From Acidithiobacillus sp. AMEEHan (GTDB taxonomy: Bacteria > Pseudomonadota > Gammaproteobacteria > Acidithiobacillales > Acidithiobacillaceae), in assembly GCF_030996345.1 (NCBI RefSeq), contig NZ_CP118747.1, forward strand, positions 357,501-421,500: a DNA stretch of 64,000 bases, written 5' to 3'. Positions 1 through 64,000 of this stretch are shown in pieces. Every line of letters starts with the position of its first letter. Position 1 is the stretch's first letter. The position numbers and the translations under genes were made by a program. The notes below the pieces were generated by a model that was not told where the DNA came from, ran no database searches, and was given only the letters and a program-made list of their open reading frames with translations.

Positions 1-1062
<1,062 letters not shown>

Positions 1063-1211
1063 AATCCATTCCATTCAAAACTTCTACAACCATGTATGCC
1101 CCATAACACCATACTCTCGCATGGCACCACAGCACATACACAGCTTCAGGGCCTAAACCCCACACATCTCCACTCGGTTGGGAAAGAACGAAACAGCATA
1201 CTGCGAATATT
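1063..1211 (-). promoter_or_regulatory. 16S leader between tRNA-fMet and 16S, with a boxA-like motif
   Basis: This 149-base stretch separates the 3' end of the initiator tRNA from the 16S 5' end on the same strand. It has no open frame of note. A boxA-like sequence (TGCTGTTTCGTT, minus strand, 1187-1198) resembles the rRNA antitermination element TGCTCTTTAACA in position and composition, but the match is partial. The likely reading is a co-transcribed tRNA-16S leader containing antitermination and processing sites. Confidence 0.4.
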
Positions 1212-1288
<77 letters not shown>

Positions 1289-1299
1289 CCGGGTCTTGC

Positions 1300-1329
1300 A
1301 TGGTAACGTGAAGAAGATTTTCTAGTCAA
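1300..1329 (-). promoter_or_regulatory. Candidate promoter for tRNA-fMet / rRNA operon
   Basis: On the minus strand a -35-like TTGACT (1324-1329) is followed after 18 bases by TACCAT (1300-1305). Transcription would begin a few bases before the tRNA 5' end. The segment after the -10 is GC-rich, like the discriminator of stringently controlled promoters. The -10 matches consensus at only four of six positions, so this is a candidate only. Confidence 0.4.
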
Positions 1330-1356
1330 TACCCAGCGACTTTCTTTCTTGTCCAC

Positions 1357-1377
1357 CCTCGCCGTACCGCGGCGAGG
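1357..1377. repeat. Perfect 8-bp inverted repeat between ldt and tRNA-fMet
   Basis: The arms CCTCGCCG and CGGCGAGG are separated by five bases. It sits 40 bases past the ldt stop codon and would form a strong hairpin in RNA from either strand. There is no T-run after it in either direction, so it is not a classic intrinsic terminator. It may still end or protect the serS-rof-ldt transcript before the rRNA promoter. Confidence 0.5.
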
Positions 1378-1416
1378 AGCGAACTATACCTACGTGCTTA
1401 CCTCTTGGCAAGCCCC

Positions 1417-2466
1417 TCAAGATGCGGCAGGGGGAGCCTTCGCGCCCGGCGGTGTGGCTTGGTTGGCATCGGCACCGTAGGGGGGGAAACGGTAGGGCTC
1501 GGCCGGCAGGCCGTCGACGATCTCGCGCAAGCTCGGCGAATTGACGTCTATGGGGGTCGGGATGGTGTTCGGTTTCTGTACTAGGTCAATCACCCGCTGC
1601 CAATCGACCACGAACTGAGTGTGCTGCGCACTCTGATACGCAGCAATCGCATTGACCGCCCGTTGCTGCGGGGACAGAGGATTTTTGTAGGCTTCGATGG
1701 GGGCAAAGGTCTGCAGGTAGAAGCGCCCATCACCGTTCGTGCCCACCAGATAGGGCTCGTCGATGCTACGCACGGGCGTCCCCACCTTCACCATCTTGAA
1801 CAGCTGAACCTCATTTTCCGGGTAGACATGGAAGCAGCCATGACTGACCCGCATACCTACACCCCAAGGTTTGTTGGTACCGTGAATGTAGATCTGCGAC
1901 CAGCCGGTTTCCAATGCCAACTCGCCCATGGGATTGTCCGGGCCCGGGGGGAAATAGGCAGGAATCGGCTCTCCGGCCTTGGCGTGCTCTTCTTGGATGT
2001 TTTTCGGTACTGTCCAACTGGGATTTTTGACCTTGGCGATAATGCGTGTGCTACCCAACGGATCCGGCCATTTGGGGCGGAAGATGCCGATGGGATAGGT
2101 ATAAACCACCTTTTGCCCAGCGGGGAAGTAGTAGAGACGGCGTGCCGGAATATCGATGACGATGCCCTGCCAGGGCGGCGGTGGAAGAATGTACTGGGTG
2201 GGCACGAGCACCCGGGTGCCTTTGCCCGGTAGCCAGGGGTCGACACCTGGGTTGGCCTCGCGGATCTCGTTGTAACCCACGTCGTAGTGGCGGGCAATGT
2301 CGAGCAAGGTATCCTGCTGCCGAGAAAGCACGACACGCAATTGGCCGACCATGTTCGTGCCGGCCGGTGGCAGGGGAAACTCTGCCGCCAACAACGCCCT
2401 GCCGGGCAAAATGGTCACCGCCGCCAGGACGAGTACTCCGAGCCATTTTTTAGGATGGAACTGCAT
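1417..2466 (-). CDS. L,D-transpeptidase with LysM domain (YkuD/ErfK family)
   Basis: 349 aa. The protein makes or anchors 3-3 cross-links in peptidoglycan in the periplasm. Residues 1-28 form a signal peptide (KK, then a hydrophobic stretch, then an Ala-rich cleavage region). A LysM-like segment at about 45-95 (DTLLDIARHYDVGYNEI) would bind glycan. The YkuD catalytic domain spans about 98-235, with the active-site run HGTN...SHGCFHV holding the catalytic Cys. Most homologues read SHGC(I/V)R, so the FH after Cys is a mild departure. The C-terminal 90 residues are Pro/Ala-rich. The start overlaps the 3' end of rof by 17 bases, placing it last in the serS-rof-ldt run. Confidence 0.9.
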   Translation of the reverse strand: MQFHPKKWLGVLVLAAVTILPGRALLAAEFPLPPAGTNMVGQLRVVLSRQQDTLLDIARHYDVGYNEIREANPGVDPWLPGKGTRVLVPTQYILPPPPWQGIVIDIPARRLYYFPAGQKVVYTYPIGIFRPKWPDPLGSTRIIAKVKNPSWTVPKNIQEEHAKAGEPIPAYFPPGPDNPMGELALETGWSQIYIHGTNKPWGVGMRVSHGCFHVYPENEVQLFKMVKVGTPVRSIDEPYLVGTNGDGRFYLQTFAPIEAYKNPLSPQQRAVNAIAAYQSAQHTQFVVDWQRVIDLVQKPNTIPTPIDVNSPSLREIVDGLPAEPYRFPPYGADANQATPPGAKAPPAAS

Positions 2467-2701
2467 GCGCTCCCTCTACCTCTGTCAAATCGAGTAAATA
2501 ATAAGATCCGAAAGATTCCGGCTGCACCGAGAGCAGCGACCACTCCCGCCCATGTGCCGTCCAAACGTCCATGATCATCGCACGAAAGGTACGGCCATCT
2601 TTGAGCTGCAGCTGCAGCGGTCGACGGCGCATGGCGGCCAGTTCCAGTTCGCTGTGCAGCGCACAGGATATCGGCACGTACGGCTCAGCTTGCGCGGACA
2701 T
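2450..2701 (-). CDS. rof: Rof-like Rho-binding antiterminator family protein
   Basis: 83 aa. The sequence matches the ROF/YaeO family (small Sm-like barrel proteins that bind Rho and inhibit termination) along its length: [15 protein letters not shown] near the N-terminus, [13 protein letters not shown] in the middle and [10 protein letters not shown] near the C-terminus correspond to YQPINCDDYDNLELA, LTLELKDG and LRLDKIT of E. coli Rof as I remember it. The ATG at 2701 lies inside the serS coding end (17-base overlap) and its own stop lies inside ldt (17-base overlap), so it is translationally coupled on both sides. Assignment is by eye; Rho inhibition is inferred from the family. Confidence 0.75.
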
Positions 2702-3959
2702 CGAGAAATTCTTCACCGCGGAGATACGGTCGTAGGGCGCGGGGAATGCGCACGCGGCCGTCAGCCTGCTGATGGTTTTCCAATAAAGCGACCAGGGTGC
2801 GTCCCACCGCCAGCGCCGAGCCGTTGAGGGTGTGCGCCAGCTGCGGCTTACCCTCACTGTCACGATACCGCAGTTGTAGTCGACGTGCCTGGAAGCTCTC
2901 GGTATTACTGCAGGAGCTGATTTCGCGATAGCAGTTCTGGCTCGGCAGCCAGACTTCCAGGTCGTAGGTCTTGGCGGCCGAGAATCCCATATCGCCAGCA
3001 CAGAGCAGCATGACGCGGTAGGGCAGCTCCAGCAGCTCCAGGACTTTCGCGGCGTGGGCGGTAAGCTCTTCGAGCGCGGCTGCGGAGTCCTCCGGGCGCA
3101 CGATCTGCACCAGCTCGACCTTGTCGAATTGATGCTGCCGGATCATGCCGCGGGTATCGCGTCCGGCAGAACCCGCCTCCCGCCGAAAACAAGGCGTATA
3201 CGCGCAATACTTCTGTGGCAGAGCGGAAACGATCTCCTCACGCAGCAGATTGGTGAGCGGGACCTCGGCGGTAGGAATCAGATAAAAGTCGTCATCGCGC
3301 AGCGCAAAGAGATCCTCCTCGAACTTGGGGAGTTGTCCTGTACCCAGCAACGACTGAGGATTGGCCAGAAAGGGCGGCGCGATCTCTTCATAGCCATGTT
3401 CCTGCGTGTGCAGATCCAACATGAATTGGGTCAGCGCCCGCTCCAGGCGTGCACCCGCGCCCCGGAGTACCACAAACCGTGCACCGGCAAGCTTGCTACC
3501 CGCAGCAAAATCGAGGATACCCAAATCGCTGCCCAGATCCACATGGTCCTTGATCGGAAAGTCAAAACCTGGAATCTCGCCCCAACTGCGCACGCAGACA
3601 TTGCCGCTTTCATCCGCGCCATCGGGAACATCCGCCTGGGGCAAATTGGGCAGCGTGCGCACCCATTCCTCCCACTGCGCCAGGACAGCAGCCAGCTGTT
3701 CCTCCTTCTCGCTGACTGCGGCGGCGATTTCCACGGCGCGGGCCTGCTCAGCCTGCGTGTCCCGCCCTTCTCGACGCGCCACGCCAATGGCTTTGGACAA
3801 AACATTGCGGTCATTGCGCAACGCCTCCAGATCAACCTGCAAGGTTTTCCGCTGCTGGTCCAGGGACTGCAATGCCGGCGCATCCAGAACATACCCGCGC
3901 CGGGCAAGCGCTGCGGCCACCACGGTCGTCTGGGTGCGTAACAGATTCGGGTCAAGCAT
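2685..3959 (-). CDS. serS: Seryl-tRNA synthetase
   Basis: 424 aa, normal length. Cytoplasmic class II aminoacyl-tRNA synthetase charging tRNA-Ser. Residues 1-105 are the long antiparallel coiled-coil arm that grips the long variable loop of tRNA-Ser. The catalytic core follows, with motif 2 [14 protein letters not shown] and motif 3 [17 protein letters not shown]. The start ATG at 3959 gives the usual MLDPNLLR N-terminus. It begins three bases after the rarA stop; the rarA-serS order is conserved in gammaproteobacteria. Confidence 0.98.
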
Positions 3960-3962
3960 GCT

Positions 3963-5255
3963 TCAGCCTCCTGATCTTTTCCGATGAGCGGCGATCCAGG
4001 CCAGGCGCTCGCCCATGGTCCTCTCAAATCCCCGCTCCGTGGGGGTATACCAGCAGCCGTCCGCCATGCCTTGCGGCAGATAGGACTGCCCTGGCGCAAT
4101 GGCATCGGGAAAATCGTGATCGTATTGATATTCGCGGCCATAATCCAGCTCCCGCAGGAGCCGCGTAGGGGCATTGCGCAGGTGCAGCGGGACCGGCCGG
4201 CTAGGCTCGCGGCGAATCTGCGCACGTACCGCGTTCCAAGCCAGTTCTAGGTGATTGCTCTTGGGAGCGCTGGCAAGGTAGATGGCAGCCTCAGCCAGAG
4301 CGAGTTCCCCCTCGGGACTGCCGAGAAATGTATAGGCGTCACGCGCAGCGATGGCGATGCTCAGGGCGCGCGGATCCGCCAGGCCAACGTCCTCGCTGGC
4401 CATACGCACCATACGCCGGGCCAGATACAGCGGATCAGCGCCACCATCAAGCATCCGCGCCAGCCAGTACAGAGCGGCGTTGGCATCCGAGCCACGCAGG
4501 GATTTGTGAAAGGCCGAGATCTGGTCGTAGAACTGTTCCCCGTGGCTATCGAACTGCCGCCAATTCTCGCCGATAGCCTGCTGTACCTGCTCCAGTGAGA
4601 TTTCGCTGTTTTCGCGCCCGTTGGCGGCCAACTCGAGAATGCCGAGCATGCGCCGGGCGTCGCCATCGGCGGCGTTGATGAGCAACGCACGCGCAGCAGC
4701 GCTCAGAACCAGATTCTGCTCCCCCAAGCCCCTCTCTGCATCGTGCAACGCACGGTCGAGGATCTCTCCCAGGCTGGGGGCATCCAAAGGTTGCAGAACG
4801 TACACACGTGCCCGAGACAACAAGGCAGAGACCAGGGCAAAGCTGGGGTTTTCCGTAGTTGCCCCGATCAGGGTGAAAATGCCGTCCTCGACATAGGGCA
4901 ACAGGGCATCCTGTTGCGCGCGGTTGAAGCGATGGATTTCGTCGACGAAAAGCAACGAGGCCTGCCCACACTCCCGCAGCTGTCGCGCCTTTTCGGCGAC
5001 CGCGCGCAACTCCTTGACGCCGCTTTCAACAGCCGAGAGCGTAACGAACTCTGCCTTGGACTGAGCTGCCAGCAGACGAGCGAGGGTGGTTTTGCCCGAA
5101 CCCGGAGGGCCCCACAGGAGAAGAGAGGGGATCTTGCCACGTTCATCAAGAACGGCCCTGAGGCTACCACCTACCCCCAGTAGCTGAGGCTGACCAACGA
5201 ACTCGGCAAGGCTGCTGGGCCGCATGCGCGCGGCCAGAGGGCGTCGATCAGGCAT
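3963..5255 (-). CDS. rarA: Replication-associated recombination protein A (RarA/MgsA AAA+ ATPase)
   Basis: 430 aa. AAA+ clamp-loader-like ATPase acting at stalled replication forks. It shows Walker A GPPGSGKTT near residue 50, Walker B LLFVDEIHRFN near 100 and sensor 1 GATTENPSF near 127. The C-terminal half holds the MgsA-type tetramerisation region (ALYWLARMLDGGADP, then LPQGM near the end). N-terminal PLAARMRPSSLAEFVGQ is typical of the family. It follows fadL by 8 bases and precedes serS. Confidence 0.97.
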   Translation of the reverse strand: MPDRRPLAARMRPSSLAEFVGQPQLLGVGGSLRAVLDERGKIPSLLLWGPPGSGKTTLARLLAAQSKAEFVTLSAVESGVKELRAVAEKARQLRECGQASLLFVDEIHRFNRAQQDALLPYVEDGIFTLIGATTENPSFALVSALLSRARVYVLQPLDAPSLGEILDRALHDAERGLGEQNLVLSAAARALLINAADGDARRMLGILELAANGRENSEISLEQVQQAIGENWRQFDSHGEQFYDQISAFHKSLRGSDANAALYWLARMLDGGADPLYLARRMVRMASEDVGLADPRALSIAIAARDAYTFLGSPEGELALAEAAIYLASAPKSNHLELAWNAVRAQIRREPSRPVPLHLRNAPTRLLRELDYGREYQYDHDFPDAIAPGQSYLPQGMADGCWYTPTERGFERTMGERLAWIAAHRKRSGG

Positions 5256-5263
5256 TCAGGACA

Positions 5264-6361
5264 TCAGAAGCTACGCGCCAAGGCCACCCCAAGGGTGAAG
5301 GCGCTGGCCTTATAGGACCCGCCGGGTACCGTGCCGGCATCCGGAAGGGTGAATGGCGCGCCGCCAGCCGACCCGGACAAGGCGTAGCTCGCGCCGATGT
5401 CGTAGTGCCAAGGTCCAAGACCAATCCCCAAGCCGAAGGATGCCGAGTTGGAGGCCGTTGCCGGCACCGCGAGCTGCACCGCTTCCCCTCCCGCCGGGCT
5501 GTCGGCATGGGCAATACCACCACGGATTTCGAGGTCCTGATTCAGGTGGTAACTCAGGCCCACACGATAGGCCAGGGCGGACTTCCAGCCCAGGTTGCCG
5601 TAGTACGGCAGTTGGGCGTTCGCCCAATTGGTCCAGTCGACATCGAGCTCCGTGGCGAAGGAGGGTGTCCAGCGGTAGCGAAAGCCGGCCTGTAGCCGGC
5701 CTGGCAGCTGAATCTTGCCGCCACCGGCACTGATACTGGCCGGAGAGATATAGCTCAATCCAACGTTGTAGCCCTCAGTGCTGTAGAGCAGGCCAATGCG
5801 ACCACCGACGCCGCCACCATCCGCGGAGAGAGTACCGAATTTTCCGCCGATGCTTTGGTAATAATCGAGTCCAACCGCCACACTGAGATCGGGCAATACC
5901 AAGTAGGCGATGCTCGGATTGATATCGATAATGCGCAGCTGATTCTGGAGGTACGGACTTCCCTCATACAGCGCATTAGGCGCCCAACTATCACGCAGGA
6001 TATAGGGCGAGGTGACCCCAATACCCAGCGCCAGCGGCATGCTGTCGAAGCGATGGGTATAATAGAGGTCGGCAAGGATACTGGTGTTGGTCTGCGCACC
6101 GATGTCGGTGCTGCCGCTGGCGTAATTGTAGGAAGGGCGCTGCGCCAACAGATCAATGGATACCCGATTTCCGGAGAAAAAAGCCATACCTGCCGGGTTA
6201 TAGGAATAATCACTGACCGGTTGCCCATCAGCTACCACCGCCCCAGCCTCCGATAGGGCCGCAACGCCGGTCGGCACGGCAAAGGAATCAGCAAAAGCGG
6301 AATGAATACCGGCCATTTGGACCAGCGCGCTGAGTGCGACGAAAACCAAGGTCTTACGCAT
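5264..6361 (-). CDS. FadL/TodX-family outer-membrane transport protein (OMPP1)
   Basis: 365 aa. Predicted 14-strand outer-membrane channel for fatty acids or other hydrophobic compounds. A signal peptide of about 24 residues ends in FADSFA. The NPAGMAFFSGNRVSI segment near 56 matches the NPAG motif of the FadL hatch. The rest alternates short polar turns and amphipathic strands and ends in an aromatic residue (LARSF), as expected for a barrel protein. It sits between lolA and rarA, two genes normally adjacent, so it looks like an insertion into that block. The substrate cannot be told from sequence. Confidence 0.9.
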   Translation of the reverse strand: MRKTLVFVALSALVQMAGIHSAFADSFAVPTGVAALSEAGAVVADGQPVSDYSYNPAGMAFFSGNRVSIDLLAQRPSYNYASGSTDIGAQTNTSILADLYYTHRFDSMPLALGIGVTSPYILRDSWAPNALYEGSPYLQNQLRIIDINPSIAYLVLPDLSVAVGLDYYQSIGGKFGTLSADGGGVGGRIGLLYSTEGYNVGLSYISPASISAGGGKIQLPGRLQAGFRYRWTPSFATELDVDWTNWANAQLPYYGNLGWKSALAYRVGLSYHLNQDLEIRGGIAHADSPAGGEAVQLAVPATASNSASFGLGIGLGPWHYDIGASYALSGSAGGAPFTLPDAGTVPGGSYKASAFTLGVALARSF

Positions 6362-6373
6362 GACTACTCCAGT

Positions 6374-7039
6374 CTAGGGATTTTTGAGAATGTCTACCCC
6401 GGCTGGCGGAGTAAAATGAAAGATCTTGTCTGAAATGGGGACATTCACGCGGACATGCTCGAAATGCAACACCGTTTCCTGCTGGAAGGCATCTTCCATC
6501 AGCATTTCGCGCAACTGGCCGGCGTTGTCAAAGCCCATCTGGATGGATGTAAAGCCTTGGTTTTGCCCTTTTTTGGGTTTGAGCAGAACCCATTGCAGCC
6601 CATTTTTCACGGGCAGCGAGCTGATCTGGAAGTCTGTCGGCAGAACGTCGCGCCCGGCGATCAGCGCTGCCGGGGTACTACCGAGAACCTTGCCCAACGG
6701 CTGCACCGTGACCTGCTGCAGGGCGGGCTCATAGAGCCAGACCTGATGACCGTCGGAGACAATCATTTGCCCATTTTTGCCGGCGTAATTCCAGCGGAAG
6801 CGACCAGGCCTGGCGATCCAGAGTTGCCCGCTGGCGCGCTGTTCGACGACGCCGCCATGGTTGAGGACTTCCTGCTGAAAATCAGCGGTCACGGTCTTGC
6901 TGGACTGGAAGAATTTTTCCAGCAGCGCGCTAGGCTCGGCAGCCAACAACGGCGGATTCGCGCCGACGATCAGAAACAATCCCAAAACGGCGGAAATATA
7001 AAGTCGCACGAGCTCAGTCGCGCGGCGGGGCAGCAGCAT
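6374..7039 (-). CDS. lolA: Outer-membrane lipoprotein carrier protein LolA
   Basis: About 221 aa. Periplasmic chaperone that carries lipoproteins from LolCDE to LolB. A signal peptide runs from [14 protein letters not shown] through a hydrophobic core to LLAAE. The mature part has the family features: [10 protein letters not shown], then RPGRFRWNY, then a [11 protein letters not shown] strand, and a C-terminal [12 protein letters not shown]. In-frame ATGs also exist at 7057 and 7075; 7039 is chosen because it gives a normal signal peptide. The start overlaps the 3' end of ftsK, and the ftsK-lolA pair is conserved. Confidence 0.93.
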
Positions 7040-9343
7040 ACACTTCTCGACTACCATTGCTTTGTAGGGGACCAACGATGCCCACCCTCTCCATTTCCTC
7101 GATCATTCGAGCCGCCCGATTATAACCGACTTTGAGCTGGCGCTGCACATAGGAGATGCTTGCCTTGCGGCTACTGGTGACGATCGCGACCGCCTGATCG
7201 TAGAGCGGATCACTCTCCGCATCGTTGTCGCCGCTCTCTCCCGTTCCCACATCATCGCCAGAGCCCGAGAGAATATCTTCGTCATATTCCGGAGCGCCCA
7301 GTTGCCGCAGGCTCTCGACCACCCGATGCACCTCGTCGTCACTAACGTAGGCACCATGCACGCGCAAAGGATAGCCACTGCCAGGGGGCAGATACAGCAT
7401 GTCGCCCTGCCCCAGCAGGGTTTCCGCTCCCATCTGGTCGAGAATCGTACGTGAATCGATGCGCGACGACACCTGAAAGGCAATGCGTGTGGGGATGTTG
7501 GCCTTGATCAGGCCGGTAATGACATCTACCGATGGACGCTGGGTCGCCATGATCAGATGCAGACCTGCCGCTCGCGCTTTCTGTGCCAGACGCGTGATCA
7601 GGGTTTCCACCTGTTTGCCGACAACCATCATCAAGTCGGCAAATTCATCGATGACGACGACGATGGCCGGCAGCGGGCGCAATGCAATCGGCACGTCATT
7701 GAAGTCTTTATCAGGTCCCGGCAGGATCTCACCGCGCGCCTCAGCCTCTTTCAACTTCTGGTTGTAGCCCGCCAAGTTGCGCACGCCGGCATGCGCCATC
7801 CACTTGTAACGCCGTTCCATTTCCGCGACGCACCAGCGCAACGCATTGGCGGCCTCCTGCATGTCGGTGACCACAGGCGCGAGCAGGTGTGGGATGCCTT
7901 CGTATACTGACAGTTCCAGCATCTTGGGATCGACCAGAATCAGGCGCACTTCCTGCGCCGTGGCCTTATACAAAATGCTCAGGATCATGGCATTGACGCC
8001 AACGGATTTCCCGGCGCCAGTAGTGCCAGCCACCAAGAGATGGGGCATCCGCGCCAGATCCGCGACAATCGGCTGGCCGCCGATATCCTGCCCCAAGGCC
8101 AGGGTCAACAGGCTTTTGCTCTGCGCGAAGGCCGCGCTGCCGAGAATTTCGGAGAGACGGACCACACGCCGCTTGGGATTGGGGACTTCGATACCCATCG
8201 TCGCCTTACCGGGAATCGCTTCGACTACCCGTACCCGGGCGGTGAGGACGCGCGCCAGATCCTTGCTCAGGCCGGCGACCTGACTCACCTTGACACCAGC
8301 CGCAGGTTCAATCTCGTAGCGGGTGATGACCGGGCCGGGGTGCGCATCGACAACCTGGGCACTGACACCAAAATCCGCGAATTTTTCTTCCAGAAAACGG
8401 GAACGCGCCGCCAGCTCTTCGGCCGAGGGAACCAAAGCCGGGTCATTGGCTTCGGGCGCGTCCAGCAAAAAGAGTTCGGGCAAGCCGTCGGCGCGCGGCG
8501 GTCCTAGTGGCGCGGGTAAGGGTAGCTGCTCCTTACTGGCGGTCGCCACCTTCGACGGTGATGGGGAAGCCTTCCGGCGCAAGGGAATCGGGCGCTCCGG
8601 CTCCAGCGCTTGCGGGTCGGCGGATGGCCGCGCGGTCAATTCGCTAGCCGCGGCATCATTCGCCTCATCCTTTGCCGCAGCCCCTCGCCGCCAGCGGGGC
8701 AGGCGCAGAGCGAAGCCCGGCACGCGGGACAAGGAAAAGCGGGGGATCCGCAGAACGCGCAGATGGCTGACCCAATGTGCCGGACTCGTCCGCGTCAGGA
8801 GAGCTATGCTCAACAACAGCAAGGCAAAGAAAAGGAACCCGGTACCCACGCTACCCAAGACGGGTGCCAACAATGCCAGTAGACCGGACCCGATGATTCC
8901 GCCGGGACTCTGTCCCTTTATCGGCCACCACAGGAGCGGCCAGAGCAGGGCCAGAAGCACGCTGAAAGCCGGGAAAAACAGGATCCCGCCGAGAATGCGT
9001 AGGCGCGGCAGCGGATGCTGCCAGTGCAAGCGCCGTAGCCAGAGCCAACAGAAGGCCAGGAACGCGAAGGGAAGCAACCACGCAGCAATCCCAAAAATCT
9101 GTACCAGGAATGCCGCCAACTCTGCACCCAGCTCCCCCCCCAATTGCGCGCAGGCTCCCCCCGACCACTGGTAAACCAGCTCGGGTCAAGGGGGTGAAAA
9201 CTGAGCAGAGAGAGGAGTGCGAAAAGGCTCGAGAGCAGCAGGGCAAAGAGCAGGAGCTCCCGACGCCAGGGATATCCGCTCCGCTTCGGCTGGTTCTCGC
9301 GCACCGAACCATTCGCTACTGCTGCGCTACGTGCTTTCGACAT
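7014..9343 (-). CDS. ftsK: DNA translocase FtsK, reading frame broken by one base in a G-run
   Basis: A septum-anchored DNA pump that resolves chromosome dimers at division. The start ATG at 9343 opens a frame with the first membrane span and the family motif [12 protein letters not shown]. The rest, from an N-terminal [11 protein letters not shown] onward, is in the next frame. The two join exactly at an eight-G run (9134-9141, minus strand), where nine Gs would give [14 protein letters not shown]. Corrected length is 776 aa: membrane domain about 1-200, Ala/Pro linker, motor with Walker [12 protein letters not shown], and a C-terminal winged-helix gamma domain ([20 protein letters not shown]). 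This is an essential gene, so a sequencing error is likelier than a mutation. trxB diverges upstream, as around E. coli ftsK but without lrp. Confidence 0.93.
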
Positions 9344-9434
9344 GCTCGCAAGCTAGCCGAGACTTCCCTTTTTTGTCAAGGGATTAAGACTGACTCTTTA
9401 GTAATATTCTGAAAGCGAAAGAGATATCCGGTAG

Positions 9435-10490
<1,056 letters not shown>

Positions 10491-10493
10491 TGC

Positions 10494-11074
10494 GTGGCGC
10501 GGCGCTCGGCACAGCGAAAGGCAAGAGCTGATCCCGAACTTCTTCTTGCCGATGTCGAAAGAGAGGAGTTTCGCGCCGCTCTGAGGGATGTGCGGCCGCT
10601 CGCGGCCCCAGCGCCGCCGCCGCGCACGCCAGCCCCCGCCCCTGAGGCGCGTCAAGCCGAGGCAGATGAGCTCGCCGTCCTGGCGGATCTTGCGCATGGC
10701 GGTGAAGAAGAAAGTGACTGGTGGACGGGTGACGAATGGGTGTATCTGCGCCCCGGTCTGCCCGAGCGACTCTTGCGGGTCTTGCGACGCGGAAAAATGC
10801 GCGTACAGGCCGACCTCGATCTACATGGGCTGCGCGTGGAGGAGGCTCGTGCGGCCGTCGCCGAGTTTCTGGCCGAGGCTCGCCGTCACCGCTGGACCTG
10901 TGTACGCATCGTGCACGGCAAAGGCCATGGTTCACCAGGGCAGGTGCCGGTTCTGAAACGCTTGGTGGGACATTGGCTGCAACGCCACCGCGAAGTGCTG
11001 GCCTTTTTGCAGGCAGGACCCGCCGAGGGCGGCTCCGGGCCCTGCGGGTCTTGCTGGGCGAGCTCCGTCGCTGA
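10494..11074 (+). CDS. Smr-domain protein, last codons frameshifted
   Basis: About 193 aa if repaired. Cytoplasmic Smr (MutS2 C-terminal) domain protein, a family with DNA- or RNA-nicking activity. The N-terminal part is Ala/Pro-rich with FRAALRDVRPL. The Smr domain at about 100-185 shows DLDLHGLRVEEA and VRIVHGKGHGS. The family normally ends in GG-x-GA-x-xVLL. Here the frame shifts at GGG (11037-11039); one more G would read GGSGALRVLLGELRR and stop at 11072-11074. As sequenced, the frame instead runs on to 11417 through merR antisense sequence. The start is GTG at 10494, just after trxB. Confidence 0.82.
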
Positions 11075-11090
11075 TGCCCGGGAAGTTTTT

Positions 11091-11540
11091 TCAGCGCGCC
11101 TGAGCGGCCTGGGCAGACGGCAAGTCGGGGGCGCGCTCTACCCCAGCGAGCGAGGCCAAGATCGGGCAAGCATCGACAGAACCGTGGCCAGGGCAACGCT
11201 CACTGACCTCGCGCAGGGCCGACCGCATCCGCTCCAGATCGGCGATTTTTTCCTCGATGTCGGCGATCTTACCCTCGGTAATCTGCTTCACCGCCGCCAT
11301 GTCGTTTTCCGGATGACTGTTGATGTCCAGCAGCTCCTTGACCTCCGCGAGGGAAAAACCGAGATTCTGCGCCCGGCGAATAAAACGCAATCGTGCTTCC
11401 GCCTCGTTGTCGTATAGTCGGTAGTTGGACTGGGTCCGTTGCACCGGGCGAATCAGCCCGATTCGTTCATAATACCGCAGAGTCTCAGCCGCCAACCCCG
11501 CCTCGCGCGCCAAACGCCCAATGGTCACGTGGATTTTCAT
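11091..11540 (-). CDS. MerR-family transcriptional regulator
   Basis: 149 aa. Dimeric activator/repressor that untwists promoters with long spacers. The N-terminal winged helix-turn-helix has IGRLAREAGLAAETLRYYERIGLI. A long dimerisation helix spans about 80-115. The C-terminal loop carries C116 and C125 in CPGHGSVDAC, an arrangement like metal-sensing MerR proteins. The first metal-ligand Cys expected near residue 79-82 is absent, so the inducer is unclear. The ATG at 11540 is chosen for AGGAAGGA six bases upstream. No metal-efflux gene lies nearby; it converges on smr. Confidence 0.88.
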   Translation of the reverse strand: MKIHVTIGRLAREAGLAAETLRYYERIGLIRPVQRTQSNYRLYDNEAEARLRFIRRAQNLGFSLAEVKELLDINSHPENDMAAVKQITEGKIADIEEKIADLERMRSALREVSERCPGHGSVDACPILASLAGVERAPDLPSAQAAQAR

Positions 11541-11580
11541 ATCGGTCCTTCCTGGTTTTTGCCCTGCAAACGAGTAGTTT

Positions 11581-11609
11581 ATCGTAAAGTATGTACTTGC
11601 TACGGACAA
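11581..11609 (-). promoter_or_regulatory. Promoter of the merR gene with a dyad in its spacer
   Basis: On the minus strand TTGTCC (11604-11609) is followed after 17 bases by TACGAT (11581-11586), about 40 bases before the merR ATG. The spacer contains the near-palindrome AAGTACATACTT, centred between the two boxes. MerR proteins bind in promoter spacers, so this may be the autoregulatory operator. Expression of merR from here begins just past the truD stop. Confidence 0.5.
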
Positions 11610-11619
11610 GGGGCGGGAC

Positions 11620-12681
11620 TCATTTTTCCGCTTTCACCCCAAGGGCTTCCAGTAACACCGTGGCATAGGAACCTTGCGGCAGAGAGAACTTCAGAACGAT
11701 GTCCCCGGCCTGCGGCGCATGGACGGATACATCCTGTGGGCGGCAACGCAAGGCGCGTCGTGCTGCGTCCAAGCCCTGATTGGCCAGTGCCGCTGCCCAG
11801 GCCATGCCGTTGCCCGGAGAATCGTCCCCACCGGACCAATTGGCGAGGATCTCGGCTTCCAGTTCGCCCGCCAGCCCCTTACTTCGCCCCGCAGCTTTGC
11901 CCGGCAGTGGCCCGGTGGGATGCAGGTCCCAGGCCTCGGCGCGGGCCTGCAGCTCCGCGAGTTCTTCGGCGCCAGCCCGAAACTGACTATGCGACCCGGC
12001 CAACTGGATGATCTCGCCGGGCAGGATGCGGTTCCAGCTTTTCTGTCGCACCCGCTCGGCGAGGATTACATTAAATAGCGTGGAGCGGGCCGTCGACCAC
12101 AGCAGCGCACGCAGGTGATGCGGCATGCGCCCACGCCGCCCGTCAGCCAGCAAGCGTCCTGCGGCAGGCAAATTGTCGCGTCCGAAGCGCTGCGCCCCAA
12201 AATAGTTGGGAAACCCTTGTTGCGCCAAGGCCTGCATGGCGTTCTCCCAAGCATCGAAATCTCCAGCTTCGTGCAGGTGAATCTGGAAGCGATTGCCGCG
12301 ATGCACACCGCGGCGCAGCTTGCGCCGATGCCGGTCGATGGCGAGGATCTGCACGCCCTCAGCCGCGAACTGGCCCCAATCGGGTTCTTCACGTCCGGCG
12401 AGCGGCACGGTAAAGGCTTGGCGGGTACAGGCATGGTAGTCTTTCAGACCCGCGTAGCCTACATCCCGCGCTGGGACGCCCGCATAACGGGCGAGTAGCC
12501 GGGCAACTTCCTCGGTGTGGCGCTGCGTCTTCTCGATCCAGAGCCAGGCGTGGTCGCCTTCGCCATCGGCAGCAAAAGGCAACAGCTCTTCCACAAAAAA
12601 AGTTTCGGGGGAGGAACGAAAGACGCCTATCGGGCGGGCAACCGCCAGTTCTGGATAATAGCGCTCAGGGATCTCAGACAT
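11620..12681 (-). CDS. truD: tRNA pseudouridine synthase D (TruD, U13)
   Basis: 353 aa. Modifies U13 in tRNA-Glu. Family motifs seen: [27 protein letters not shown] near the start (FxVxE), [19 protein letters not shown] with the catalytic Asp, and [18 protein letters not shown]. The TRUD insertion domain follows, and the end reads [14 protein letters not shown]. The ATG at 12681 overlaps the ispF stop by 8 bases and gives [12 protein letters not shown]. The ispD-ispF-truD order matches E. coli. Confidence 0.96.
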
Positions 12682-13153
12682 CCTGTATGAGGCAGATGGC
12701 CTGAGCGGCGATGCCTTCGCCACGTCCGGTAAAGCCCAACTGCTCCGTCGTCGTCGCCTTGACGCTCATGGCACTGAGGGGAATCTGCAGATCGCTGGCG
12801 AGATGTTCCCGCATCTGGGGAATGTGCGGCGCCAATTTGGGGCGCTGACAGATGAGCGTCGAATCGACGTTGACGATGCGATACCCCTCCTGCTGCAGCA
12901 AATTGGCACAGTGCCGGAGCAGTAGACGCGAATCAGCACCGGCAAAGCTTGGGTCAGTGTCCGGAAAGTGTTTGCCGATATCACCCAAGGCCGCTGCGCC
13001 GAGCAAGGCGTCGCAAATGGCATGGATGAGGACATCGGCATCGGAATGACCGGCCAGGCCAAGCTCATACGGCACCCGCACCCCGCCCAGAATCAGGGGG
13101 CGATCTACCACCAGTGCATGCACGTCAAAACCTTGTCCTACGCGAATATCCAT
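12674..13153 (-). CDS. ispF: 2-C-methyl-D-erythritol 2,4-cyclodiphosphate synthase
   Basis: 159 aa, trimeric zinc enzyme of the MEP isoprenoid pathway. Zinc ligands are in GFDVHAL (D, H) and [17 protein letters not shown] (H). [13 protein letters not shown] and the C-terminal [14 protein letters not shown] are family hallmarks. The ATG at 13153 gives [13 protein letters not shown] and is preceded by AGGAG. It begins 10 bases after the ispD stop, so successive MEP enzymes are co-translated. Confidence 0.98.
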
Positions 13154-13163
13154 AGTTCTCCTG

Positions 13164-13871
13164 TTACGACTCACGCGCCGCCAAAATGGCCTCAGCCAAG
13201 GGCAAATCTTCGGGGTAGGTGATTTTGAGGTTATCGGCGTGGCCCTGCACCAAAAGGGGACGCCAGCCGCGCCGTTCCATGGCCGAGGCCTCATCGGTCA
13301 CCGGGGCACCCTGCTGCTCGGCATCGTCAAGGGCCTCGAGCAGCGCACCCAGTGGGAAGGCCTGGGGAGTCAGGGCACGCCAGAGATGTCTACGCTCGAC
13401 AGTGGCCACCGCATGCTCGCCCTCGGCGCGCTTGAGCGTATCGGCCACCGGCAAGGCCAGCAAGGCCCCTTGAGGGGCTCTGGGCAAGGTATCCAGGAGC
13501 ACGTGCAGATCGCCCCGTTGCAGGCAAGGACGCGCGGCATCGTGGACCAGCACCCAGTCCTGCGGCAGGGCACCCTGCTCGAGAAGTGCGCGCAGGCCGT
13601 GTCGCACCGAGTCCTGGCGCTGGGCCCCACCCACCACCGGGGGCAGAAAGCTCCGGCTTTGCGGACCGAGAAGCTCACGCCAGGCTCCGGTGGCCAAGTC
13701 TGCCCCCGGCAGCACCAGTTGTACGCCACGGATACGGGGCTCGGTCAAAAACGGCTGCAGGGCGTGGGCAAGCACCGGGCGGCCACGCAACTGTAGATAC
13801 TGTTTGGCAACGGCACCGCCAAATCGCTGCCCGCGTCCACCGGCGGGAATCAAGGCCCAAACCTGTTCCAT
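13164..13871 (-). CDS. ispD: 2-C-methyl-D-erythritol 4-phosphate cytidylyltransferase
   Basis: 235 aa. Adds CMP to MEP in isoprenoid synthesis. The nucleotide-binding [19 protein letters not shown] is at the N-terminus, [11 protein letters not shown] in the middle, and [20 protein letters not shown] near the C-terminus. Two ATGs lie six bases apart; 13871 is chosen because AGGAGG sits six bases before it and directly abuts the other. It is the first gene of ispD-ispF-truD and diverges from mfd. Confidence 0.97.
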
Positions 13872-13919
13872 GTACATCCTCCTGAGCGCTGCGCCAGCAT
13901 ACCCGAATGACCGGGACTT

Positions 13920-13948
13920 TTGCAGTTTTTTATTCCCCTGCATAGACT
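13920..13948 (+). promoter_or_regulatory. Candidate promoter for mfd-serB
   Basis: TTGCAG (13920-13925) and TAGACT (13943-13948) are separated by 17 bases and lie 31 bases before the mfd start in the divergent gap with ispD. The -35 matches TTGACA at four positions. Confidence 0.5.
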
Positions 13949-13978
13949 GTCGCCCTGACTTGTTGAGGATACGCTGTC

Positions 13979-16900
13979 TTGCTGATGGATTGGCTCGGGT
14001 CACTGGTCCCCCAACCTGGAAAAACCGTAACCCTGCCGCCGAGCCCGGGCGCCGCCCAGGCCCTCGTGGCGGCAACCCTGCAACGCCGCTTGCAACGCCC
14101 GATCCTATTGATCGTCAATGCCACCCGCACGATAGAGGAATGGCAGCGAGAGTGGCAGTTTTTCGCAGCAGAATTGCCGACTCCGTTGGTCTTTCCCGAT
14201 CGGGAAGTGCTCCCCTACGATCGCTTGAATCCTCCCGCCGAGATCAGCACCGCGCGACTGGCGACCCTGGCAGCACTGCCGCACTGGCGTGGACTGATCA
14301 TCGCTCCCGCTAGCGCCGTGCTGCAGTATCTACCACCGCCAAGCCATCTCGATCGTCATGCGTTGTGGCTGCACCCGGGGGCGCGCTTACCGCTCGAATC
14401 CTTCCGCCAGCGCGCCATCGATGCCGGTTATCAAAGCGTGAGCGAGGTTTCGGAGGCGGGGGAAATTGCCTGGCGCGGTGGCATCATCGATATTTTCCCG
14501 AGCGGCAGCCCAGCTCCCTACCGGATCGAACTGTTCGGTGACGAAATCGAAAGTATTCGTGCCTTCGACGTGGAGACGCAGCGGAGTCTGGGTAAAGTAG
14601 AGAAGGTAGAGCTCCTGCCGGCACGCGAAGTACCGATTGCCAACGAAGATTTGCAGCGCTTTCGCGCACGGTTTCGCGCCCGCTTCAGCGGCGATCCGCA
14701 GCAGGCGGAGGTCTATCGTGCCGCCAGTCGCAACAGCGTACCGGCGGGTGCCGAGCAATACCTACCCCTGTTTTTTGAAGCTTGCGGCGACATCTTCGAT
14801 TACCTGCCAAAAGACAGTATTGTGCTGGAGGAGTCCGGCCTTGCTGCCGCCGTCCAGCAATTGCGCCGAGAGTGGCAAGAACGCTATGCCGAGCGCAGCA
14901 GCGATCGTGCCCATCCCATTCTGCGCCCCAGTGAACTGTTGCTGAGTGAGGACTCCTGGCAGGAACGGCTGGCGGCCCATCCCATTTTGGAGCTCAGCGA
15001 ACAGGCGCAAGGCGAGGCGCAGGGCTTCCTCCCTCCACCTTCCCTGCAGGGCAACAGTGAAAATCCCCTGCATGGTCTCGAGCGCTTTCTCCAGGAGCTA
15101 GCGGGCAGCGCCCGGGTAGTCTTGGCCGCAGAATCTGCAGGGCGCGCCGAAGCGGTGGGCGAGCACCTGCAACGCTTGGGCATCAAGGTCGAGCGGGTGC
15201 AAGATTGGTCCGAATTCTCCGCCGGCAAGATGGCCTTGGCCCTCGCGGTGGCGCCGCTGGAGCGGGGACTGTTGCATCAACAGCGGGGACGCATCGATCT
15301 GGCGTTGATCTCGGAAGCGCAGATCTTTGGCGATCGGATTTTTGCCCAGCGCCGTGGCGGAAGGGCACGACAGCGGAGCATGGAAAACCTGCTGCGCGAC
15401 CTGGGAGAACTACAGCCAGGCGATGTGGTGGTCCATGAAGATTACGGCATCGGTCGCTTTCTGGCGCTGAACACTCCCTTCGCGGCACAAGGGGATGTCA
15501 ACGAATACATGAGCATTGCCTATGCCGGCGATGCCAAGGTCTACGTGCCAGTGGAACAGCTCGATCGCGTCAGCCGCTTTGTCGGCAATGGCGAAGAAGT
15601 CGAGCTTTCGCGGCTGGGGAATGCGCGCTGGAGCAAGGCCAAGGCCAAGGCGCGGCAGAAGGCGATCGATGCCGCCAGCGAGCTGCTCGATATCTATGCG
15701 CGCCGCGCCGCGCGCCCAGGACGGAGCTTCCCGGCACCGGATGACGCCTACTGGGACTTTGTTTCCCGTTTCCCCTTCGAGGAAACACCAGATCAGCAAG
15801 CAGCCATCGATGCCGTCATCGATGATCTGCAACGACCGCATCCCATGGACCGCCTGGTCTGCGGCGATGTCGGTTTTGGCAAGACCGAAGTGGCCATGCG
15901 TGCTGCTTTCCTGGTCGCTCATAGCGGCGCTCAGGTTGCCATTCTCGTGCCCACCACCCTCCTCGCTCAGCAACATTTCGAGAACTTTCGTGATCGCTTC
16001 GCAGGCCTCCCTATCCGCGTGGCCACGCTCTCGCGCTTCCAGAAAGGCAAGGAACGCAGCGCGATCCTCACCGATACCGCCGCCGGCAACATTCAGATTC
16101 TGATTGGCACGCATCGGCTGCTGCAGGGTGATGTGCAATTTGCCGATCTGGGGCTCCTGATTCTCGATGAGGAGCATCGTTTCGGCGTGCGGCATAAAGA
16201 AAAGATCAAGACGCTGCGCAGTGAGGTGGATGTACTCACCCTGACGGCAACACCCATCCCCCGCACGCTGAATCTTTCTCTGGCCGGCCTGCGGGACCTG
16301 TCGCTGATTGCCACGCCGCCGCAGCGCCGGCAACCAGTACGCACCTTTGTGCAGGAATTTTCCGCAGACACCATCCGCGAGGCTTGCCAACGCGAACTGC
16401 ATCGGGGTGGACAGATTTATTATCTGCACAACGAGGTGCAGGATATCGAGCGCAGCGCCAAATTGCTGCAACGCCTGTTGCCCGAGGCACGCATCCGCAT
16501 CGCCCACGGGCAGATGCCGGAGACCGAACTGGAGGCGGTGATGCTCGACTTTTACCATCAGCGCTTCGACCTGTTGCTCTGCACCACGATCATCGAATCA
16601 GGCATCGACAATCCCCGTGCCAATACCATGCTCATCGATCGCGCCGACCGCTTCGGCCTGGCCCAGCTTCATCAGCTACGTGGACGCGTAGGTCGCGGAC
16701 ATCAGCGGGCCTACTGCTATCTTTTCACTCCCGATCCGCGCGCCATGACCGACGACGCCAAACGTCGCCTCGATGCCATCCAGTCCCTGGAGGAGCTCGG
16801 CGTCGGTTTTGCCCTGGCCAGCCACGATCTGGAAATTCGTGGCGCCGGCGAGCTCCTGGGCGATGCCCAGAGCGGACACATGGATGAAGTGGGCTTCACC

Positions 16901-17437
16901 CTGTTCATGGAATGGCTGAACGACGCCGTCGCCGCCATCCGTGCCGGTAAGGATCCGCAGAGTCTTGCAGAAAAACAGGCGGAGGGGCCACAGATCCATC
17001 TCAACACTCCGGCGCTCATCCCCGCTGATTATCTGCCCGATGTGCAACTGCGCCTGCAGCTCTATAAACGCCTGGCCAATCTGCGCAAGAGCGAAGGAAT
17101 CGGTGAGATCATGGTGGAAATGGTGGATCGCTTTGGCGCCCTGCCGGACGCCGTCAAAACTCTGCTTTGCCAGACACAACTGCGCATCCTGGCCGAGGGC
17201 CTGGGCATTGCCGCCATCGATGCGGGACCGCAGGGGGCACGCCTGACCCTGAGTCCGCAGCATCGCCTGCCGGTGGAGCGCCTGTTACAGAAGATCCAAA
17301 AGGAATCGCAGACTTTCCAGCTCGAGGGTCAGGACCGCCTGCGCATCCGCCGTACCCTGCCCGCCGGGCAGGCGCGTTGCGAAGCCATTCTTGCGCTCAT
17401 CGACGAACTCAACGGTCCTGACCGAATCAAGGAGTAG
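13979..17437 (+). CDS. mfd: Transcription-repair coupling factor Mfd
   Basis: 1152 aa. Removes RNA polymerase stalled at DNA lesions and recruits UvrA. The UvrB-like N-terminal module covers about 1-330. The RNA-polymerase-interacting CarD-like domain is at about 478-550 (GDVVVHEDYGIGRFLAL, then YVPVEQLDRVSRF). The SF2 translocase starts near 600, with Walker A CGDVGFGKTEVAMR near 629, the DEEH box (LILDEEHRFG) near 727 and RGRVGRG near 900. The C-terminal UvrA-masking domain follows. The start is TTG at 13979 (GAGG ten bases upstream) or ATG at 13985; the difference is two residues. serB starts two bases after the stop. Confidence 0.98.
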   Translation: MLMDWLGSLVPQPGKTVTLPPSPGAAQALVAATLQRRLQRPILLIVNATRTIEEWQREWQFFAAELPTPLVFPDREVLPYDRLNPPAEISTARLATLAALPHWRGLIIAPASAVLQYLPPPSHLDRHALWLHPGARLPLESFRQRAIDAGYQSVSEVSEAGEIAWRGGIIDIFPSGSPAPYRIELFGDEIESIRAFDVETQRSLGKVEKVELLPAREVPIANEDLQRFRARFRARFSGDPQQAEVYRAASRNSVPAGAEQYLPLFFEACGDIFDYLPKDSIVLEESGLAAAVQQLRREWQERYAERSSDRAHPILRPSELLLSEDSWQERLAAHPILELSEQAQGEAQGFLPPPSLQGNSENPLHGLERFLQELAGSARVVLAAESAGRAEAVGEHLQRLGIKVERVQDWSEFSAGKMALALAVAPLERGLLHQQRGRIDLALISEAQIFGDRIFAQRRGGRARQRSMENLLRDLGELQPGDVVVHEDYGIGRFLALNTPFAAQGDVNEYMSIAYAGDAKVYVPVEQLDRVSRFVGNGEEVELSRLGNARWSKAKAKARQKAIDAASELLDIYARRAARPGRSFPAPDDAYWDFVSRFPFEETPDQQAAIDAVIDDLQRPHPMDRLVCGDVGFGKTEVAMRAAFLVAHSGAQVAILVPTTLLAQQHFENFRDRFAGLPIRVATLSRFQKGKERSAILTDTAAGNIQILIGTHRLLQGDVQFADLGLLILDEEHRFGVRHKEKIKTLRSEVDVLTLTATPIPRTLNLSLAGLRDLSLIATPPQRRQPVRTFVQEFSADTIREACQRELHRGGQIYYLHNEVQDIERSAKLLQRLLPEARIRIAHGQMPETELEAVMLDFYHQRFDLLLCTTIIESGIDNPRANTMLIDRADRFGLAQLHQLRGRVGRGHQRAYCYLFTPDPRAMTDDAKRRLDAIQSLEELGVGFALASHDLEIRGAGELLGDAQSGHMDEVGFTLFMEWLNDAVAAIRAGKDPQSLAEKQAEGPQIHLNTPALIPADYLPDVQLRLQLYKRLANLRKSEGIGEIMVEMVDRFGALPDAVKTLLCQTQLRILAEGLGIAAIDAGPQGARLTLSPQHRLPVERLLQKIQKESQTFQLEGQDRLRIRRTLPAGQARCEAILALIDELNGPDRIKE

Positions 17438-17439
17438 AC

Positions 17440-18552
17440 ATGCCTGCCACTCGCCTCGCCATTGTGAGTCCCGCCCAACAGGGACGCATGACCTTGCCCG
17501 CCAGCATGGGCCAAATCGTTGCTGGAGAGACCGAACAGCGGGAAATTGCCGGGAGCTGGCTGCAGAGCTGGCGCCTGCCCGCCGGCTTTGCCGAGCTGCG
17601 ACCCTTTCTGGAGGAGCTAGCGCGCCAGGGGCTGCTACAGGAGCGGGAGGTCCTCTGGGGGCCGGCAACAGACGCGGAAGAACCTCTACGCCTGGTTTTG
17701 CGCGGTGCCCTGAGCCCGCAGATCCTGCGCCGGGCACTGACCAGTCTGCAACTACGCGCCTTTCTGCCGGGCCGGGTGTTGCTCGCCCAGGGCAATGAAC
17801 TGGCGATCGAGATCTGGGGCGATGCCACTGCCCTGCCCCTCGCCAACCACCAACTTGTGGAGGCATTGATGGAGTTTCCCGTCGACGTTGCCCTCACACC
17901 ACACTGGAGAAGCGGCCAGTTTCGCCTGTTGATCAGTGACATGGACTCCACCCTGATCGCCATTGAATGCATCGACGAGCTCGGCGCGCATCTCGGCCTG
18001 AAAAGCAAGATCGCAACGATCACCGAACGCTCCATGGCCGGCGAGCTGGATTTCCGCAGTTCTCTGCGCGAGCGCGTGCGCCTGCTTGCCGGCACTCCGG
18101 TCAGCGCCATCGACGCCGTCATCCGGGAGCGTCTACAATTCAGCCCGGGCGCCCGCGAGCTGATCGCCGCCGCCAAGCGTGCGGGTATGGAGACCGCGGT
18201 CGTTTCTGGCGGCTTCACCCAGTTCACGCGGCATGTCCAGGAAGAACTCGATCTCGACTACGCCTTTGCCAACCAGCTCGACATTCGCGATGGCAAGCTC
18301 ACCGGCGAGGTCATCGGCGATATCATCGATGCCGAGGCCAAGGCTGACATCCTGGACTTACTCGCTATTGCCGCAGGCACCGATGCCAGCCAATGCGTCG
18401 CCATCGGCGATGGCGCCAACGATCTTCCCATGCTGCGCAAGGCGGGGGTTGGTATCGCCTACCGTGCCAAGCCTGCTGTCCGCGCCCAGGCGAATTATCA
18501 GATCCGTCAGGGCGGACTTGAATTTGCCAGCAGCATTCTCGGTCTACCCTGA
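17440..18552 (+). CDS. serB: Phosphoserine phosphatase
   Basis: 370 aa. HAD-family enzyme for the last step of serine synthesis. The N-terminal half (about 1-160) is an ACT-like regulatory region. The catalytic domain begins at LISDMDSTLIAIECIDELG, with the nucleophile and general-acid aspartates, then SGGFTQFT and GDGANDLPMLRKAGVGIAY, the Mg-binding aspartate motif. The length is like that of other proteobacterial SerB proteins with the extra N-terminal domain. It is two bases behind mfd, so co-transcription is likely. Confidence 0.97.
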   Translation: MPATRLAIVSPAQQGRMTLPASMGQIVAGETEQREIAGSWLQSWRLPAGFAELRPFLEELARQGLLQEREVLWGPATDAEEPLRLVLRGALSPQILRRALTSLQLRAFLPGRVLLAQGNELAIEIWGDATALPLANHQLVEALMEFPVDVALTPHWRSGQFRLLISDMDSTLIAIECIDELGAHLGLKSKIATITERSMAGELDFRSSLRERVRLLAGTPVSAIDAVIRERLQFSPGARELIAAAKRAGMETAVVSGGFTQFTRHVQEELDLDYAFANQLDIRDGKLTGEVIGDIIDAEAKADILDLLAIAAGTDASQCVAIGDGANDLPMLRKAGVGIAYRAKPAVRAQANYQIRQGGLEFASSILGLP

Positions 18553-18567
18553 GGCCCTCAGCGGCAT

Positions 18568-18596
18568 TTGCAAATGTTTTAGACATTGTCTAAAAT
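18568..18596 (+). promoter_or_regulatory. Promoter of prx-grx with an overlapping 8-bp palindromic operator
   Basis: TTGCAA (18568-18573), a 17-base spacer and TAAAAT (18591-18596) form a good sigma-70 promoter. A perfect palindrome with arms TTTTAGAC and GTCTAAAA and spacer ATT lies at 18577-18595, covering the spacer and the -10. A repressor bound there would block RNA polymerase. A site of this size before a thiol peroxidase suggests a peroxide- or redox-responsive regulator, but I cannot name the protein. Confidence 0.7.
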
Positions 18597-18598
18597 GA

Positions 18599-18622
18599 GG
18601 CTTCATCAATTTCGATGAAGCC
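18599..18622 (+). repeat. 9-bp inverted repeat in the prx-grx leader
   Basis: Perfect arms GGCTTCATC and GATGAAGCC enclose AATTTC. It starts three bases after the -10 box, so it covers the expected transcription start, and it ends four bases before GAGGA, the likely ribosome site. It could be a second operator or a 5' hairpin that stabilises the mRNA or controls its translation. Confidence 0.65.
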
Positions 18623-18637
18623 ATCGAGGATCGATCC

Positions 18638-19381
18638 ATGAAACTCAGCAATATGGAAGGGAAAGCAGTACCCCAGGTCACTTTTCGCACCCGGGAGAAC
18701 AATCAGTGGAAAGATGTCAGCACGAAGGAACTCTTCGCCGGCAAAACGGTTGTAGTCTTTGCTTTGCCTGGCGCCTTCACGCCCACCTGTTCTTCCAGCC
18801 ATTTGCCGCGCTATAACGAGCTGGCGCCAGTCTTTCGCGAAAATGGCGTCGACAGCATTCTCTGTATCTCGGTGAATGACGCCTTTGTCATGGAGGCCTG
18901 GGCCAAGGAGCTTGCGGTAGAGAATGTGCGTCTGATCCCCGATGGCAATGCCGAGTTCACTGCCGGTATGGGTATGCTGGTGGACAAGGCAGACCTGGGT
19001 TTTGGACGGCGCTCCTGGCGCTACTCTATGCTGGTGAAGGATGGCATTGTCGAAAAGATGTTCATCGAACCCGACAAGCCCGGCGATCCCTTTGAGGTCT
19101 CCGATGCTGACACCATGCTCCGGTACATCAATCCCAATGCTGAGGATCCGGCCTTCATCACGCTCTTCACCCGTGAAGGCTGTCCGCACTGTGCCCGCGC
19201 CAAGGCGATGCTGCAGGAGCGCAACCTTCCCTTCGAGGAGGTACATACCGGCATGGGTACCGGAATCAGCTCGCGCACCGTGCGCGCCGTTTCGGGGCGC
19301 TCCACGGTGCCGCAGGTCTTCATTGGCGGCAAACACATCGGTGGTGCTGACGATCTTGCCAGCTATCTCGGCGCCCACTAA
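18638..19381 (+). CDS. Peroxiredoxin 5-glutaredoxin hybrid protein
   Basis: 247 aa. Glutathione-dependent peroxidase that reduces hydrogen peroxide and alkyl hydroperoxides, with its own glutaredoxin to recycle it. Residues 1-165 are a Prx5-type peroxiredoxin with the peroxidatic Cys at 51 in ALPGAFTPTCSSSHLP. Residues 172-247 are a glutaredoxin with the dithiol CPHC (182-185), STVPQVFIGGKHIGG and a C-terminal DDLASYL. Such fusions are known in gammaproteobacteria such as Haemophilus. Glutathione reductase lies 53 bases downstream on the same strand, supplying GSH for the cycle. Confidence 0.97.
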   Translation: MKLSNMEGKAVPQVTFRTRENNQWKDVSTKELFAGKTVVVFALPGAFTPTCSSSHLPRYNELAPVFRENGVDSILCISVNDAFVMEAWAKELAVENVRLIPDGNAEFTAGMGMLVDKADLGFGRRSWRYSMLVKDGIVEKMFIEPDKPGDPFEVSDADTMLRYINPNAEDPAFITLFTREGCPHCARAKAMLQERNLPFEEVHTGMGTGISSRTVRAVSGRSTVPQVFIGGKHIGGADDLASYLGAH

Positions 19382-19434
19382 CTGCAAACTGATCTGCAAC
19401 ACGGCGTCTCCCTGACGCCGTAAGGAGCTTACTC

Positions 19435-20792
19435 GTGAGCGCGACAACCGACTTCGATTTCATCGTCATCGGCGGCGGTAGCGGCGGCATTGCCAGCGCC
19501 AACCGCGCCGCCGCCTATGGCGCCCGCGTCGCCTTGGTGGCGAAGGGACCCCTGGGGGTACCTGCGTCAATGTGGGCTGTGTGCCCAAAAAGCTCTTCTG
19601 GAACGCCGCCCATTTGGGAGGTAGTCATGAGCTCGCGCAAGGCTATGGCTTTGCGGCAACCCCCTGGGACTTCTCCTGGAACCGCTTCAAAAGCCGTCGC
19701 GACACTTATGTCCAGCGCCTCAACGGGCGCTACGCCGAGGGACTGCAGAATAATCGAGTGACGCTTTTTCGCGGCCATGGGCGTCTGCGCGGCAAGGATC
19801 AGGTCAGCGTCGATGACGAATACCTGCTCACGGCACCGAAGATCCTCCTGGCAACGGGTGGAGCACCGATCTGGCCAGAGATCCCCGGGGCCGAGCTCGG
19901 CATCGATTCCGATGGGTTTTTCGCCCTGGGCGAGCAGCCGCAGCGGGTGGCCGTGGTCGGCGCCGGCTATATTGCCGTCGAACTGGCTGGCGTCTTGCGT
20001 GCGTTAGGCAGTGATGTCTCGCTGGTGATGCGGCGCAATCACTTTCTCCATGGCTTTGAGCCCATGTTGCGGGAACATTTGATGGAAACCATGCAAGCGC
20101 AGGGCATCAACCTCCTCGCTCAGCGTCAGGTGCGGCAACTCCGGCGCGAGGAGGGTGGGCTCTGTCTCGACTTTGCGCAAGGAGACTGCCTCGGCGGCCT
20201 CGATGCCGTGCTCTGGGCCATTGGCCGCCGTCCGCTTACGCGCGATCTCGGCCTCGAAGAAGCGGGGCTGACGGCTGCTAGCGATGGTTATCTGGAGGTC
20301 GACCCCTATCAGAACACCGCGGTGGAGGGTATCTACGCCGTAGGCGATATCACGCGCGCGCCAGCTCTGACCCCCGTTGCCATCGCCGCGGGACGCCGTC
20401 TGGCTGATCGACTCTTTGGCGGCCAGAGCGAACGGCACCTGGACACTAACCTGACGCCCACGGTGATCTTCAGTCATCCGCCCATCGCCACGGTCGGGAT
20501 GAGCGAGATCGAAGCCCGGGAGCGCTATGGCGACGATCAGGTGAAATGCTACCAGACCCGTTTCGTGCCATTACTGCGCGCTTTTCAAAACGATCCAGAA
20601 CGGACTGCCATGAAACTGGTAACCGTCGGGCACGAGGAGCGCATCGTCGGGCTGCACGCCATTGGCGATGGGGTAGAGGAAATGCTCCAGGGCTTTGCCG
20701 TGGCCATCCGCATGGGCGCTCGCAAACGGGACTTCGATGACACCATCGCCATCCACCCAACGAGCAGCGAAGAGTTCGTGACCCTGCGCTGA
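19435..20792 (+). CDS. gor: Glutathione reductase, reading frame broken by one base in a G-run
   Basis: 452 aa if repaired. NADPH-dependent flavoenzyme regenerating glutathione. The start is GTG at 19435 with AAGGAG upstream; FAD-binding FIVIGGGSGGIASANRAA follows. At five Gs (19554-19558) the frame breaks. Six Gs would restore GPLGGTCVNVGCVPKKLFW, the family redox-active segment with both catalytic cysteines. The second frame then runs intact through VVGAGYIAVELAGVL (NADPH site), GDITRAPALTPVAIAAGR and the C-terminal HPTSSEEF. Both halves are otherwise undecayed, which argues for a sequencing error. Confidence 0.92.
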
Positions 20793-20793
20793 A

Positions 20794-21639
20794 TCAGGCG
20801 GAGGGAGTTCCTGTTTTTCGCGCCAGTGGTGCCTTATGCAGCGCCTTGAGCGCCTCCGGACCCACCGCCGTGCCACAATCACAGGGCGGGCAGTCGGCCA
20901 GCAAGGGGACCGCGGCCGCGAGCACCGCACGCACTCGCGCCATGCCCTCATGCATCACCGCATCGATCCCTTCCATGGTAATCGGTTCCGTCGACTTCCC
21001 CGCCGCGGGGTTCACCACAAGGGACAATGGCGCATAACAAAGCCCAATCTCCCGCGCCAGCACGGCTTCGGGACAGCCAGTCATGCCCACCACATCGCCG
21101 CCATCCCGCTCGATCCGGAGGATTTCTGCAGCGGTCTCCAGACGCGGTCCCTGGGTCGCGGCGTAGGTGCCTTCCGGGTGCACGGGGATTCCGGCTTTTT
21201 CGGCTCCCTGCAGGAGACGTTGCCGCACATTGGCGCAGTAGGGTTCGGAAAAGTCGATGTGAATCACCTGCTGCGCCTCTCCCCCTTCAAAGAAGGTGCT
21301 GGGGCGACCGTGGGTGTAATCGATCAGCTGATCCGGGACTAGCAAGACACCGGACTGCATCGCCGGCGTGATTCCGCCGACGGCGGTCACCGCGATCAGA
21401 TGGCTGACCCCCACATGATGCAAGGCCCAGATGTTGGCGCGGTAGTTGACCCGGTGGGGCGGGATGGTATGACCATAGCCATGACGGGCCAGAAAAACGA
21501 TTTCCTGACCATTGAGAACACCAAAGGTCAGAGGACCCGAAGCCTCGCCAAAAGGCGTACGAATGATGCGGCGATGGCGAATTTCCAGATTTTTGAGCTT
21601 AGTGAGACCGCTACCACCGAGGATTCCAACGCTGCTCAT
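20794..21639 (-). CDS. S-methyl-5'-thioadenosine/thioinosine phosphorylase (PNP family)
   Basis: 281 aa. Cleaves methylthio-nucleosides with phosphate to free the purine base, recycling the by-product of polyamine synthesis. N-terminal GILGGSGLTKL, then RHGYGHTIPPHRVNYRANIWAL (phosphate and base site), then TAVGGI, GTYAATQGPRLET and VVGMTGCPEAVLARE are typical of the MTAP branch. The C-terminus has an unusual CPPCDC cluster, shared with some MTAP-like proteins. Substrate choice (MTA or MTI) cannot be settled by eye. It overlaps hpt by four bases (ATGA), which fits purine salvage. Confidence 0.9.
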   Translation of the reverse strand: MSSVGILGGSGLTKLKNLEIRHRRIIRTPFGEASGPLTFGVLNGQEIVFLARHGYGHTIPPHRVNYRANIWALHHVGVSHLIAVTAVGGITPAMQSGVLLVPDQLIDYTHGRPSTFFEGGEAQQVIHIDFSEPYCANVRQRLLQGAEKAGIPVHPEGTYAATQGPRLETAAEILRIERDGGDVVGMTGCPEAVLAREIGLCYAPLSLVVNPAAGKSTEPITMEGIDAVMHEGMARVRAVLAAAVPLLADCPPCDCGTAVGPEALKALHKAPLARKTGTPSA

Positions 21640-22184
21640 GATTCCTCCGCGAGTGCGAAAATTCCGGGGGCGTTACGACCGAGCCCCCGGGCATCGAGGC
21701 CGAAACCAAAGATGAAACGGTCCGGAACTTCAAGGCCCACGTAATCCACGGGCACTGCACAGGGACGTTCGCGCTCCTTGCGCACCATCACCGCCGTGCG
21801 CACCGCTGCCGCCCCCTGGGCACGGCAATAGTCCTGCAGAGCCAGCAAAGTGACTCCTTCATCGAGGATGTCATCGACGATGAGTACGGTGGCATCCAGC
21901 AGATTCTCCCGCGGCGTCAGACGCCACAAAAGATCACCTCCGCGGATTTTGTCACCATAGCGACTGACCTGTACACAGTCCAGATGCAAGGGAAAATGCA
22001 GCAGAGGGAGCAACTGGCCGACAACGACGATGGCACCAGACAAGACTGTCAGCACGATGACCGGGCGGTGCGGCACCAACGGTTCGAGATCCGCATTAAT
22101 GGCAACGGCCATCCGATGGATGGCCGCGTGCACCGCCTCCGCACTGAACAACTGTTCAGCCGGCCCCAGGTGGGTAGGCGTCAT
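21636..22184 (-). CDS. hpt: Hypoxanthine-guanine phosphoribosyltransferase
   Basis: 182 aa. Converts hypoxanthine or guanine plus PRPP to IMP or GMP in the cytoplasm. The PRPP loop VLIVDDILDEGVTLLAL is near 100, the flexible region VQVSRYGDKIRGG near 70, and VDYVGLEVPDRFIFGFGLDARGLGRN near the C-terminus. Its stop overlaps the phosphorylase start (ATGA). Together they would return the released base to the nucleotide pool. Confidence 0.95.
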   Translation of the reverse strand: MTPTHLGPAEQLFSAEAVHAAIHRMAVAINADLEPLVPHRPVIVLTVLSGAIVVVGQLLPLLHFPLHLDCVQVSRYGDKIRGGDLLWRLTPRENLLDATVLIVDDILDEGVTLLALQDYCRAQGAAAVRTAVMVRKERERPCAVPVDYVGLEVPDRFIFGFGLDARGLGRNAPGIFALAEES

Positions 22185-22193
22185 GGTATGGAC

Positions 22194-22571
22194 TTAGTAG
22201 GTGAAGGTGACGACATCGTCGTCCATGGCCTGCTCAATGACATAGGCGCCACCGACCACATCCGACACCTCGGGGATCAGATCTTCCTTGGTGCAATCCC
22301 ACAGTTCGAGAGTGGGAGTACACACGAAGAACTTCACACCTGCCTCGTGCGCATCCTTGATGAAATCGTGAACACTCTTGGGGCTGCCCGGCATGACGTG
22401 CATCTTCTCTGCCACACCCTTCTTGGCCAGTTCGCCAGCACGGGCGGTGAGCACGACTTCCACTTCAAAGTCCATTGCCGCAGCCACCGTCGCCTGGAAG
22501 AAGGGCGCACCCAACTCCTGGGGGTTGGAAGGATCGGTGTTGACCATGACCATCAACAATTTATCAGCCAT
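22194..22571 (-). CDS. DsrE-family small protein (sulfur-relay/peroxiredoxin-like)
   Basis: 125 aa. DsrE/DsrF-like fold. It starts MADKLLMVMVNTDPSNPQ and has FFVCTPTLELWDCTKEDL with two cysteines near residues 81 and 90, then GGAYVIEQAM. In sulfur oxidisers DsrE proteins carry persulfides between TusA-like partners and oxidising complexes. Here it stands alone, without tusA, rhodanese or hdr genes, so its partner is unknown. It is nine bases upstream of hpt on the same strand. ATG at 22571 with GAG upstream. Confidence 0.88.
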   Translation of the reverse strand: MADKLLMVMVNTDPSNPQELGAPFFQATVAAAMDFEVEVVLTARAGELAKKGVAEKMHVMPGSPKSVHDFIKDAHEAGVKFFVCTPTLELWDCTKEDLIPEVSDVVGGAYVIEQAMDDDVVTFTY

Positions 22572-22667
22572 TTCATTACTCCTCGACAGAAAACTGCCGT
22601 TATCTTAGCGGCGCCAAGAGCCCCTTGCACCATGATTTGATTGATTACCGCATAAAAAACTGCGCGG

Positions 22668-23033
22668 TCAGTCCTCAGACTCTCCGGATTCCGCTTCGAT
22701 CTGACGTTCGCGACGGGAGCGCAGCATGATTTCGCGCTCTTCTGCCAATGCCCTCTTCGCCACCTGAATGGCTTCCAGTAGATCTTGCCGCTTGGCATCC
22801 ACCAATTCACTGCCGGAGGCCAACAGTTGTTGCGTCTTTTCCTGAATTTCGTCCAGCAGCCGGGAGATCCGCTCCTCGGCCAGAACCTCCAGTTCGCGCA
22901 ATTGCTCCTTGCCCCGTTGCATCCTGCGGCGCAGATCGTCGCGGGTCTCCACACCGCTGGCCGGGGCGAGCAAGACGCCAGCGGCGGCGCCAACGAGTAA
23001 GCCCATCACGAAACCTGCTGCTGAATTTCTCAT
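22668..23033 (-). CDS. YtxH-domain membrane-associated protein
   Basis: 121 aa. N-terminal hydrophobic segment with Gly/Ala (AAGFVMGLLVGAAAGVLLAP), the YtxH/gas-vesicle-protein-like signature, followed by a long charged coiled coil (about 28-115) rich in Glu, Arg and Gln. Probably membrane-anchored with a cytoplasmic coiled-coil tail. Function unknown. The next gene upstream (23067-23420) is another small one-span protein, and the two may work together. Confidence 0.8.
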   Translation of the reverse strand: MRNSAAGFVMGLLVGAAAGVLLAPASGVETRDDLRRRMQRGKEQLRELEVLAEERISRLLDEIQEKTQQLLASGSELVDAKRQDLLEAIQVAKRALAEEREIMLRSRRERQIEAESGESED

Positions 23034-23066
23034 GCAAACCTCCAGTGATTAGCGAAAACGAAAATC

Positions 23067-23420
23067 CTAGCGACGGCGAGCAAAGTAGCGCCAACCGGCA
23101 CGTACAGCCCGTACCCAGAGCCCAAGCTCCTGAATCGGCACAGTGAGCGTATCGACGGTATCACGCAGTTCCCGATCGATATAACGTAACGTCGCCTCGG
23201 CATGCTGTAGCTGCCTGCCACCACCGCGGATGATCTTCTGAAGCTCGCCGATTGCGAGCTTCAGGTCGAAGAGGAGCGGCCCAACTTCCTGCTCCGCTCT
23301 GGCGAGGACTCGTTCCAGACGCAGAAAGGTACGAATAACCACGCCAGCTACCGCAGCCAAAATGACGAGCGAAAAAATGGACACTATCGCGATGATCGTG
23401 ATGGAGGCGTTGATACCCAT
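23067..23420 (-). CDS. DUF948-like small membrane protein
   Basis: 117 aa. One N-terminal transmembrane segment (about 6-30, rich in Ile, Val and Ala), then an amphipathic helix with ERVLARAEQEVGPLLFDL and LRDTVDTLTVPIQELGLWV, and a basic C-terminus (RAGWRYFARRR). This resembles DUF948 proteins, often found next to YtxH proteins. No enzymatic motif is present. It lies 33 bases upstream of the YtxH gene. Confidence 0.75.
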   Translation of the reverse strand: MGINASITIIAIVSIFSLVILAAVAGVVIRTFLRLERVLARAEQEVGPLLFDLKLAIGELQKIIRGGGRQLQHAEATLRYIDRELRDTVDTLTVPIQELGLWVRAVRAGWRYFARRR

Positions 23421-23462
23421 AGCGTGCGTTATCCCAAAATTCCCTTGTTCACTATAGACGGA

Positions 23463-23849
23463 TCAGAAAGGTGGTGCAAAATCCGCCCCTCCCTGAAAAA
23501 AGGCTAATAGCAAACAGACCGCCAATAGGATGGCCGCCAGGCTCAACACGAATACCGCTGCCGCCCCGAGATCCTTAGCCCGGCCAATGAACGGATCTCG
23601 TTCTGGTTCGACACGATCGGCCAGGGTTTCGATTGCTGTGTTGAGTAACTCGGCGGCCAGGATAGCCGCCATCAGCAGGATGAACAGCGCCCACCATAAA
23701 AGCGGCGCGCCGGTGAGAACCAAGAGAACAATCCCCAAGAATGCAGCACCCAGCTCGGTACGAAAGCTCGCCTCCCCCCGCACGGCACTTTTCAGACCGG
23801 CCAGCGCATAGCGTCCACGGCGCCAGAGAGGGGCGTTCTTTCTCACCAA
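23463..23849 (-). CDS. dgkA: Diacylglycerol kinase (prokaryotic DgkA type)
   Basis: 128 aa. Small integral membrane enzyme phosphorylating diacylglycerol to recycle lipid. Three predicted membrane helices. The active-site run [18 protein letters not shown] and [15 protein letters not shown] match the family (E and N in xExxNT; D in DRV). It overlaps the 3' end of radC by 7 bases. The final Gly/Asp/Phe tail is longer than in E. coli DgkA. Confidence 0.93.
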
Positions 23850-24517
23850 CCACCGGCCTCGCGCAGAGAGACAGGCTCGCCATCACCGACGATGAAGTGA
23901 TCGAGCAGGCGTAGCTCCAATAGGCGCAGGGCATCCTCCAGCCGGCGGGTGAGTTGCCGATCCGCGGTACTCGGCTCAGCCACCCCGGACGGGTGGTTGT
24001 GGGCGACGATCAGAGCGGCGGCATTGAGCTCAAGGGCGCGCTTGGCGATTTCGCGCACATGGACGGTGGCGCTGTCGATGGTGCCCTGGAACATTTCTTC
24101 AAAGCGCAGAACGCGATGACGTTGGTCCAGAAAGAGCACCGCAAAGACCTCCCGTGCCCGATCCCGAAGACTGACGCGCAGGTATTCCGCCACCCGGCGT
24201 GGGGATTCGAGAGTCTCGCCCCGTTGCCAACTTTCCGCCAGATGTCGCCGCGCCATCTCCAAAACGGCTTGCAACTGCGCGAATTTGGCACTACCGAGCC
24301 CATGCTCCCTGCAGAAGGTCTCTTGCGAGGCCGTCAACAACCCCCGCAACCCGCCAAAGCGCTGCAGGAGGTCACGCGCCAGTTCGACGGCGCTTTTGCC
24401 ACGCACTCCTACCCGCAAAAAAATTGCCAGCAATTCCGCATCGGACAGACTCTCCGCCCCCTTCGTCAACAATCGCTCCCGCGGACGTTCTGCCTCGGGC
24501 CAATCGGAAATAGCCAT
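23843..24517 (-). CDS. radC: RadC/YicR JAMM-domain protein
   Basis: 224 aa. N-terminal helix-hairpin-helix region (about 15-85) and a C-terminal MPN/JAMM domain with the metal motif VAHNHPSG...S..D near 170-185. Despite the name, a role in repair is unproven; related proteins accompany natural transformation and mobile elements. [24 protein letters not shown] is the usual N-terminal block. It diverges from coaBC across a 55-base gap. Confidence 0.96.
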
Positions 24518-24572
24518 GCGCTCCCTCTTTTTCGTATGCTACTGCACAGATTGTAGCGAAAAGAGCGCAAAC

Positions 24573-25778
24573 ATGGACCCACTGGCGGGCAAAAAAATTC
24601 TCCTGTTGATTGGCGGCAGCATCGCCGCCTACAAGACGCCGGAACTGGTCCGCCTGCTGCGTGCTGCGGGGGCAGAATTGCGCATTGCGCTGAGCCCCCA
24701 TGCCAGTGACTTCGTCTCGCCCCTGGCGCTGCAGGCGGTGAGCGGCCAGGTACCGCGCCTGTCCCTCTTCTCACCGGCCGAAGAAGCCGCCATGGATCAT
24801 ATCGCCCTGGCACGCTGGGCCGATGCCCTGCTCTACGCACCGGTGTCGGCGGCGGGGCTTGCCCGTCTTGCCCAGGGCCTCGCCGAGGACTTGCCGGGAG
24901 CCATCGTTCTCGCCAGCCGCGCGCCGCTCTTTCTGGCGCCCGCGATGAATACGGCCATGTGGGAGCATCCGGCCACCCAGCGTAACCTGCAGCAATTGGC
25001 TGCCTACGGGGCGCAGATCCTCGAACCCGAGAGTGGCAGCCTCGCCTGCGGCGAGACGGGGACGGGGCGTTTGCAGGAACTCAGCAGCATCGTCGAGCAT
25101 CTGCGCCTCGCCCTCGCACCGCACCCTTGGTCGGGTTGGCGCGTCCTGGTCACTGCCGGCCCCACCTGGGAGGCCTGGGACCCAGTGCGCGGCCTGAGTA
25201 ATCGCGCCAGCGGTCGCCAAGGCTATGCCTTGGCACAGGCGGCGGCGGAGCGCGGCGCCCAGGTGACCCTGGTGAGCGGTCCTACGGCCCTGTCCTGCCC
25301 CGCTGGGATACAGCGGGTAGAAGTTGAGTCGGCACGGGAGATGTTGGTGGCCTGTCAGGATCTCCTGCGGACCGAAACCATCAATCTCTTCATCGCCAAC
25401 GCCGCCGTTGCCGACCATCGGCCCGCTACCGTCCTGAGCAGCAAACAGGGCAAGCAGGAACTCCCTCCCCAACTCCAGCTCGTGGCCAATCCCGACATCG
25501 TCCACAGCCTGCACCGAGACCCTCGGCGCCCGCGCTGGATCCTTGCCTTTGCCGCCGAGACCCACGGTGACGAAGGACGAGCGGTAACGAAACTACACGC
25601 CAAAGGGGCGGATTTTGCCGCCATCAACGATCTGCGCAAGGGCGCAATGGGCGGCGAAGAAAACGCCGTCGTGCTCTTTTGCCAAGGACAACGCTACGCC
25701 TTGGCACCGCAAGCCAAGCTCGACCTGGCGCGCGCCCTGTTGCATCATCTCGACACCTGCCTGCATGGAAGCACCTGA
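24573..25778 (+). CDS. coaBC: Bifunctional phosphopantothenoylcysteine decarboxylase/synthetase
   Basis: 401 aa. Two consecutive steps of coenzyme A synthesis. The N-terminal CoaC flavoprotein domain (about 1-180) has [30 protein letters not shown] with the catalytic Asn, and the Cys loop [13 protein letters not shown]. The C-terminal CoaB domain begins near 190 with [25 protein letters not shown], then NAAVADHRP and the nucleotide site. The ATG at 24573 gives the normal [15 protein letters not shown]. The stop overlaps dut (TGATG). Confidence 0.97.
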
Positions 25779-26230
25779 TGGACAAACTTGCCATTCGCAT
25801 TCTCGACCCCCGCCTCGGCCAGGAATGGCCCTTGCCCCACTACGCCAGCGACGCCGCGGCGGGCATGGACCTGCGCGCCTGTATCGAGGCACCCCTGACC
25901 CTAGCGCCGGGAGAAGCGGCACTAATCTCTACCGGTTTTGCCATGCACATAGGCGATCCAGCTGTTACCGCCCTGCTCCTGCCGCGCTCTGGGCTCGGGC
26001 ACCGCGGTCTGGTCCTAGGCAACTTAGTAGGCCTCATCGATGCCGACTACCAAGGACCGCTCAAAGTATCTTTGTGGAACCGGGGTCCAGAACCTTTTTC
26101 CATTGCCGTCGGCGAGCGGGTGGCGCAAATGATCCTGATCCCCGTATTGCGCCCAGAGGTGGAGGTGGTGCAGGACTTTATCGCCACGGATCGCGGTGAA
26201 GGCGGCTTTGGCAGTACCGGTAGACATTGA
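25778..26230 (+). CDS. dut: dUTP diphosphatase
   Basis: 150 aa, trimeric dUTPase preventing uracil entry into DNA and supplying dUMP. All five motifs are seen: [46 protein letters not shown] and the C-terminal [11 protein letters not shown]. The ATG at 25778 overlaps the coaBC stop; the coaBC-dut pair is widely conserved in proteobacteria. Confidence 0.98.
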
Positions 26231-26237
26231 GGGGCAT

Positions 26238-26801
26238 ATGGTCAAGAAGATTGAAGCGGCATTTGAATGGTTGCTCTGGAACAGTCGCTTTGCCGTACTC
26301 TTTGCGGTGATCGCTAGCCTCTTTGTCGCTTTTGCCGTCTTTTTCATGACTTCTGTAGATGCTTGGCATCTGGTCTCCCACATCCTCGCCTACGCCGACC
26401 CCTCTCTCACCAGTGCTGCCCGAGAAAATTTTCATCTGCAAGTCGTGGCCCATGCGGTGGGCATCGTGGATGGCTACCTGCTGGCAACCATTTTGCTGAT
26501 CTTCGCTTTGGGTCTATATGAGTTGTTCATCAGCAAGATCGACGTGGCCGGCGAATCGAAAGGCTCCCGGGTACTCTTCATCCGCAGCCTGGATGACCTA
26601 AAAGACCGCCTCGCCAAGGTCATTCTCATGATCCTCATCGTCAGCTTCTTCGAGCGTTCCCTGTCGATGCACGTAAGTAACTTCCTCGACCTCCTCTATC
26701 TGGCCCTGGGCATCGCCTTGGTTGCCCTGGCGCTCTACCTTACTCACAGGGGCGGTCATGCACGGGCCGAGGCGGAGGCGTCCAACGAGGGCGAACATTA
26801 G
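26238..26801 (+). CDS. YqhA/UPF0114 family membrane protein
   Basis: 187 aa. Four predicted membrane helices (about 18-42, 70-95, 118-135 and 145-165). The family signature FHLQVVAHAVGIVDGYLLATI and the central LFIRSLDDLKDRLAKVILM are clear. Inner-membrane protein of unknown role. The ATG at 26238 has GAGGGG upstream; the gene follows dut by 7 bases. Its stop codon lies inside a hairpin. Confidence 0.9.
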   Translation: MVKKIEAAFEWLLWNSRFAVLFAVIASLFVAFAVFFMTSVDAWHLVSHILAYADPSLTSAARENFHLQVVAHAVGIVDGYLLATILLIFALGLYELFISKIDVAGESKGSRVLFIRSLDDLKDRLAKVILMILIVSFFERSLSMHVSNFLDLLYLALGIALVALALYLTHRGGHARAEAEASNEGEH

Positions 26802-26825
26802 GCAGCGAGGGACAAGCGCTGCCTA
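26799..26825. terminator. Hairpin between convergent yqhA and dcd
   Basis: A perfect 9-bp inverted repeat, TAGGCAGCG and CGCTGCCTA around a 9-base loop, starts at the yqhA stop codon and ends five bases before the dcd stop. There is no T-run, but the position between two converging genes suggests a shared terminator or 3'-end stabiliser. Confidence 0.6.
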
Positions 26826-26830
26826 CCGCC

Positions 26831-27397
26831 TCAGGCGCGCGGCAGGGTAACGCCGTGTTGCCCCTGATACTTGCCCTTGCGGTCGGCGTAGGAGACCTCG
26901 CAGACCTCGTCAGACTCAAGAAAAAGCACCTGGGCCACCCCTTCATTGGCATAGATTTTTGCCGGTAACGGGGTGGTGTTGGAAAACTCCAGGGTAACGT
27001 AGCCCTCCCATTCCGGCTCGAAAGGGGTGACGTTGACGATAATGCCGCAGCGCGCGTAGGTGGATTTGCCCAGGCAAATGGTCAGCACGTTGCGCGGAAT
27101 GCGGAAATACTCAACGGTGCGTGCCAAGGCAAAGGAATTGGGAGGGATGATGCAGGTGTCGCCGCTGAATTCCACGAAGGAGTCCTCGCTGAAATTCTTC
27201 GGATCGACAATGGCGCTGCGCACATTGGTGAACACCTTGAATTCACCCGCACAGCGGATGTCGTAGCCGTAGGAAGAGAGACCGTAGGAGATGATCGGCT
27301 GCCCTTCGATCTGGCGCACTTGCTGCGCAGAGAAGGGCTCGATCATCCCCTTTTCCGCGGCCATTTGCCGGATCCAGCGATCGGATTTGATGGCCAT
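26831..27397 (-). CDS. dcd: dCTP deaminase
   Basis: 188 aa. Converts dCTP to dUTP, the first step of the route completed by dUTPase; dut lies close by on the other strand. Typical segments are [13 protein letters not shown], the active-site [30 protein letters not shown] (key Arg, Ser and Glu), and [27 protein letters not shown]. An in-frame TTG six bases upstream exists, but the ATG at 27397 with AGGAG is preferred. Confidence 0.97.
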
Positions 27398-27408
27398 GGG
27401 CAAAACTC

Positions 27409-28485
27409 CTAACGGTTCTCGATGACGATTTTGGGAAACTTATGGCTGTGGTCCACCGCCTGCAGGGCAATGCGACCCGCCACATGACGCGCCAACTCCC
27501 GATAGATCTTCGCCAGGGGAGAATCGGGTGCCGCCACCACCGTCGGTGCCCCGCTATCGGCTTCGTTGCGGATACTGCGATCCAGAGGCACAGCGCCGAG
27601 GAATTCCACCCCGTACTGCTCTGCCATCGCAGCACCGCCGCCATGACCAAAGATGTCGTCTTCGTTGCCGCACTTGGGGCAAATGTAGAAGCTCATGTTC
27701 TCGATGATACCGAGGATGGGCACGCCGACCTTCTCGAACATCTTCAGTCCCTTGCGCGCATCGAGGAGGGCGATGTCCTGGGGCGTGGTGACAATGACTG
27801 CCCCCGAAACCGGCACCTTCTGGGCCAGAGTGAGCTGGGTGTCGCCAGTACCTGGGGGCAGGTCAATGACCAAGTAATCGAGCTCGCCCCAGCGGGTGTC
27901 GGAGAGGAGTTGCTCCAGGGCCTGCATGACCATCGGGCCGCGCCAGACCATGGGGGTTTCCTCGTCGATGAGAAAACCGATCGACATGGCCTTGATGCCA
28001 TGCCCCTCCATGGGCTCCATCTTCTTGCCATCTTTGCTGGTCGGTTTGCCCTCGATGCCGAGCATGCGCGGCTGGCTGGGCCCGTAGATATCGGCATCAA
28101 GGATCCCTACCCGCGCGCCTTCCTGCGCCAAGGCGAGGGCCAGATTGACGGCGGTGGTGGACTTGCCTACACCGCCCTTGCCGGAAGCGACAGCGATGAT
28201 GTTCTTGATGCCCTCCAGCAACTTGACGCCGCGTTGTGCCTGATGGGTGCGGATGTTCTGATCAATTTCGACCTCTGGCCGGATGCCGGTGACCTTGTGC
28301 ACTGCAGCGACGATCTCGTCGCCAAGCTTGCCCGCGACCCCTTGCGCTGGGTAAGGCAGTTCGAGCCGAACTCGCTGACCCTCCACGTTTTTCAACACAC
28401 CGGCACTGGCCAGATCCTTGCCGAGATAGGGGTCCTGAATGCTCCCGAGTGCCTGTTCGACCTGCTGCCTCTGTAACTCTGCCAT
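27409..28485 (-). CDS. mrp: Mrp/ApbC iron-sulfur cluster carrier ATPase
   Basis: 358 aa. P-loop scaffold that delivers [4Fe-4S] clusters in the cytoplasm. N-terminal MIP18/DUF59 domain (about 1-80), deviant Walker [19 protein letters not shown] near 100, [14 protein letters not shown], and a C-terminal cluster-binding [10 protein letters not shown] with a Cys pair three apart. The ATG at 28485 is chosen over an upstream TTG. It continues the long minus-strand run from hrcA, 28 bases after the preceding gene. Confidence 0.97.
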
Positions 28486-28513
28486 GGGCAATTACCTTCT
28501 CCGTCGTCCGGAA

Positions 28514-28819
28514 TCAACCGGCAGAAATGATGACCTCGTGCTGCTCGATGCCGCCGCCTGCGCCAAAGGCTTCCTTGGGCAAAGGATTCTGGTGCGCCGC
28601 CTTGAAGTCGTCACTGCGCAGCCAAGCCTGAAAGGCGTCTTTGTCCTGCCAATGGGTGAGCACGATATACATGCCATCCTCAGCGACGGGACGCAGGATC
28701 TCCATGCGCACGAATCCTGGCTGCTTTTCCACTTCACCGGCGCGCCGGCGGAAGCGCTCCTCAAACTCCTGATGAAATTCCGGCTTTACGGGAACGCGGT
28801 TGGCCACTACGTATTGCAT
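28514..28819 (-). CDS. Antibiotic-biosynthesis-monooxygenase/HmoA-like protein
   Basis: 101 aa. Dimeric alpha/beta-barrel ABM fold. Features: VVANRVPVKPEFHQEFEERF, PGFVRMEILRP and YIVLTHWQDKDAFQAWLRS, matching heme-degrading monooxygenase-like (IsdG/HmoA) proteins including the Asn, Trp and His region. Whether it degrades heme is not shown. It lies between dapB (30 bases) and mrp (28 bases) on the same strand. Confidence 0.8.
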   Translation of the reverse strand: MQYVVANRVPVKPEFHQEFEERFRRRAGEVEKQPGFVRMEILRPVAEDGMYIVLTHWQDKDAFQAWLRSDDFKAAHQNPLPKEAFGAGGGIEQHEVIISAG

Positions 28820-28849
28820 GACTGTCTCCAGAAGAACCTCTGAATTTTC

Positions 28850-29674
28850 CTATTCTACGGCAGGCGTGCTGCGCAGACCAAGAACATCCTGCATATCGTA
28901 CAGTCCGGGTGCCCGACCCTGTACCCAGCGCACCGCACGCAAGGCTCCCTCAGCGAAATTGCGGCGGCTACTGGCACGATGGGTAAGCTCCAGACGCTCC
29001 CCAGCGCCCGCCAGCCATACGCTATGCTCACCCACCACATCGGCGGCACGCAGGGTGGCGAAGCCAATGCTGCCCTTGGCTCGCAATCCGTTATTGCCGT
29101 TGCGATCCCAGCAGGCCACCGCATCGAGCTCGACCTTGCGCCCTGCCGCCGCCGCGCGCCCCAAAGCCAGGGCAGTGCCCGAGGGGGCATCACGTTTCTG
29201 ATTGTGGTGGGCCTCGATGATCTCGATGTCATAGTCCTCACCGAGCGCCGCCACCACTTGCGGTAGCAGCGACAGCAACACATTGATCCCGACACTCATG
29301 TTGGCGGCGGCGACGAGCGGGATGCGAGCGCTCAACTCTTCCAGCTCTGTTTGCTGATCGGCACTGAACCCCGTGCTTCCCAATACCACCGGAAGCTGTG
29401 CCTGGGCGGCGGCACGCAGATGGCAGAGGGCGGCATCCGCCGGGCTGAAGTCGACGAGGATATCGGCCTGGGCGAGGGCCTGCGCCAACTGCGCGGAAAG
29501 CGGGACACCCAGCTCGGCTACGCCCGCGATTCGACCAACATCCTCGCCGAGATTTTCCGCCCCGGGCCGACCCAATGCCGCTACCAGTTGTAGATCAGGT
29601 TGCTCGCACAGAGCCGCGATGATCGCTTTGCCCATCTTACCGGCCGCTGCTGCCAATGCCACGCGAATGGCCAT
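28850..29674 (-). CDS. dapB: 4-hydroxy-tetrahydrodipicolinate reductase
   Basis: 274 aa. Lysine and diaminopimelate pathway reductase. N-terminal NAD(P) site VALAAAAGKMGKAI, then DILVDFSPADAAL, VLGSTGFSADQQTELE, the catalytic IIEAHHNQKRDAPSGTAL and the C-terminal FAEGALRAVRWVQGRAPGLYDMQDVLGL. The N-terminal Rossmann motif reads AAAAGKMG where homologues usually have GAAGRMG. It starts two bases after the dnaJ stop, so it belongs to the heat-shock transcript; dnaJ-dapB linkage is common in proteobacteria. Confidence 0.97.
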   Translation of the reverse strand: MAIRVALAAAAGKMGKAIIAALCEQPDLQLVAALGRPGAENLGEDVGRIAGVAELGVPLSAQLAQALAQADILVDFSPADAALCHLRAAAQAQLPVVLGSTGFSADQQTELEELSARIPLVAAANMSVGINVLLSLLPQVVAALGEDYDIEIIEAHHNQKRDAPSGTALALGRAAAAGRKVELDAVACWDRNGNNGLRAKGSIGFATLRAADVVGEHSVWLAGAGERLELTHRASSRRNFAEGALRAVRWVQGRAPGLYDMQDVLGLRSTPAVE

Positions 29675-29675
29675 C

Positions 29676-30800
29676 TCAGATCCCCATGCGTTCAAAAAAA
29701 TCCTTGGCCTTGGCCCACCAGCTCTCCTGCTGCGGATGCTGGGCGAGCTCGCCGGTTTCTGCGGCAAACTCCTGCAGGAGTTCCCGTTGCCGCTCGCTGA
29801 GTTTGACCGGCACTTCCACCTGCACACGACAATGCAGATCACCTGCCATCCGGCTGCGCACCCCCTGGATCCCCTTGCCCCGCAGCAAAAAGACTCTCCC
29901 TGACTGAGTACCAGCCGGGATTTGGATCTTGACGCGCCCGCTTAGGGTAGGCACCTCCAGTTCACCACCCAGGGCCAGGGTGGTGAAACTCACCGGCACA
30001 GCACAATGGAGATCATCACCGTCGCGCTCAAAGAGACTGTGGGGTCTCACCTGGATCTCGACATAGAGATCTCCGGCTGCGCCGCCCCGCTCGCCCGCTT
30101 CACCCTCGCCGGTCAGGCGGATGCGGTCACCGGTATCGACTCCGGCCGGGATTTTGACCTCCACCTGCCGGTTTTTCTTGACGCGTCCTTGACCTTTACA
30201 GGATTTGCAGGGGTTTTTGATTACCTTACCGCTACCGCCGCATGCGGGACAGGGACGCGTAACCGAGAAGAACCCCTGCGCCATGCGGACCTGCCCGTGC
30301 CCGCCGCAGGTCCGGCAATCTTCGACTTCACTACCAGGCTCCGCGCCCGTGCCATGACATGCTTCACACATCACCGAGCTGGGGATCTCGAGCTCCACGG
30401 TCTTTCCCGAAGCGGCCTCCTCGAGAGTCAGATCCAGGCGATAGCGCAGGTCACTGCCACGGCCCGGGTCCTGCTGAAAACCGAAGCCGCCACGGGTGAA
30501 CTGTTCGAAGATATCGCCAAAACCGCCAGCGCCACCAAAGCCTCCGAATCCCGCACCGCCCCCGCCGGCACCTCCCTGCACACCGGCATGGCCGTACTGG
30601 TCGTAGGCGCGCCGTTTTTGCGGATCGGAGAGGACTTCGTAAGCTTCGTTGATTTCCTTGAAGCGTTCTTCGGCACTGCTGTCGCCTGGGTTGCGGTCGG
30701 GGTGATAGCGCATGGCAAGGCGACGATAGGACTTTTTCAGCTCGCCATCGTCCACCGTGCGCGACACTTCCAGAATTTCGTAGTAATCCCGTTTGCTCAT
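29676..30800 (-). CDS. dnaJ: Chaperone protein DnaJ
   Basis: 374 aa. Co-chaperone that stimulates DnaK ATPase and binds substrates. J-domain at 1-70 with the HPD tripeptide in [10 protein letters not shown], a Gly/Phe-rich linker (about 72-125), four CxxCxGxG zinc repeats at about 140-205 ([32 protein letters not shown]), then the C-terminal peptide-binding domain. The ATG at 30800 (GGAGAGC upstream) is preferred to one 18 bases earlier. Confidence 0.98.
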
Positions 30801-30823
30801 GCTCTCCATTCCCAACAACGGAC

Positions 30824-30849
30824 AAGGGCAGGGATATTCCCCTGCCCTT
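30824..30849 (-). terminator. 10-bp hairpin between dnaK and dnaJ
   Basis: Perfect arms AAGGGCAGGG and CCCTGCCCTT enclose six bases, 18 bases after the dnaK stop and 24 bases before the dnaJ start. No T-run follows. Hairpins here often act as partial terminators or block 3' decay, so that dnaK is made in excess over dnaJ. Confidence 0.6.
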
Positions 30850-30866
30850 TGCAGTGGATCAAGGCC

Positions 30867-32774
<1,908 letters not shown>

Positions 32775-32816
32775 TCTGTAATCTCCTCAAAAATCTCTGT
32801 GCGTTGCCCACAATCG

Positions 32817-33338
32817 TTACTGCGACGTGGCGGCCTTGGAGACCGATACCATGCTTGGCCGCAACAAGCGGTCGTGAATCAAATATCCTTTCTGGTGAGT
32901 CGCCAAAATTCGGTTGGGCTCGCCCGGATCCTCCACCATCGCAATCGCTTGATGTAGATTGGGATCGAAGCGGCCGTTTTCAACATCCACTGGCCGCACA
33001 CCGGCGTTGCCCAGCGCCCCGATCAACAATTGCAAGGTATTTTCGATACCCTGCCGAAATTGTCGCATGGCCTCATCTTCACCGGTGGACGTGGCGAGAG
33101 CCATTTCCAGACTGTCGACCACCGGCAGGAGCTCTCTGGCAAAGCGTTCGACAGCATAATTGCGCGCATCCAGCATCTGCTTTTCGGTGCGCTTGCGCAG
33201 GTTCTCCATGTCGGCCAACGAGCGCAGATACTCGTTGCGGAATTTGTCCGCCTCGGCCCGCCAATCGGTCTCTGGTAACGCCTCAGCCTCCGCACTCGCT
33301 GTTTCGGTGGCCTGCGGATCCTGTTCGGTTTCACTCAT
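32817..33338 (-). CDS. grpE: Nucleotide exchange factor GrpE
   Basis: 173 aa. Releases ADP from DnaK. An acidic, disordered N-terminus (about 1-35), then a long helix with KFRNEYLRSLADMENLRKRTEKQM, and the C-terminal beta domain NRILATHQKGYLIHDRLLRPSMVSVSK. The ATG at 33338 has GGAGG upstream. It lies 56 bases after hrcA and 42 bases before dnaK. Confidence 0.97.
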   Translation of the reverse strand: MSETEQDPQATETASAEAEALPETDWRAEADKFRNEYLRSLADMENLRKRTEKQMLDARNYAVERFARELLPVVDSLEMALATSTGEDEAMRQFRQGIENTLQLLIGALGNAGVRPVDVENGRFDPNLHQAIAMVEDPGEPNRILATHQKGYLIHDRLLRPSMVSVSKAATSQ

Positions 33339-33394
33339 GGGATACTTCCTCCAGTTTGCTCCAACCGGTAGATGGGGGCAGGCACGATTGCATT

Positions 33395-34429
33395 TCAAGA
33401 GGGAGACAGTTCACTGTGCGACAGAGCCTGTCCGAGCAGACGTGCGGCGCCATCCACCAAGGGGATGATCTCCTGATAAGGCATGCGCATGGGACCCAAT
33501 ACGCCAATCACGCCGACAGGATCTCCGTCGATGTGGTACGGTGCAGAGATGAGGGTGAATTCGCTCAGCGGTGCCAGACCCGACTCGCCGCCAATATAGA
33601 TGCGGACGTCACTACCGCGTACGCTCTGGTCGAGGAGCATCACCAGCTCGCGCTTTTGCCGCACCACCGAGAGGAGCTCACGCAGGCGCTCGCTGCCGGC
33701 AAAATCGGGCAGATCGAGGAGCTGCAGCTCCCCTTCGATGAGCATGCGTTCCTGATCGGCGGCCAACATTTCCTTCCCCAGCTCCATGGCATTGCGCAGA
33801 ATCTGGTCCATTTCGGCACGCGACTGGCGAAGATCGTCGTCGAGCAGAGCGATCACCTCCTGCAGCGGACGACCACCGTAACTGGCGTTGAAGCGATTGG
33901 CAGCCTGCGTCAGGGCTGCCGCACTCAAAGATTCGTGCAAGCGAACGAGGCGGTTCTCGACTTCGCCCTTGTCGGTAACAAAGATGGCCAGAACCTCACG
34001 CTCGCGCAGGCTGATGAAATCGACATGGCGCAGGATCTGTGTTGCCCGCCTGGGTACGCGGATAAAGCCCACCATACGCGTCATTTCCGACAGAGCCTCG
34101 GTGGCGGCATGCAGAACCTCTTCCGCATCCGGCACGCGTGCGCCAATCCGTTGCAGAAGCACCCGTTTCGCTGTCCCCGAAAACGGAGTCACATGGATGA
34201 GGGAATCGACGAAGAAGCGGTAACCGCTGGAAGTAGGGATCCGCCCAGCCGAAGTGTGCGGCGAAATGACATACCCCTCCTCTTCGAGGTCAGCAATGAC
34301 GTTGCGCACGGTAGCCGGACTGATCGCCAGACCCGCTTCACGAGCCAGCTGGCGGCTGCCGACTGGCTGGCCGCTGCTGATGTGCTGCTCGATGAGGGAT
34401 TTCAGTAAATGGCGGGCACGCGCATCCAT
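33395..34429 (-). CDS. hrcA: Heat-inducible transcription repressor HrcA
   Basis: 344 aa. Represses chaperone operons by binding CIRCE, with GroE as thermosensor in known systems. Winged helix at about 1-75 (GSRQLAREAGLAISPATVRNVIADLEEEGYV), a GAF-like middle and the C-terminal ISAPYHIDGDPVGVIGVLGPMRMPYQEIIPLVD. The ATG at 34429 has AGGAGAGC upstream. A CIRCE element 41 bases upstream implies autoregulation of the operon. Confidence 0.98.
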   Translation of the reverse strand: MDARARHLLKSLIEQHISSGQPVGSRQLAREAGLAISPATVRNVIADLEEEGYVISPHTSAGRIPTSSGYRFFVDSLIHVTPFSGTAKRVLLQRIGARVPDAEEVLHAATEALSEMTRMVGFIRVPRRATQILRHVDFISLREREVLAIFVTDKGEVENRLVRLHESLSAAALTQAANRFNASYGGRPLQEVIALLDDDLRQSRAEMDQILRNAMELGKEMLAADQERMLIEGELQLLDLPDFAGSERLRELLSVVRQKRELVMLLDQSVRGSDVRIYIGGESGLAPLSEFTLISAPYHIDGDPVGVIGVLGPMRMPYQEIIPLVDGAARLLGQALSHSELSPS

Positions 34430-34466
34430 TTTGCAAGCTCTCCTGGACACGCCCACTCCGGGCGTC

Positions 34467-34496
34467 TTGTTAGCACTCTACCGCAGAGAGTGCCAA
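34467..34496 (-). promoter_or_regulatory. CIRCE operator and overlapping promoter of the hrcA operon
   Basis: TTAGCACTC-N9-GAGTGCCAA lies at 34470-34496, one base away from the perfect CIRCE palindrome. On the minus strand TTGGCA (34491-34496), an 18-base spacer and TAACAA (34467-34472) make a plausible promoter whose two boxes coincide with the ends of CIRCE, so HrcA binding would exclude RNA polymerase. Confidence 0.92.
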
Positions 34497-34508
34497 GAGG
34501 CCAGAGAA

Positions 34509-34664
34509 TTACTTGATTTTGTCTTCCCGATAGGCGACGTGCTTGCGTGCCTTGGGGTCGTACTTGACAAACTCGAGCTTGTCCGGGGTGTTCTTCTTAT
34601 TTTTGGTGGTGGTATAGAAGTGCCCGGTGCCCGCGGTGGAAACCAGTTTGATCTTGTCGCGCAT
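34509..34664 (-). CDS. rpmG: 50S ribosomal protein L33
   Basis: 51 aa, full length for bacterial L33. It reads [20 protein letters not shown], then [20 protein letters not shown] and a basic C-terminus ending KIK. The zinc-binding cysteines of C+ type L33 are absent, so this is the zinc-free form. It starts 11 bases after rpmB and ends just before the hrcA promoter. Confidence 0.97.
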
Positions 34665-34674
34665 CGCTCAGCCC

Positions 34675-34911
34675 TCAGATTTTCTCGCCAGCGGCGCGCA
34701 GGTCCGCCAACACAGCATCAATACCTTTCTTGTCGATGGTGCGAATGGCTTGGGTACTCACCCGCAGCCGCACCCAACGATTCTCGCTCGCCACCCAAAA
34801 GCGCTTGTACTGCAGATTCGGCAAAAAGCGCCGACGCGTCTTGTTGTTGGCGTGGGAAACATTGTTCCCCGCCATGGGCTTCTTGCCCGTAACCTTGCAA
34901 ACTCTGGACAT
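34675..34911 (-). CDS. rpmB: 50S ribosomal protein L28
   Basis: 78 aa. [20 protein letters not shown], then [20 protein letters not shown] and [18 protein letters not shown] are the family sequence. The first Cys is kept but no full zinc motif is present. rpmB-rpmG is the usual pair. Only 74 bases separate it from the end of hsdR, so the restriction island begins directly upstream. Confidence 0.97.
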
Positions 34912-34985
34912 GACCGCTATCCCCAACAGAAAGAGGCGCTTTATACCATAATCCGGCGGCAGAATGCCAGAGGCATTTCCGGGTC

Positions 34986-37900
34986 TTAGCCGGCATGGAC
35001 GCCGGCACTCCGCTCCGGGTAACTCTCGTAGACATGCTCGAAGAGCGCCGCACATTTTTGCGCAAAGAGCGGGCGGTCGTAGGCCGCCGGCAGGGTGTCG
35101 AGGGTATTTTCGATCTCCAGCTTGACGTTGGATCGCGCCGCCGATTTTTGCCGCCAGTTGAGCACCAGCAGCGTCTGCAGGCGGGCGAGCAGCTCCCTGG
35201 CCACCTTCTTGACCTCGTCGCGCTCAGCGGTACTCAAGGCCGGCGCAGGCCGCGTCAGGATGTCGAAAATCACCAGTTCCTCTTCCGTCAGGTGCTCGCG
35301 GACGTGACGCTCCTGTTCCTCGTCGAGGCTATTCGAAAGCTGGAGCAGTTCCTGAAAAAGTTGCTCGATGTTGCGGCTGCCGTGGTTGTAGCTCTCGATC
35401 AGCGCCGCAAATTTCTCGGCAAAGTCGGTGCGGGTGGGGTTTTGACGCACGAGCCGTTCGAGGCGGGCAGCAATGGCCGCCTTGAGGGCTTCAAGTTCGG
35501 TGTTCTTGTGCGCGGAACGCCGAAAGCGCTCGGCCAGGGCCGCAAAGTTGATTTGCGATAGATCGATGGCTGGTGGCCCATCTTCGCGGATTTCGTGACC
35601 GGTGATCGAGGCGTCGAGCAGACCGTCGATCTGCCGCAGGATCGTTGCAATGTCCGGTGGATCGGGTTGCAGGCGGGCACGGATGGCACTCGCCAGGGTA
35701 ACGATGCTCAACACCCGGAGAGAGAATTCGATGGCTGCGGCATCGGGCTTCACCGCGGTGTAAAGGGTATCGACGAGCTTGGCGTGGCCGAAAAAATCGC
35801 GTCGCCGCGTATCCGGGGCAATCAGTGCCTCGATGGCGTCCTCGACGGCAGCCAGACGCTCCATGCCGCCCAAGGGCATCGCCTCCAAAGCAGTCAGATC
35901 GACGCCTTGGTCGGCGCAAAAAGTGGTCGCCACGTCCACCGCAGCGCGCAGCATCCGCACCAGCTCTGCCTTGTCCTGCACCGGATTGCCGCCATCCCTG
36001 CCGGCACCATAGATTGCCAGCACCTGCTCCAGCGAGGCGAAGACATTGGCGTAATCGACAATCACGCCGCTGTACTTGCCGGGAAACACGCGGTTGGCGC
36101 GGGCAATGGTCTGCATCAGGGTGTGGTTGCGCATCGGCTTGTCGAGGTACACCGTGGAACAGCTTGGCGCGTCGAAACCCGTCAGCCACATGGCACAGAC
36201 GAAGACCAGACGCAATGGGTCGTCGGTATCCTTGAAGCGTTCGTCCAGGCTCGGCTGCGATTCGTTCATGCGCCGGCGGTGCGGCTCGATGTCGAGGCCA
36301 AGACTGCGCATCTGCTCGACCTCGTTTTGCCCTGGCGAGACGATCACTGCCATGTCGGTGCTGGTCAGCAGGGCCAGTCGCTGCTGCAGCTCCGCCCGGC
36401 GCCGTTCCTGGCGCGCCTGTTCCGGGGTCATACCGTTCCCCGTCGGATAGTGCAGAGCACCCAGCTCCTGCCGCACCCGCTCCGTCTCCGCCGCCCAATG
36501 TTTACGTACCTTGTCGTACATCTTCAGGGCCGTGGCCTTGTCGATGGATACCACCATCGCCTTGCCCACAAAGCCGCGCCCCAGAAAATGCCGCACGATG
36601 TCGGCGGCCACCGTCTCCAGCCGGTCATCGCGGGTGATGAGGTGGTATTGCCGCCCCAGCACCTGATCGAGCTTTTCTTCCTGTTCGTCGTCGAGCTCGG
36701 CGTCTTCGATCAGTGCATAGATGTCGTCGTTGAGATTCGGGTTGACCAGTTGCAGCTCGGGGGTGCGGTTTTCGTAGAAGAGCGGCACCGTGGCGCCGTC
36801 TTCCACCGACTGCTGGAAATCGTAGATCGAGACATAGTCGCCAAAGACCTCCTTGGTGCGCTCCTCGCCCGCAATCAAGGGCGTGCCGGTAAAGGCCAGG
36901 AACATCGCCTTCGGCAACGCCGCACGCATGTTGAGGGCGAGGGTATCGTACTGGCTGCGGTGTGCTTCGTCAGTCAGTACGATCACATCGGCACGGTCGG
37001 TGAGCAGTTCCGGGGTCTGGAACTTCTGCACCAGGGTAAACACATAACGATGGTTGCCGCGCAGCAGCTCGCGCAGGTGCGCAGCACTGCTGGCATGGCA
37101 ACGCTCGCCCTCGACTTCGCTCACCGCGCCCACAGACTTGAAGGTTTTGGCGATCTGTGCGTCCAGCTCCACCCGGTCGGTAACCACCACAAAGGTCCAG
37201 TTGCCGGCCAGCTTGCGCAGCACCTTCTGCGCGAAGAACGCCATCGAGAAGCTCTTGCCGCTGCCCTGGGTCTGCCAGAACACGCCGCCGCGGCCATGGC
37301 CCAGGGTGCGCGCTTGCAGCATCGAGGCGATGGCATTGTTGACGCCCAGAAACTGATGGTTCTGGCCGATAATCTTCACCAGCCCGGCCTTGTGTTCGGA
37401 AAAGAGGGTAAAGTTTTCGACGAGATCGAGCAGGCGGCTGCGCTCACAGGTGCCGCGCAGCATTACCTCCAGCGACACGCGCCGTGGCTCGTCTTCGCGT
37501 TCGATGCGCTTCCACTCGAAAAAGCGTTCCCAGTCGGCGGTAAGGGAACCCACGCGGCTGTCGGTGCCGTTACTGGCGATGAGGAAAGCGTTGTACCAGA
37601 AGAGTTGCGGGACTTCTCTTTTGTAATGAGTCAGATTTTCATCGAAGGCCGCACGCGCCGGCACAGCGGGCTTCTTTAGTTCGATCACCACCCAGGGCAG
37701 ACCGTTGACGAAGCCCACCAGATCGGGGCGGCAGGTATAGAGGCTGCCCACCACGCTAAACTGGCTGACGAGCAGGAAGTCATTGCGCTCTGGCTGCGCC
37801 CAGTCCAGCACCCGCAGGCGTTCGGTCTTCTGGCCGCCGTGCTCGCGGTCGGGGATGGAGACGGGAATGCCGTCCTTGAGCAGCCGGTAGATTTCGCGGT

Positions 37901-38171
37901 TGGCGGCCACCAGGCTCATGGCCGAGCGGTCGCGCACGAGTTCGTCGATGGCGCTCTGGATCGCTTCGGGCGGCAGGCCGGGGTTAAGGGCGACGAGGGC
38001 GGCACGCAAGCGCTCCACCAGCACTACCTCGCCCCGAGTCTCGCGGCCCAGCAGCCCGCCGGGGCCGAGGGTTTCTTCCTGCGCCGACAGCGCCTGCCAG
38101 CCGAGCGCGGAAAAGAGCCCGATGGCGGGCTGCTCGACAAGCTGGTCTTCGCTGTAGGCGTGGGGGCTCAT
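34986..38171 (-). CDS. hsdR: Type I restriction enzyme, R (motor-nuclease) subunit HsdR
   Basis: 1061 aa. ATP-driven translocase and nuclease of the EcoKI/EcoR124-type complex. The N-terminal PD-(D/E)xK nuclease shows [21 protein letters not shown] near 150. The SF2 motor has Walker [13 protein letters not shown] near 305, the DEAH box [12 protein letters not shown] near 405, AFTGTPL near 435 and [13 protein letters not shown] near 690. The C-terminal helical part binds HsdM. The ATG at 38171 overlaps the yhcG-type stop by four bases. It appears intact. Confidence 0.96.
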
Positions 38172-39208
38172 GCGGGGTCGTCTCCCGCCTCGTCCGCCAG
38201 CGCCCGCTCGATCTGTTCGATACTGGGCAGGCTGGTCTGCAGCTCGGCAGGCAGGGATTCCACCAGGCGGTATTCGGCAATGCCCATGGGCTGCGTCTTG
38301 TCGCCCAGGGCGTATTCCGCCACCACCTTGTTTTTGCTCTTGCATAGAAGCAAGCCGATGCTCGGGTTGTCATGTTCGCTTTTGACTTGTCGATCCACCG
38401 CGGTTAGGTAGAACCCGAGCTGACCCAGGTGCTCCGGCTTGAACGCACCGGCCTTGAGTTCGATCACCACGAAACAGCGCAGTTTCAGGTGATAGAAAAG
38501 CAGATCGATGAAGAAGTCGTCGCCGCCGACGTTCAGCAACACCTGTCGCCCGACATAGGCGAAGCCCGCGCCCAGCTCCAGCAGAAAGTCGGTCACATGC
38601 TTGACCAGCGCGTGCTCGATCTCGCGTTCCTGCGCTTCTTCGCCCAAGCCGAGGAAATCGAAACGATAGGGGTCTTTCAAGGACTCGCGGCCCAGATCCG
38701 ATTGCGGCTTGGGCAGCGCGAGCGCAAAGTTGGTGACCGCCTGCCCCTGCCGCGCCAGCAAGCGGGTTTCGATCTGCATCACCAGCACATTGCGTGACCA
38801 GTTGTGCTCGATGGCTTTAGCCGCGTACCAGCGGCGCTCGTCGGCGGACTTCAAACGGTCGAGCAGTGCCAGTTGGTGATACCACGGCAATTGTGCAAGC
38901 ACCGCTTGCACAAATTCCTCCTCCGGCCACGCTTCGGCGAAGGCGCGCATGTACTTGAGGTTGCGCGGCGAAAAGCCCTTCATGTCGGGAAAGGCGTTGC
39001 GCAAGTCCTGCGCCAGCCGCTCAATCACCTTTGCGCCCCAGCCCTCGCGGTCCTGTCGGGCCAGGATGTCGCGGCCGATCTGCCAGTAGAGCAGCACCAG
39101 CTCGCGATTGACCGCCAGCGTCGCCCGCTGCTGGGCGTTGTGGATGCGTGCCTTCAGCTCCGTCAGCCAGGCGGCGTAATCGGCGGGCAATGGGACGATC
39201 TCAGGCAT
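38168..39208 (-). CDS. YhcG/DUF1016 family PDDEXK nuclease-domain protein
   Basis: 346 aa. The N-terminal DUF1016 domain (about 10-170) holds AVNRELVLLYWQIGRDIL and GFSPRNLKYMRAFAEAWP. The C-terminal PDDEXK nuclease has FFIDLLFYHLKLRCFVVIELKAG near 245-268, with the catalytic D...ExK. The family is often placed in or beside type I restriction loci and other defence regions; its biochemical role is poorly known. It is coupled at both ends: 8-base overlap with hsdS and 4-base overlap with hsdR. Confidence 0.93.
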   Translation of the reverse strand: MPEIVPLPADYAAWLTELKARIHNAQQRATLAVNRELVLLYWQIGRDILARQDREGWGAKVIERLAQDLRNAFPDMKGFSPRNLKYMRAFAEAWPEEEFVQAVLAQLPWYHQLALLDRLKSADERRWYAAKAIEHNWSRNVLVMQIETRLLARQGQAVTNFALALPKPQSDLGRESLKDPYRFDFLGLGEEAQEREIEHALVKHVTDFLLELGAGFAYVGRQVLLNVGGDDFFIDLLFYHLKLRCFVVIELKAGAFKPEHLGQLGFYLTAVDRQVKSEHDNPSIGLLLCKSKNKVVAEYALGDKTQPMGIAEYRLVESLPAELQTSLPSIEQIERALADEAGDDPA

Positions 39209-40466
39209 GGTCCAGCGCCTCCACGTCAATCTGGCCGGACAGCAGGCGCGGCAGCAGCAGGTCGCGGGTGCGGCGGAGATTTTGGATTTGGCGTTGGAGA
39301 GCGAGAATCTGGCCTGCCATTGGCGCGACGACAGCTTCAAACCCTTCAGTCAACTGCGCGGGTGGTTGCAGAAACTCAATGGTCTTGAACACGCCCCGAC
39401 TGATCTCCTTGAACGTCGCTCCCGATGCCAGCCGCTGGAAGGTTGGCACACTCTCAGTAACCCAATGGAAGAGGAAGTAGAGCGGCACCCGATCGTTCGG
39501 GAGGCAAGTGATGAAACCCTGATTAGTGCACGCTTCGCGGGTGTTGATCGCGATTGCACCGATGGTGGCACGGCTGGTGAGCATCACGCTCATTGCAGGG
39601 AATAGACGCGCGGAACTCTCAACGAGGCCAAGCGCGGTGATGTGGTCGCTGGAATCATCCATGAACATCGTGCCAGCGCTGGTGAGGTCGCTGGGCGAAA
39701 ACCACTGGATGGCGCCGCCGTCCCAATACCTTTCCTCTTTTCGTGAAGGCGTGCCACCGCCAGAAATCTCGAACGAGTCCGCGACACGCTTCACCTCCCA
39801 CCCCTGGGGAATCTCGCCGAGGGAGGACGGGACGCGGCGGATGCTCTCGTGGCCAGGGAAGCGGAAGTGGACGAACCACTCGCGGTAGAGGGCGCGGGCC
39901 ATCGACTCCAGAATCCTGATGCGCCGCTGGCTGTTCTCGATCAGCTCGTCGTAAGCCGACAGGATGCCCGCGATGCGGCGCTGGATCGCTACCGAAGGAA
40001 CTCTGACTTTTACGCTAGCAATCCGCGATGGCGCTGTGTGTCGAATTTTCGTGCCACTGGCAGAAGCTCGAATCTGCTGCCGAACATGCTTCCAATTAAA
40101 AATGTAGTAGACGAAACGTGTATCCGTCTGCCCTGCATCGCGAAGCTGGACAAGGCCAAGACGTTGGTTGTGTAGATAAATGCCCGAGCGAGGAATGATG
40201 GCGCTGCTTCCGAGCAAACCTTCCGCCTGCTCGGTCATCGCCACGATGAGGTCACCCTCGTTTAGCACATAGCCGGATGGAATCGGCCCACGATACCACT
40301 TCTCTTTATCGCCTTTTTGCTTGAAGCCTCCTTCGTCGAAGAAATTGCCTGGCGTTAGGACGATGTGCGTTCCCACGTCGGCGAAATATTCACCGAGAAA
40401 GGCGTAGCCATGCTTGATTTCAAGCAAGTCGCCTAGGTTGCAGTCGCGCCAGCTCACCACCCTCAC
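39201..40466 (-). CDS. hsdS: Type I restriction enzyme, specificity subunit HsdS
   Basis: 421 aa. Sets the split recognition sequence. Two target-recognition domains (about 1-150 and 215-375) are each followed by a conserved helical spacer: QRRIAGILSAYDELIENSQRR near 160 and LQRQIQNLRRTRDLLLPRLLSGQI at the C-terminus. The start is GTG at 40466, overlapping the stop of a small upstream frame (GTGA). The TRD sequences cannot be matched to a target by eye. Confidence 0.95.
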   Translation of the reverse strand: MRVVSWRDCNLGDLLEIKHGYAFLGEYFADVGTHIVLTPGNFFDEGGFKQKGDKEKWYRGPIPSGYVLNEGDLIVAMTEQAEGLLGSSAIIPRSGIYLHNQRLGLVQLRDAGQTDTRFVYYIFNWKHVRQQIRASASGTKIRHTAPSRIASVKVRVPSVAIQRRIAGILSAYDELIENSQRRIRILESMARALYREWFVHFRFPGHESIRRVPSSLGEIPQGWEVKRVADSFEISGGGTPSRKEERYWDGGAIQWFSPSDLTSAGTMFMDDSSDHITALGLVESSARLFPAMSVMLTSRATIGAIAINTREACTNQGFITCLPNDRVPLYFLFHWVTESVPTFQRLASGATFKEISRGVFKTIEFLQPPAQLTEGFEAVVAPMAGQILALQRQIQNLRRTRDLLLPRLLSGQIDVEALDHA

Positions 40467-40666
40467 CCCTCCAAAATCCCCGCCGCCTCGGCGGCGATCA
40501 TCTGCCCTTGTTTCCGCATCAGTCTCTCCTGCATTTTTCGCTTGGCCCCACCCAAAACGCCAGCCGGTGGCGGGCTGTTATGACCCAGGCGGAATAATCG
40601 TTCATCGCAACAGAGCGTTGGCTGCAGCTCGCAGCTCTCGCGCGGCAACCGAGTCGGCCCGGTCAT
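40463..40666 (-). CDS. Small hypothetical protein upstream of hsdS
   Basis: 67 codons at most. I do not recognise it. The last 45 codons (ERLFRLGHNSPPPAGVLGG, then a basic helix with KRKMQERLMRKQGQ) look protein-like, and the stop overlaps the hsdS GTG by four bases, as in coupled genes. The N-terminal part has low-quality composition and the true start may be further in. It could be a decayed gene left when the toxin-antitoxin cassette entered. Confidence 0.35.
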   Translation of the reverse strand: MTGPTRLPRESCELQPTLCCDERLFRLGHNSPPPAGVLGGAKRKMQERLMRKQGQMIAAEAAGILEG

Positions 40667-40804
40667 AATTCAGCTCGGCGCGCTGCTGCGGGGACCAATG
40701 CAGGAGAATTTCTTCGATCGTTTCGGGGTTCACGGCGGCTTCCCTTACGTCATCACTGTGGCAGTATTCTGCGCGATGCATTCCGGCAACTCCAGCGGCT
40801 GCAT

Positions 40805-40833
40805 TTGCCACAGTCCCAAAACGGGACTATACT
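40805..40833 (+). promoter_or_regulatory. higBA promoter with palindromic operator in the spacer
   Basis: TTGCCA (40805-40810), 17 bases and TATACT (40828-40833) form a strong promoter. The inverted repeat AGTCCC-N5-GGGACT (40812-40828) lies in the spacer and touches the -10, a fitting site for autorepression by the HigA antitoxin. The expected start is at about 40840, so the higB ATG at 40841 would be at or next to the 5' end of the mRNA (leaderless). Confidence 0.7.
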
Positions 40834-40840
40834 GCGACCA

Positions 40841-41143
40841 ATGCGAGTGATTGCCGTGTCCACCCTTCGAGCATTCTGGGAACGCCATCCCGATGCCGAG
40901 CAGCCGCTAAAAGCTTGGTATGAGGAAGCCACAAGTGCGACTTGGTCCCAGCCTGCCGACATCAAAGCGCAATACCGCAGCGCCAGCGTGCTGAAGAACC
41001 GTCGCGTGGTCTTCAACATCAAAGGCAATGACTACCGGCTGATCGTGGCTGTTGCATACAAGTTGCAGATTGTCTGCGTGAAGTTCGTCGGTACCCACAA
41101 GGAGTACGACGCAGTGGACGCAGAAACCGTTGAATTGGCCTGA
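40841..41143 (+). CDS. higB: HigB-type mRNA interferase toxin
   Basis: 100 aa. RelE-fold endoribonuclease acting on translated mRNA. STLRAFWERHPDAEQPLKAWY, then NRRVVFNIKGNDYRLIVAV and the C-terminal KFVGTHKEYDAVDAET with the His and Tyr typical of the PF09907 family. The ATG at 40841 matches the family start. Toxin before antitoxin is the usual order for hig modules. higA follows 18 bases later. Confidence 0.93.
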   Translation: MRVIAVSTLRAFWERHPDAEQPLKAWYEEATSATWSQPADIKAQYRSASVLKNRRVVFNIKGNDYRLIVAVAYKLQIVCVKFVGTHKEYDAVDAETVELA

Positions 41144-41161
41144 GCGGCCACGGAGGAAAAT

Positions 41162-41533
41162 ATGGACATCCGCCCTATTCATACCGAAGCAGACTATAAG
41201 GCCGCGCTCAAAGAGATTTCGGCCTTGATGGAGTCCGACCCTGATCTGGGCACGCCGGCGGGCGATCGCCTGGACATCCTGGCGACGCTGGTGCAAGCCT
41301 ATGAAGCCAAGCACCTGCCCATCACTTCGCCTGATCCGGTAGAAGCCATCAAATTTCGGATGGATCAGAGCGGCCTGTCCGTCAAAGACTTAGAACCGAT
41401 GATCGGCAAAAGCAACCGTGTCTATGAAGTTCTGAACCGCAAGCGCCCGCTGACGCTAGCCATGATCCGGCGACTGCACAAGAGCCTGGGTATCCCGGCC
41501 GAAGTGTTGATTGCAGAGACGACCGTAGGGTAA
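41162..41533 (+). CDS. higA: HigA-type antitoxin (helix-turn-helix)
   Basis: 123 aa. N-terminal toxin-binding part (MDIRPIHTEADYKAAL) and C-terminal XRE-like helix-turn-helix at about 62-110: SGLSVKDLEPMIGKSNRVYEVLNRKRPL, then MIRRLHKSLGIPAEVL. Neutralises HigB and represses the operon. It is preceded by GGAGG. A 30-base piece of its 3' end recurs at 42401-42430. Confidence 0.93.
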   Translation: MDIRPIHTEADYKAALKEISALMESDPDLGTPAGDRLDILATLVQAYEAKHLPITSPDPVEAIKFRMDQSGLSVKDLEPMIGKSNRVYEVLNRKRPLTLAMIRRLHKSLGIPAEVLIAETTVG

Positions 41534-41607
41534 GCAAGGAACTCTCGGCATGACTTCTTGACCTATGCGGCAATCTGCCGTACGGTCGCAGTAGGAGGAA
41601 CCAACAT

Positions 41608-41889
41608 ATGCCCGGCGCCAACCCCACTGCCCGTCTCGAAGCCCGCATCAGTAGCGACCTGCATGCGATGCTCAAGCGCGCCGCCGAACTGCAGGGCCGC
41701 ACCATGACCGATTTTGTGGTGTCGGCGGTGCAGGAAGCGGCGCAGCGCGCCATCGAGCAAGCCGAAGTCATCCGCCTGTCTCTGGCCGATCAGGAATGCT
41801 TTGCCCAGGCGTTGCTGTCGCCACCAAAACCCACTCCAGCCTTGGAACGCGCCTTTTCGCGCCGTCGTAAGCTGCTGCGCACAGAATGA
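41608..41889 (+). CDS. DUF1778/TacA-type ribbon-helix-helix antitoxin
   Basis: 93 aa. N-terminal ribbon-helix-helix: ARLEARISSDLHAMLKRAAE, then GRTMTDFVVSAVQEAA. The C-terminal tail LSLADQECFAQALLSPP wraps the toxin in known TacAT complexes. AGGAGGA upstream. Its stop overlaps the toxin start by four bases (ATGA), the usual arrangement. Confidence 0.93.
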   Translation: MPGANPTARLEARISSDLHAMLKRAAELQGRTMTDFVVSAVQEAAQRAIEQAEVIRLSLADQECFAQALLSPPKPTPALERAFSRRRKLLRTE

Positions 41890-42383
41890 GCGGCGCACCG
41901 TTTCGGCTTGCGCTGCTGGAAGCAGCACATGACCGCACCGGGTTTCAAAGCGATTCGGAGCCCCTGAATCGCTACCTGCGCGAGCAGGCCTTCCAGGACA
42001 TGCGCCGCCGTGTGACGGCCTGTTTCGTCGCCTTGGCAGACGGCAACCGCATTGCGGGCTATTACACCTTGGCCTCGGCCAGCCTGCTGCTAGCCCATCT
42101 TCCCGCCAGCATGGGCAAGAAACTTCCACGCTATCCGACGGTACCCGCCGTTCGTATGGGCCGCTTGGCCGTCGATCGGTCTTTCCAGGGACAAGGACTT
42201 GGCGGGGCGCTACTGGCCGACGCGCTCGAGCGCGCTGCCCGTTCCGAAATTGCGGCTTTTGCCCTGGTAGTGGACGCCAAGGAGGAAACAGCGGCAGCGT
42301 TTTACCGGCATCACGGCTTCATTGCCTTACCGGATACACCGCTGACCCTGTTCTTGCCGCTGGCAACCGTTCCGTGCTGGTGA
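41886..42383 (+). CDS. GNAT-family acetyltransferase toxin (TacT-like)
   Basis: 165 aa. Acetylates the amino group on aminoacyl-tRNA in characterised relatives, stopping translation. GNAT motif A is RMGRLAVDRSFQGQGLGGALL, the Q/RxxGxG loop for acetyl-CoA. The catalytic Tyr lies in ETAAAFYRHHGFI. The N-terminal NRYLREQAFQDMRRRVTACF is typical of tRNA-acetylating toxins. The end reads PLATVPCW. Looks intact. Confidence 0.93.
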   Translation: MSGAPFRLALLEAAHDRTGFQSDSEPLNRYLREQAFQDMRRRVTACFVALADGNRIAGYYTLASASLLLAHLPASMGKKLPRYPTVPAVRMGRLAVDRSFQGQGLGGALLADALERAARSEIAAFALVVDAKEETAAAFYRHHGFIALPDTPLTLFLPLATVPCW

Positions 42384-42400
42384 CGCTCGCCAGTTCTTAC

Positions 42401-42430
42401 CGACTGCGCAAGAACCTGGGTATCCCGGCC
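42401..42430 (+). repeat. Partial duplicate of the higA 3' segment
   Basis: These 30 bases match 41471-41500 inside higA at 28 positions, encoding RLRKNLGIPA against RLHKSLGIPA. It lies just after tacT with no open frame around it. The two copies bracket the tacAT module, so this may be the scar of a recombination or of a lost second hig-type antitoxin. Confidence 0.7.
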
Positions 42431-42479
42431 AATGACGAGGTATGTGGAGGACTCATGAGAGACTGCCTACCTTATCTAA

Positions 42480-42507
42480 ATCAGCCATAATGGCCAAATT
42501 GGCTGAT
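42480..42507 (+). promoter_or_regulatory. Inverted repeat upstream of phd (probable operator)
   Basis: Perfect arms ATCAGCCA and TGGCTGAT flank a 12-base centre that itself holds TGGCCA. It ends directly before GGAGGG and 14 bases before the antitoxin ATG. Phd/YefM antitoxins autorepress by binding palindromes at this place. Confidence 0.65.
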
Positions 42508-42521
42508 GGAGGGAAAGCGCG

Positions 42522-42806
42522 ATGATGCAAATCACATCCGCGGATGCCAAGAATCGCTTCGGCGAGTTGCTGGACAGAGCACAACGAGAAGCGGTGGTGA
42601 TTACACGCCACGGCAGACCCAGCGCGGTCATGATTTCTGTGGGCGAACTGGAGTCTCTCCTGGCATTACAGGAATCCCGGAAGAAGCAGCAAAGTGCCCT
42701 GGAGGAACTGCAGGAATTCTTTGCGCGCAGCGACAAGCTATTGTCACCAGCGGCACAAAAATTGTCGGATGAGGATGTGGAACGCTTAGTGGCGGAAGCA
42801 CGCTGA
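42522..42806 (+). CDS. Phd/YefM-family antitoxin
   Basis: 94 aa. N-terminal DNA-binding domain MQITSADAKNRFGELLDRAQ, EAVVITRHGRPSAVMISVGELE, then a helical C-terminal toxin-binding tail ending SDEDVERLVAEAR. ATG at 42522, or the next codon at 42525. The toxin that should follow survives only as a deleted remnant. Confidence 0.92.
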   Translation: MMQITSADAKNRFGELLDRAQREAVVITRHGRPSAVMISVGELESLLALQESRKKQQSALEELQEFFARSDKLLSPAAQKLSDEDVERLVAEAR

Positions 42807-42814
42807 ACCGTCCT

Positions 42815-42973
42815 TTGCGCGTTGTATTGGATACGAGCGCCACGATGCTGGTTTCCAGCGACTTGGATTTGCTTGTCCTCGAAATTTGGCGAGGTGTGCG
42901 GATTCTCGACCCAGCAGCGTTTTGTGCTTTTTTCATTTCGCAAGAATGTCCGCGACGTTTTTGGCGATGGTAG
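42815..42973 (+). pseudogene. PIN-domain toxin remnant with large internal deletion
   Basis: Nine bases after phd an open frame of 52 codons joins the start of a PIN toxin (LRVVLDTSA, normally LRVVLDTNV with the first catalytic Asp) directly to its C-terminus (VSSDLDLLVLEIWRGVRILD, then PAAFCAFF, normally VSGDxxLLxLxxxxGIxILTPxxFL). About 80-90 residues of the normal 130-140 are missing, including most catalytic acids, so the toxin is dead. The last residues run into antisense hsdM sequence. Confidence 0.8.
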
Positions 42974-44552
42974 CTTCCAGCTCTCGCGCCTGGGCGTTGA
43001 GGGTTTCCAGTTCCTCGTTGAGCGCTTCCAGTTGCGCCTGGAAATCTTCGTCGCTCACTTCCTCGCCGGGGGCCACGCCCACGTAACGGCCAGGGTTGAG
43101 GGACCAGCCCTGGGCCTCGATGTCTTGGATACTCGCCGCCTTGCACAGGCCGGGGATGTCGGCATAGGCGGGCTGGGCGCCGAACAGCTCCTTCAGCTTG
43201 GCCAGGGTCTCCTCGCCGCCCACAGTGAGGTCGAGGGCTTCGCCGCGATAGAGTCGCACCAGATTGGCGAGAAAACCGATCTGCGCCGGTGTCCAGTCGC
43301 GGTGGGCGCGGTCTATCTGCCGGTAGATGTGGCGGGCGTCGATGAACAGCACCTTGTCGGCACGCGCGGTGCTGGCCTTGCCGCGGTCAAGGAACCATAG
43401 GGTGCAAGGCAGGGTGACGGTGTAGAACATGTTGGGGCCGACGGCCACCATCACATCCACCGCCCGCGCCTCGATCAGCTTCTGCCGCAGCTCCTGCTCG
43501 CTGCTGCGCGCATCGGAGGCCGAGTTGGCCATGACGAAACCGGCGCGCCCCTTGGCGCTAAGCGCCGAGTAGAAGAGCTGGATCCACAGGTAGTTGGCGT
43601 TGTCACTGCGCGGCAGGCCAAAGGGGAAGCGCCGACCAGGACCGACCTGATCCTTGAGGCGCTCCTTGTCCACGGCGTTGACGTTGAAGGGCGGATTGGC
43701 GAGCACGAAGTCGAAAGCGCCAGTGGCATGGTGGGGATCGTCGTAGTAGCTGTTGACGTTGCCGCCGTGGCGAATATCGCCCTCCAAACCGTGCACGGCC
43801 AGATTCAGACGAGCGAGGCGGCCGGTTTCGTCGGTCTTTTCCACACCGCAGATGGCCAGTTCCGCACCGGGATTTTGGTGATGCTCGGCAACGAAACGGG
43901 CCGACTGCACGAACATGCCGCCAGAGCCGCAGGCAGGGTCGAGGATACGGCCATGAAAGGGCTCTATGACCTGCACCAGGAGTTGCACGATGCTGGCGGG
44001 GGTGTAGAACTCGCCACCGCCCTGCCCCTCGCTCATGGCGAACTCGCCGAGAAAGTATTCGTAGATACGGCCGAAGGCATCGAAATCGAGGTTGGCGGGA
44101 ATCTCGGAGATTTTCTTCAACAGCTCTTTGAGCAAGGTGCTAGTGAAGAGATTGAAGGTCTTGGGCAGCACGCCAGCGAGCTGTGGGTTGTGCCGTTCCA
44201 CCTCGCGCATGGCGGCATTGACCTTGGCACCAATGTCTTCCGCTTCGGGCAGGGTAAGCAGGTAGTCAAAACGCGCCTCCGGGGCCAGATACAGTACGCT
44301 GGCGGCGTGATAGGCGACGGGGTCATCCACACGACTGCCACGTCGCGCCGAGCTTCCAGCAGCTTCCAATTCGGCGCGCCGGGCGGCAAAGCGTACCTCG
44401 GCAAAGCGCAGGAAAATCAGCCCCAGAATAGGACCGGAGTACTCCTGCGCCTTGAGGCCGGAATTGGCGCGGAACTGATCGGCAGCATCCCAAAGACGCT
44501 TTTCGAGGGTGGCAGTGGCGGCATTTTTTTCGCTAGAGGCATTCCAGTGCAT
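42933..44552 (-). CDS. hsdM: Type I restriction enzyme, methyltransferase subunit HsdM
   Basis: 539 aa. N6-adenine methyltransferase. The N-terminal HsdM_N domain includes [23 protein letters not shown] motif I is [16 protein letters not shown] near 225, and catalytic motif IV is [11 protein letters not shown] near 300. The C-terminal coiled coil ([18 protein letters not shown]) contacts HsdS and HsdR. The ATG at 44552 has GGAG upstream. It would normally run straight into hsdS; here the 2.4 kb between them holds plus-strand toxin-antitoxin genes. Confidence 0.96.
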
Positions 44553-44633
44553 AGGTCTCCGGTATGACGTTGCTTTGGGCGCAGGCCCAAGTCACGCCGC
44601 TCTGCGGCGACGAAGCCGACATCTTACAAAGCT

Positions 44634-44786
44634 TTACTTCCCCAGGGCCAGCACGGCGACCGCCACGATCACCCCATTCCAGAGCAGGTGCAGAAAAATA
44701 CTCGGCCACAGGGAACGATAGCGCATGCGCAGCCAGACCAGCGCAACGGCGAGGAGTAGGACAGGCAAGAGGGCCAGGGGTGCCAT
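44634..44786 (-). pseudogene. C-terminal stump of a CPBP (CAAX-type) membrane protease
   Basis: 50 codons: a hydrophobic segment (LALLPVLLLAVALVWLRMR) followed by SLWPSIFLHLLWNGVIVAVA, which is the last conserved motif (HxxxN) of CPBP-family intramembrane proteases. The earlier EExxxR and FxxxH motifs are absent upstream, where the sequence shows no further homology. A truncated, probably non-functional piece. Confidence 0.65.
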
Positions 44787-44962
44787 GACACAGCAGATCC
44801 CCCTGTTTGCAATCAGGACAGGCACAGTTGCCTGCCCCACCGCGCGGCAAGACTCAAAAAATTGCTTTCACATCAATCTCAGTGAGAGAGGTGGCACCGA
44901 CTCGGATTATGCGCTCTGCAGCACCCGAACCGATGCCCACAACTCTGCAACCGTTCTTGCGC

Positions 44963-46522
44963 TTAGGAGACGGGCGCCACAAACTTGGGTTGATGAGCTT
45001 CATCCAAGCGCGAAGCGACACCCCAAGGCAAGAAGATCAAAACCGAAACGAAGATCACGATGATACTCCCCCAGCCGAAGCTCAAGACCTTCAATGCACC
45101 CTCACTGCCCAGGTAGGTCATGACCGACAGGAACAAGATGTAGCCGATATACCATATTGAATTTATGAAGTTTTTGTTGACATTGTTGGTAACAGCGAGA
45201 ATGATCGCCAGCGCAAACACCAAAACACTGGCGTAAGGCACAGACGGCCAGCCGCTCCAGTATACGATGAGTGAAGCCGAGGCAAAGGCGAGACTGGCCA
45301 CAATCTGCGAGACGACTGGGGAACGAAAATAACCTGTGGTCCCCTGCTTGCGTAAGGCGATCATGATCGGCGGGTTGACCGCAAAGCCCAGATAACCGGC
45401 AACTACCGCGTCTCCCAACAAGGCATAAATCGACGGCGCCGGCGCAGCAATGAAGGCGATGATGACTCCGACGACAGTAGTCACCACCAAGGAGCGTACT
45501 GGGATACCGTGGTCTCGACTGAGAGCGGTCATTTTTTTGCTAACGATTTTTGACCGACCCATGGCGAAGAGAATTCTGCTGCCGCCACCCTGGTAAATAT
45601 ACCCCGTCACAAAGGGGCCGATGATGGCGATGACGACTACAATTCCGATTAACCAGGGAACATTCGAGTGCTCTGCCATAACCAGGAAAGGGTTTCCGGG
45701 AATAGAGGTAAGGCCAGCCCAATGCCCAACGGCAACCTTGACGTTTCGCCAATCCAATGCCGCAACGAGGGCCACTCCAAAAAGCACATACAAGACAGTC
45801 TGGCCAAGCAATGACCACAATATTGCCTTGGAAATCACACTGACATCTTTGACCTCTTCGGCATAATCAGGTATCACCCGAAGGCTACCAAATCCAAACA
45901 TCCCTAGGGGAATGGCAAGAAAAATTCCTGACATGCCGAATGGTGCGAAGCCGCCGTGGGCGCTAAAGTTAGAGAAGTGACCGAAGGAGATGAAGCCCAA
46001 TGCCACTGTCAAGTACAAAATCAGCTTTAATCCGCCATAAAAATTGGTGTTTTTTGAGAAAAATTTAACACCATAATAGTTGAACGGAAAAAACGCCAAC
46101 ATAAATAAGACACCAAGAATAGCTCCCAACATCGTTGGGTTTCCTGACGAATTTACAAAATGTGGGTAAAAGAAATTCAATCCCTCAACAACCCCTAGAG
46201 CTTCAATAGGGGGGATAAACAGATACCATATGATGTCGCAAAGTGCATTGAGCATGTTTGTCACATGCCCAAAGGTATACAAACTGTATCTAGAAGGACC
46301 ACCCTCTTCTGGATACAGTCTGTTGAGGTCAATGTAAGTAAGACCGACTGTGAGATACATTAAGCCACCAAGCAACCACGCAACAATTACACCTGGACCA
46401 GCGACGGCGGCCATGCCTGCCGTTCCAAATAAAACACCAGTTCCTACAGCCCCACCGATTCCGATGATAATCAAGTCGCGCTGTGTCAATTCACGGCGTA
46501 AGGATGTTTTTGAGCGGGTCAT
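44963..46522 (-). CDS. APC-superfamily amino-acid permease
   Basis: 519 aa, about 12 membrane helices. The N-terminal signature LTQRDLIIIGIGGAVGTGVLFG with the unwound first helix, then VAWLLGGLMYLTVGLTYIDLNRLYPEEGGPSRYSLYTFG, marks an APC transporter. The substrate is unknown. Codon use is distinctly more AT-rich than the neighbours, suggesting transfer. The ATG at 46522 has AGGAG six bases before. The degraded putA upstream suggests it once served amino-acid use. Confidence 0.9.
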   Translation of the reverse strand: MTRSKTSLRRELTQRDLIIIGIGGAVGTGVLFGTAGMAAVAGPGVIVAWLLGGLMYLTVGLTYIDLNRLYPEEGGPSRYSLYTFGHVTNMLNALCDIIWYLFIPPIEALGVVEGLNFFYPHFVNSSGNPTMLGAILGVLFMLAFFPFNYYGVKFFSKNTNFYGGLKLILYLTVALGFISFGHFSNFSAHGGFAPFGMSGIFLAIPLGMFGFGSLRVIPDYAEEVKDVSVISKAILWSLLGQTVLYVLFGVALVAALDWRNVKVAVGHWAGLTSIPGNPFLVMAEHSNVPWLIGIVVVIAIIGPFVTGYIYQGGGSRILFAMGRSKIVSKKMTALSRDHGIPVRSLVVTTVVGVIIAFIAAPAPSIYALLGDAVVAGYLGFAVNPPIMIALRKQGTTGYFRSPVVSQIVASLAFASASLIVYWSGWPSVPYASVLVFALAIILAVTNNVNKNFINSIWYIGYILFLSVMTYLGSEGALKVLSFGWGSIIVIFVSVLIFLPWGVASRLDEAHQPKFVAPVS

Positions 46523-46626
46523 ATTCAACTCCTGTCATTCCAATCCCAATTTCAACCTAACATATTGAACTCCTCAAAGCAAATTTTGATGATAGCAATA
46601 TTTATCACATCTTCGAAAATACTATT

Positions 46627-47315
46627 TTACCAACCACTCCTGCTCAATAGACCGGCGTTTCCACCGGCAGCAGCGGTACTAACGCTAATGCATTGTTCCT
46701 GACAAAGACGGGGAAGAATGTGAGGCCCACCAGCTTTCGGTCCAGTGACAGAAAAGCCCATTCATCCAAATGGTTGCACGCCTACTACGGCACCAGTCAT
46801 GCCCCGATTCACATAGACATTTCCCACTTGCGCCGCGGGGCAGATGGCTTGAGCACGACTGCCAAGTCGTGTTTCAATTCCCAGGGTCAAGCCATAACCG
46901 AAGCTATTGATTTGCTCGACGATGGCTCACCATGAACCAGACCAACGAACAAGTTGCACAACTGGAGCGAATATCTCCTGTTGGAGAATTTGCGCACTAG
47001 TTACCTCATACAAAGAGGGAAGGATAAAATATACAGTGCGCCCTAGGTGATCTACCATTTGCATCGTGGCAAGCGAAACATCGCCTTTATCGACTCTGGA
47101 CGCTGGACCACGGGCTATCAGACGTCCCCCCTGGGCTTCGAGTCGGGAGAGTTGCGCCGCTATACATTGCTGCGCCGCGGCGTCGATTACCGGTCCAACG
47201 TCTGTAGAAAACTTCTCTGGTAGCTCAATTCGTGTCAGCCAAGCCCAATTCTTGCGCGCGTTTGACTTCGCTGTCCCAGTTGGAGCCTCTCATACAGCAC
47301 GCAGCATGATGGGGC
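46627..47315 (-). pseudogene. putA: putA pseudogene (proline dehydrogenase/P5C dehydrogenase), internally deleted
   Basis: A short proline-dehydrogenase piece (PIMLRAV, a frameshift, then GSNWDSEVKRAQELGLAD, near 47225-47315) is fused to the C-terminal part of the aldehyde-dehydrogenase domain. The latter reads STDVGPVIDAAAQQC, EIFAPVVQLVRW, NSFGYGLTLGIETR, VGNVYVNRG, GAVVGVQPFG, TGPKAGGPH and STAAAGGNAGLL, matching PutA in order. Two in-frame TGA codons interrupt it (near 46924 and 46763). Most of the roughly 1000-residue protein is gone, so it is clearly dead. Confidence 0.85.
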
Positions 47316-47418
47316 ATTGAAAATGCCGCGCGAGTCCAAGATGTAGGCAGCATTGTGTCTACATATTGTTCTTACCCAAAAGTCATGGACTGGCCGATAA
47401 TCTGGTTCGCCAGTCGAC

Positions 47419-47455
47419 GGCGCCCCGTCTTAGCTCAAACAAATCTCGGGGCGCC
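47419..47455. repeat. 9-bp GC-rich inverted repeat downstream of the second APC gene
   Basis: Perfect arms GGCGCCCCG and CGGGGCGCC flank a 19-base loop, 28 bases after the stop of the permease at 47483. It could end that transcript, though no T-run follows. It could also be a boundary of the decayed putA segment. Confidence 0.5.
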
Positions 47456-47482
47456 AGCTTTAAAGAGTGTCAAAGATACTCA

Positions 47483-49066
47483 TTACAGACCAATACCTTC
47501 CTGCTTCATTGCTGCAAAATAGTCGTTGACTCGACCATCGGGTACCGTGACCTTCAGTGCCCAGAACATGGAAATCAAGGCGAGGATAGCGACCAACAGC
47601 ATCGACCAGAAGAAGGGGATATCACCAGTGCCTCCCAAGACCTTCGGACCGAAATACGACAACAGCCAAAGTCCGATGAAATAGGGAAAGATCCAGGTGA
47701 TATTGTAGAAGCCGGACAAGCCACTCTGTTTACCACGCAACAACGCAATGACGCCATACACGATCAATATACCAAAGAGGGCGCCAAAGATGTACGTCAG
47801 TGCCTGAAAACCTCCCCAATAAGCCACGAGAGAAGAAAGGATAAACGCAATCGGGGCGATCACTTGCGCTCCCCACAAGCGAAAAGGCCGCTCCAGATCG
47901 GGAACCGCATGCCGCAACTGTAACAGCACGATAGGCCCGATTCCATAGGTAATGACCGAGATGGTGGTAATGAAGCCGACCAGCTTTTGCCAGGACGGGA
48001 ACGGGAGAAAATATAGACAGCCAATCACGTACGCAACGATCACCCCGACCCAGGGTACACCGCTGGGGCTAATTTTGGTAAAGAAACTGGGTCCAGCCTT
48101 GACCTCGCCGTTGGCGACCACCGCCCGAGCAGCGGAAGTGGCATAGACCAAAGCAGTACCACCGGGGGAAATCAGGGCGTCGGCATAGATCAATACTGCC
48201 AGCCAGGTGATACCAAGCAAGGTAGCAATTGCAGCAAAAGGCCCGAAGAGCCCTGGAAAATTCAATTTTTGCCAACCCTGCGCCACCTGATCAGGTGGCA
48301 TTGCCACGAGAAAGGCCCACTGTAGACCGATGTAAATAATGGCACCAACCACTATGGCACCAATCACAGCCCCGGGAATGTGACGACCGGGATTTTTCGC
48401 CTCGCCACCAAGTTCGATGGCCTGACGAAAGCCCAAGTAACTGAAGACGATGCCCGAAGATGCGACCGCCACGAACATGCCATGGAAGCTACTGGTCCAG
48501 TGCAAGACGTGAAGGTTTTCGGGATGGTAGCTCTGGCTGACCAAAACGATGATGGTGAGGATGGGAACTGCCAGTTTCCACCAACCAAGGCCGGAGAACA
48601 CCATGGCTACCCGCCGGATTCCGAGAAAATTCAGCAGGAACATGACCCCCAACAGCAAAACGGCAGCGATCAAACCCATCCCGCTCAGCAGTCCCGTGTT
48701 TCCTTGCAAGAGGCCGGGGATGTAGTTATTGGCATAGGTCAGCACCGCCACCACCTCTACCGGTGCAATGGCAATGTAAAACATGAACAATAACCAAGCC
48801 CAGATCTTGCCGAGAAGGTTCCCATGTACCACGTTGGCAATGTGCGCGGCAGCGCCGGCACGGGGGAAGAGTGGCCCCACCTCCGCGTAGGTCAGGCCGA
48901 GCAACAGGATGGTAACGGCGCCGATGATCCACGAGCCGATACTCAGCGGCCCGGCAATCTGGGCTGCGTCAAGCGGCCCGAAAAGCCAGCCAGAACCGAT
49001 GATCCCTCCCAGGCTGGCAAAAATGAGACCAGAAAAACCGACTTCTCTTTTTAATTTACCGGTCAT
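47483..49066 (-). CDS. APC-superfamily amino-acid permease
   Basis: 527 aa, about 12-14 membrane helices. N-terminal LKREVGFSGLIFASLGGIIGSGWLFGPLDAAQIAGP and LTYAEVGPLFPRAGAAAHIANVVHG are the APC hallmarks; SYLGFRQAIELGGEAKNPGRHIPGAV is the typical loop 6 region. The C-terminal part reads TVPDGRVNDYFAAMKQEG. The substrate is not predictable by eye. It is only about 26 % identical-looking to the permease at 44963, so these are not recent duplicates. Confidence 0.92.
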   Translation of the reverse strand: MTGKLKREVGFSGLIFASLGGIIGSGWLFGPLDAAQIAGPLSIGSWIIGAVTILLLGLTYAEVGPLFPRAGAAAHIANVVHGNLLGKIWAWLLFMFYIAIAPVEVVAVLTYANNYIPGLLQGNTGLLSGMGLIAAVLLLGVMFLLNFLGIRRVAMVFSGLGWWKLAVPILTIIVLVSQSYHPENLHVLHWTSSFHGMFVAVASSGIVFSYLGFRQAIELGGEAKNPGRHIPGAVIGAIVVGAIIYIGLQWAFLVAMPPDQVAQGWQKLNFPGLFGPFAAIATLLGITWLAVLIYADALISPGGTALVYATSAARAVVANGEVKAGPSFFTKISPSGVPWVGVIVAYVIGCLYFLPFPSWQKLVGFITTISVITYGIGPIVLLQLRHAVPDLERPFRLWGAQVIAPIAFILSSLVAYWGGFQALTYIFGALFGILIVYGVIALLRGKQSGLSGFYNITWIFPYFIGLWLLSYFGPKVLGGTGDIPFFWSMLLVAILALISMFWALKVTVPDGRVNDYFAAMKQEGIGL

Positions 49067-49100
49067 GATTTTTTCCCTCGTTCGTTAGGCTCTGAAGGTA

Positions 49101-49151
49101 TCAGAGGAAAAATCCGGTGTTGATCATTGCAACAAACGGTTCTTCGATGTT
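49101..49151 (-). pseudogene. 3' relic of a porin gene next to the IS
   Basis: Sixteen codons read NIEEPFVAMINTGFFL and then stop (TGA at 49101-49103). This looks like the last strand of an outer-membrane barrel, and it aligns with the truncated end of the porin on the other side of the transposase (NQPNQFVGLLDT against NIEEPFVAMINT). It is therefore the tail of a paralogous porin gene rather than the missing tail of the same gene. Confidence 0.55.
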
Positions 49152-50369
49152 TCATGTGGGTAGCCTGAGATCCAGTTTACCGAGGATCAGGTAGGCCATG
49201 TTGATAAAGTTCTTGTGGGTACGGTAGCCACGGGCTTTTGCCTTGGCGGACTGGAGGAGGCTATTGAAGCCTTCCAGAATCCCGTTGGTGATCTGGCTCT
49301 CGAACCAGCGGAGCACACCATCCCAGTGATTCATGACGGTGTAGGCGACCTTGACCATTGGCGGTAATCCGCTGTCCTTGACGTTTTCCACCCAGGCCTT
49401 GAGCAGGGTGGCGCCCTGGTGGCGATTCTGGACGGTGAAGATTTCTTGGAAGGTCAGGCGAAGCTGATAAGCCTGTGCTGTCTTGAGGTTCTGGTTCTTG
49501 AGGATCTCCCGGAGCCTGGCGCTTTGCTTGGCGGAGAGCTTTCCCGGGTTCTTGAGCCAAAGCCAGCGGCTCTTTTTCAGGTCTGGTTGGGAGAGGGCTT
49601 CCCCCTTGCGTACGGCATCTACGGCCTCATTGACGAGCTTCATGAGGTGAAAGCGATCGAAGGTGACCTGGGCGTTGGGCAGGTGTTCTGCGGCCCCTTT
49701 TTGGAAGGCTGGCGAGAGGTCCATGCTGACCTCCGTAATGGCCTCGGCGCTGCCGCCATGGGCCTGCAGATCTTCGGCGAACTGCGCAAAAGTCTCGGCA
49801 TCCTTGCCGGGTGTGGCAAACAGCAGGCGCTTCGCCACGAGGTCCACAAACAGGGTGATGTAATCATGGCCGCGCCGGCTGCTCGTCTCATCGATACCGA
49901 CGGAATGGACCTCTGACATGTCCGCGGCCTCGCGGGCCTTGGCGACGTAATGATCGAGCACCCGCCAGAGTCGCTGGTCCGTCTCCCGCACTAGGCGGGA
50001 GACCGTCAACACGGGCATCTCCCGGACCATGGCCATGACTAGAGCCTCAAAGAGCAGCGTGAATCCCGAGCCTTCCCGCGCCCAAGGGACGGATACCAAA
50101 TGCACGCCGTGTTCCGGGCAATGGACCCGTGGTACGCGGGCATGGAGATAAGCCGCATGCTGGAAGAAGTCGAGGTGACGCCAGACCTTCTCCTGGGTGT
50201 CATAGACCGGGCAGTCCTGGCCGCAGACCGGACAGGGAAACTGACTACCCCTTGGGAAGTTCACATGCAGGTCCAGGCGCTTTTCCTCCACCGTGAACCG
50301 CACATCGTCCACCATCCACGGCGGAACCAACCCCAACGCCAGAGTGAACAGTTGATTACCTTGGTCCAT
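49152..50369 (-). mobile_element. ISL3-family insertion sequence transposase
   Basis: 405 aa from the ATG at 50369 (GAGG upstream; a TTG 36 bases earlier is possible). The N-terminal zinc-finger region has CPVCGQDCPVYD and HCPEHG. The DDE catalytic core is intact, with VGIDETSSRRGHDYITLFVD (first Asp), EVSMDLSPAFQKGAAEHLP (second Asp), FDRFHLMKLVNEAVD and NGILEGFNSLLQ (Glu). It resembles the ISAfe1 type known in Acidithiobacillus. Ends share GTGGGTA just outside the gene (left near 49155, right near 50418), but I cannot find longer terminal repeats or an 8-bp target duplication. Confidence 0.93.
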
Positions 50370-50415
50370 CCTTATCCTCAGCTCGCTGCCCTTCCCATAA
50401 AGCAATCATACCGCC

Positions 50416-51561
50416 TTACCCACTCAATGTGTCGAGGAGCCCAACAAACTGATTGGGTTGATTGCCATTCTGGCCAAAAGCATCACCTGGAGTGAAGTGA
50501 TAGACATGTACGTAGCTCAACTCTCCCTCCAGGAACCAGTGCTTGGTCTGGTAGATCGGCGTAAGGGTCAGACCCACGGCTCGACTCCCAGGACCGTAGC
50601 CGAGATCGTTTCCCGCCAAGGTAGTACTCTGTCCATTATAATATACGCTCGGAGTGTCGCTGTAGGCCATGTAATCCAAACGTGTGCTCAGCGAATACTG
50701 AGGAGTAAAAGCATAGTTGGCATCGATACTGGCACCGTACTGATCACCGTCGCCGGTAGGATTACCAAACTGTGGCCCATTGATCAGTTTTTGATATTGC
50801 AGATACGCAAACATATTGAGCTTGCTGCCACTATAGTTATATCCGAGCAGATAGAAATCGGAGTTGTCCAGAGGACCGGCATAGTCAGTTTGGCCGGCGT
50901 TACCACCACCCTGTATCGTTATAGAATTGGCAGAGTTCAAATTATAACTCAATTGGCCGACCACCCAGTTGAAGCGCTTGGAGTAATAGCCGTCCGTCCA
51001 GGCTACTGATGCCGAAAAAGGACCGGCACTGTAATTGGCTTGAATTCCGCGACTGATCGTCTGCTGCTGCCAACCATCCAAGCCAAACTGAATGTTGTAG
51101 GAGCTGGAGATGAGATCCGTGAGCGGGGTAATGCCGGTGATGGCCGGCAGTTTGCCAATTTGTATGTTGAAATCATTGCTCGGCGTGATTTGCAAATAGG
51201 CCAAAGGCAACGGTCCAAAAGTGCTACTGATAGTACTGCCTGTGGAACTGGCTGGCTGGCCAATACCATAAAAATTGTAAGCACCTGCTTCGACGTAGAA
51301 CTGTAGCAGACCGCTGGTTTTGGCCACGGAAACCAAACCATCGGTAACGTCGGCACTGAAATACTTTCCAGCGGGACCGGATTGATCGAAGCGATTACTC
51401 TGCGCGCGTCCGTTGACACTCAAGAGCCCGCCCACACTCAACTTACCGAGAGGGCCGGCGTCGACGTTGATGGTGGGCGGCGTGGCAGGTAAAACCGCCG
51501 CCCCCGCGGAGCCAGAAAACAAGCAAGTTACCAAAACAGCTATTTTGCGATGATGGGTCAT
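50416..51561 (-). CDS. Outer-membrane beta-barrel porin, 3' end truncated at the IS
   Basis: 381 aa. Signal peptide of about 20 residues (KIAVLVTCLFSGSAGA). The mature part has many amphipathic strands, Gly/Asn/Ser-rich turns, PLAYLQITPSNDFNIQIGKLPAITG and LDYMAYSDTPSVYYNGQ, as in porins of the BBP2-like group common in acidophilic sulfur oxidisers. The last codons (DTLSG, stop) are formed by the junction with the IS end; a barrel normally ends in an aromatic residue. Probably 6-10 residues are lost, including the sorting signal. The ATG at 51561 has AGGAG upstream. Confidence 0.8.
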   Translation of the reverse strand: MTHHRKIAVLVTCLFSGSAGAAVLPATPPTINVDAGPLGKLSVGGLLSVNGRAQSNRFDQSGPAGKYFSADVTDGLVSVAKTSGLLQFYVEAGAYNFYGIGQPASSTGSTISSTFGPLPLAYLQITPSNDFNIQIGKLPAITGITPLTDLISSSYNIQFGLDGWQQQTISRGIQANYSAGPFSASVAWTDGYYSKRFNWVVGQLSYNLNSANSITIQGGGNAGQTDYAGPLDNSDFYLLGYNYSGSKLNMFAYLQYQKLINGPQFGNPTGDGDQYGASIDANYAFTPQYSLSTRLDYMAYSDTPSVYYNGQSTTLAGNDLGYGPGSRAVGLTLTPIYQTKHWFLEGELSYVHVYHFTPGDAFGQNGNQPNQFVGLLDTLSG

Positions 51562-51665
51562 ATTATTTTCTCCTAATTTGTTAAACTTATTACACAACCG
51601 CGCGGCACTGACGCCAAGCGTAATCGCGCAAACCTGCGCTGCTACAATCTGGACGTTGCTCCGCA

Positions 51666-51695
51666 ATGTTAGCAATTGTTGTACCAAAAAGACAA
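51666..51695 (-). promoter_or_regulatory. Candidate promoter of the porin gene
   Basis: On the minus strand TTGTCT (51690-51695), 18 bases and TAACAT (51666-51671). It would give a leader of about 100 bases before the ATG at 51561. Confidence 0.4.
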
Positions 51696-51940
51696 ATTAC
51701 GTATCTCCCTGAGCTCTGTGCATCGGGACACCCAAAAAATCCATCACAACTGCATGATTTTAAAAAAATAAAACCGGATCTTTTGGAGAACATACGACCA
51801 GCGGTGGCGCCCAGCTCCCTCAAGCGGAATCCCTCCCTGCACAACTTTGGCGAATCAGGGTGCCAATTTTGCCCTACAGTGAGGCAGTTTTGCACCTTTT
51901 TGGACATGCGGAACGCCAGCAGGCGAGACCCTGCGCGCCC
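51696..51940. other. Intergenic stretch without a recognisable gene
   Basis: It lies between the porin promoter and the 3' end of the first CorA gene. It is more AT-rich than the genes around it. It contains only short open frames without protein-like sequence, and no clear hairpin terminator for the CorA run. The part before 51695 is the porin leader and promoter. Confidence 0.6.
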
Positions 51941-52855
51941 CTAGCGCAGCCGTAACCAACCGATGCGATAAAAAAGAAATGCCGTGCCGAGTTCTACAGC
52001 AAGCAGGCCGCTGACGATGGTAACAAAGGAATAGGGCCAATTGGGAATGGGGCCGAGATCGACATTCATGGCCACGGCGCCGGGGATGAATAGAGGGATG
52101 GTGGCGAGAATGATCACCGCCGCCATGAACTTGAAGATGTTGTTGACGTTGTTGTTGACCACATAAGTGTAGGCATTGAGCAGGCTGTTGATGGTTTCCT
52201 GCTCGGTATCGACCTGTTCCCGCGCCTGACGCAGCTCGATGCGGCTGTCTTCGTGGTATTCGAGAAATTCCGCGGAATCCCTCGGTAACCAGGGCCGCAA
52301 CTCCTCGAGGAGATGTTCGATCTGCAACAGGCCGAGGCTGAGGTCAAGCAAGCGATCATTGACTTCCAAGGCGGCATAAATGACGTGGATGGTCTGCGCC
52401 CGCCGCAGGTCTTTCTCTACCTTGACCACGTCCTGGCTCACGTCCCGAGACATGCGCACGTAACGTCGGGCGATTTCGTGCACGATCTGCAGGACCACTT
52501 CGTAGCGCTTGCGCGGCGCTGCGGGATCGAGGAGCGCATCCAGAAAACGCACTGGTTCGTTGCTGAGGGTAACGAGGTATCCCGGCACCAGGATCAAGGT
52601 CAGAGGCAGCAGATCGAAGGTGCTGGAATGCGGGCTATGGTGGTGCGGGACGGTAAACTGCAGCGCCAGAAAGCCCTGCTCGCGCACGAAGGGCCGCGCC
52701 GGCTTGTCTTCCAGACGGCGGCGCAGGAACGGCTCCGGGACTCCTAGATCCGCCGCCGCTTGGGCCAGTTCCTCGGCACTTGGGGCGAGGAGATGCAACC
52801 AGTCGCGAGCGCGCCCGTTGCCAGTGAGAAAGGCGCCTTCGATCCGTCTCAACAT
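51941..52855 (-). CDS. CorA-family transporter homologue, paralogue D (VAMN signature)
   Basis: 304 aa, last of four consecutive CorA-like genes. A soluble alpha/beta N-terminal domain is followed by long helices (about 120-235), then two membrane helices at the C-terminus: FKFMAAVIILATIPLFIPGA and the last 25 residues. The signature that should be YGMN between them reads VAMN (PGAVAMNVDLGPIPNWPYSF), so the Asn selectivity residue is kept but Gly is not. It starts 9 bases after paralogue C, with GAGG upstream. Confidence 0.88.
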   Translation of the reverse strand: MLRRIEGAFLTGNGRARDWLHLLAPSAEELAQAAADLGVPEPFLRRRLEDKPARPFVREQGFLALQFTVPHHHSPHSSTFDLLPLTLILVPGYLVTLSNEPVRFLDALLDPAAPRKRYEVVLQIVHEIARRYVRMSRDVSQDVVKVEKDLRRAQTIHVIYAALEVNDRLLDLSLGLLQIEHLLEELRPWLPRDSAEFLEYHEDSRIELRQAREQVDTEQETINSLLNAYTYVVNNNVNNIFKFMAAVIILATIPLFIPGAVAMNVDLGPIPNWPYSFVTIVSGLLAVELGTAFLFYRIGWLRLR

Positions 52856-52864
52856 GGGCCGGCC

Positions 52865-53812
52865 TCACATCTCGAAGAAACCATGTTTCCTCCCCCACCA
52901 GGCGATATACAGCGATGCCCCGAAGCCATAGGTCAGCAGAAAGTACCAGGTGAATTTCCAATGACCAAGGGGCAGATGGACTTCCATATGAAAGGGCATG
53001 ATCAAGGCGATGGGAATCATCAGCAGGGCCAGCCAGAGGGTCATGACCTTCATCACCGAGTGCGAGTTGTTCTGCACGATGCCGGTATAGCAGTTGGTGA
53101 CCGAGGTATAGCGCTCCCAGACGAGGCTGACGCCCTCTTCCACCCGCCGCAGTTCCGCCTGCAGCTCCTCGAGGGGGGCGACCAAGGCGCTTTCTTCCTC
53201 TGCCTCGCGCAGCCAAGCACGCAGGGTGTGACCCAGATCGCGTAGAGAGACGACGAGGTCCCCCATACTGCGGTTGAGCTTGACGATTTCCCGCAGCTCG
53301 CGGTTGGTCATGGCGTGGCGTAGCGCCGCACGCAAGGTCTGCAAACGGGCGACGATGCGCTGCGCCGCAAGGTCGTGGCTGTGGATACAAACCAGGATCA
53401 GGCGCAGGAGGGCCTGTTCCCGGGATTCGGCATTGCTCATCTCTTCGATTTCCCGTTGCACCGAGGCAAGACTCGCGGCGGGCGCCAGCACCCAAAGGCT
53501 AGCGGGGGCAACGATGACCGAAAGGGAGACCTCCAAGAGTCTCTCGATACCCGCATCCAAATCGCGTCGATCGTGTACATAAGGGAGGCGCAGGTGCCAG
53601 ACCTGTGATGCGAGGAGCTCCAGGCGCTGGGCAACATCCTCGTCCGGACGCTGCAGACGAAACCAGGACTCGGGCAAGCCGAGGGCCCGAGCGTAGCCGC
53701 TCCAGCCATCATCGGCATCGGCGCCGAGCAGGAAGGCACCCTCCACCGGGGCCGTGGCGGGGAGCTCGGCGGGATTCCGCCATACCGTCCACAGCCAGGG
53801 ATTCAGATCCAA
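52865..53812 (-). CDS. CorA-family homologue, paralogue C (GMN signature lost)
   Basis: 315 aa from TTG at 53812, chosen because GGAGG sits five bases upstream and the overlap with paralogue B is then 10 bases; the open frame reaches 53893. Coiled helices are followed by two C-terminal membrane helices. In place of YGMN it reads MPFHMEVHLPLGHW, with neither Gly nor Asn at the pore entrance, so Mg transport in the known way is unlikely. It may be a regulatory subunit in a mixed pentamer, or have another ion. Confidence 0.82.
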   Translation of the reverse strand: MDLNPWLWTVWRNPAELPATAPVEGAFLLGADADDGWSGYARALGLPESWFRLQRPDEDVAQRLELLASQVWHLRLPYVHDRRDLDAGIERLLEVSLSVIVAPASLWVLAPAASLASVQREIEEMSNAESREQALLRLILVCIHSHDLAAQRIVARLQTLRAALRHAMTNRELREIVKLNRSMGDLVVSLRDLGHTLRAWLREAEEESALVAPLEELQAELRRVEEGVSLVWERYTSVTNCYTGIVQNNSHSVMKVMTLWLALLMIPIALIMPFHMEVHLPLGHWKFTWYFLLTYGFGASLYIAWWGRKHGFFEM

Positions 53813-54738
53813 TGTCGCCTCCGAAACCACAGCACCGCCAGCAGAGAAAGCGAAAAACTGCCGCCCATTAGCGTGGGCCAAGCGTAATGCCAATTCTGCA
53901 GCGGCAAAGGCACGTTCATACCGTAGATGGTGGCAACGGTTGCAGGAATGGCGATGATCACCGTCCAGCCGGTAATGACTTTCAGGGTGTTGCTGATGTT
54001 GGTCTGCAACACGCCGCCATAGGCATCCATCATGTTGGTGACCGTCGAGGTGTAGATTTCTGTCATGTCCCGCGCCTGCTGGAGATCGACGAGGGCGTCG
54101 GCGAGGTCTTCGGAATCCTCTTCATCCTGGGTGATGATCGGCAGCCGCAGCAATTGCTGCAGGACGGCGATGTTGCCGCGCAGGGCGGAGGTAAAGCGGA
54201 TGAGGATCTTGCTCAGACTGAGCATACTGAAGAATTCGTCGTTACTCTGAGAATGGTGCAGGCGTTCTTCGGTGTGGACGATCTCTTCGTTGATCACCTT
54301 GAGGGCATCGAGGAAGGCGCTGGCCATGCGCTGGATCATCTCCACCGTCAACCAGCGCGGGTCGAGCTCGTCGACTTCTTTGGGTAGCTGCGCCTCGATA
54401 GCCCGCAGCAGGGGCAGTTCCTCGGAACTGACAGTAAGAATCTCCTCGCGGCCAAAGACGATACCCAGGGGCAGCACCGAGAAACTCGGGCGGCCGGAAT
54501 CCGGATCCGGGCGCGCCAGGGGAATCTTGAGGATGACCAGGATGTTGTTGGCCTCCTTTTCCAGACGCGGACGCTCGTCGAGGTCCTGCACGTCCTGAAA
54601 ATACTCCTCGTAGAGCTGAAAGCGCTGGGTCAGCTCGGCAACCTGCTGCGGGTCGGGAGAGGTCACGCTGGTCCAGTGATAGGTGCGTCGCCCCTCTCCG
54701 CGCAGGGCGATGACACGTGCTGCCCGCGAATTTTTCAT
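53803..54738 (-). CDS. corA: CorA-family magnesium/cobalt transporter, paralogue B (canonical YGMN)
   Basis: 311 aa. The only one of the four with the exact CorA motif, IYGMNVPLPLQNW, near residue 272, between the two C-terminal membrane helices. The N-terminal cytoplasmic funnel and stalk helix (VITGWTVIIAIPATVATIYG leads into the pore) look normal. The ATG at 54738 overlaps the stop of paralogue A by four bases (ATGA), with GAGG six bases upstream. Most likely a working Mg2+ channel in the inner membrane. Confidence 0.92.
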   Translation of the reverse strand: MKNSRAARVIALRGEGRRTYHWTSVTSPDPQQVAELTQRFQLYEEYFQDVQDLDERPRLEKEANNILVILKIPLARPDPDSGRPSFSVLPLGIVFGREEILTVSSEELPLLRAIEAQLPKEVDELDPRWLTVEMIQRMASAFLDALKVINEEIVHTEERLHHSQSNDEFFSMLSLSKILIRFTSALRGNIAVLQQLLRLPIITQDEEDSEDLADALVDLQQARDMTEIYTSTVTNMMDAYGGVLQTNISNTLKVITGWTVIIAIPATVATIYGMNVPLPLQNWHYAWPTLMGGSFSLSLLAVLWFRRRHWI

Positions 54739-55625
54739 AGCCAACCTCGCCGTTTGAAATGCACACTCATGAGCAGGGAAATCCCAAAGGCCACACCAAT
54801 CGCTACCCAGACCGTCCAGTGGCTGTGTTGTTCCAGCAGCGGCACATTAACGCCAAAAATCGTTGCCACTAGGCTTGGTACATAGAGTACCAGGGCCAGC
54901 ACGGTTAGCACCTTGAGCCCGTGGTTGATGTTGATCTGTACCATGCCGGCGTAGGCATCCATCATGTCGCTGGCGGTGTTGGCGCTGATCTCGGCGCGGT
55001 CGCGGGCGTGCTGCAGGTCGGCGATGGCGAGGTTGAGGGCAGAGCGGTTAGCCTCGTCCCAACCCACGGCGGCGCTGCGCGACACCTTGAAAATGGCGAC
55101 GATATTGCTGGCGAGGGTCACGTAGAAGCGCGTCAATGCCTTGCTGAGGGCTAGCAGGGCGTAGAAGTCCTCGGTGCGCTGGGTTTCGTCCAGGCGTGCT
55201 TCCACGACGAGAATTTCCTTACGCAAACGCTCGACGGTGCGTAGATAACTCGTTGCGAGTAGCTGCATCAGCCAAATCAAGGTAACGCGGGGGTCCTGAA
55301 ACTTGCGCGCATTCCATTCACGCAGAAAAGGCCACTCCACTTCGCTGAAGGTCCATAAGCGATCTTCCCCCCAGAGCAGGGCCAGGGGCCGCAGCACGCA
55401 TTCCGCGTCGACGCCTTCCTGCCGCCACGGAATCTGCATGACCAGGAGCAGGTACGATCCAACTCGCTCAAGGCGCGGGCTTTGGTCTTGCTCGAGAAGT
55501 TGGTCGAAGAGGTCATCGGGGAGATCGAGCTGCTGCAGCAGGGTCGCCAGCAACTCCGGCGATGGTACCGGGTGATGGAACCAGCGCTGTCTTACGCCGC
55601 TGCTCGTCAGAATCGTACTCGCCAT
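54735..55625 (-). CDS. CorA/ZntB-family transporter, paralogue A (FGVN signature)
   Basis: 296 aa, first gene of the run. Two C-terminal membrane helices with ATIFGVNVPLLEQHSHW between them. GVN in place of GMN is seen in ZntB-type proteins of the same superfamily, so zinc or another divalent ion is possible. Cytoplasmic domain about 1-230 with long stalk helices (SANTASDMMDAYAGMVQINI). The ATG at 55625 lies 78 bases after the photolyase stop, behind a candidate promoter. Confidence 0.9.
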   Translation of the reverse strand: MASTILTSSGVRQRWFHHPVPSPELLATLLQQLDLPDDLFDQLLEQDQSPRLERVGSYLLLVMQIPWRQEGVDAECVLRPLALLWGEDRLWTFSEVEWPFLREWNARKFQDPRVTLIWLMQLLATSYLRTVERLRKEILVVEARLDETQRTEDFYALLALSKALTRFYVTLASNIVAIFKVSRSAAVGWDEANRSALNLAIADLQHARDRAEISANTASDMMDAYAGMVQININHGLKVLTVLALVLYVPSLVATIFGVNVPLLEQHSHWTVWVAIGVAFGISLLMSVHFKRRGWL

Positions 55626-55653
55626 ACGTCGCCACCCTTGCCGATCCGGCTGG

Positions 55654-55683
55654 GTTATAGCACAGGCGCCGGCGACAGTGGAA
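55654..55683 (-). promoter_or_regulatory. Candidate promoter of the four-CorA run
   Basis: On the minus strand TTCCAC (55678-55683), 18 bases and TGC-TATAAC, an extended -10 (TATAAC at 55654-55659). It lies in the 78-base gap between the photolyase and the first CorA gene, so the array can be expressed apart from the photolyase. Confidence 0.45.
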
Positions 55684-55703
55684 GCCAGCGACGACGCCTT
55701 AGC

Positions 55704-57242
55704 TCACACGATGGTGTAGCGTTCCCGCAGATCCGCCGCCTGCGCACGGATAGCGGCCAGCTCGGCAGGGGATTTCCGCTCCAGGTTGCGCCATTGCAGA
55801 GCGGTACGCGGATGCTTGCTGAATGTCTCCTGGTGGCGTTGCAGGAAGTCCCAGTACAAGGTGGTGAAGGGGCAGGCGTCGGCGCCCGTCGCTTGCTCCG
55901 GCCGGTAGGGACAGCGCTGGCAATGTCCGCCCATGCGTTGCAGATACTGGCCGCTCGCCACATAAGGCTTAGAGGCGAGCATACCGCCATCGGCGTACTG
56001 TGACATCCCAAGCACATTGGGGAGTTCGACCCACTCTACGGCATCGACGTAGATCGCCAGGAACCACTCGTGGATGGCCTGGGGACGAACACCGAGAAGC
56101 AAGGCAAAAAGTCCAGTCACCATCAGACGCTCGATGTGGTGGGCGTAGCCGGTTTCCAGGGTGCGTTGCAGCACGTCGCGCAAACAGGCCATCTCGATCT
56201 CGCCAGTCCAGTACCACGCGGGCAAGGGCTGCTCCGCGCCCAGGGCGTTGCGCTCCAAATAATGCGGCATCTCGCGCCAGTAGATGCCGCGCACGTACTC
56301 CCGCCACCCCAAAATCTGGCGCACGAAGCCTTCGACGGCGGCCAGGGATGCCCGCCCGGCATCGAGTTCGGCGATGGCACCGTCGATGGCCCGCCGCGGA
56401 TCGAGCAAGCCCAGATTCATCGCTGCCGAAAGCCGCGAGTGATAGAGCCAAACCTCTCCCGGCCAGGTGGCGTCTTGAAAGTGTCCAAAACTCGGGAGGC
56501 GATGGCGCAGAAAATCGTTCAATGCCTCCTCCGCCTGGGCGGCGGTCACCGGCCAGTCGAAACGGTGGAGACTGCCGGGGTGCTCCGGAAATTCCCTTTC
56601 CACCATCGCCATCACCTCCTGGGTGATGGCGTCCGGCGGAAAACTGCAGGGCTCGGGAATCCAGCCCGGTCCGGCGCGGCCAAAACTGCGACGATTGTCG
56701 CTGTCGTAGTTCCAACGTCCACCCCGAGGTTCGTCACCCTGCATCAGGATGCCGCTGCGCTGGCGCAGAAAGCGGTACCAGTGCTCCATGCGGTACTGCC
56801 GCCGTCCTTGCGCCCAATCCGTAAAGACCGCGAGGGGGAAGAGAAAGCGATGATCTTCGCACTCCCGGTAGTCGATGCCGAGGCGGGTACAGAGGGCGCG
56901 GATCGCTTCCCGCAACGCCCAGGTTCCCGGTTGGGCGCAGCGCAGTTCCGTTGGACGCTGCCGTAACAGGATCTGCTCCAAGCGCTCCACCAAGCTCTCG
57001 CCGCAACTTTCCGGGAGGGTTACGTAGAGGACCGGCAAACCCCGCTCCCGCAGCGCCGCGGCAAAATGTCGCATAGCCGAGAGGAAAAGTACGATCCGCG
57101 CCTTGTGGGACCAAACCTGCTCCGCTTCGCTGCGGGCCTCGATGAAAACGCAAAGATCGGAGGCGGGGTCAAGCTCGGACAAGGCGGCGGAGTGGGGATC
57201 AAGGTGATCGCCGAGAAGCAAAACCAGTTTTGCGGCGTTCAT
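55704..57242 (-). CDS. Iron-sulfur bacterial cryptochrome/(6-4) photolyase family protein (FeS-BCP)
   Basis: 512 aa. N-terminal Rossmann antenna domain (LVLLLGDHLDPHSAAL), then the FAD-binding helical domain with GPGWIPEPCSFPPD, QILGWREYVRGIYWREMP and MSQYADGGMLASKPYVASGQYLQRMG. Cysteines 353, 441, 444 and 457 have the spacing of the [4Fe-4S] ligands of this class (88, 3 and 13 apart). Known members repair (6-4) lesions using light. The ATG at 57242 overlaps the DUF2256 stop (ATGA). A second, different photolyase lies at 63186. Confidence 0.93.
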   Translation of the reverse strand: MNAAKLVLLLGDHLDPHSAALSELDPASDLCVFIEARSEAEQVWSHKARIVLFLSAMRHFAAALRERGLPVLYVTLPESCGESLVERLEQILLRQRPTELRCAQPGTWALREAIRALCTRLGIDYRECEDHRFLFPLAVFTDWAQGRRQYRMEHWYRFLRQRSGILMQGDEPRGGRWNYDSDNRRSFGRAGPGWIPEPCSFPPDAITQEVMAMVEREFPEHPGSLHRFDWPVTAAQAEEALNDFLRHRLPSFGHFQDATWPGEVWLYHSRLSAAMNLGLLDPRRAIDGAIAELDAGRASLAAVEGFVRQILGWREYVRGIYWREMPHYLERNALGAEQPLPAWYWTGEIEMACLRDVLQRTLETGYAHHIERLMVTGLFALLLGVRPQAIHEWFLAIYVDAVEWVELPNVLGMSQYADGGMLASKPYVASGQYLQRMGGHCQRCPYRPEQATGADACPFTTLYWDFLQRHQETFSKHPRTALQWRNLERKSPAELAAIRAQAADLRERYTIV

Positions 57243-57385
57243 GTGTTGTTGATGCTTTGTTTTTTGGCGCGGCAGGCGGCAGAGCAATACTTCACCGCCT
57301 CCCAGTCCTTGCGCCAGCGTTTTCGCCAGGAAAATGGGCGGTGACAGACGGGACAGATCTTCTGGGGTAGCTGCGTTTTTTTCAT
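57239..57385 (-). CDS. DUF2256 small zinc-ribbon-like protein
   Basis: 48 aa, basic. Two Cys pairs, ICPVCHRPFSWRKRW and YCSAACRAKK, form a probable zinc knuckle. DUF2256 genes commonly neighbour FeS photolyases. The ATG at 57385 is the family start; the stop overlaps the photolyase start by four bases, so the two are translationally coupled. Function unknown. Confidence 0.9.
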   Translation of the reverse strand: MKKTQLPQKICPVCHRPFSWRKRWRKDWEAVKYCSAACRAKKQSINNT

Positions 57386-57394
57386 CGAGCACTC

Positions 57395-57445
57395 TTGATC
57401 TGAATTTGTACTATACATAATATGGACGTGAAAGCCGATGCGCAA
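57395..57445. promoter_or_regulatory. Back-to-back promoters shared by the photolyase unit and the oxidase-Cfa operon
   Basis: Plus strand: TTGATC (57395-57400), 17 bases, TAATAT (57418-57423). Minus strand: TTGCGC (57440-57445), 17 bases, TATTAT (57417-57422). The two -10 boxes lie on top of each other, so the promoters exclude one another unless co-activated. The dyad TGTA-CTA-TACA (57407-57417) sits in the plus-strand spacer. MerR-type light regulators (LitR/CarH) are said to favour TGTA/TACA half-sites; no such gene is in the window. Confidence 0.6.
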
Positions 57446-57509
57446 GGGAATTGCATCCGCACCCCCATTCCTTGCGTAAGAGAATTAGACTTTGCCCCCG
57501 GAGGCGCCG

Positions 57510-58817
57510 ATGCGCGTTGCAGTGATTGGAAGTGGAATTGCCGGCCTGGCTTCGGCCTGGCTTCTACGCAAACATCATCGAGTCAGCCTCTTCGAGGCCG
57601 ATTCCCGTTGCGGTGGACACACCCATACCGTGGAAATCGAGCATGAGGGCATAACTGCCCCCGTCGATACCGGCTTTCTGGTCTGCAATGATTGGACCTA
57701 TCCACATCTGCTGGGTCTATTTGCCGAACTGCAGGTGGAGCTGGTGGCCAGCCAGATGACGTTCAGTGTGCGCCTCTCCGATCCTGAGCTGGAATGGAGC
57801 GGCACGGATCTGAACGGCCTCTTTGCCCAGCGTCGCAATCTGCTGCGTCCGGCCTTCTACGGCATGCTGCGCGACATTCTGCGCTTCAATCGCGACGCCA
57901 AGGCGTGGCTGCGCGCGGAAGCGTCTGACATCTCCCTGGGGGAGTTTCTTGTTCGCGGACGCTATGGCGAGTGGCTGCAGGAGGCCTACCTGTTGCCCAT
58001 GGCGGCGGCGATCTGGTCCTGCCCCGTGGCGCAGATGCGCGCCTACCCAGCGCGCTCCTTTTTGCGCTTCTACGAGAATCACGGGCTGCTGAATATCTTC
58101 CGTCGCCCCCAGTGGCTCACGGTAAAAGGCGGGGGGCGGGAGTATGTGCAACGGATCCTCGCGCAACTGGATGACCTGCGCAGCGGGACACCGGTGTTGC
58201 GCCTCGAACCCTTAGGTGCAGGCATTCGTGTACACAGTGCGGCCGGGGTGGAAGATTTCGACGCTGTAGTCAGTGCGGTGCACAGCGACCAGCTCCTCCC
58301 CCTCCTCGGGGAACATTGGCCCGAGCATCATGCGCCCTTGGCCGCCATCCGCTACCAACCCAACCGCGCCGTACTGCATCGCGATGCGAGCTTTCTGCCG
58401 CAGCGGCGGCAGGCCTGGTCGGCGTGGAATTTTCACCGCGAAGTTGGGAGCAGCGTCGAGCGGCCGGTGGCGGTCAGCTATCTGATCAACAAATTGCAGC
58501 CCCTGCCTTTCCGCGATCCCATCATCGTCACCCTGAATCCCGAACGGGAACCCGACCCTGCCCTCGTCTGGCGGGAGATCAATTACGCCCATCCGGTCTT
58601 CGACGGCCCTGCCGTGGCGGCCCAAGCCAGCCTGCGCGCGCTGCAAGGGGTGCAGGGTTTGTATCTGGCCGGAGCATGGCTGGGCTACGGTTTTCACGAG
58701 GACGGCATGCGCAGTGCCGTCGAGGTCGCACGCGCGCTCGGGGTACGCATCCCCTGGGAAGAGAAGGCAGCCACCCAGAGCCGCCCGGAAGCAGTGTTAT
58801 GCCCCAACGCAGCATGA
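57510..58817 (+). CDS. FAD-dependent amine-oxidase-like flavoprotein (COG2907 type)
   Basis: 435 aa. N-terminal dinucleotide site VAVIGSGIAGLASAWLLRK, then DSRCGGHTHTVEIEH and DTGFLVCNDWTYPHLL typical of the group; the C-terminal FAD motif is LYLAGAWLGYGFHEDGMRSA. Homologues sit beside cfa and DUF1365 genes, and in the furan-fatty-acid pathway of alphaproteobacteria a flavoprotein desaturase has a comparable position. The ATG at 57510 has GGAGG upstream. First gene of the plus-strand operon. Confidence 0.9.
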   Translation: MRVAVIGSGIAGLASAWLLRKHHRVSLFEADSRCGGHTHTVEIEHEGITAPVDTGFLVCNDWTYPHLLGLFAELQVELVASQMTFSVRLSDPELEWSGTDLNGLFAQRRNLLRPAFYGMLRDILRFNRDAKAWLRAEASDISLGEFLVRGRYGEWLQEAYLLPMAAAIWSCPVAQMRAYPARSFLRFYENHGLLNIFRRPQWLTVKGGGREYVQRILAQLDDLRSGTPVLRLEPLGAGIRVHSAAGVEDFDAVVSAVHSDQLLPLLGEHWPEHHAPLAAIRYQPNRAVLHRDASFLPQRRQAWSAWNFHREVGSSVERPVAVSYLINKLQPLPFRDPIIVTLNPEREPDPALVWREINYAHPVFDGPAVAAQASLRALQGVQGLYLAGAWLGYGFHEDGMRSAVEVARALGVRIPWEEKAATQSRPEAVLCPNAA

Positions 58818-59740
58818 AGTCTGCGCTGTTGCCGGTACGGGTGATGCACCGACGACTGCAGCCCCAACGCCGTGCCTTTCGGTATCGCGGCTTCCAGCTC
58901 TGTTTTGCTCTCAGCCAGTTGCCGCAACTGCAGACGATCCTGCGCGCCACCCCCCTCGGCTTTCGTATTGGGGATCACGGAGCGCGCAATGGCTCTACTC
59001 TGGAGCCGTGGATTCGCAGCATCTTTGCCAAGTCCGAGATTTTCCCCGAGGAAATCTACCTCATCACCTATCCCCGGCTCTGGGGCTATGCCTTCAAACC
59101 CGTGAGTTTTTGGCTGGCCCTCGACGCCGACGGCGATCTGCGCGCGGTCCTCGCAGAGGTGAACAACACCTTCGGCGAGCATCACAGTTACCTGCTACGC
59201 CACCCCGACGGGGGCAAGATCCTGCCCTCGGAGTGGCTACAGAGTGAAAAGGCCTTTTATGTCTCGCCGTTTTTCACTGTCGATGGCAGCTATCGCTTTC
59301 GCTTCCGTTTCGACAGCGAGCGCGTGCAAGTCGATATTCATCATTACGACGCTGCTGGTCAGGCGCGCCTGATCACCCAACTCGCTGGTCAGCGCCGAGA
59401 CCTCCATTGGACCAGCGCCTGGCTCGCCGTACTCGGCAATCCCCTGATGAGCTTCATGGTTACCGTCGGCATCCATTGGGAAGCCTTGAAGATCTGGCGC
59501 GCGGGCATTCGCCTGCAACGTAAACCCTCCCCCCTTCCGAGGAGATCAGTCTATGAGTACCCCCCGTATCGCATCCTTGCCCCTGAATACCGGCAAATAC
59601 CCACGGGCAGCGTCCATGCTGCAACGCCTGCTCAGTCAGCATCTGCGCGCGGGCAGCCTGGAATTGCGTACCCCGAACGGGGAGACCTGGCACTTCGATG
59701 GCGTCGAGGATGGACCTCGTGCCCAGTGGCAGATCCATGA
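58799..59740 (+). CDS. DUF1365 family protein, C-terminus probably frameshifted
   Basis: As sequenced 313 aa, but the last 60 residues overlap cfa in another frame and look unnatural. The DUF1365 core is clear: RRLQPQRRAFRYRGFQLCF, YPRLWGYAFKPVSFWLALD, NTFGEHHSYLL and KAFYVSPFFTVDGSYRFRF. One extra C in the six-C run at 59529-59534 would give a stop at 59554-59556, overlapping the cfa ATG as ATGA, for 252 aa. Function unknown; it always travels with cfa and the flavoprotein. ATG at 58799 (GGAAG upstream) or 58814. Confidence 0.85.
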   Translation: MPQRSMKSALLPVRVMHRRLQPQRRAFRYRGFQLCFALSQLPQLQTILRATPLGFRIGDHGARNGSTLEPWIRSIFAKSEIFPEEIYLITYPRLWGYAFKPVSFWLALDADGDLRAVLAEVNNTFGEHHSYLLRHPDGGKILPSEWLQSEKAFYVSPFFTVDGSYRFRFRFDSERVQVDIHHYDAAGQARLITQLAGQRRDLHWTSAWLAVLGNPLMSFMVTVGIHWEALKIWRAGIRLQRKPSPLPRRSVYEYPPYRILAPEYRQIPTGSVHAATPAQSASARGQPGIAYPERGDLALRWRRGWTSCPVADP

Positions 59741-60773
59741 CTGGCGGGTCATGCGCTATGTTTTGCAGGATGGCGATGTCGGCTTGGGTCGCGCCTACTT
59801 CGAAGGACTCTGGGACAGCCCTGATCCGGCGCAGCTGATCGCCCTGGCCTTGCACAATCGCCATGCCGTCGAGTCGTGGATTCAGGGGAGCTGGTGGCGA
59901 CGACGTTTCTTTTGGCTCCTCGACCAATTCCGCCCCAACACCCGCCGCGGCAGCCGTCGCAATATTGCCGAGCACTACGACCTCGGCAACGATTTCTATC
60001 AGCTTTGGCTCGATCCAAGCATGAGCTACTCCAGCGCCTGCTTCGACGACAACCGGCACGAAGAACTCAGCCACGCCCAGGAACGCAAATATGCCCTGGC
60101 CTTGGAGAGCCTCGCCCTGCCGAAAGATTCGCAGATTCTCGAGATTGGTTGTGGCTGGGGTGGCTTTGCCGAATACGCGGCGCGCCAAGGCTATCGAGTG
60201 CATGGCATCACCCTGTCCCGTGAACAGCTACGTTATGCCGAGGCGCGGATCCGCAACGCTGGTCTCAGCGAACGGGTCGAGCTGGAATATTGCGACTACC
60301 GCGACGTCAAGGGTCTGTATGACGGCATCGTTTCCATCGAGATGTTCGAGGCCGTGGGTCGGGAGTGGTGGCCTACCTACTTCCGCCGCCTGAACAGCCT
60401 GCTCCGTGCCGGCGGGCGGGTGCTGCTGCAGACCATTCACATCACCGATGCCCAATACCCGCAATACTGTCGCGGCTCCGATTTCATCCGCCGTTATGTC
60501 TTCCCCGGTGGCTTCCTCCCTTCGCCGACGGCACTGCGGGAAGAGCTGCGAAAGGCTCGCCTACAGGTGCTGGGGGAGCACCAATTCGGCCAGGACTATG
60601 CCCGCACCCTGCGCGCCTGGCGGACGAAATTCGACGCCGAGACCGAGGCGCTGGCGCAACTGGGTTACGATCACACCTTTCAACGCCTTTGGCGTTTTTA
60701 CCTTGCCTACTGCGAGGGCGGATTTCTGGAAGGCAGCATCGGCGTCGGTCAGTGGACCTTGGCCCATGGCTAA
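59553..60773 (+). CDS. cfa: Cyclopropane-fatty-acid-synthase-like SAM methyltransferase
   Basis: 406 aa. Transfers a methylene or methyl group from SAM to unsaturated acyl chains of membrane phospholipids. NIAEHYDLGNDFYQLWLD, the SAM motif ILEIGCGWGGFAEYAA, IVSIEMFEAVGREWW and FIRRYVFPGGFLPS are the Cfa blocks. With the flavoprotein beside it, it could make cyclopropane or methylated/furan fatty acids rather than act as the housekeeping Cfa. The stop overlaps the next gene. Confidence 0.93.
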   Translation: MSTPRIASLPLNTGKYPRAASMLQRLLSQHLRAGSLELRTPNGETWHFDGVEDGPRAQWQIHDWRVMRYVLQDGDVGLGRAYFEGLWDSPDPAQLIALALHNRHAVESWIQGSWWRRRFFWLLDQFRPNTRRGSRRNIAEHYDLGNDFYQLWLDPSMSYSSACFDDNRHEELSHAQERKYALALESLALPKDSQILEIGCGWGGFAEYAARQGYRVHGITLSREQLRYAEARIRNAGLSERVELEYCDYRDVKGLYDGIVSIEMFEAVGREWWPTYFRRLNSLLRAGGRVLLQTIHITDAQYPQYCRGSDFIRRYVFPGGFLPSPTALREELRKARLQVLGEHQFGQDYARTLRAWRTKFDAETEALAQLGYDHTFQRLWRFYLAYCEGGFLEGSIGVGQWTLAHG

Positions 60774-61326
60774 GCGGCTCTTCGCCATCCTCCTGCTGCT
60801 TTTCGCCCTTGCACCCCAAGCCTGGGCAGCAGCGGTAGATGTTCCCTTGCCGAGCAGTGTCTATGCGGCGGTGCCCGGACTGCACCTGCTCGGTGCCGGC
60901 AGGCTCTACTGGTTTCTGTTCCATGTCTACGACGCCGCTCTGTATGTAGATGGCAGCAGCTATGCCCCGCAGTCTGCGCCCTTCGCCCTGGCGATTCACT
61001 ATCAGCGGGATTTTTCGAGCCAGGAGCTCGCCAGGACCTCATTGCGGGAAATGGATCGCCTGAGCCACCCCGATCCCTCCTTGCGCCGTCGGTTCGCCGC
61101 AGAACTCGCCCATGCCTTCCCGAGCGTCCGGCCCGGGGATGAGATTGTCGGCCTTTGCATACCCAACCAGTACACCGCCTTTTATTACAACGGCAAGCTC
61201 TATAGCAAAATCGACAATCCGCAATTCTGCCCCGCCTTCTTCGGGATTTGGCTCGACCCGCAAACCAGGGTTCCCGGTTTGCGTCGGCAACTTCTGCACC
61301 TCGGCCATGGCGACGGAGCGGCCTGA
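60766..61326 (+). CDS. Chalcone-isomerase-like periplasmic protein
   Basis: 186 aa. Signal peptide about 1-20 (RLFAILLLLFALAPQAWA). The mature part has LHLLGAGRLYWFLFHVYDAALYV and ALAIHYQRDFSSQELARTSLREM, the pattern of bacterial chalcone-isomerase-like proteins, ending LCIPNQYTAFYYNGKLYSKI and FFGIWLDPQT. These are found next to cfa/DUF1365 genes and probably bind lipids. It overlaps cfa by 8 bases. Confidence 0.85.
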   Translation: MAKRLFAILLLLFALAPQAWAAAVDVPLPSSVYAAVPGLHLLGAGRLYWFLFHVYDAALYVDGSSYAPQSAPFALAIHYQRDFSSQELARTSLREMDRLSHPDPSLRRRFAAELAHAFPSVRPGDEIVGLCIPNQYTAFYYNGKLYSKIDNPQFCPAFFGIWLDPQTRVPGLRRQLLHLGHGDGAA

Positions 61327-62590
61327 GGCGGGCATCCTGCTGCGCTATGCGCCGCTGGGCCTACCCTTGGCTTTTGCCGCCTTGCCCGTCTATCTCCTGC
61401 TGCCGCATCTCTATGCCACCCGTTTTGGGCTTTCCCTCGCCGGCATTGGTGTCTTGCTCTTGCTGGCGCGGCTTGGCGACGCCGTCATCGACCCCCTCAT
61501 CGGGCGGGCCAGCGACCATTGGGCGGCACACAGCGGCAGTCGACTCGGCTTGATCTGGATGGGGCTCCCTCCGCTGATCTTGAGTTTTTATTTTCTCTTC
61601 AATCCGATTGCTAAAATCAGCGTGTGGTGGACCCTGATCCCCGCCCTTTTTGCCTTCTACCTCGCCTATAGCCTGAGCAGCCTCAACTACCAGGCCCTGG
61701 GAGCGGAGCTGTCGACGGATTATCAGGGTCGCAGCTGGTTGACGACGGCGCGGGAGGCGGGCGCGTTGCTGGGCGTGCTCCTCGCCGCCGCTCTCCCCGA
61801 GCTCTTGCAAAAGCGACTGGGGCCGGCGACGGCCTGGCCGATCTTTGCGGGGATTTTTGCAGCGCTATTGCTGCTTGCTGCCCTGCCCCTGCGTGGACGA
61901 CGCTTGCGCCGCTCGGTGGCAGCTACACGGCAGGGACCCTGGTGGCGTTTCTATGAGCCACTGCAACGCCCGCACACGGCACGTCTGCTGGGGGTCTACA
62001 CCCTCTCCCAAAGCGCCAATACCGTTGCCGCCACGCTGTTTTTCTTTTTTGTGGATCAGATCCTGCGCGCCCCGAGCTGGGCGCCTGCCTTTCTCTTGCT
62101 GTATTTCCTGGCGGGGGCCGCAGGTATGCCTTTCTGGCTTTGGCTCTCCCATCGCCGCGGCAAGGCCCAGGCCTGGCGCTGGGCGATGGTACTCGCCACC
62201 ACCGCCTTTCTCGGCGCCGGCTTTCTTGGCCCCGATCTCCTATGGGGCTATGCCCTCGTCTGCCTAGTGAGCGGCCTGGCCCTGGGTGCCGATCAAGCCC
62301 TGCCGCCGAGCATTCTTGCCGACCATACCGACAACGACGTCGAGGCGCGCGCGGGCTCCTACTTCGGCCTCTACAACTGGGTCGGCAAGGCGGCAACGGC
62401 CCTTGGCGCCGGCCTCATCCTGCCGCTGCTGCAGCTCTTGGGCTACAGCGCCAGCGGCCAGAATCTTTGGGCATTGCTCCTCGGTTACGCTGTGGTGCCG
62501 GCGCTGCTCAAAATCTGCTCCATCTACTGGTTGCAACCCCGTCGGGTGGAGTTTTTTCCCGCTACTGTTCCCCAAGGAGTCTATCGATGA
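61307..62590 (+). CDS. MFS transporter, GPH/COG2211-like
   Basis: 427 aa, 12 predicted membrane helices. ARLGDAVIDPLIGRASDHWAAHSGSRLG is the loop 2-3 motif of the glycoside-pentoside-hexuronide (melibiose-carrier) branch. DHTDNDVEARAGSYFGLYNWVGKAATALGAGL is the second-half counterpart. Members in cfa loci have no known substrate; lipid-related cargo is possible. The ATG at 61307 overlaps the previous gene by 20 bases. Confidence 0.9.
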   Translation: MATERPEAGILLRYAPLGLPLAFAALPVYLLLPHLYATRFGLSLAGIGVLLLLARLGDAVIDPLIGRASDHWAAHSGSRLGLIWMGLPPLILSFYFLFNPIAKISVWWTLIPALFAFYLAYSLSSLNYQALGAELSTDYQGRSWLTTAREAGALLGVLLAAALPELLQKRLGPATAWPIFAGIFAALLLLAALPLRGRRLRRSVAATRQGPWWRFYEPLQRPHTARLLGVYTLSQSANTVAATLFFFFVDQILRAPSWAPAFLLLYFLAGAAGMPFWLWLSHRRGKAQAWRWAMVLATTAFLGAGFLGPDLLWGYALVCLVSGLALGADQALPPSILADHTDNDVEARAGSYFGLYNWVGKAATALGAGLILPLLQLLGYSASGQNLWALLLGYAVVPALLKICSIYWLQPRRVEFFPATVPQGVYR

Positions 62591-63177
62591 AACGTCTTGT
62601 TCTCTTCGCCCCGCTGGCTGCTGTCCTTGCCCTTTCCGGCTGTGCCACCGTGCCCCAGGACTACGCCCATACCCAGCCACATTTCTCCCTGCGCGAGTTC
62701 TTCAACGGCCCGCTGCTGGCTACTGGCATGTTCCAGAACCGCTCGGGCAAGGTGGTGAACCGCTTCACCGTGCGCATGCTCGGACATTGGCAAGGCAATC
62801 AAGGTACCCTGGACGAGTACTTCACCTACATTGCCAATGACGGCAAGATCACTCACGCCGAGCGCGTCTGGCATCTGGTGGACGATGGCAATCACCACTT
62901 CTCCGGCTATGCCGAGGGTTCCGCGGGTGACGTGAAGAAGGCTTCCGGCGATGCCTATGGTTTTGCCCTGCACTGGAGCTACAACGTCAAACAACCGGTG
63001 GGCAAGAGTTTCTATAATCTGCACGCCGACGACTGGATGTACATGATCGAGCCCAATGTCGTCATCGACCACACCGATGTCACCTGGTACGGCCTGCATG
63101 CTGGCGACATCACCCTGGAGATGCACAAACTGCCAGACACCGCCGAGAATCGCGCCGCCATGACCGCACCCCAGTGA
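62587..63177 (+). CDS. DUF3833 lipoprotein
   Basis: 196 aa. Lipoprotein signal with lipobox LALSGC. The mature part is lipocalin-like: FFNGPLLATGMFQNRSGKVVNRFTVRM, DEYFTYIANDGKITHAERVWHLV, and DWMYMIEPNVVIDHTDVTWYGLHAGDITLEM. A membrane-attached protein of unknown function that follows the MFS gene in many cfa clusters. The start overlaps the MFS stop (ATGA). Confidence 0.92.
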   Translation: MKRLVLFAPLAAVLALSGCATVPQDYAHTQPHFSLREFFNGPLLATGMFQNRSGKVVNRFTVRMLGHWQGNQGTLDEYFTYIANDGKITHAERVWHLVDDGNHHFSGYAEGSAGDVKKASGDAYGFALHWSYNVKQPVGKSFYNLHADDWMYMIEPNVVIDHTDVTWYGLHAGDITLEMHKLPDTAENRAAMTAPQ

Positions 63178-63185
63178 GGCGCTCC

Positions 63186-64000
63186 ATGCGGGCCCCCGGC
63201 GTCGTCTGGTTCAAGCGCGATCTGCGCGTTGCCGACCACCCACCCCTCGCCGAGGCTGCCACGCGCGGCCCGGTGCTCGCGTTGTATGTGATCGAGCCGG
63301 AACTCTGGCAACAACCCGATAGCTCCGGTCGGCACTGGCAGTGGCTACGCGCACGGCTGCAGTCTCTCGCCGCAGAGCTAGGGCAGTTGGGACTGCCCCT
63401 CTGCATTCTCCGCGGGGAAGTGCCGGAGATGTTGCGACAGATCCAAGAGGAAACCGGGATTGCCGCGCTTTACAGCCACGAGGAGGTGGGCAATGCCTGG
63501 ACCTACGCCCGCGACCGCAGGGTTGCGGCGTGGCTGCGCAAAGAGGGGATTCCCTGGTACGAATTTCCTCAAGATGGCGTCGTCCGTCCCCTGCGCGATC
63601 GTGACCTATGGCAAACGCAACGCGATCGCTTCATGCGCGCCCCGATCCCGCCAACGCCCTCGACGATCTTCAGCGCTGGGCTGCCGAGGGGCAGCATCGA
63701 CCCGGAGCAATTGCCGGAATGGCCGTCCCCGCATCTCGGTGATGGGCTGGCGTCGAAGCACCTTCCTCTCGCTACCCCGCGAAGGGCGCAGGATCTGGTC
63801 AGCGATTTCCTCGTCAACCGGCAACGTCACTATCTGCGCGGCATGTCGAGCCCGATCAGCGCGCAGCGGTATTGCTCGCGTCTGTCGCCCTACCTAGCCC
63901 TCGGAATCGTCAGTAGCCGCCAAGTGGTGCAAGCAGTCACGGCGGCACAGCGGCAGCAGCCGGGACAGCGCGGATTGCAAGGCCTGCAGGCACGGCTCGC
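63186..64000 (+). CDS. Cryptochrome/deoxyribodipyrimidine photolyase family protein (partial, runs off the window)
   Basis: 271 codons without a stop. N-terminal VVWFKRDLRVADHPPLAEAA is the photolyase antenna-domain signature, and LRGMSSPISAQRYCSRLSPYLALGIVSSRQVV starts the FAD-binding domain. This class differs from the FeS enzyme at 55704. The ATG at 63186 follows GAGG by six bases and lies 8 bases after DUF3833. Last visible gene of the operon. Confidence 0.92.
   Translation, partial: MRAPGVVWFKRDLRVADHPPLAEAATRGPVLALYVIEPELWQQPDSSGRHWQWLRARLQSLAAELGQLGLPLCILRGEVPEMLRQIQEETGIAALYSHEEVGNAWTYARDRRVAAWLRKEGIPWYEFPQDGVVRPLRDRDLWQTQRDRFMRAPIPPTPSTIFSAGLPRGSIDPEQLPEWPSPHLGDGLASKHLPLATPRRAQDLVSDFLVNRQRHYLRGMSSPISAQRYCSRLSPYLALGIVSSRQVVQAVTAAQRQQPGQRGLQGLQARL

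Follow-up and report, generated by a model that had tools for sequence, protein, structure and literature searches.

Known CorA systems

The Mg2+ channel CorA is, in textbooks, a homopentamer in which the GxN motif is treated as the defining filter; in ZntB, a proton-coupled zinc transporter, the filter motif is GVN. A CorA-type channel of yeast, Mrs2, is said to be modulated by its paralogous partner Lpe10 (Sponder 2010, as cited in PMC9276622). There is also precedent in print for mixed pentamers, as CorAs have been termed 'homo- or hetero-pentamers' (PMC6972854), and a CorA123 'heterotrimer' for Co2+ import is given for C. metallidurans (PMC6972854, citing Herzberg 2016). For Acidithiobacillus, a four-gene 'cor cluster' is described as conserved, with five genes in At. 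caldus (Tran et al., 2017; PMC5468388). A preliminary description of the locus treated here, which held that a four-paralogue CorA operon had not been described, is contradicted by that report. The cluster itself is already known, and, as far as the available passages of the report go, the fixed divergence of its filters by position is the part not found in print; a literature search, whose reach ended before supplementary files, returned no account of it.

Organization of the array

The window, which is the whole analysed stretch of 64,000 nucleotides from Acidithiobacillus sp. AMEEHan, carries at 51941-55625 an array of four complete CorA-family ORFs arranged head to tail on the minus strand. 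The genome belongs to the Acidithiobacillaceae and, by kinship, to Igneacidithiobacillus. The closely spaced CorA genes proposed at this place in the preliminary description agree, in coordinates and in spacing, with the ORFs and the Pfam scores. In the order of the transcript, gene A (54735..55625) encodes 296 aa with the filter FGVN (codons at 54846..54857), gene B (53803..54738) encodes 311 aa with YGMN (53914..53925), gene C (52865..53812) encodes 315 aa with FHME replacing GxN (52982..52993), and gene D (51941..52855) encodes 304 aa with VAMN replacing GxN (52064..52075); all genes and motif codons, the latter located from the sequence, are on the minus strand.

The best start of gene B is the ATG at 54738, which overlaps the stop of gene A by four bases (ATGA), and that of gene D is the ATG at 52855, 9 bases past the stop of gene C. 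Gene C most probably begins with the TTG at 53812, which gives a 10-base overlap with gene B and has GGAGG just upstream; the start at 53893 given by the ORF list was rejected as too early. The start choices for B, C and D are our own judgement. In 20 array loci examined, the intergenic gaps range from -10 to +30 bases, and this operon-like layout suggests that the genes are co-transcribed. A promoter scan of 51600-56000 found no sigma-70-like site, and no Rfam match, riboswitches included, was obtained on 50300-57600 at E up to 1. Terminator-like sites on 51600-56000 number five, with 3.0 expected, and all fall within gene coordinates. Two of them, at 53878 and 54481, are on the array strand, the number of sites being near chance, and the former (53878-53863) lies shortly before the start of gene C. 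The genome has one further CorA gene, which stands alone (G000:C1:970508).

Family membership and predicted fold

In a profile search, each of the four proteins scores above the gathering cut-off of Pfam CorA (PF01544; 27 bits), with 122.5 bits for A, 184.4 for B, 57.7 for C and 96.0 for D, although the match of C covers the C-terminal 211 aa only. None reaches the cut-off of the NCBIfam CorA equivalog TIGR00383, which is 200.75 bits (A 86, B 112, C 30 and D 69 bits). Against a profile of B, C scores 50 bits, which is not above the best outside CorAs (53 bits), and a PDB sequence search with C returned no CorA match. The predicted model of C nevertheless aligns with T. maritima CorA (8tmb) over 288 residues (Z 18.9, rmsd 6.8), and that of D aligns with M. 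jannaschii CorA (4ev6) over 286 residues (Z 21.2, rmsd 8.7). The single chains of C and D are predicted in this way to have the CorA fold, in which a long stalk helix and a C-terminal pair of TM helices accompany the alpha/beta cytoplasmic domain. That C might be an unrelated membrane protein was ruled out by the match of its model to CorA along these 288 residues. A and B are placed in the CorA architecture by sequence only.

Gene A had previously been linked to ZntB through its GVN motif. This likeness does not reflect kinship, as the score of A with the ZntB profile NF007092 is 18.8 bits, where the cut-off is 292 bits, and A groups with its array siblings in the tree; B, C and D gave no ZntB match at E up to 0.001 in the NCBIfam profile search.

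Filter motifs and pore residues

The four distinct pore signatures pointed out earlier are each conserved by position over 21-22 genes. The filter is GVN in all 21 A genes and GMN in 19 of the 21 B genes, the other two, from the five-gene genomes, having AMN; the fifth gene of these two genomes, E, has GMN in both. All 22 D genes have [AS]MN, and all 22 C genes have H-M-x. The full C pattern is [FW]-H-M followed by M in 15 genes, E in 4 and N in 3, so that FHME, although present in the window, is carried by few strains and only its H-M is fixed; loss of the asparagine is, from the three genes ending in N, not universal. GxN at the end of TM1 is thus present in A and B and absent from C (0/22) and D (0/22), and it is found in 41/41 CorAs sampled outside the array (two self rows discounted). 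The earlier suggestion of two altered partners is in keeping with C and D, both of which are outside GxN.

The position equivalent to Asp277 is aspartate in A (21/21) and B (21/21), asparagine in 21 of 22 C genes and glutamate or asparagine in 20 of 22 D genes. C is hydrophobic at positions 291, 294, 298, 302, 305 and 309 in 22/22 genes, positions that we take, from T. maritima CorA, to be pore-lining, and because of this a conducting homopentamer of C is unlikely. The pore-facing columns show no excess of conservation over the other columns of their segment (33/56 vs 46/96, p 0.24).

Distribution, origin and selection

The array occurs in 22 of 29 Acidithiobacillaceae genomes, with identical gene order wherever a contig shows it, and the survey therefore does not bear out the concern that related genomes might carry mostly scattered single copies. 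The search found no array gene in the seven other family genomes, four of which are only 61-85% complete. Among the genomes seen, the array is kept whole or not at all. It is cut by a contig end in two of the 21 other array-bearing assemblies, and among the 22 arrays no gene was seen to be broken other than at a contig end. Chance and assembly error, the latter a worry of the preliminary description, are ruled out by the recurrence of the array in these 21 assemblies. A profile of C matched nothing when run against 298 other genomes from the phylum; in its own it retrieved only A, B and D.

In the phylogenetic comparison with outside CorAs that had been proposed, A-E form a single clade against 33 such proteins (support 100/99), and also against 41 (SH-aLRT 99). 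The array genes are old in-place duplicates of common origin, and the tandem duplication probably predates the split of the three array-carrying genera. The five-gene version is present in both sampled genomes of one genus, which from the available text of Tran et al. is presumably that of At. caldus (PMC5468388). Its second gene has MAMN and its third YGMN, the B group is monophyletic in 10% or 82% of 200 bootstrap trees in two tree runs, and, as judged from these sequences, either the second or the third gene may be the true B.

Genes A-D are under purifying selection, with dN/dS values of 0.02-0.18 in 13 chosen genome pairs. The value of C is the highest of the four in 10 of the 13 pairs and reaches 0.18.

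Neighbourhood and other transporters

Flanking genes, compared at seven loci, vary between genera and are partly common within a genus. Because the flanks differ between genera, the array genes are each other's constant partners, and a conserved neighbourhood was set aside as a functional clue. Nramp and MgtC genes adjoin the array in both five-gene genomes and were seen there in that genus only. In four genomes (G010, G011, G013 and G024), the array is the sole CorA and neither MgtE nor MgtA is found over its cut-off; Nramp and P-type ATPases below the MgtA cut-off do occur in them. Two other genomes (G004 and G009) show no match to CorA, MgtE or MgtA although their organisms are viable, and Nramp is present in 18/18 genomes tested; the array, therefore, need not be the Mg2+ importer.

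A model for the array

We tentatively favour a model, to which we give slightly less than an even chance, in which the array forms one uptake channel for divalent cations, chiefly Mg2+, with A and B conducting and C and D modifying, probably in mixed pentamers. The ion, the direction of transport, the mixing of subunits and the role of the histidine are what we infer in this model. The product of the array would most likely admit Mg2+ and probably other divalent metals as well. A (GVN) and B (GMN) would be the filter-competent, conducting subunits, while C, with no GxN glycine, usually no asparagine, an invariant histidine at the putative pore mouth and no cytoplasmic Asp ring, and D would most likely mix into pentamers with A and B, throttling or tuning the entry of ions. 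The histidine of C is protonatable; in the acidic periplasm it could carry a positive charge and reduce cation entry there. A narrower form of the model, a dedicated heteropentamer of two GxN and two non-GxN subunits in which this histidine is a pH- or metal-sensitive gate facing the acid, metal-rich outside, is rather unlikely.

A serious rival, doubtful but well within what could be true, is that the four genes of one operon encode separate homopentameric channels that differ in divalent-ion preference (for example, Mg2+, Zn2+, Mn2+ and Co2+). Each gene has its own filter and pore lining, largely fixed across genera, and is individually under purifying selection, as this arrangement would have it. 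According to the passages available, promiscuity among divalent ions is seen in three CorA/ZntB proteins that have been studied (PMC6972854), and Tran et al., in the part of their paper on the cluster, speak of 'four predicted CorA transport systems' (PMC5468388). C, however, would make a poor independent channel, since it lacks GxN, has nothing equivalent to Asp277 in 21/22 genes and is hydrophobic at six pore positions. Moreover, the all-or-none retention of the array is not expected of independent channels. Joint retention and coupling are also compatible with four separate homopentamers that are needed together.

It is improbable that the array is instead a metal-resistance cluster for efflux of Mn2+, Co2+ or Zn2+. 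The potential of acidophiles is inside-positive, and a CorA pore could then leak divalents outward, in a genus whose habitat is acid and metal-rich; the characterised CorAs are, to our knowledge, importers. Uptake is favoured by the four genomes in which the array is the sole CorA/MgtE/MgtA-type system, and the presence of Nramp and MgtC genes next to the array in both five-gene genomes points, weakly, to supply more than to resistance. Metal resistance is the function given by Tran et al. (2017), who infer Mn2+ removal and in whose figure legend 'corA involved in zinc resistance' appears; the available parts of that paper report no functional test of this proposal (PMC5468388). Decay of C and D as duplicates without function is largely refuted and very improbable, for although C has the highest dN/dS in most pairs and strays furthest from the family, dN/dS of A-D is far below 1 in 13/13 pairs, the 22 arrays hold no broken gene within contigs, and H-M of C and [AS]MN of D are fixed.

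Most members of the family retain four old paralogues in a tight array, two of them off the GxN rule yet under selection. The array thereby offers a natural setting in which to ask if CorAs of bacteria form mixed pentamers and what role a non-GxN subunit has, and it is also relevant to the uptake of Mg2+ by acidophiles under very high outside metal.

Comparison with known systems

The present array probably corresponds gene by gene to the published cor cluster, judging from the descriptions, and adjacent corA genes, a conserved order and four- and five-gene forms are common to both. In its available passages, the text on the cor cluster describes four CorA systems for Mn2+ removal and does not mention that the filters diverge or that GxN is lost, nor a common origin or mixed channels (PMC5468388). 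The CorA Mg2+/Co2+ channel of T. maritima and M. jannaschii has a fold that the models of C and D match over their full length, and it shows sequence kinship with A, B and D; the known CorA, however, is a homopentamer with GMN, whereas the array consists of four paralogues, whose motifs are GVN, GMN, HMx and [AS]MN. ZntB has a GVN-type filter in common with gene A, which otherwise lies far under the ZntB cut-off and sits with its array siblings. CorA1-CorA3 of C. metallidurans are, as here, several CorAs in one bacterium, but they are very dissimilar (identity below 7%), and the passages available describe no single tight operon for them (PMC6972854). Mrs2/Lpe10 of yeast, although mitochondrial and encoded by two genes outside any operon, resembles the array as modelled here in being a channel modulated by a paralogue.

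Organization of the CorA Gene Array

The window carries four open reading frames at 51941-55625 on the minus strand, all encoding CorA-family products, which in transcript order (A, B, C and D) have the filter motifs FGVN, YGMN, FHME and VAMN at the end of TM1, where the rule in the CorA family is GxN. The overlap is 4 bases (ATGA) between A and B and 10 bases between B and C, the start of C being a TTG at 53812 with GGAGG upstream, and a gap of 9 bases separates the stop of C from the start of D. Pairwise identity among the four proteins is 23–34%, and the genome (2.63 Mb, 6 contigs) contains a single further CorA, distant from the array. The open reading frames and family matches confirm the array with four distinct filters noticed in the preliminary description, and the 22 arrays compared here strengthen it.

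Single-chain models place C and D in the CorA fold. AlphaFold2 modeled C from a 14-row alignment with a mean pLDDT of 77 and a pTM of 0.68; structural comparison matches it most closely, along its full length, to CorA chains (Foldseek E 3e-9, TM ~0.55; Z 18.9, rmsd 6.8, 288 residues aligned). The model of D (pLDDT 82, falling to about 55 where TM1 ends and in the loop) aligns with M. jannaschii CorA at Z 21.2 and rmsd 8.7 over 286 residues.

Distribution and Origin

A PF01544 search of 40 relatives found the same gene run in most genomes of the Acidithiobacillaceae, and a profile of C, used for the family count, matched 22 of 29. The array is complete in 20 of these and truncated by a contig end in G583 and in G006, which is of the same genus as the window's genome; order and strand are identical wherever the contig covers the array. 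Two genomes of one genus have five genes, A-B'-E-C-D. The C profile has no match in G001, G004, G005, G009, G012, G584 and G585; four of these seven are 61–85% complete, and some absences may therefore be gaps, while G004, G009 and G585 are 91, 99 and 96% complete. PF01544 has zero matches in five of the seven and one each in G001, where tree placement identifies a stand-alone CorA, and in G585, whose match, outside the tree sample, was judged from the C profile, which finds nothing there though it detects B in arrays at ~58–84 bits.

A C scan of named genomes gave 16 loci: 15 bear the name Acidithiobacillus or Igneacidithiobacillus in their titles, and the other (L050) comes from an unplaced proteobacterial MAG, in which the array is present with A cut by the contig end. 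In a survey of 274 genomes from the class, none besides these exceeds four CorA matches, and the four each in G093 and G256 are spread over at least three and two contigs, respectively, so that none of the genomes surveyed has another four-in-a-row. Adjacent CorA pairs occur in other families of the class (at least two among the matches listed, G157:C1:1596800-1598697 and G040:C10:374512-376370), and tandem CorA duplication is thus not in itself unique to Acidithiobacillaceae.

Judging from their sequences, A–D are most likely old in-place duplicates that predate the split of the three array-carrying genera, because A–E form a single clade and profile searches mostly agree with the trees. In these trees, which carried long-branch warnings, the clade stands against 41 CorAs from outside the array (SH-aLRT 99) and, with long branches removed, against 33 (100/99), where C, D and A each form one clade at 100/100, 100/100 and 97/99; in the five-gene genus, either E or B' may be the counterpart of B elsewhere. 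Within its own genome the C profile scores B, D and A at 63, 41 and 31 bits, and it has no match in 298 other genomes of the phylum. With the B profile, A reaches 185 bits, D 100 and C just 50; scores in other genomes go no higher than 53, and C does no better than the top genes there. D-profile scores are 94 bits for B, 81 for A, 40 for C and 38 for the stand-alone CorA of the same genome, and no gene of another genome exceeds 36.

Flanks, inspected in the window and six loci, vary between genera and are partly common within them: a photolyase-related gene and a porin in the window, DabA and HrcA at L016, HrcA at L018, a GlcF-like gene (our naming of a CCG/Fer4 protein) and a methyltransferase gene at L019, and GidA at L021 and L028. 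They also vary within the window's genus, since HrcA is downstream at L016 and L018, whereas the window has a transposase and porin on that side; the ISL3-family transposase (49152-50405) lies between an amino-acid permease gene and a BBP2 porin gene. In the five-gene genus, Nramp and MgtC genes lie directly downstream, convergent to the array (L022:10776-12996, and L020, where the MgtC match is split into two pieces), and this Nramp gene is the sole one found in each genome. G007 and G024 also have an Nramp-MgtC pair, but not next to the array. The window's genome has two Nramp matches of equal score and extent on different contigs (G000:C1:2411537 and G000:C6:10062), reflecting either recent duplication or contig redundancy.

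Filter Motifs and Pore Positions

Over the 22 arrays, the filter is GVN in A (21/21), GMN in B (19/21, with AMN in both five-gene genomes) and GMN in E (2/2). C has H-M-x in all 22, the last residue being M in 15, E in four and N in three, and D has [AS]MN in all 22. The 41 outside CorAs, which are best matches rather than a random draw and with two self rows discounted, have GMN in 40 cases and GIN in one. The equivalent of T. maritima Asp277 is D in every A and B (21/21 each), N in 21 of 22 C proteins, and E, N or D in 15, 5 and 2 D proteins. At the equivalents of 288, 291, 294, 298, 302, 305 and 309, which we take to be pore-facing, C has H, M, M, L, M, I and M in 22/22. The dN/dS of A–D is 0.02–0.18 in 13 chosen genome pairs (dS being saturated in the wider of these) and is highest for C in 10.

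Possible Roles of the Array Proteins

A and B are equipped as conducting CorAs, with GxN and an Asp ring; C departs from both features, D from GxN and mostly from Asp, and selection maintains both wherever an array is complete. Because the pore of a C homopentamer would be hydrophobic, with a His ring at its mouth, and hence would conduct cations poorly, we expect from these residues that C works in mixed pentamers, where it would reduce or adjust flux, and less surely that D does likewise. The His would be charged in the acid periplasm and so would oppose cation entry. Pore-facing columns are no more conserved than the rest of that segment, which counts against this reading; four separate homopentamers for different ions are a possible alternative, one that would include the poor channel predicted for C.

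In G010, G011, G013 and G024 (the last 90% complete), the array is the sole CorA-, MgtE- or MgtA-type system found, which speaks for uptake through one or more array proteins and leaves the efflux interpretation proposed by Tran et al. (2017) less favored. This argument is tempered by G004 (91% complete) and G009 (99%), which have no CorA, MgtE or MgtA over the cut-off, and by Nramp, found in 18/18 genomes tested, these two included. MgtE is absent from 19/19 genomes, MgtA is over the cut-off in 4/19 (G019, G020, G022 and G585), and MgtC occurs in just 4/18.

Comparison with Described CorA Systems

The preliminary description knew of no four-paralogue CorA operon, a claim refuted by the cor cluster of Tran et al. 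(2017; PMC5468388), described there as four genes conserved in Acidithiobacillus and five in At. caldus, with Mn2+ removal as the proposed role and a figure legend that mentions zinc resistance; the array was thus already known, being matched to this cluster by description rather than by locus tags. The literature search found no account of filter divergence in the array, and within that literature the constant split between subunits with and without GxN appears unreported. In the portions available of a study of a C. metallidurans mutant in seven importers (PMC5069749), no word starts with hetero, pentamer or oligomer. The sections consulted of Stetsenko and Guskov (2020; PMC6972854) describe CorAs as "homo- or hetero-pentamers" and refer to cited work on a Co2+-importing CorA123 "heterotrimer" of C. 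metallidurans.
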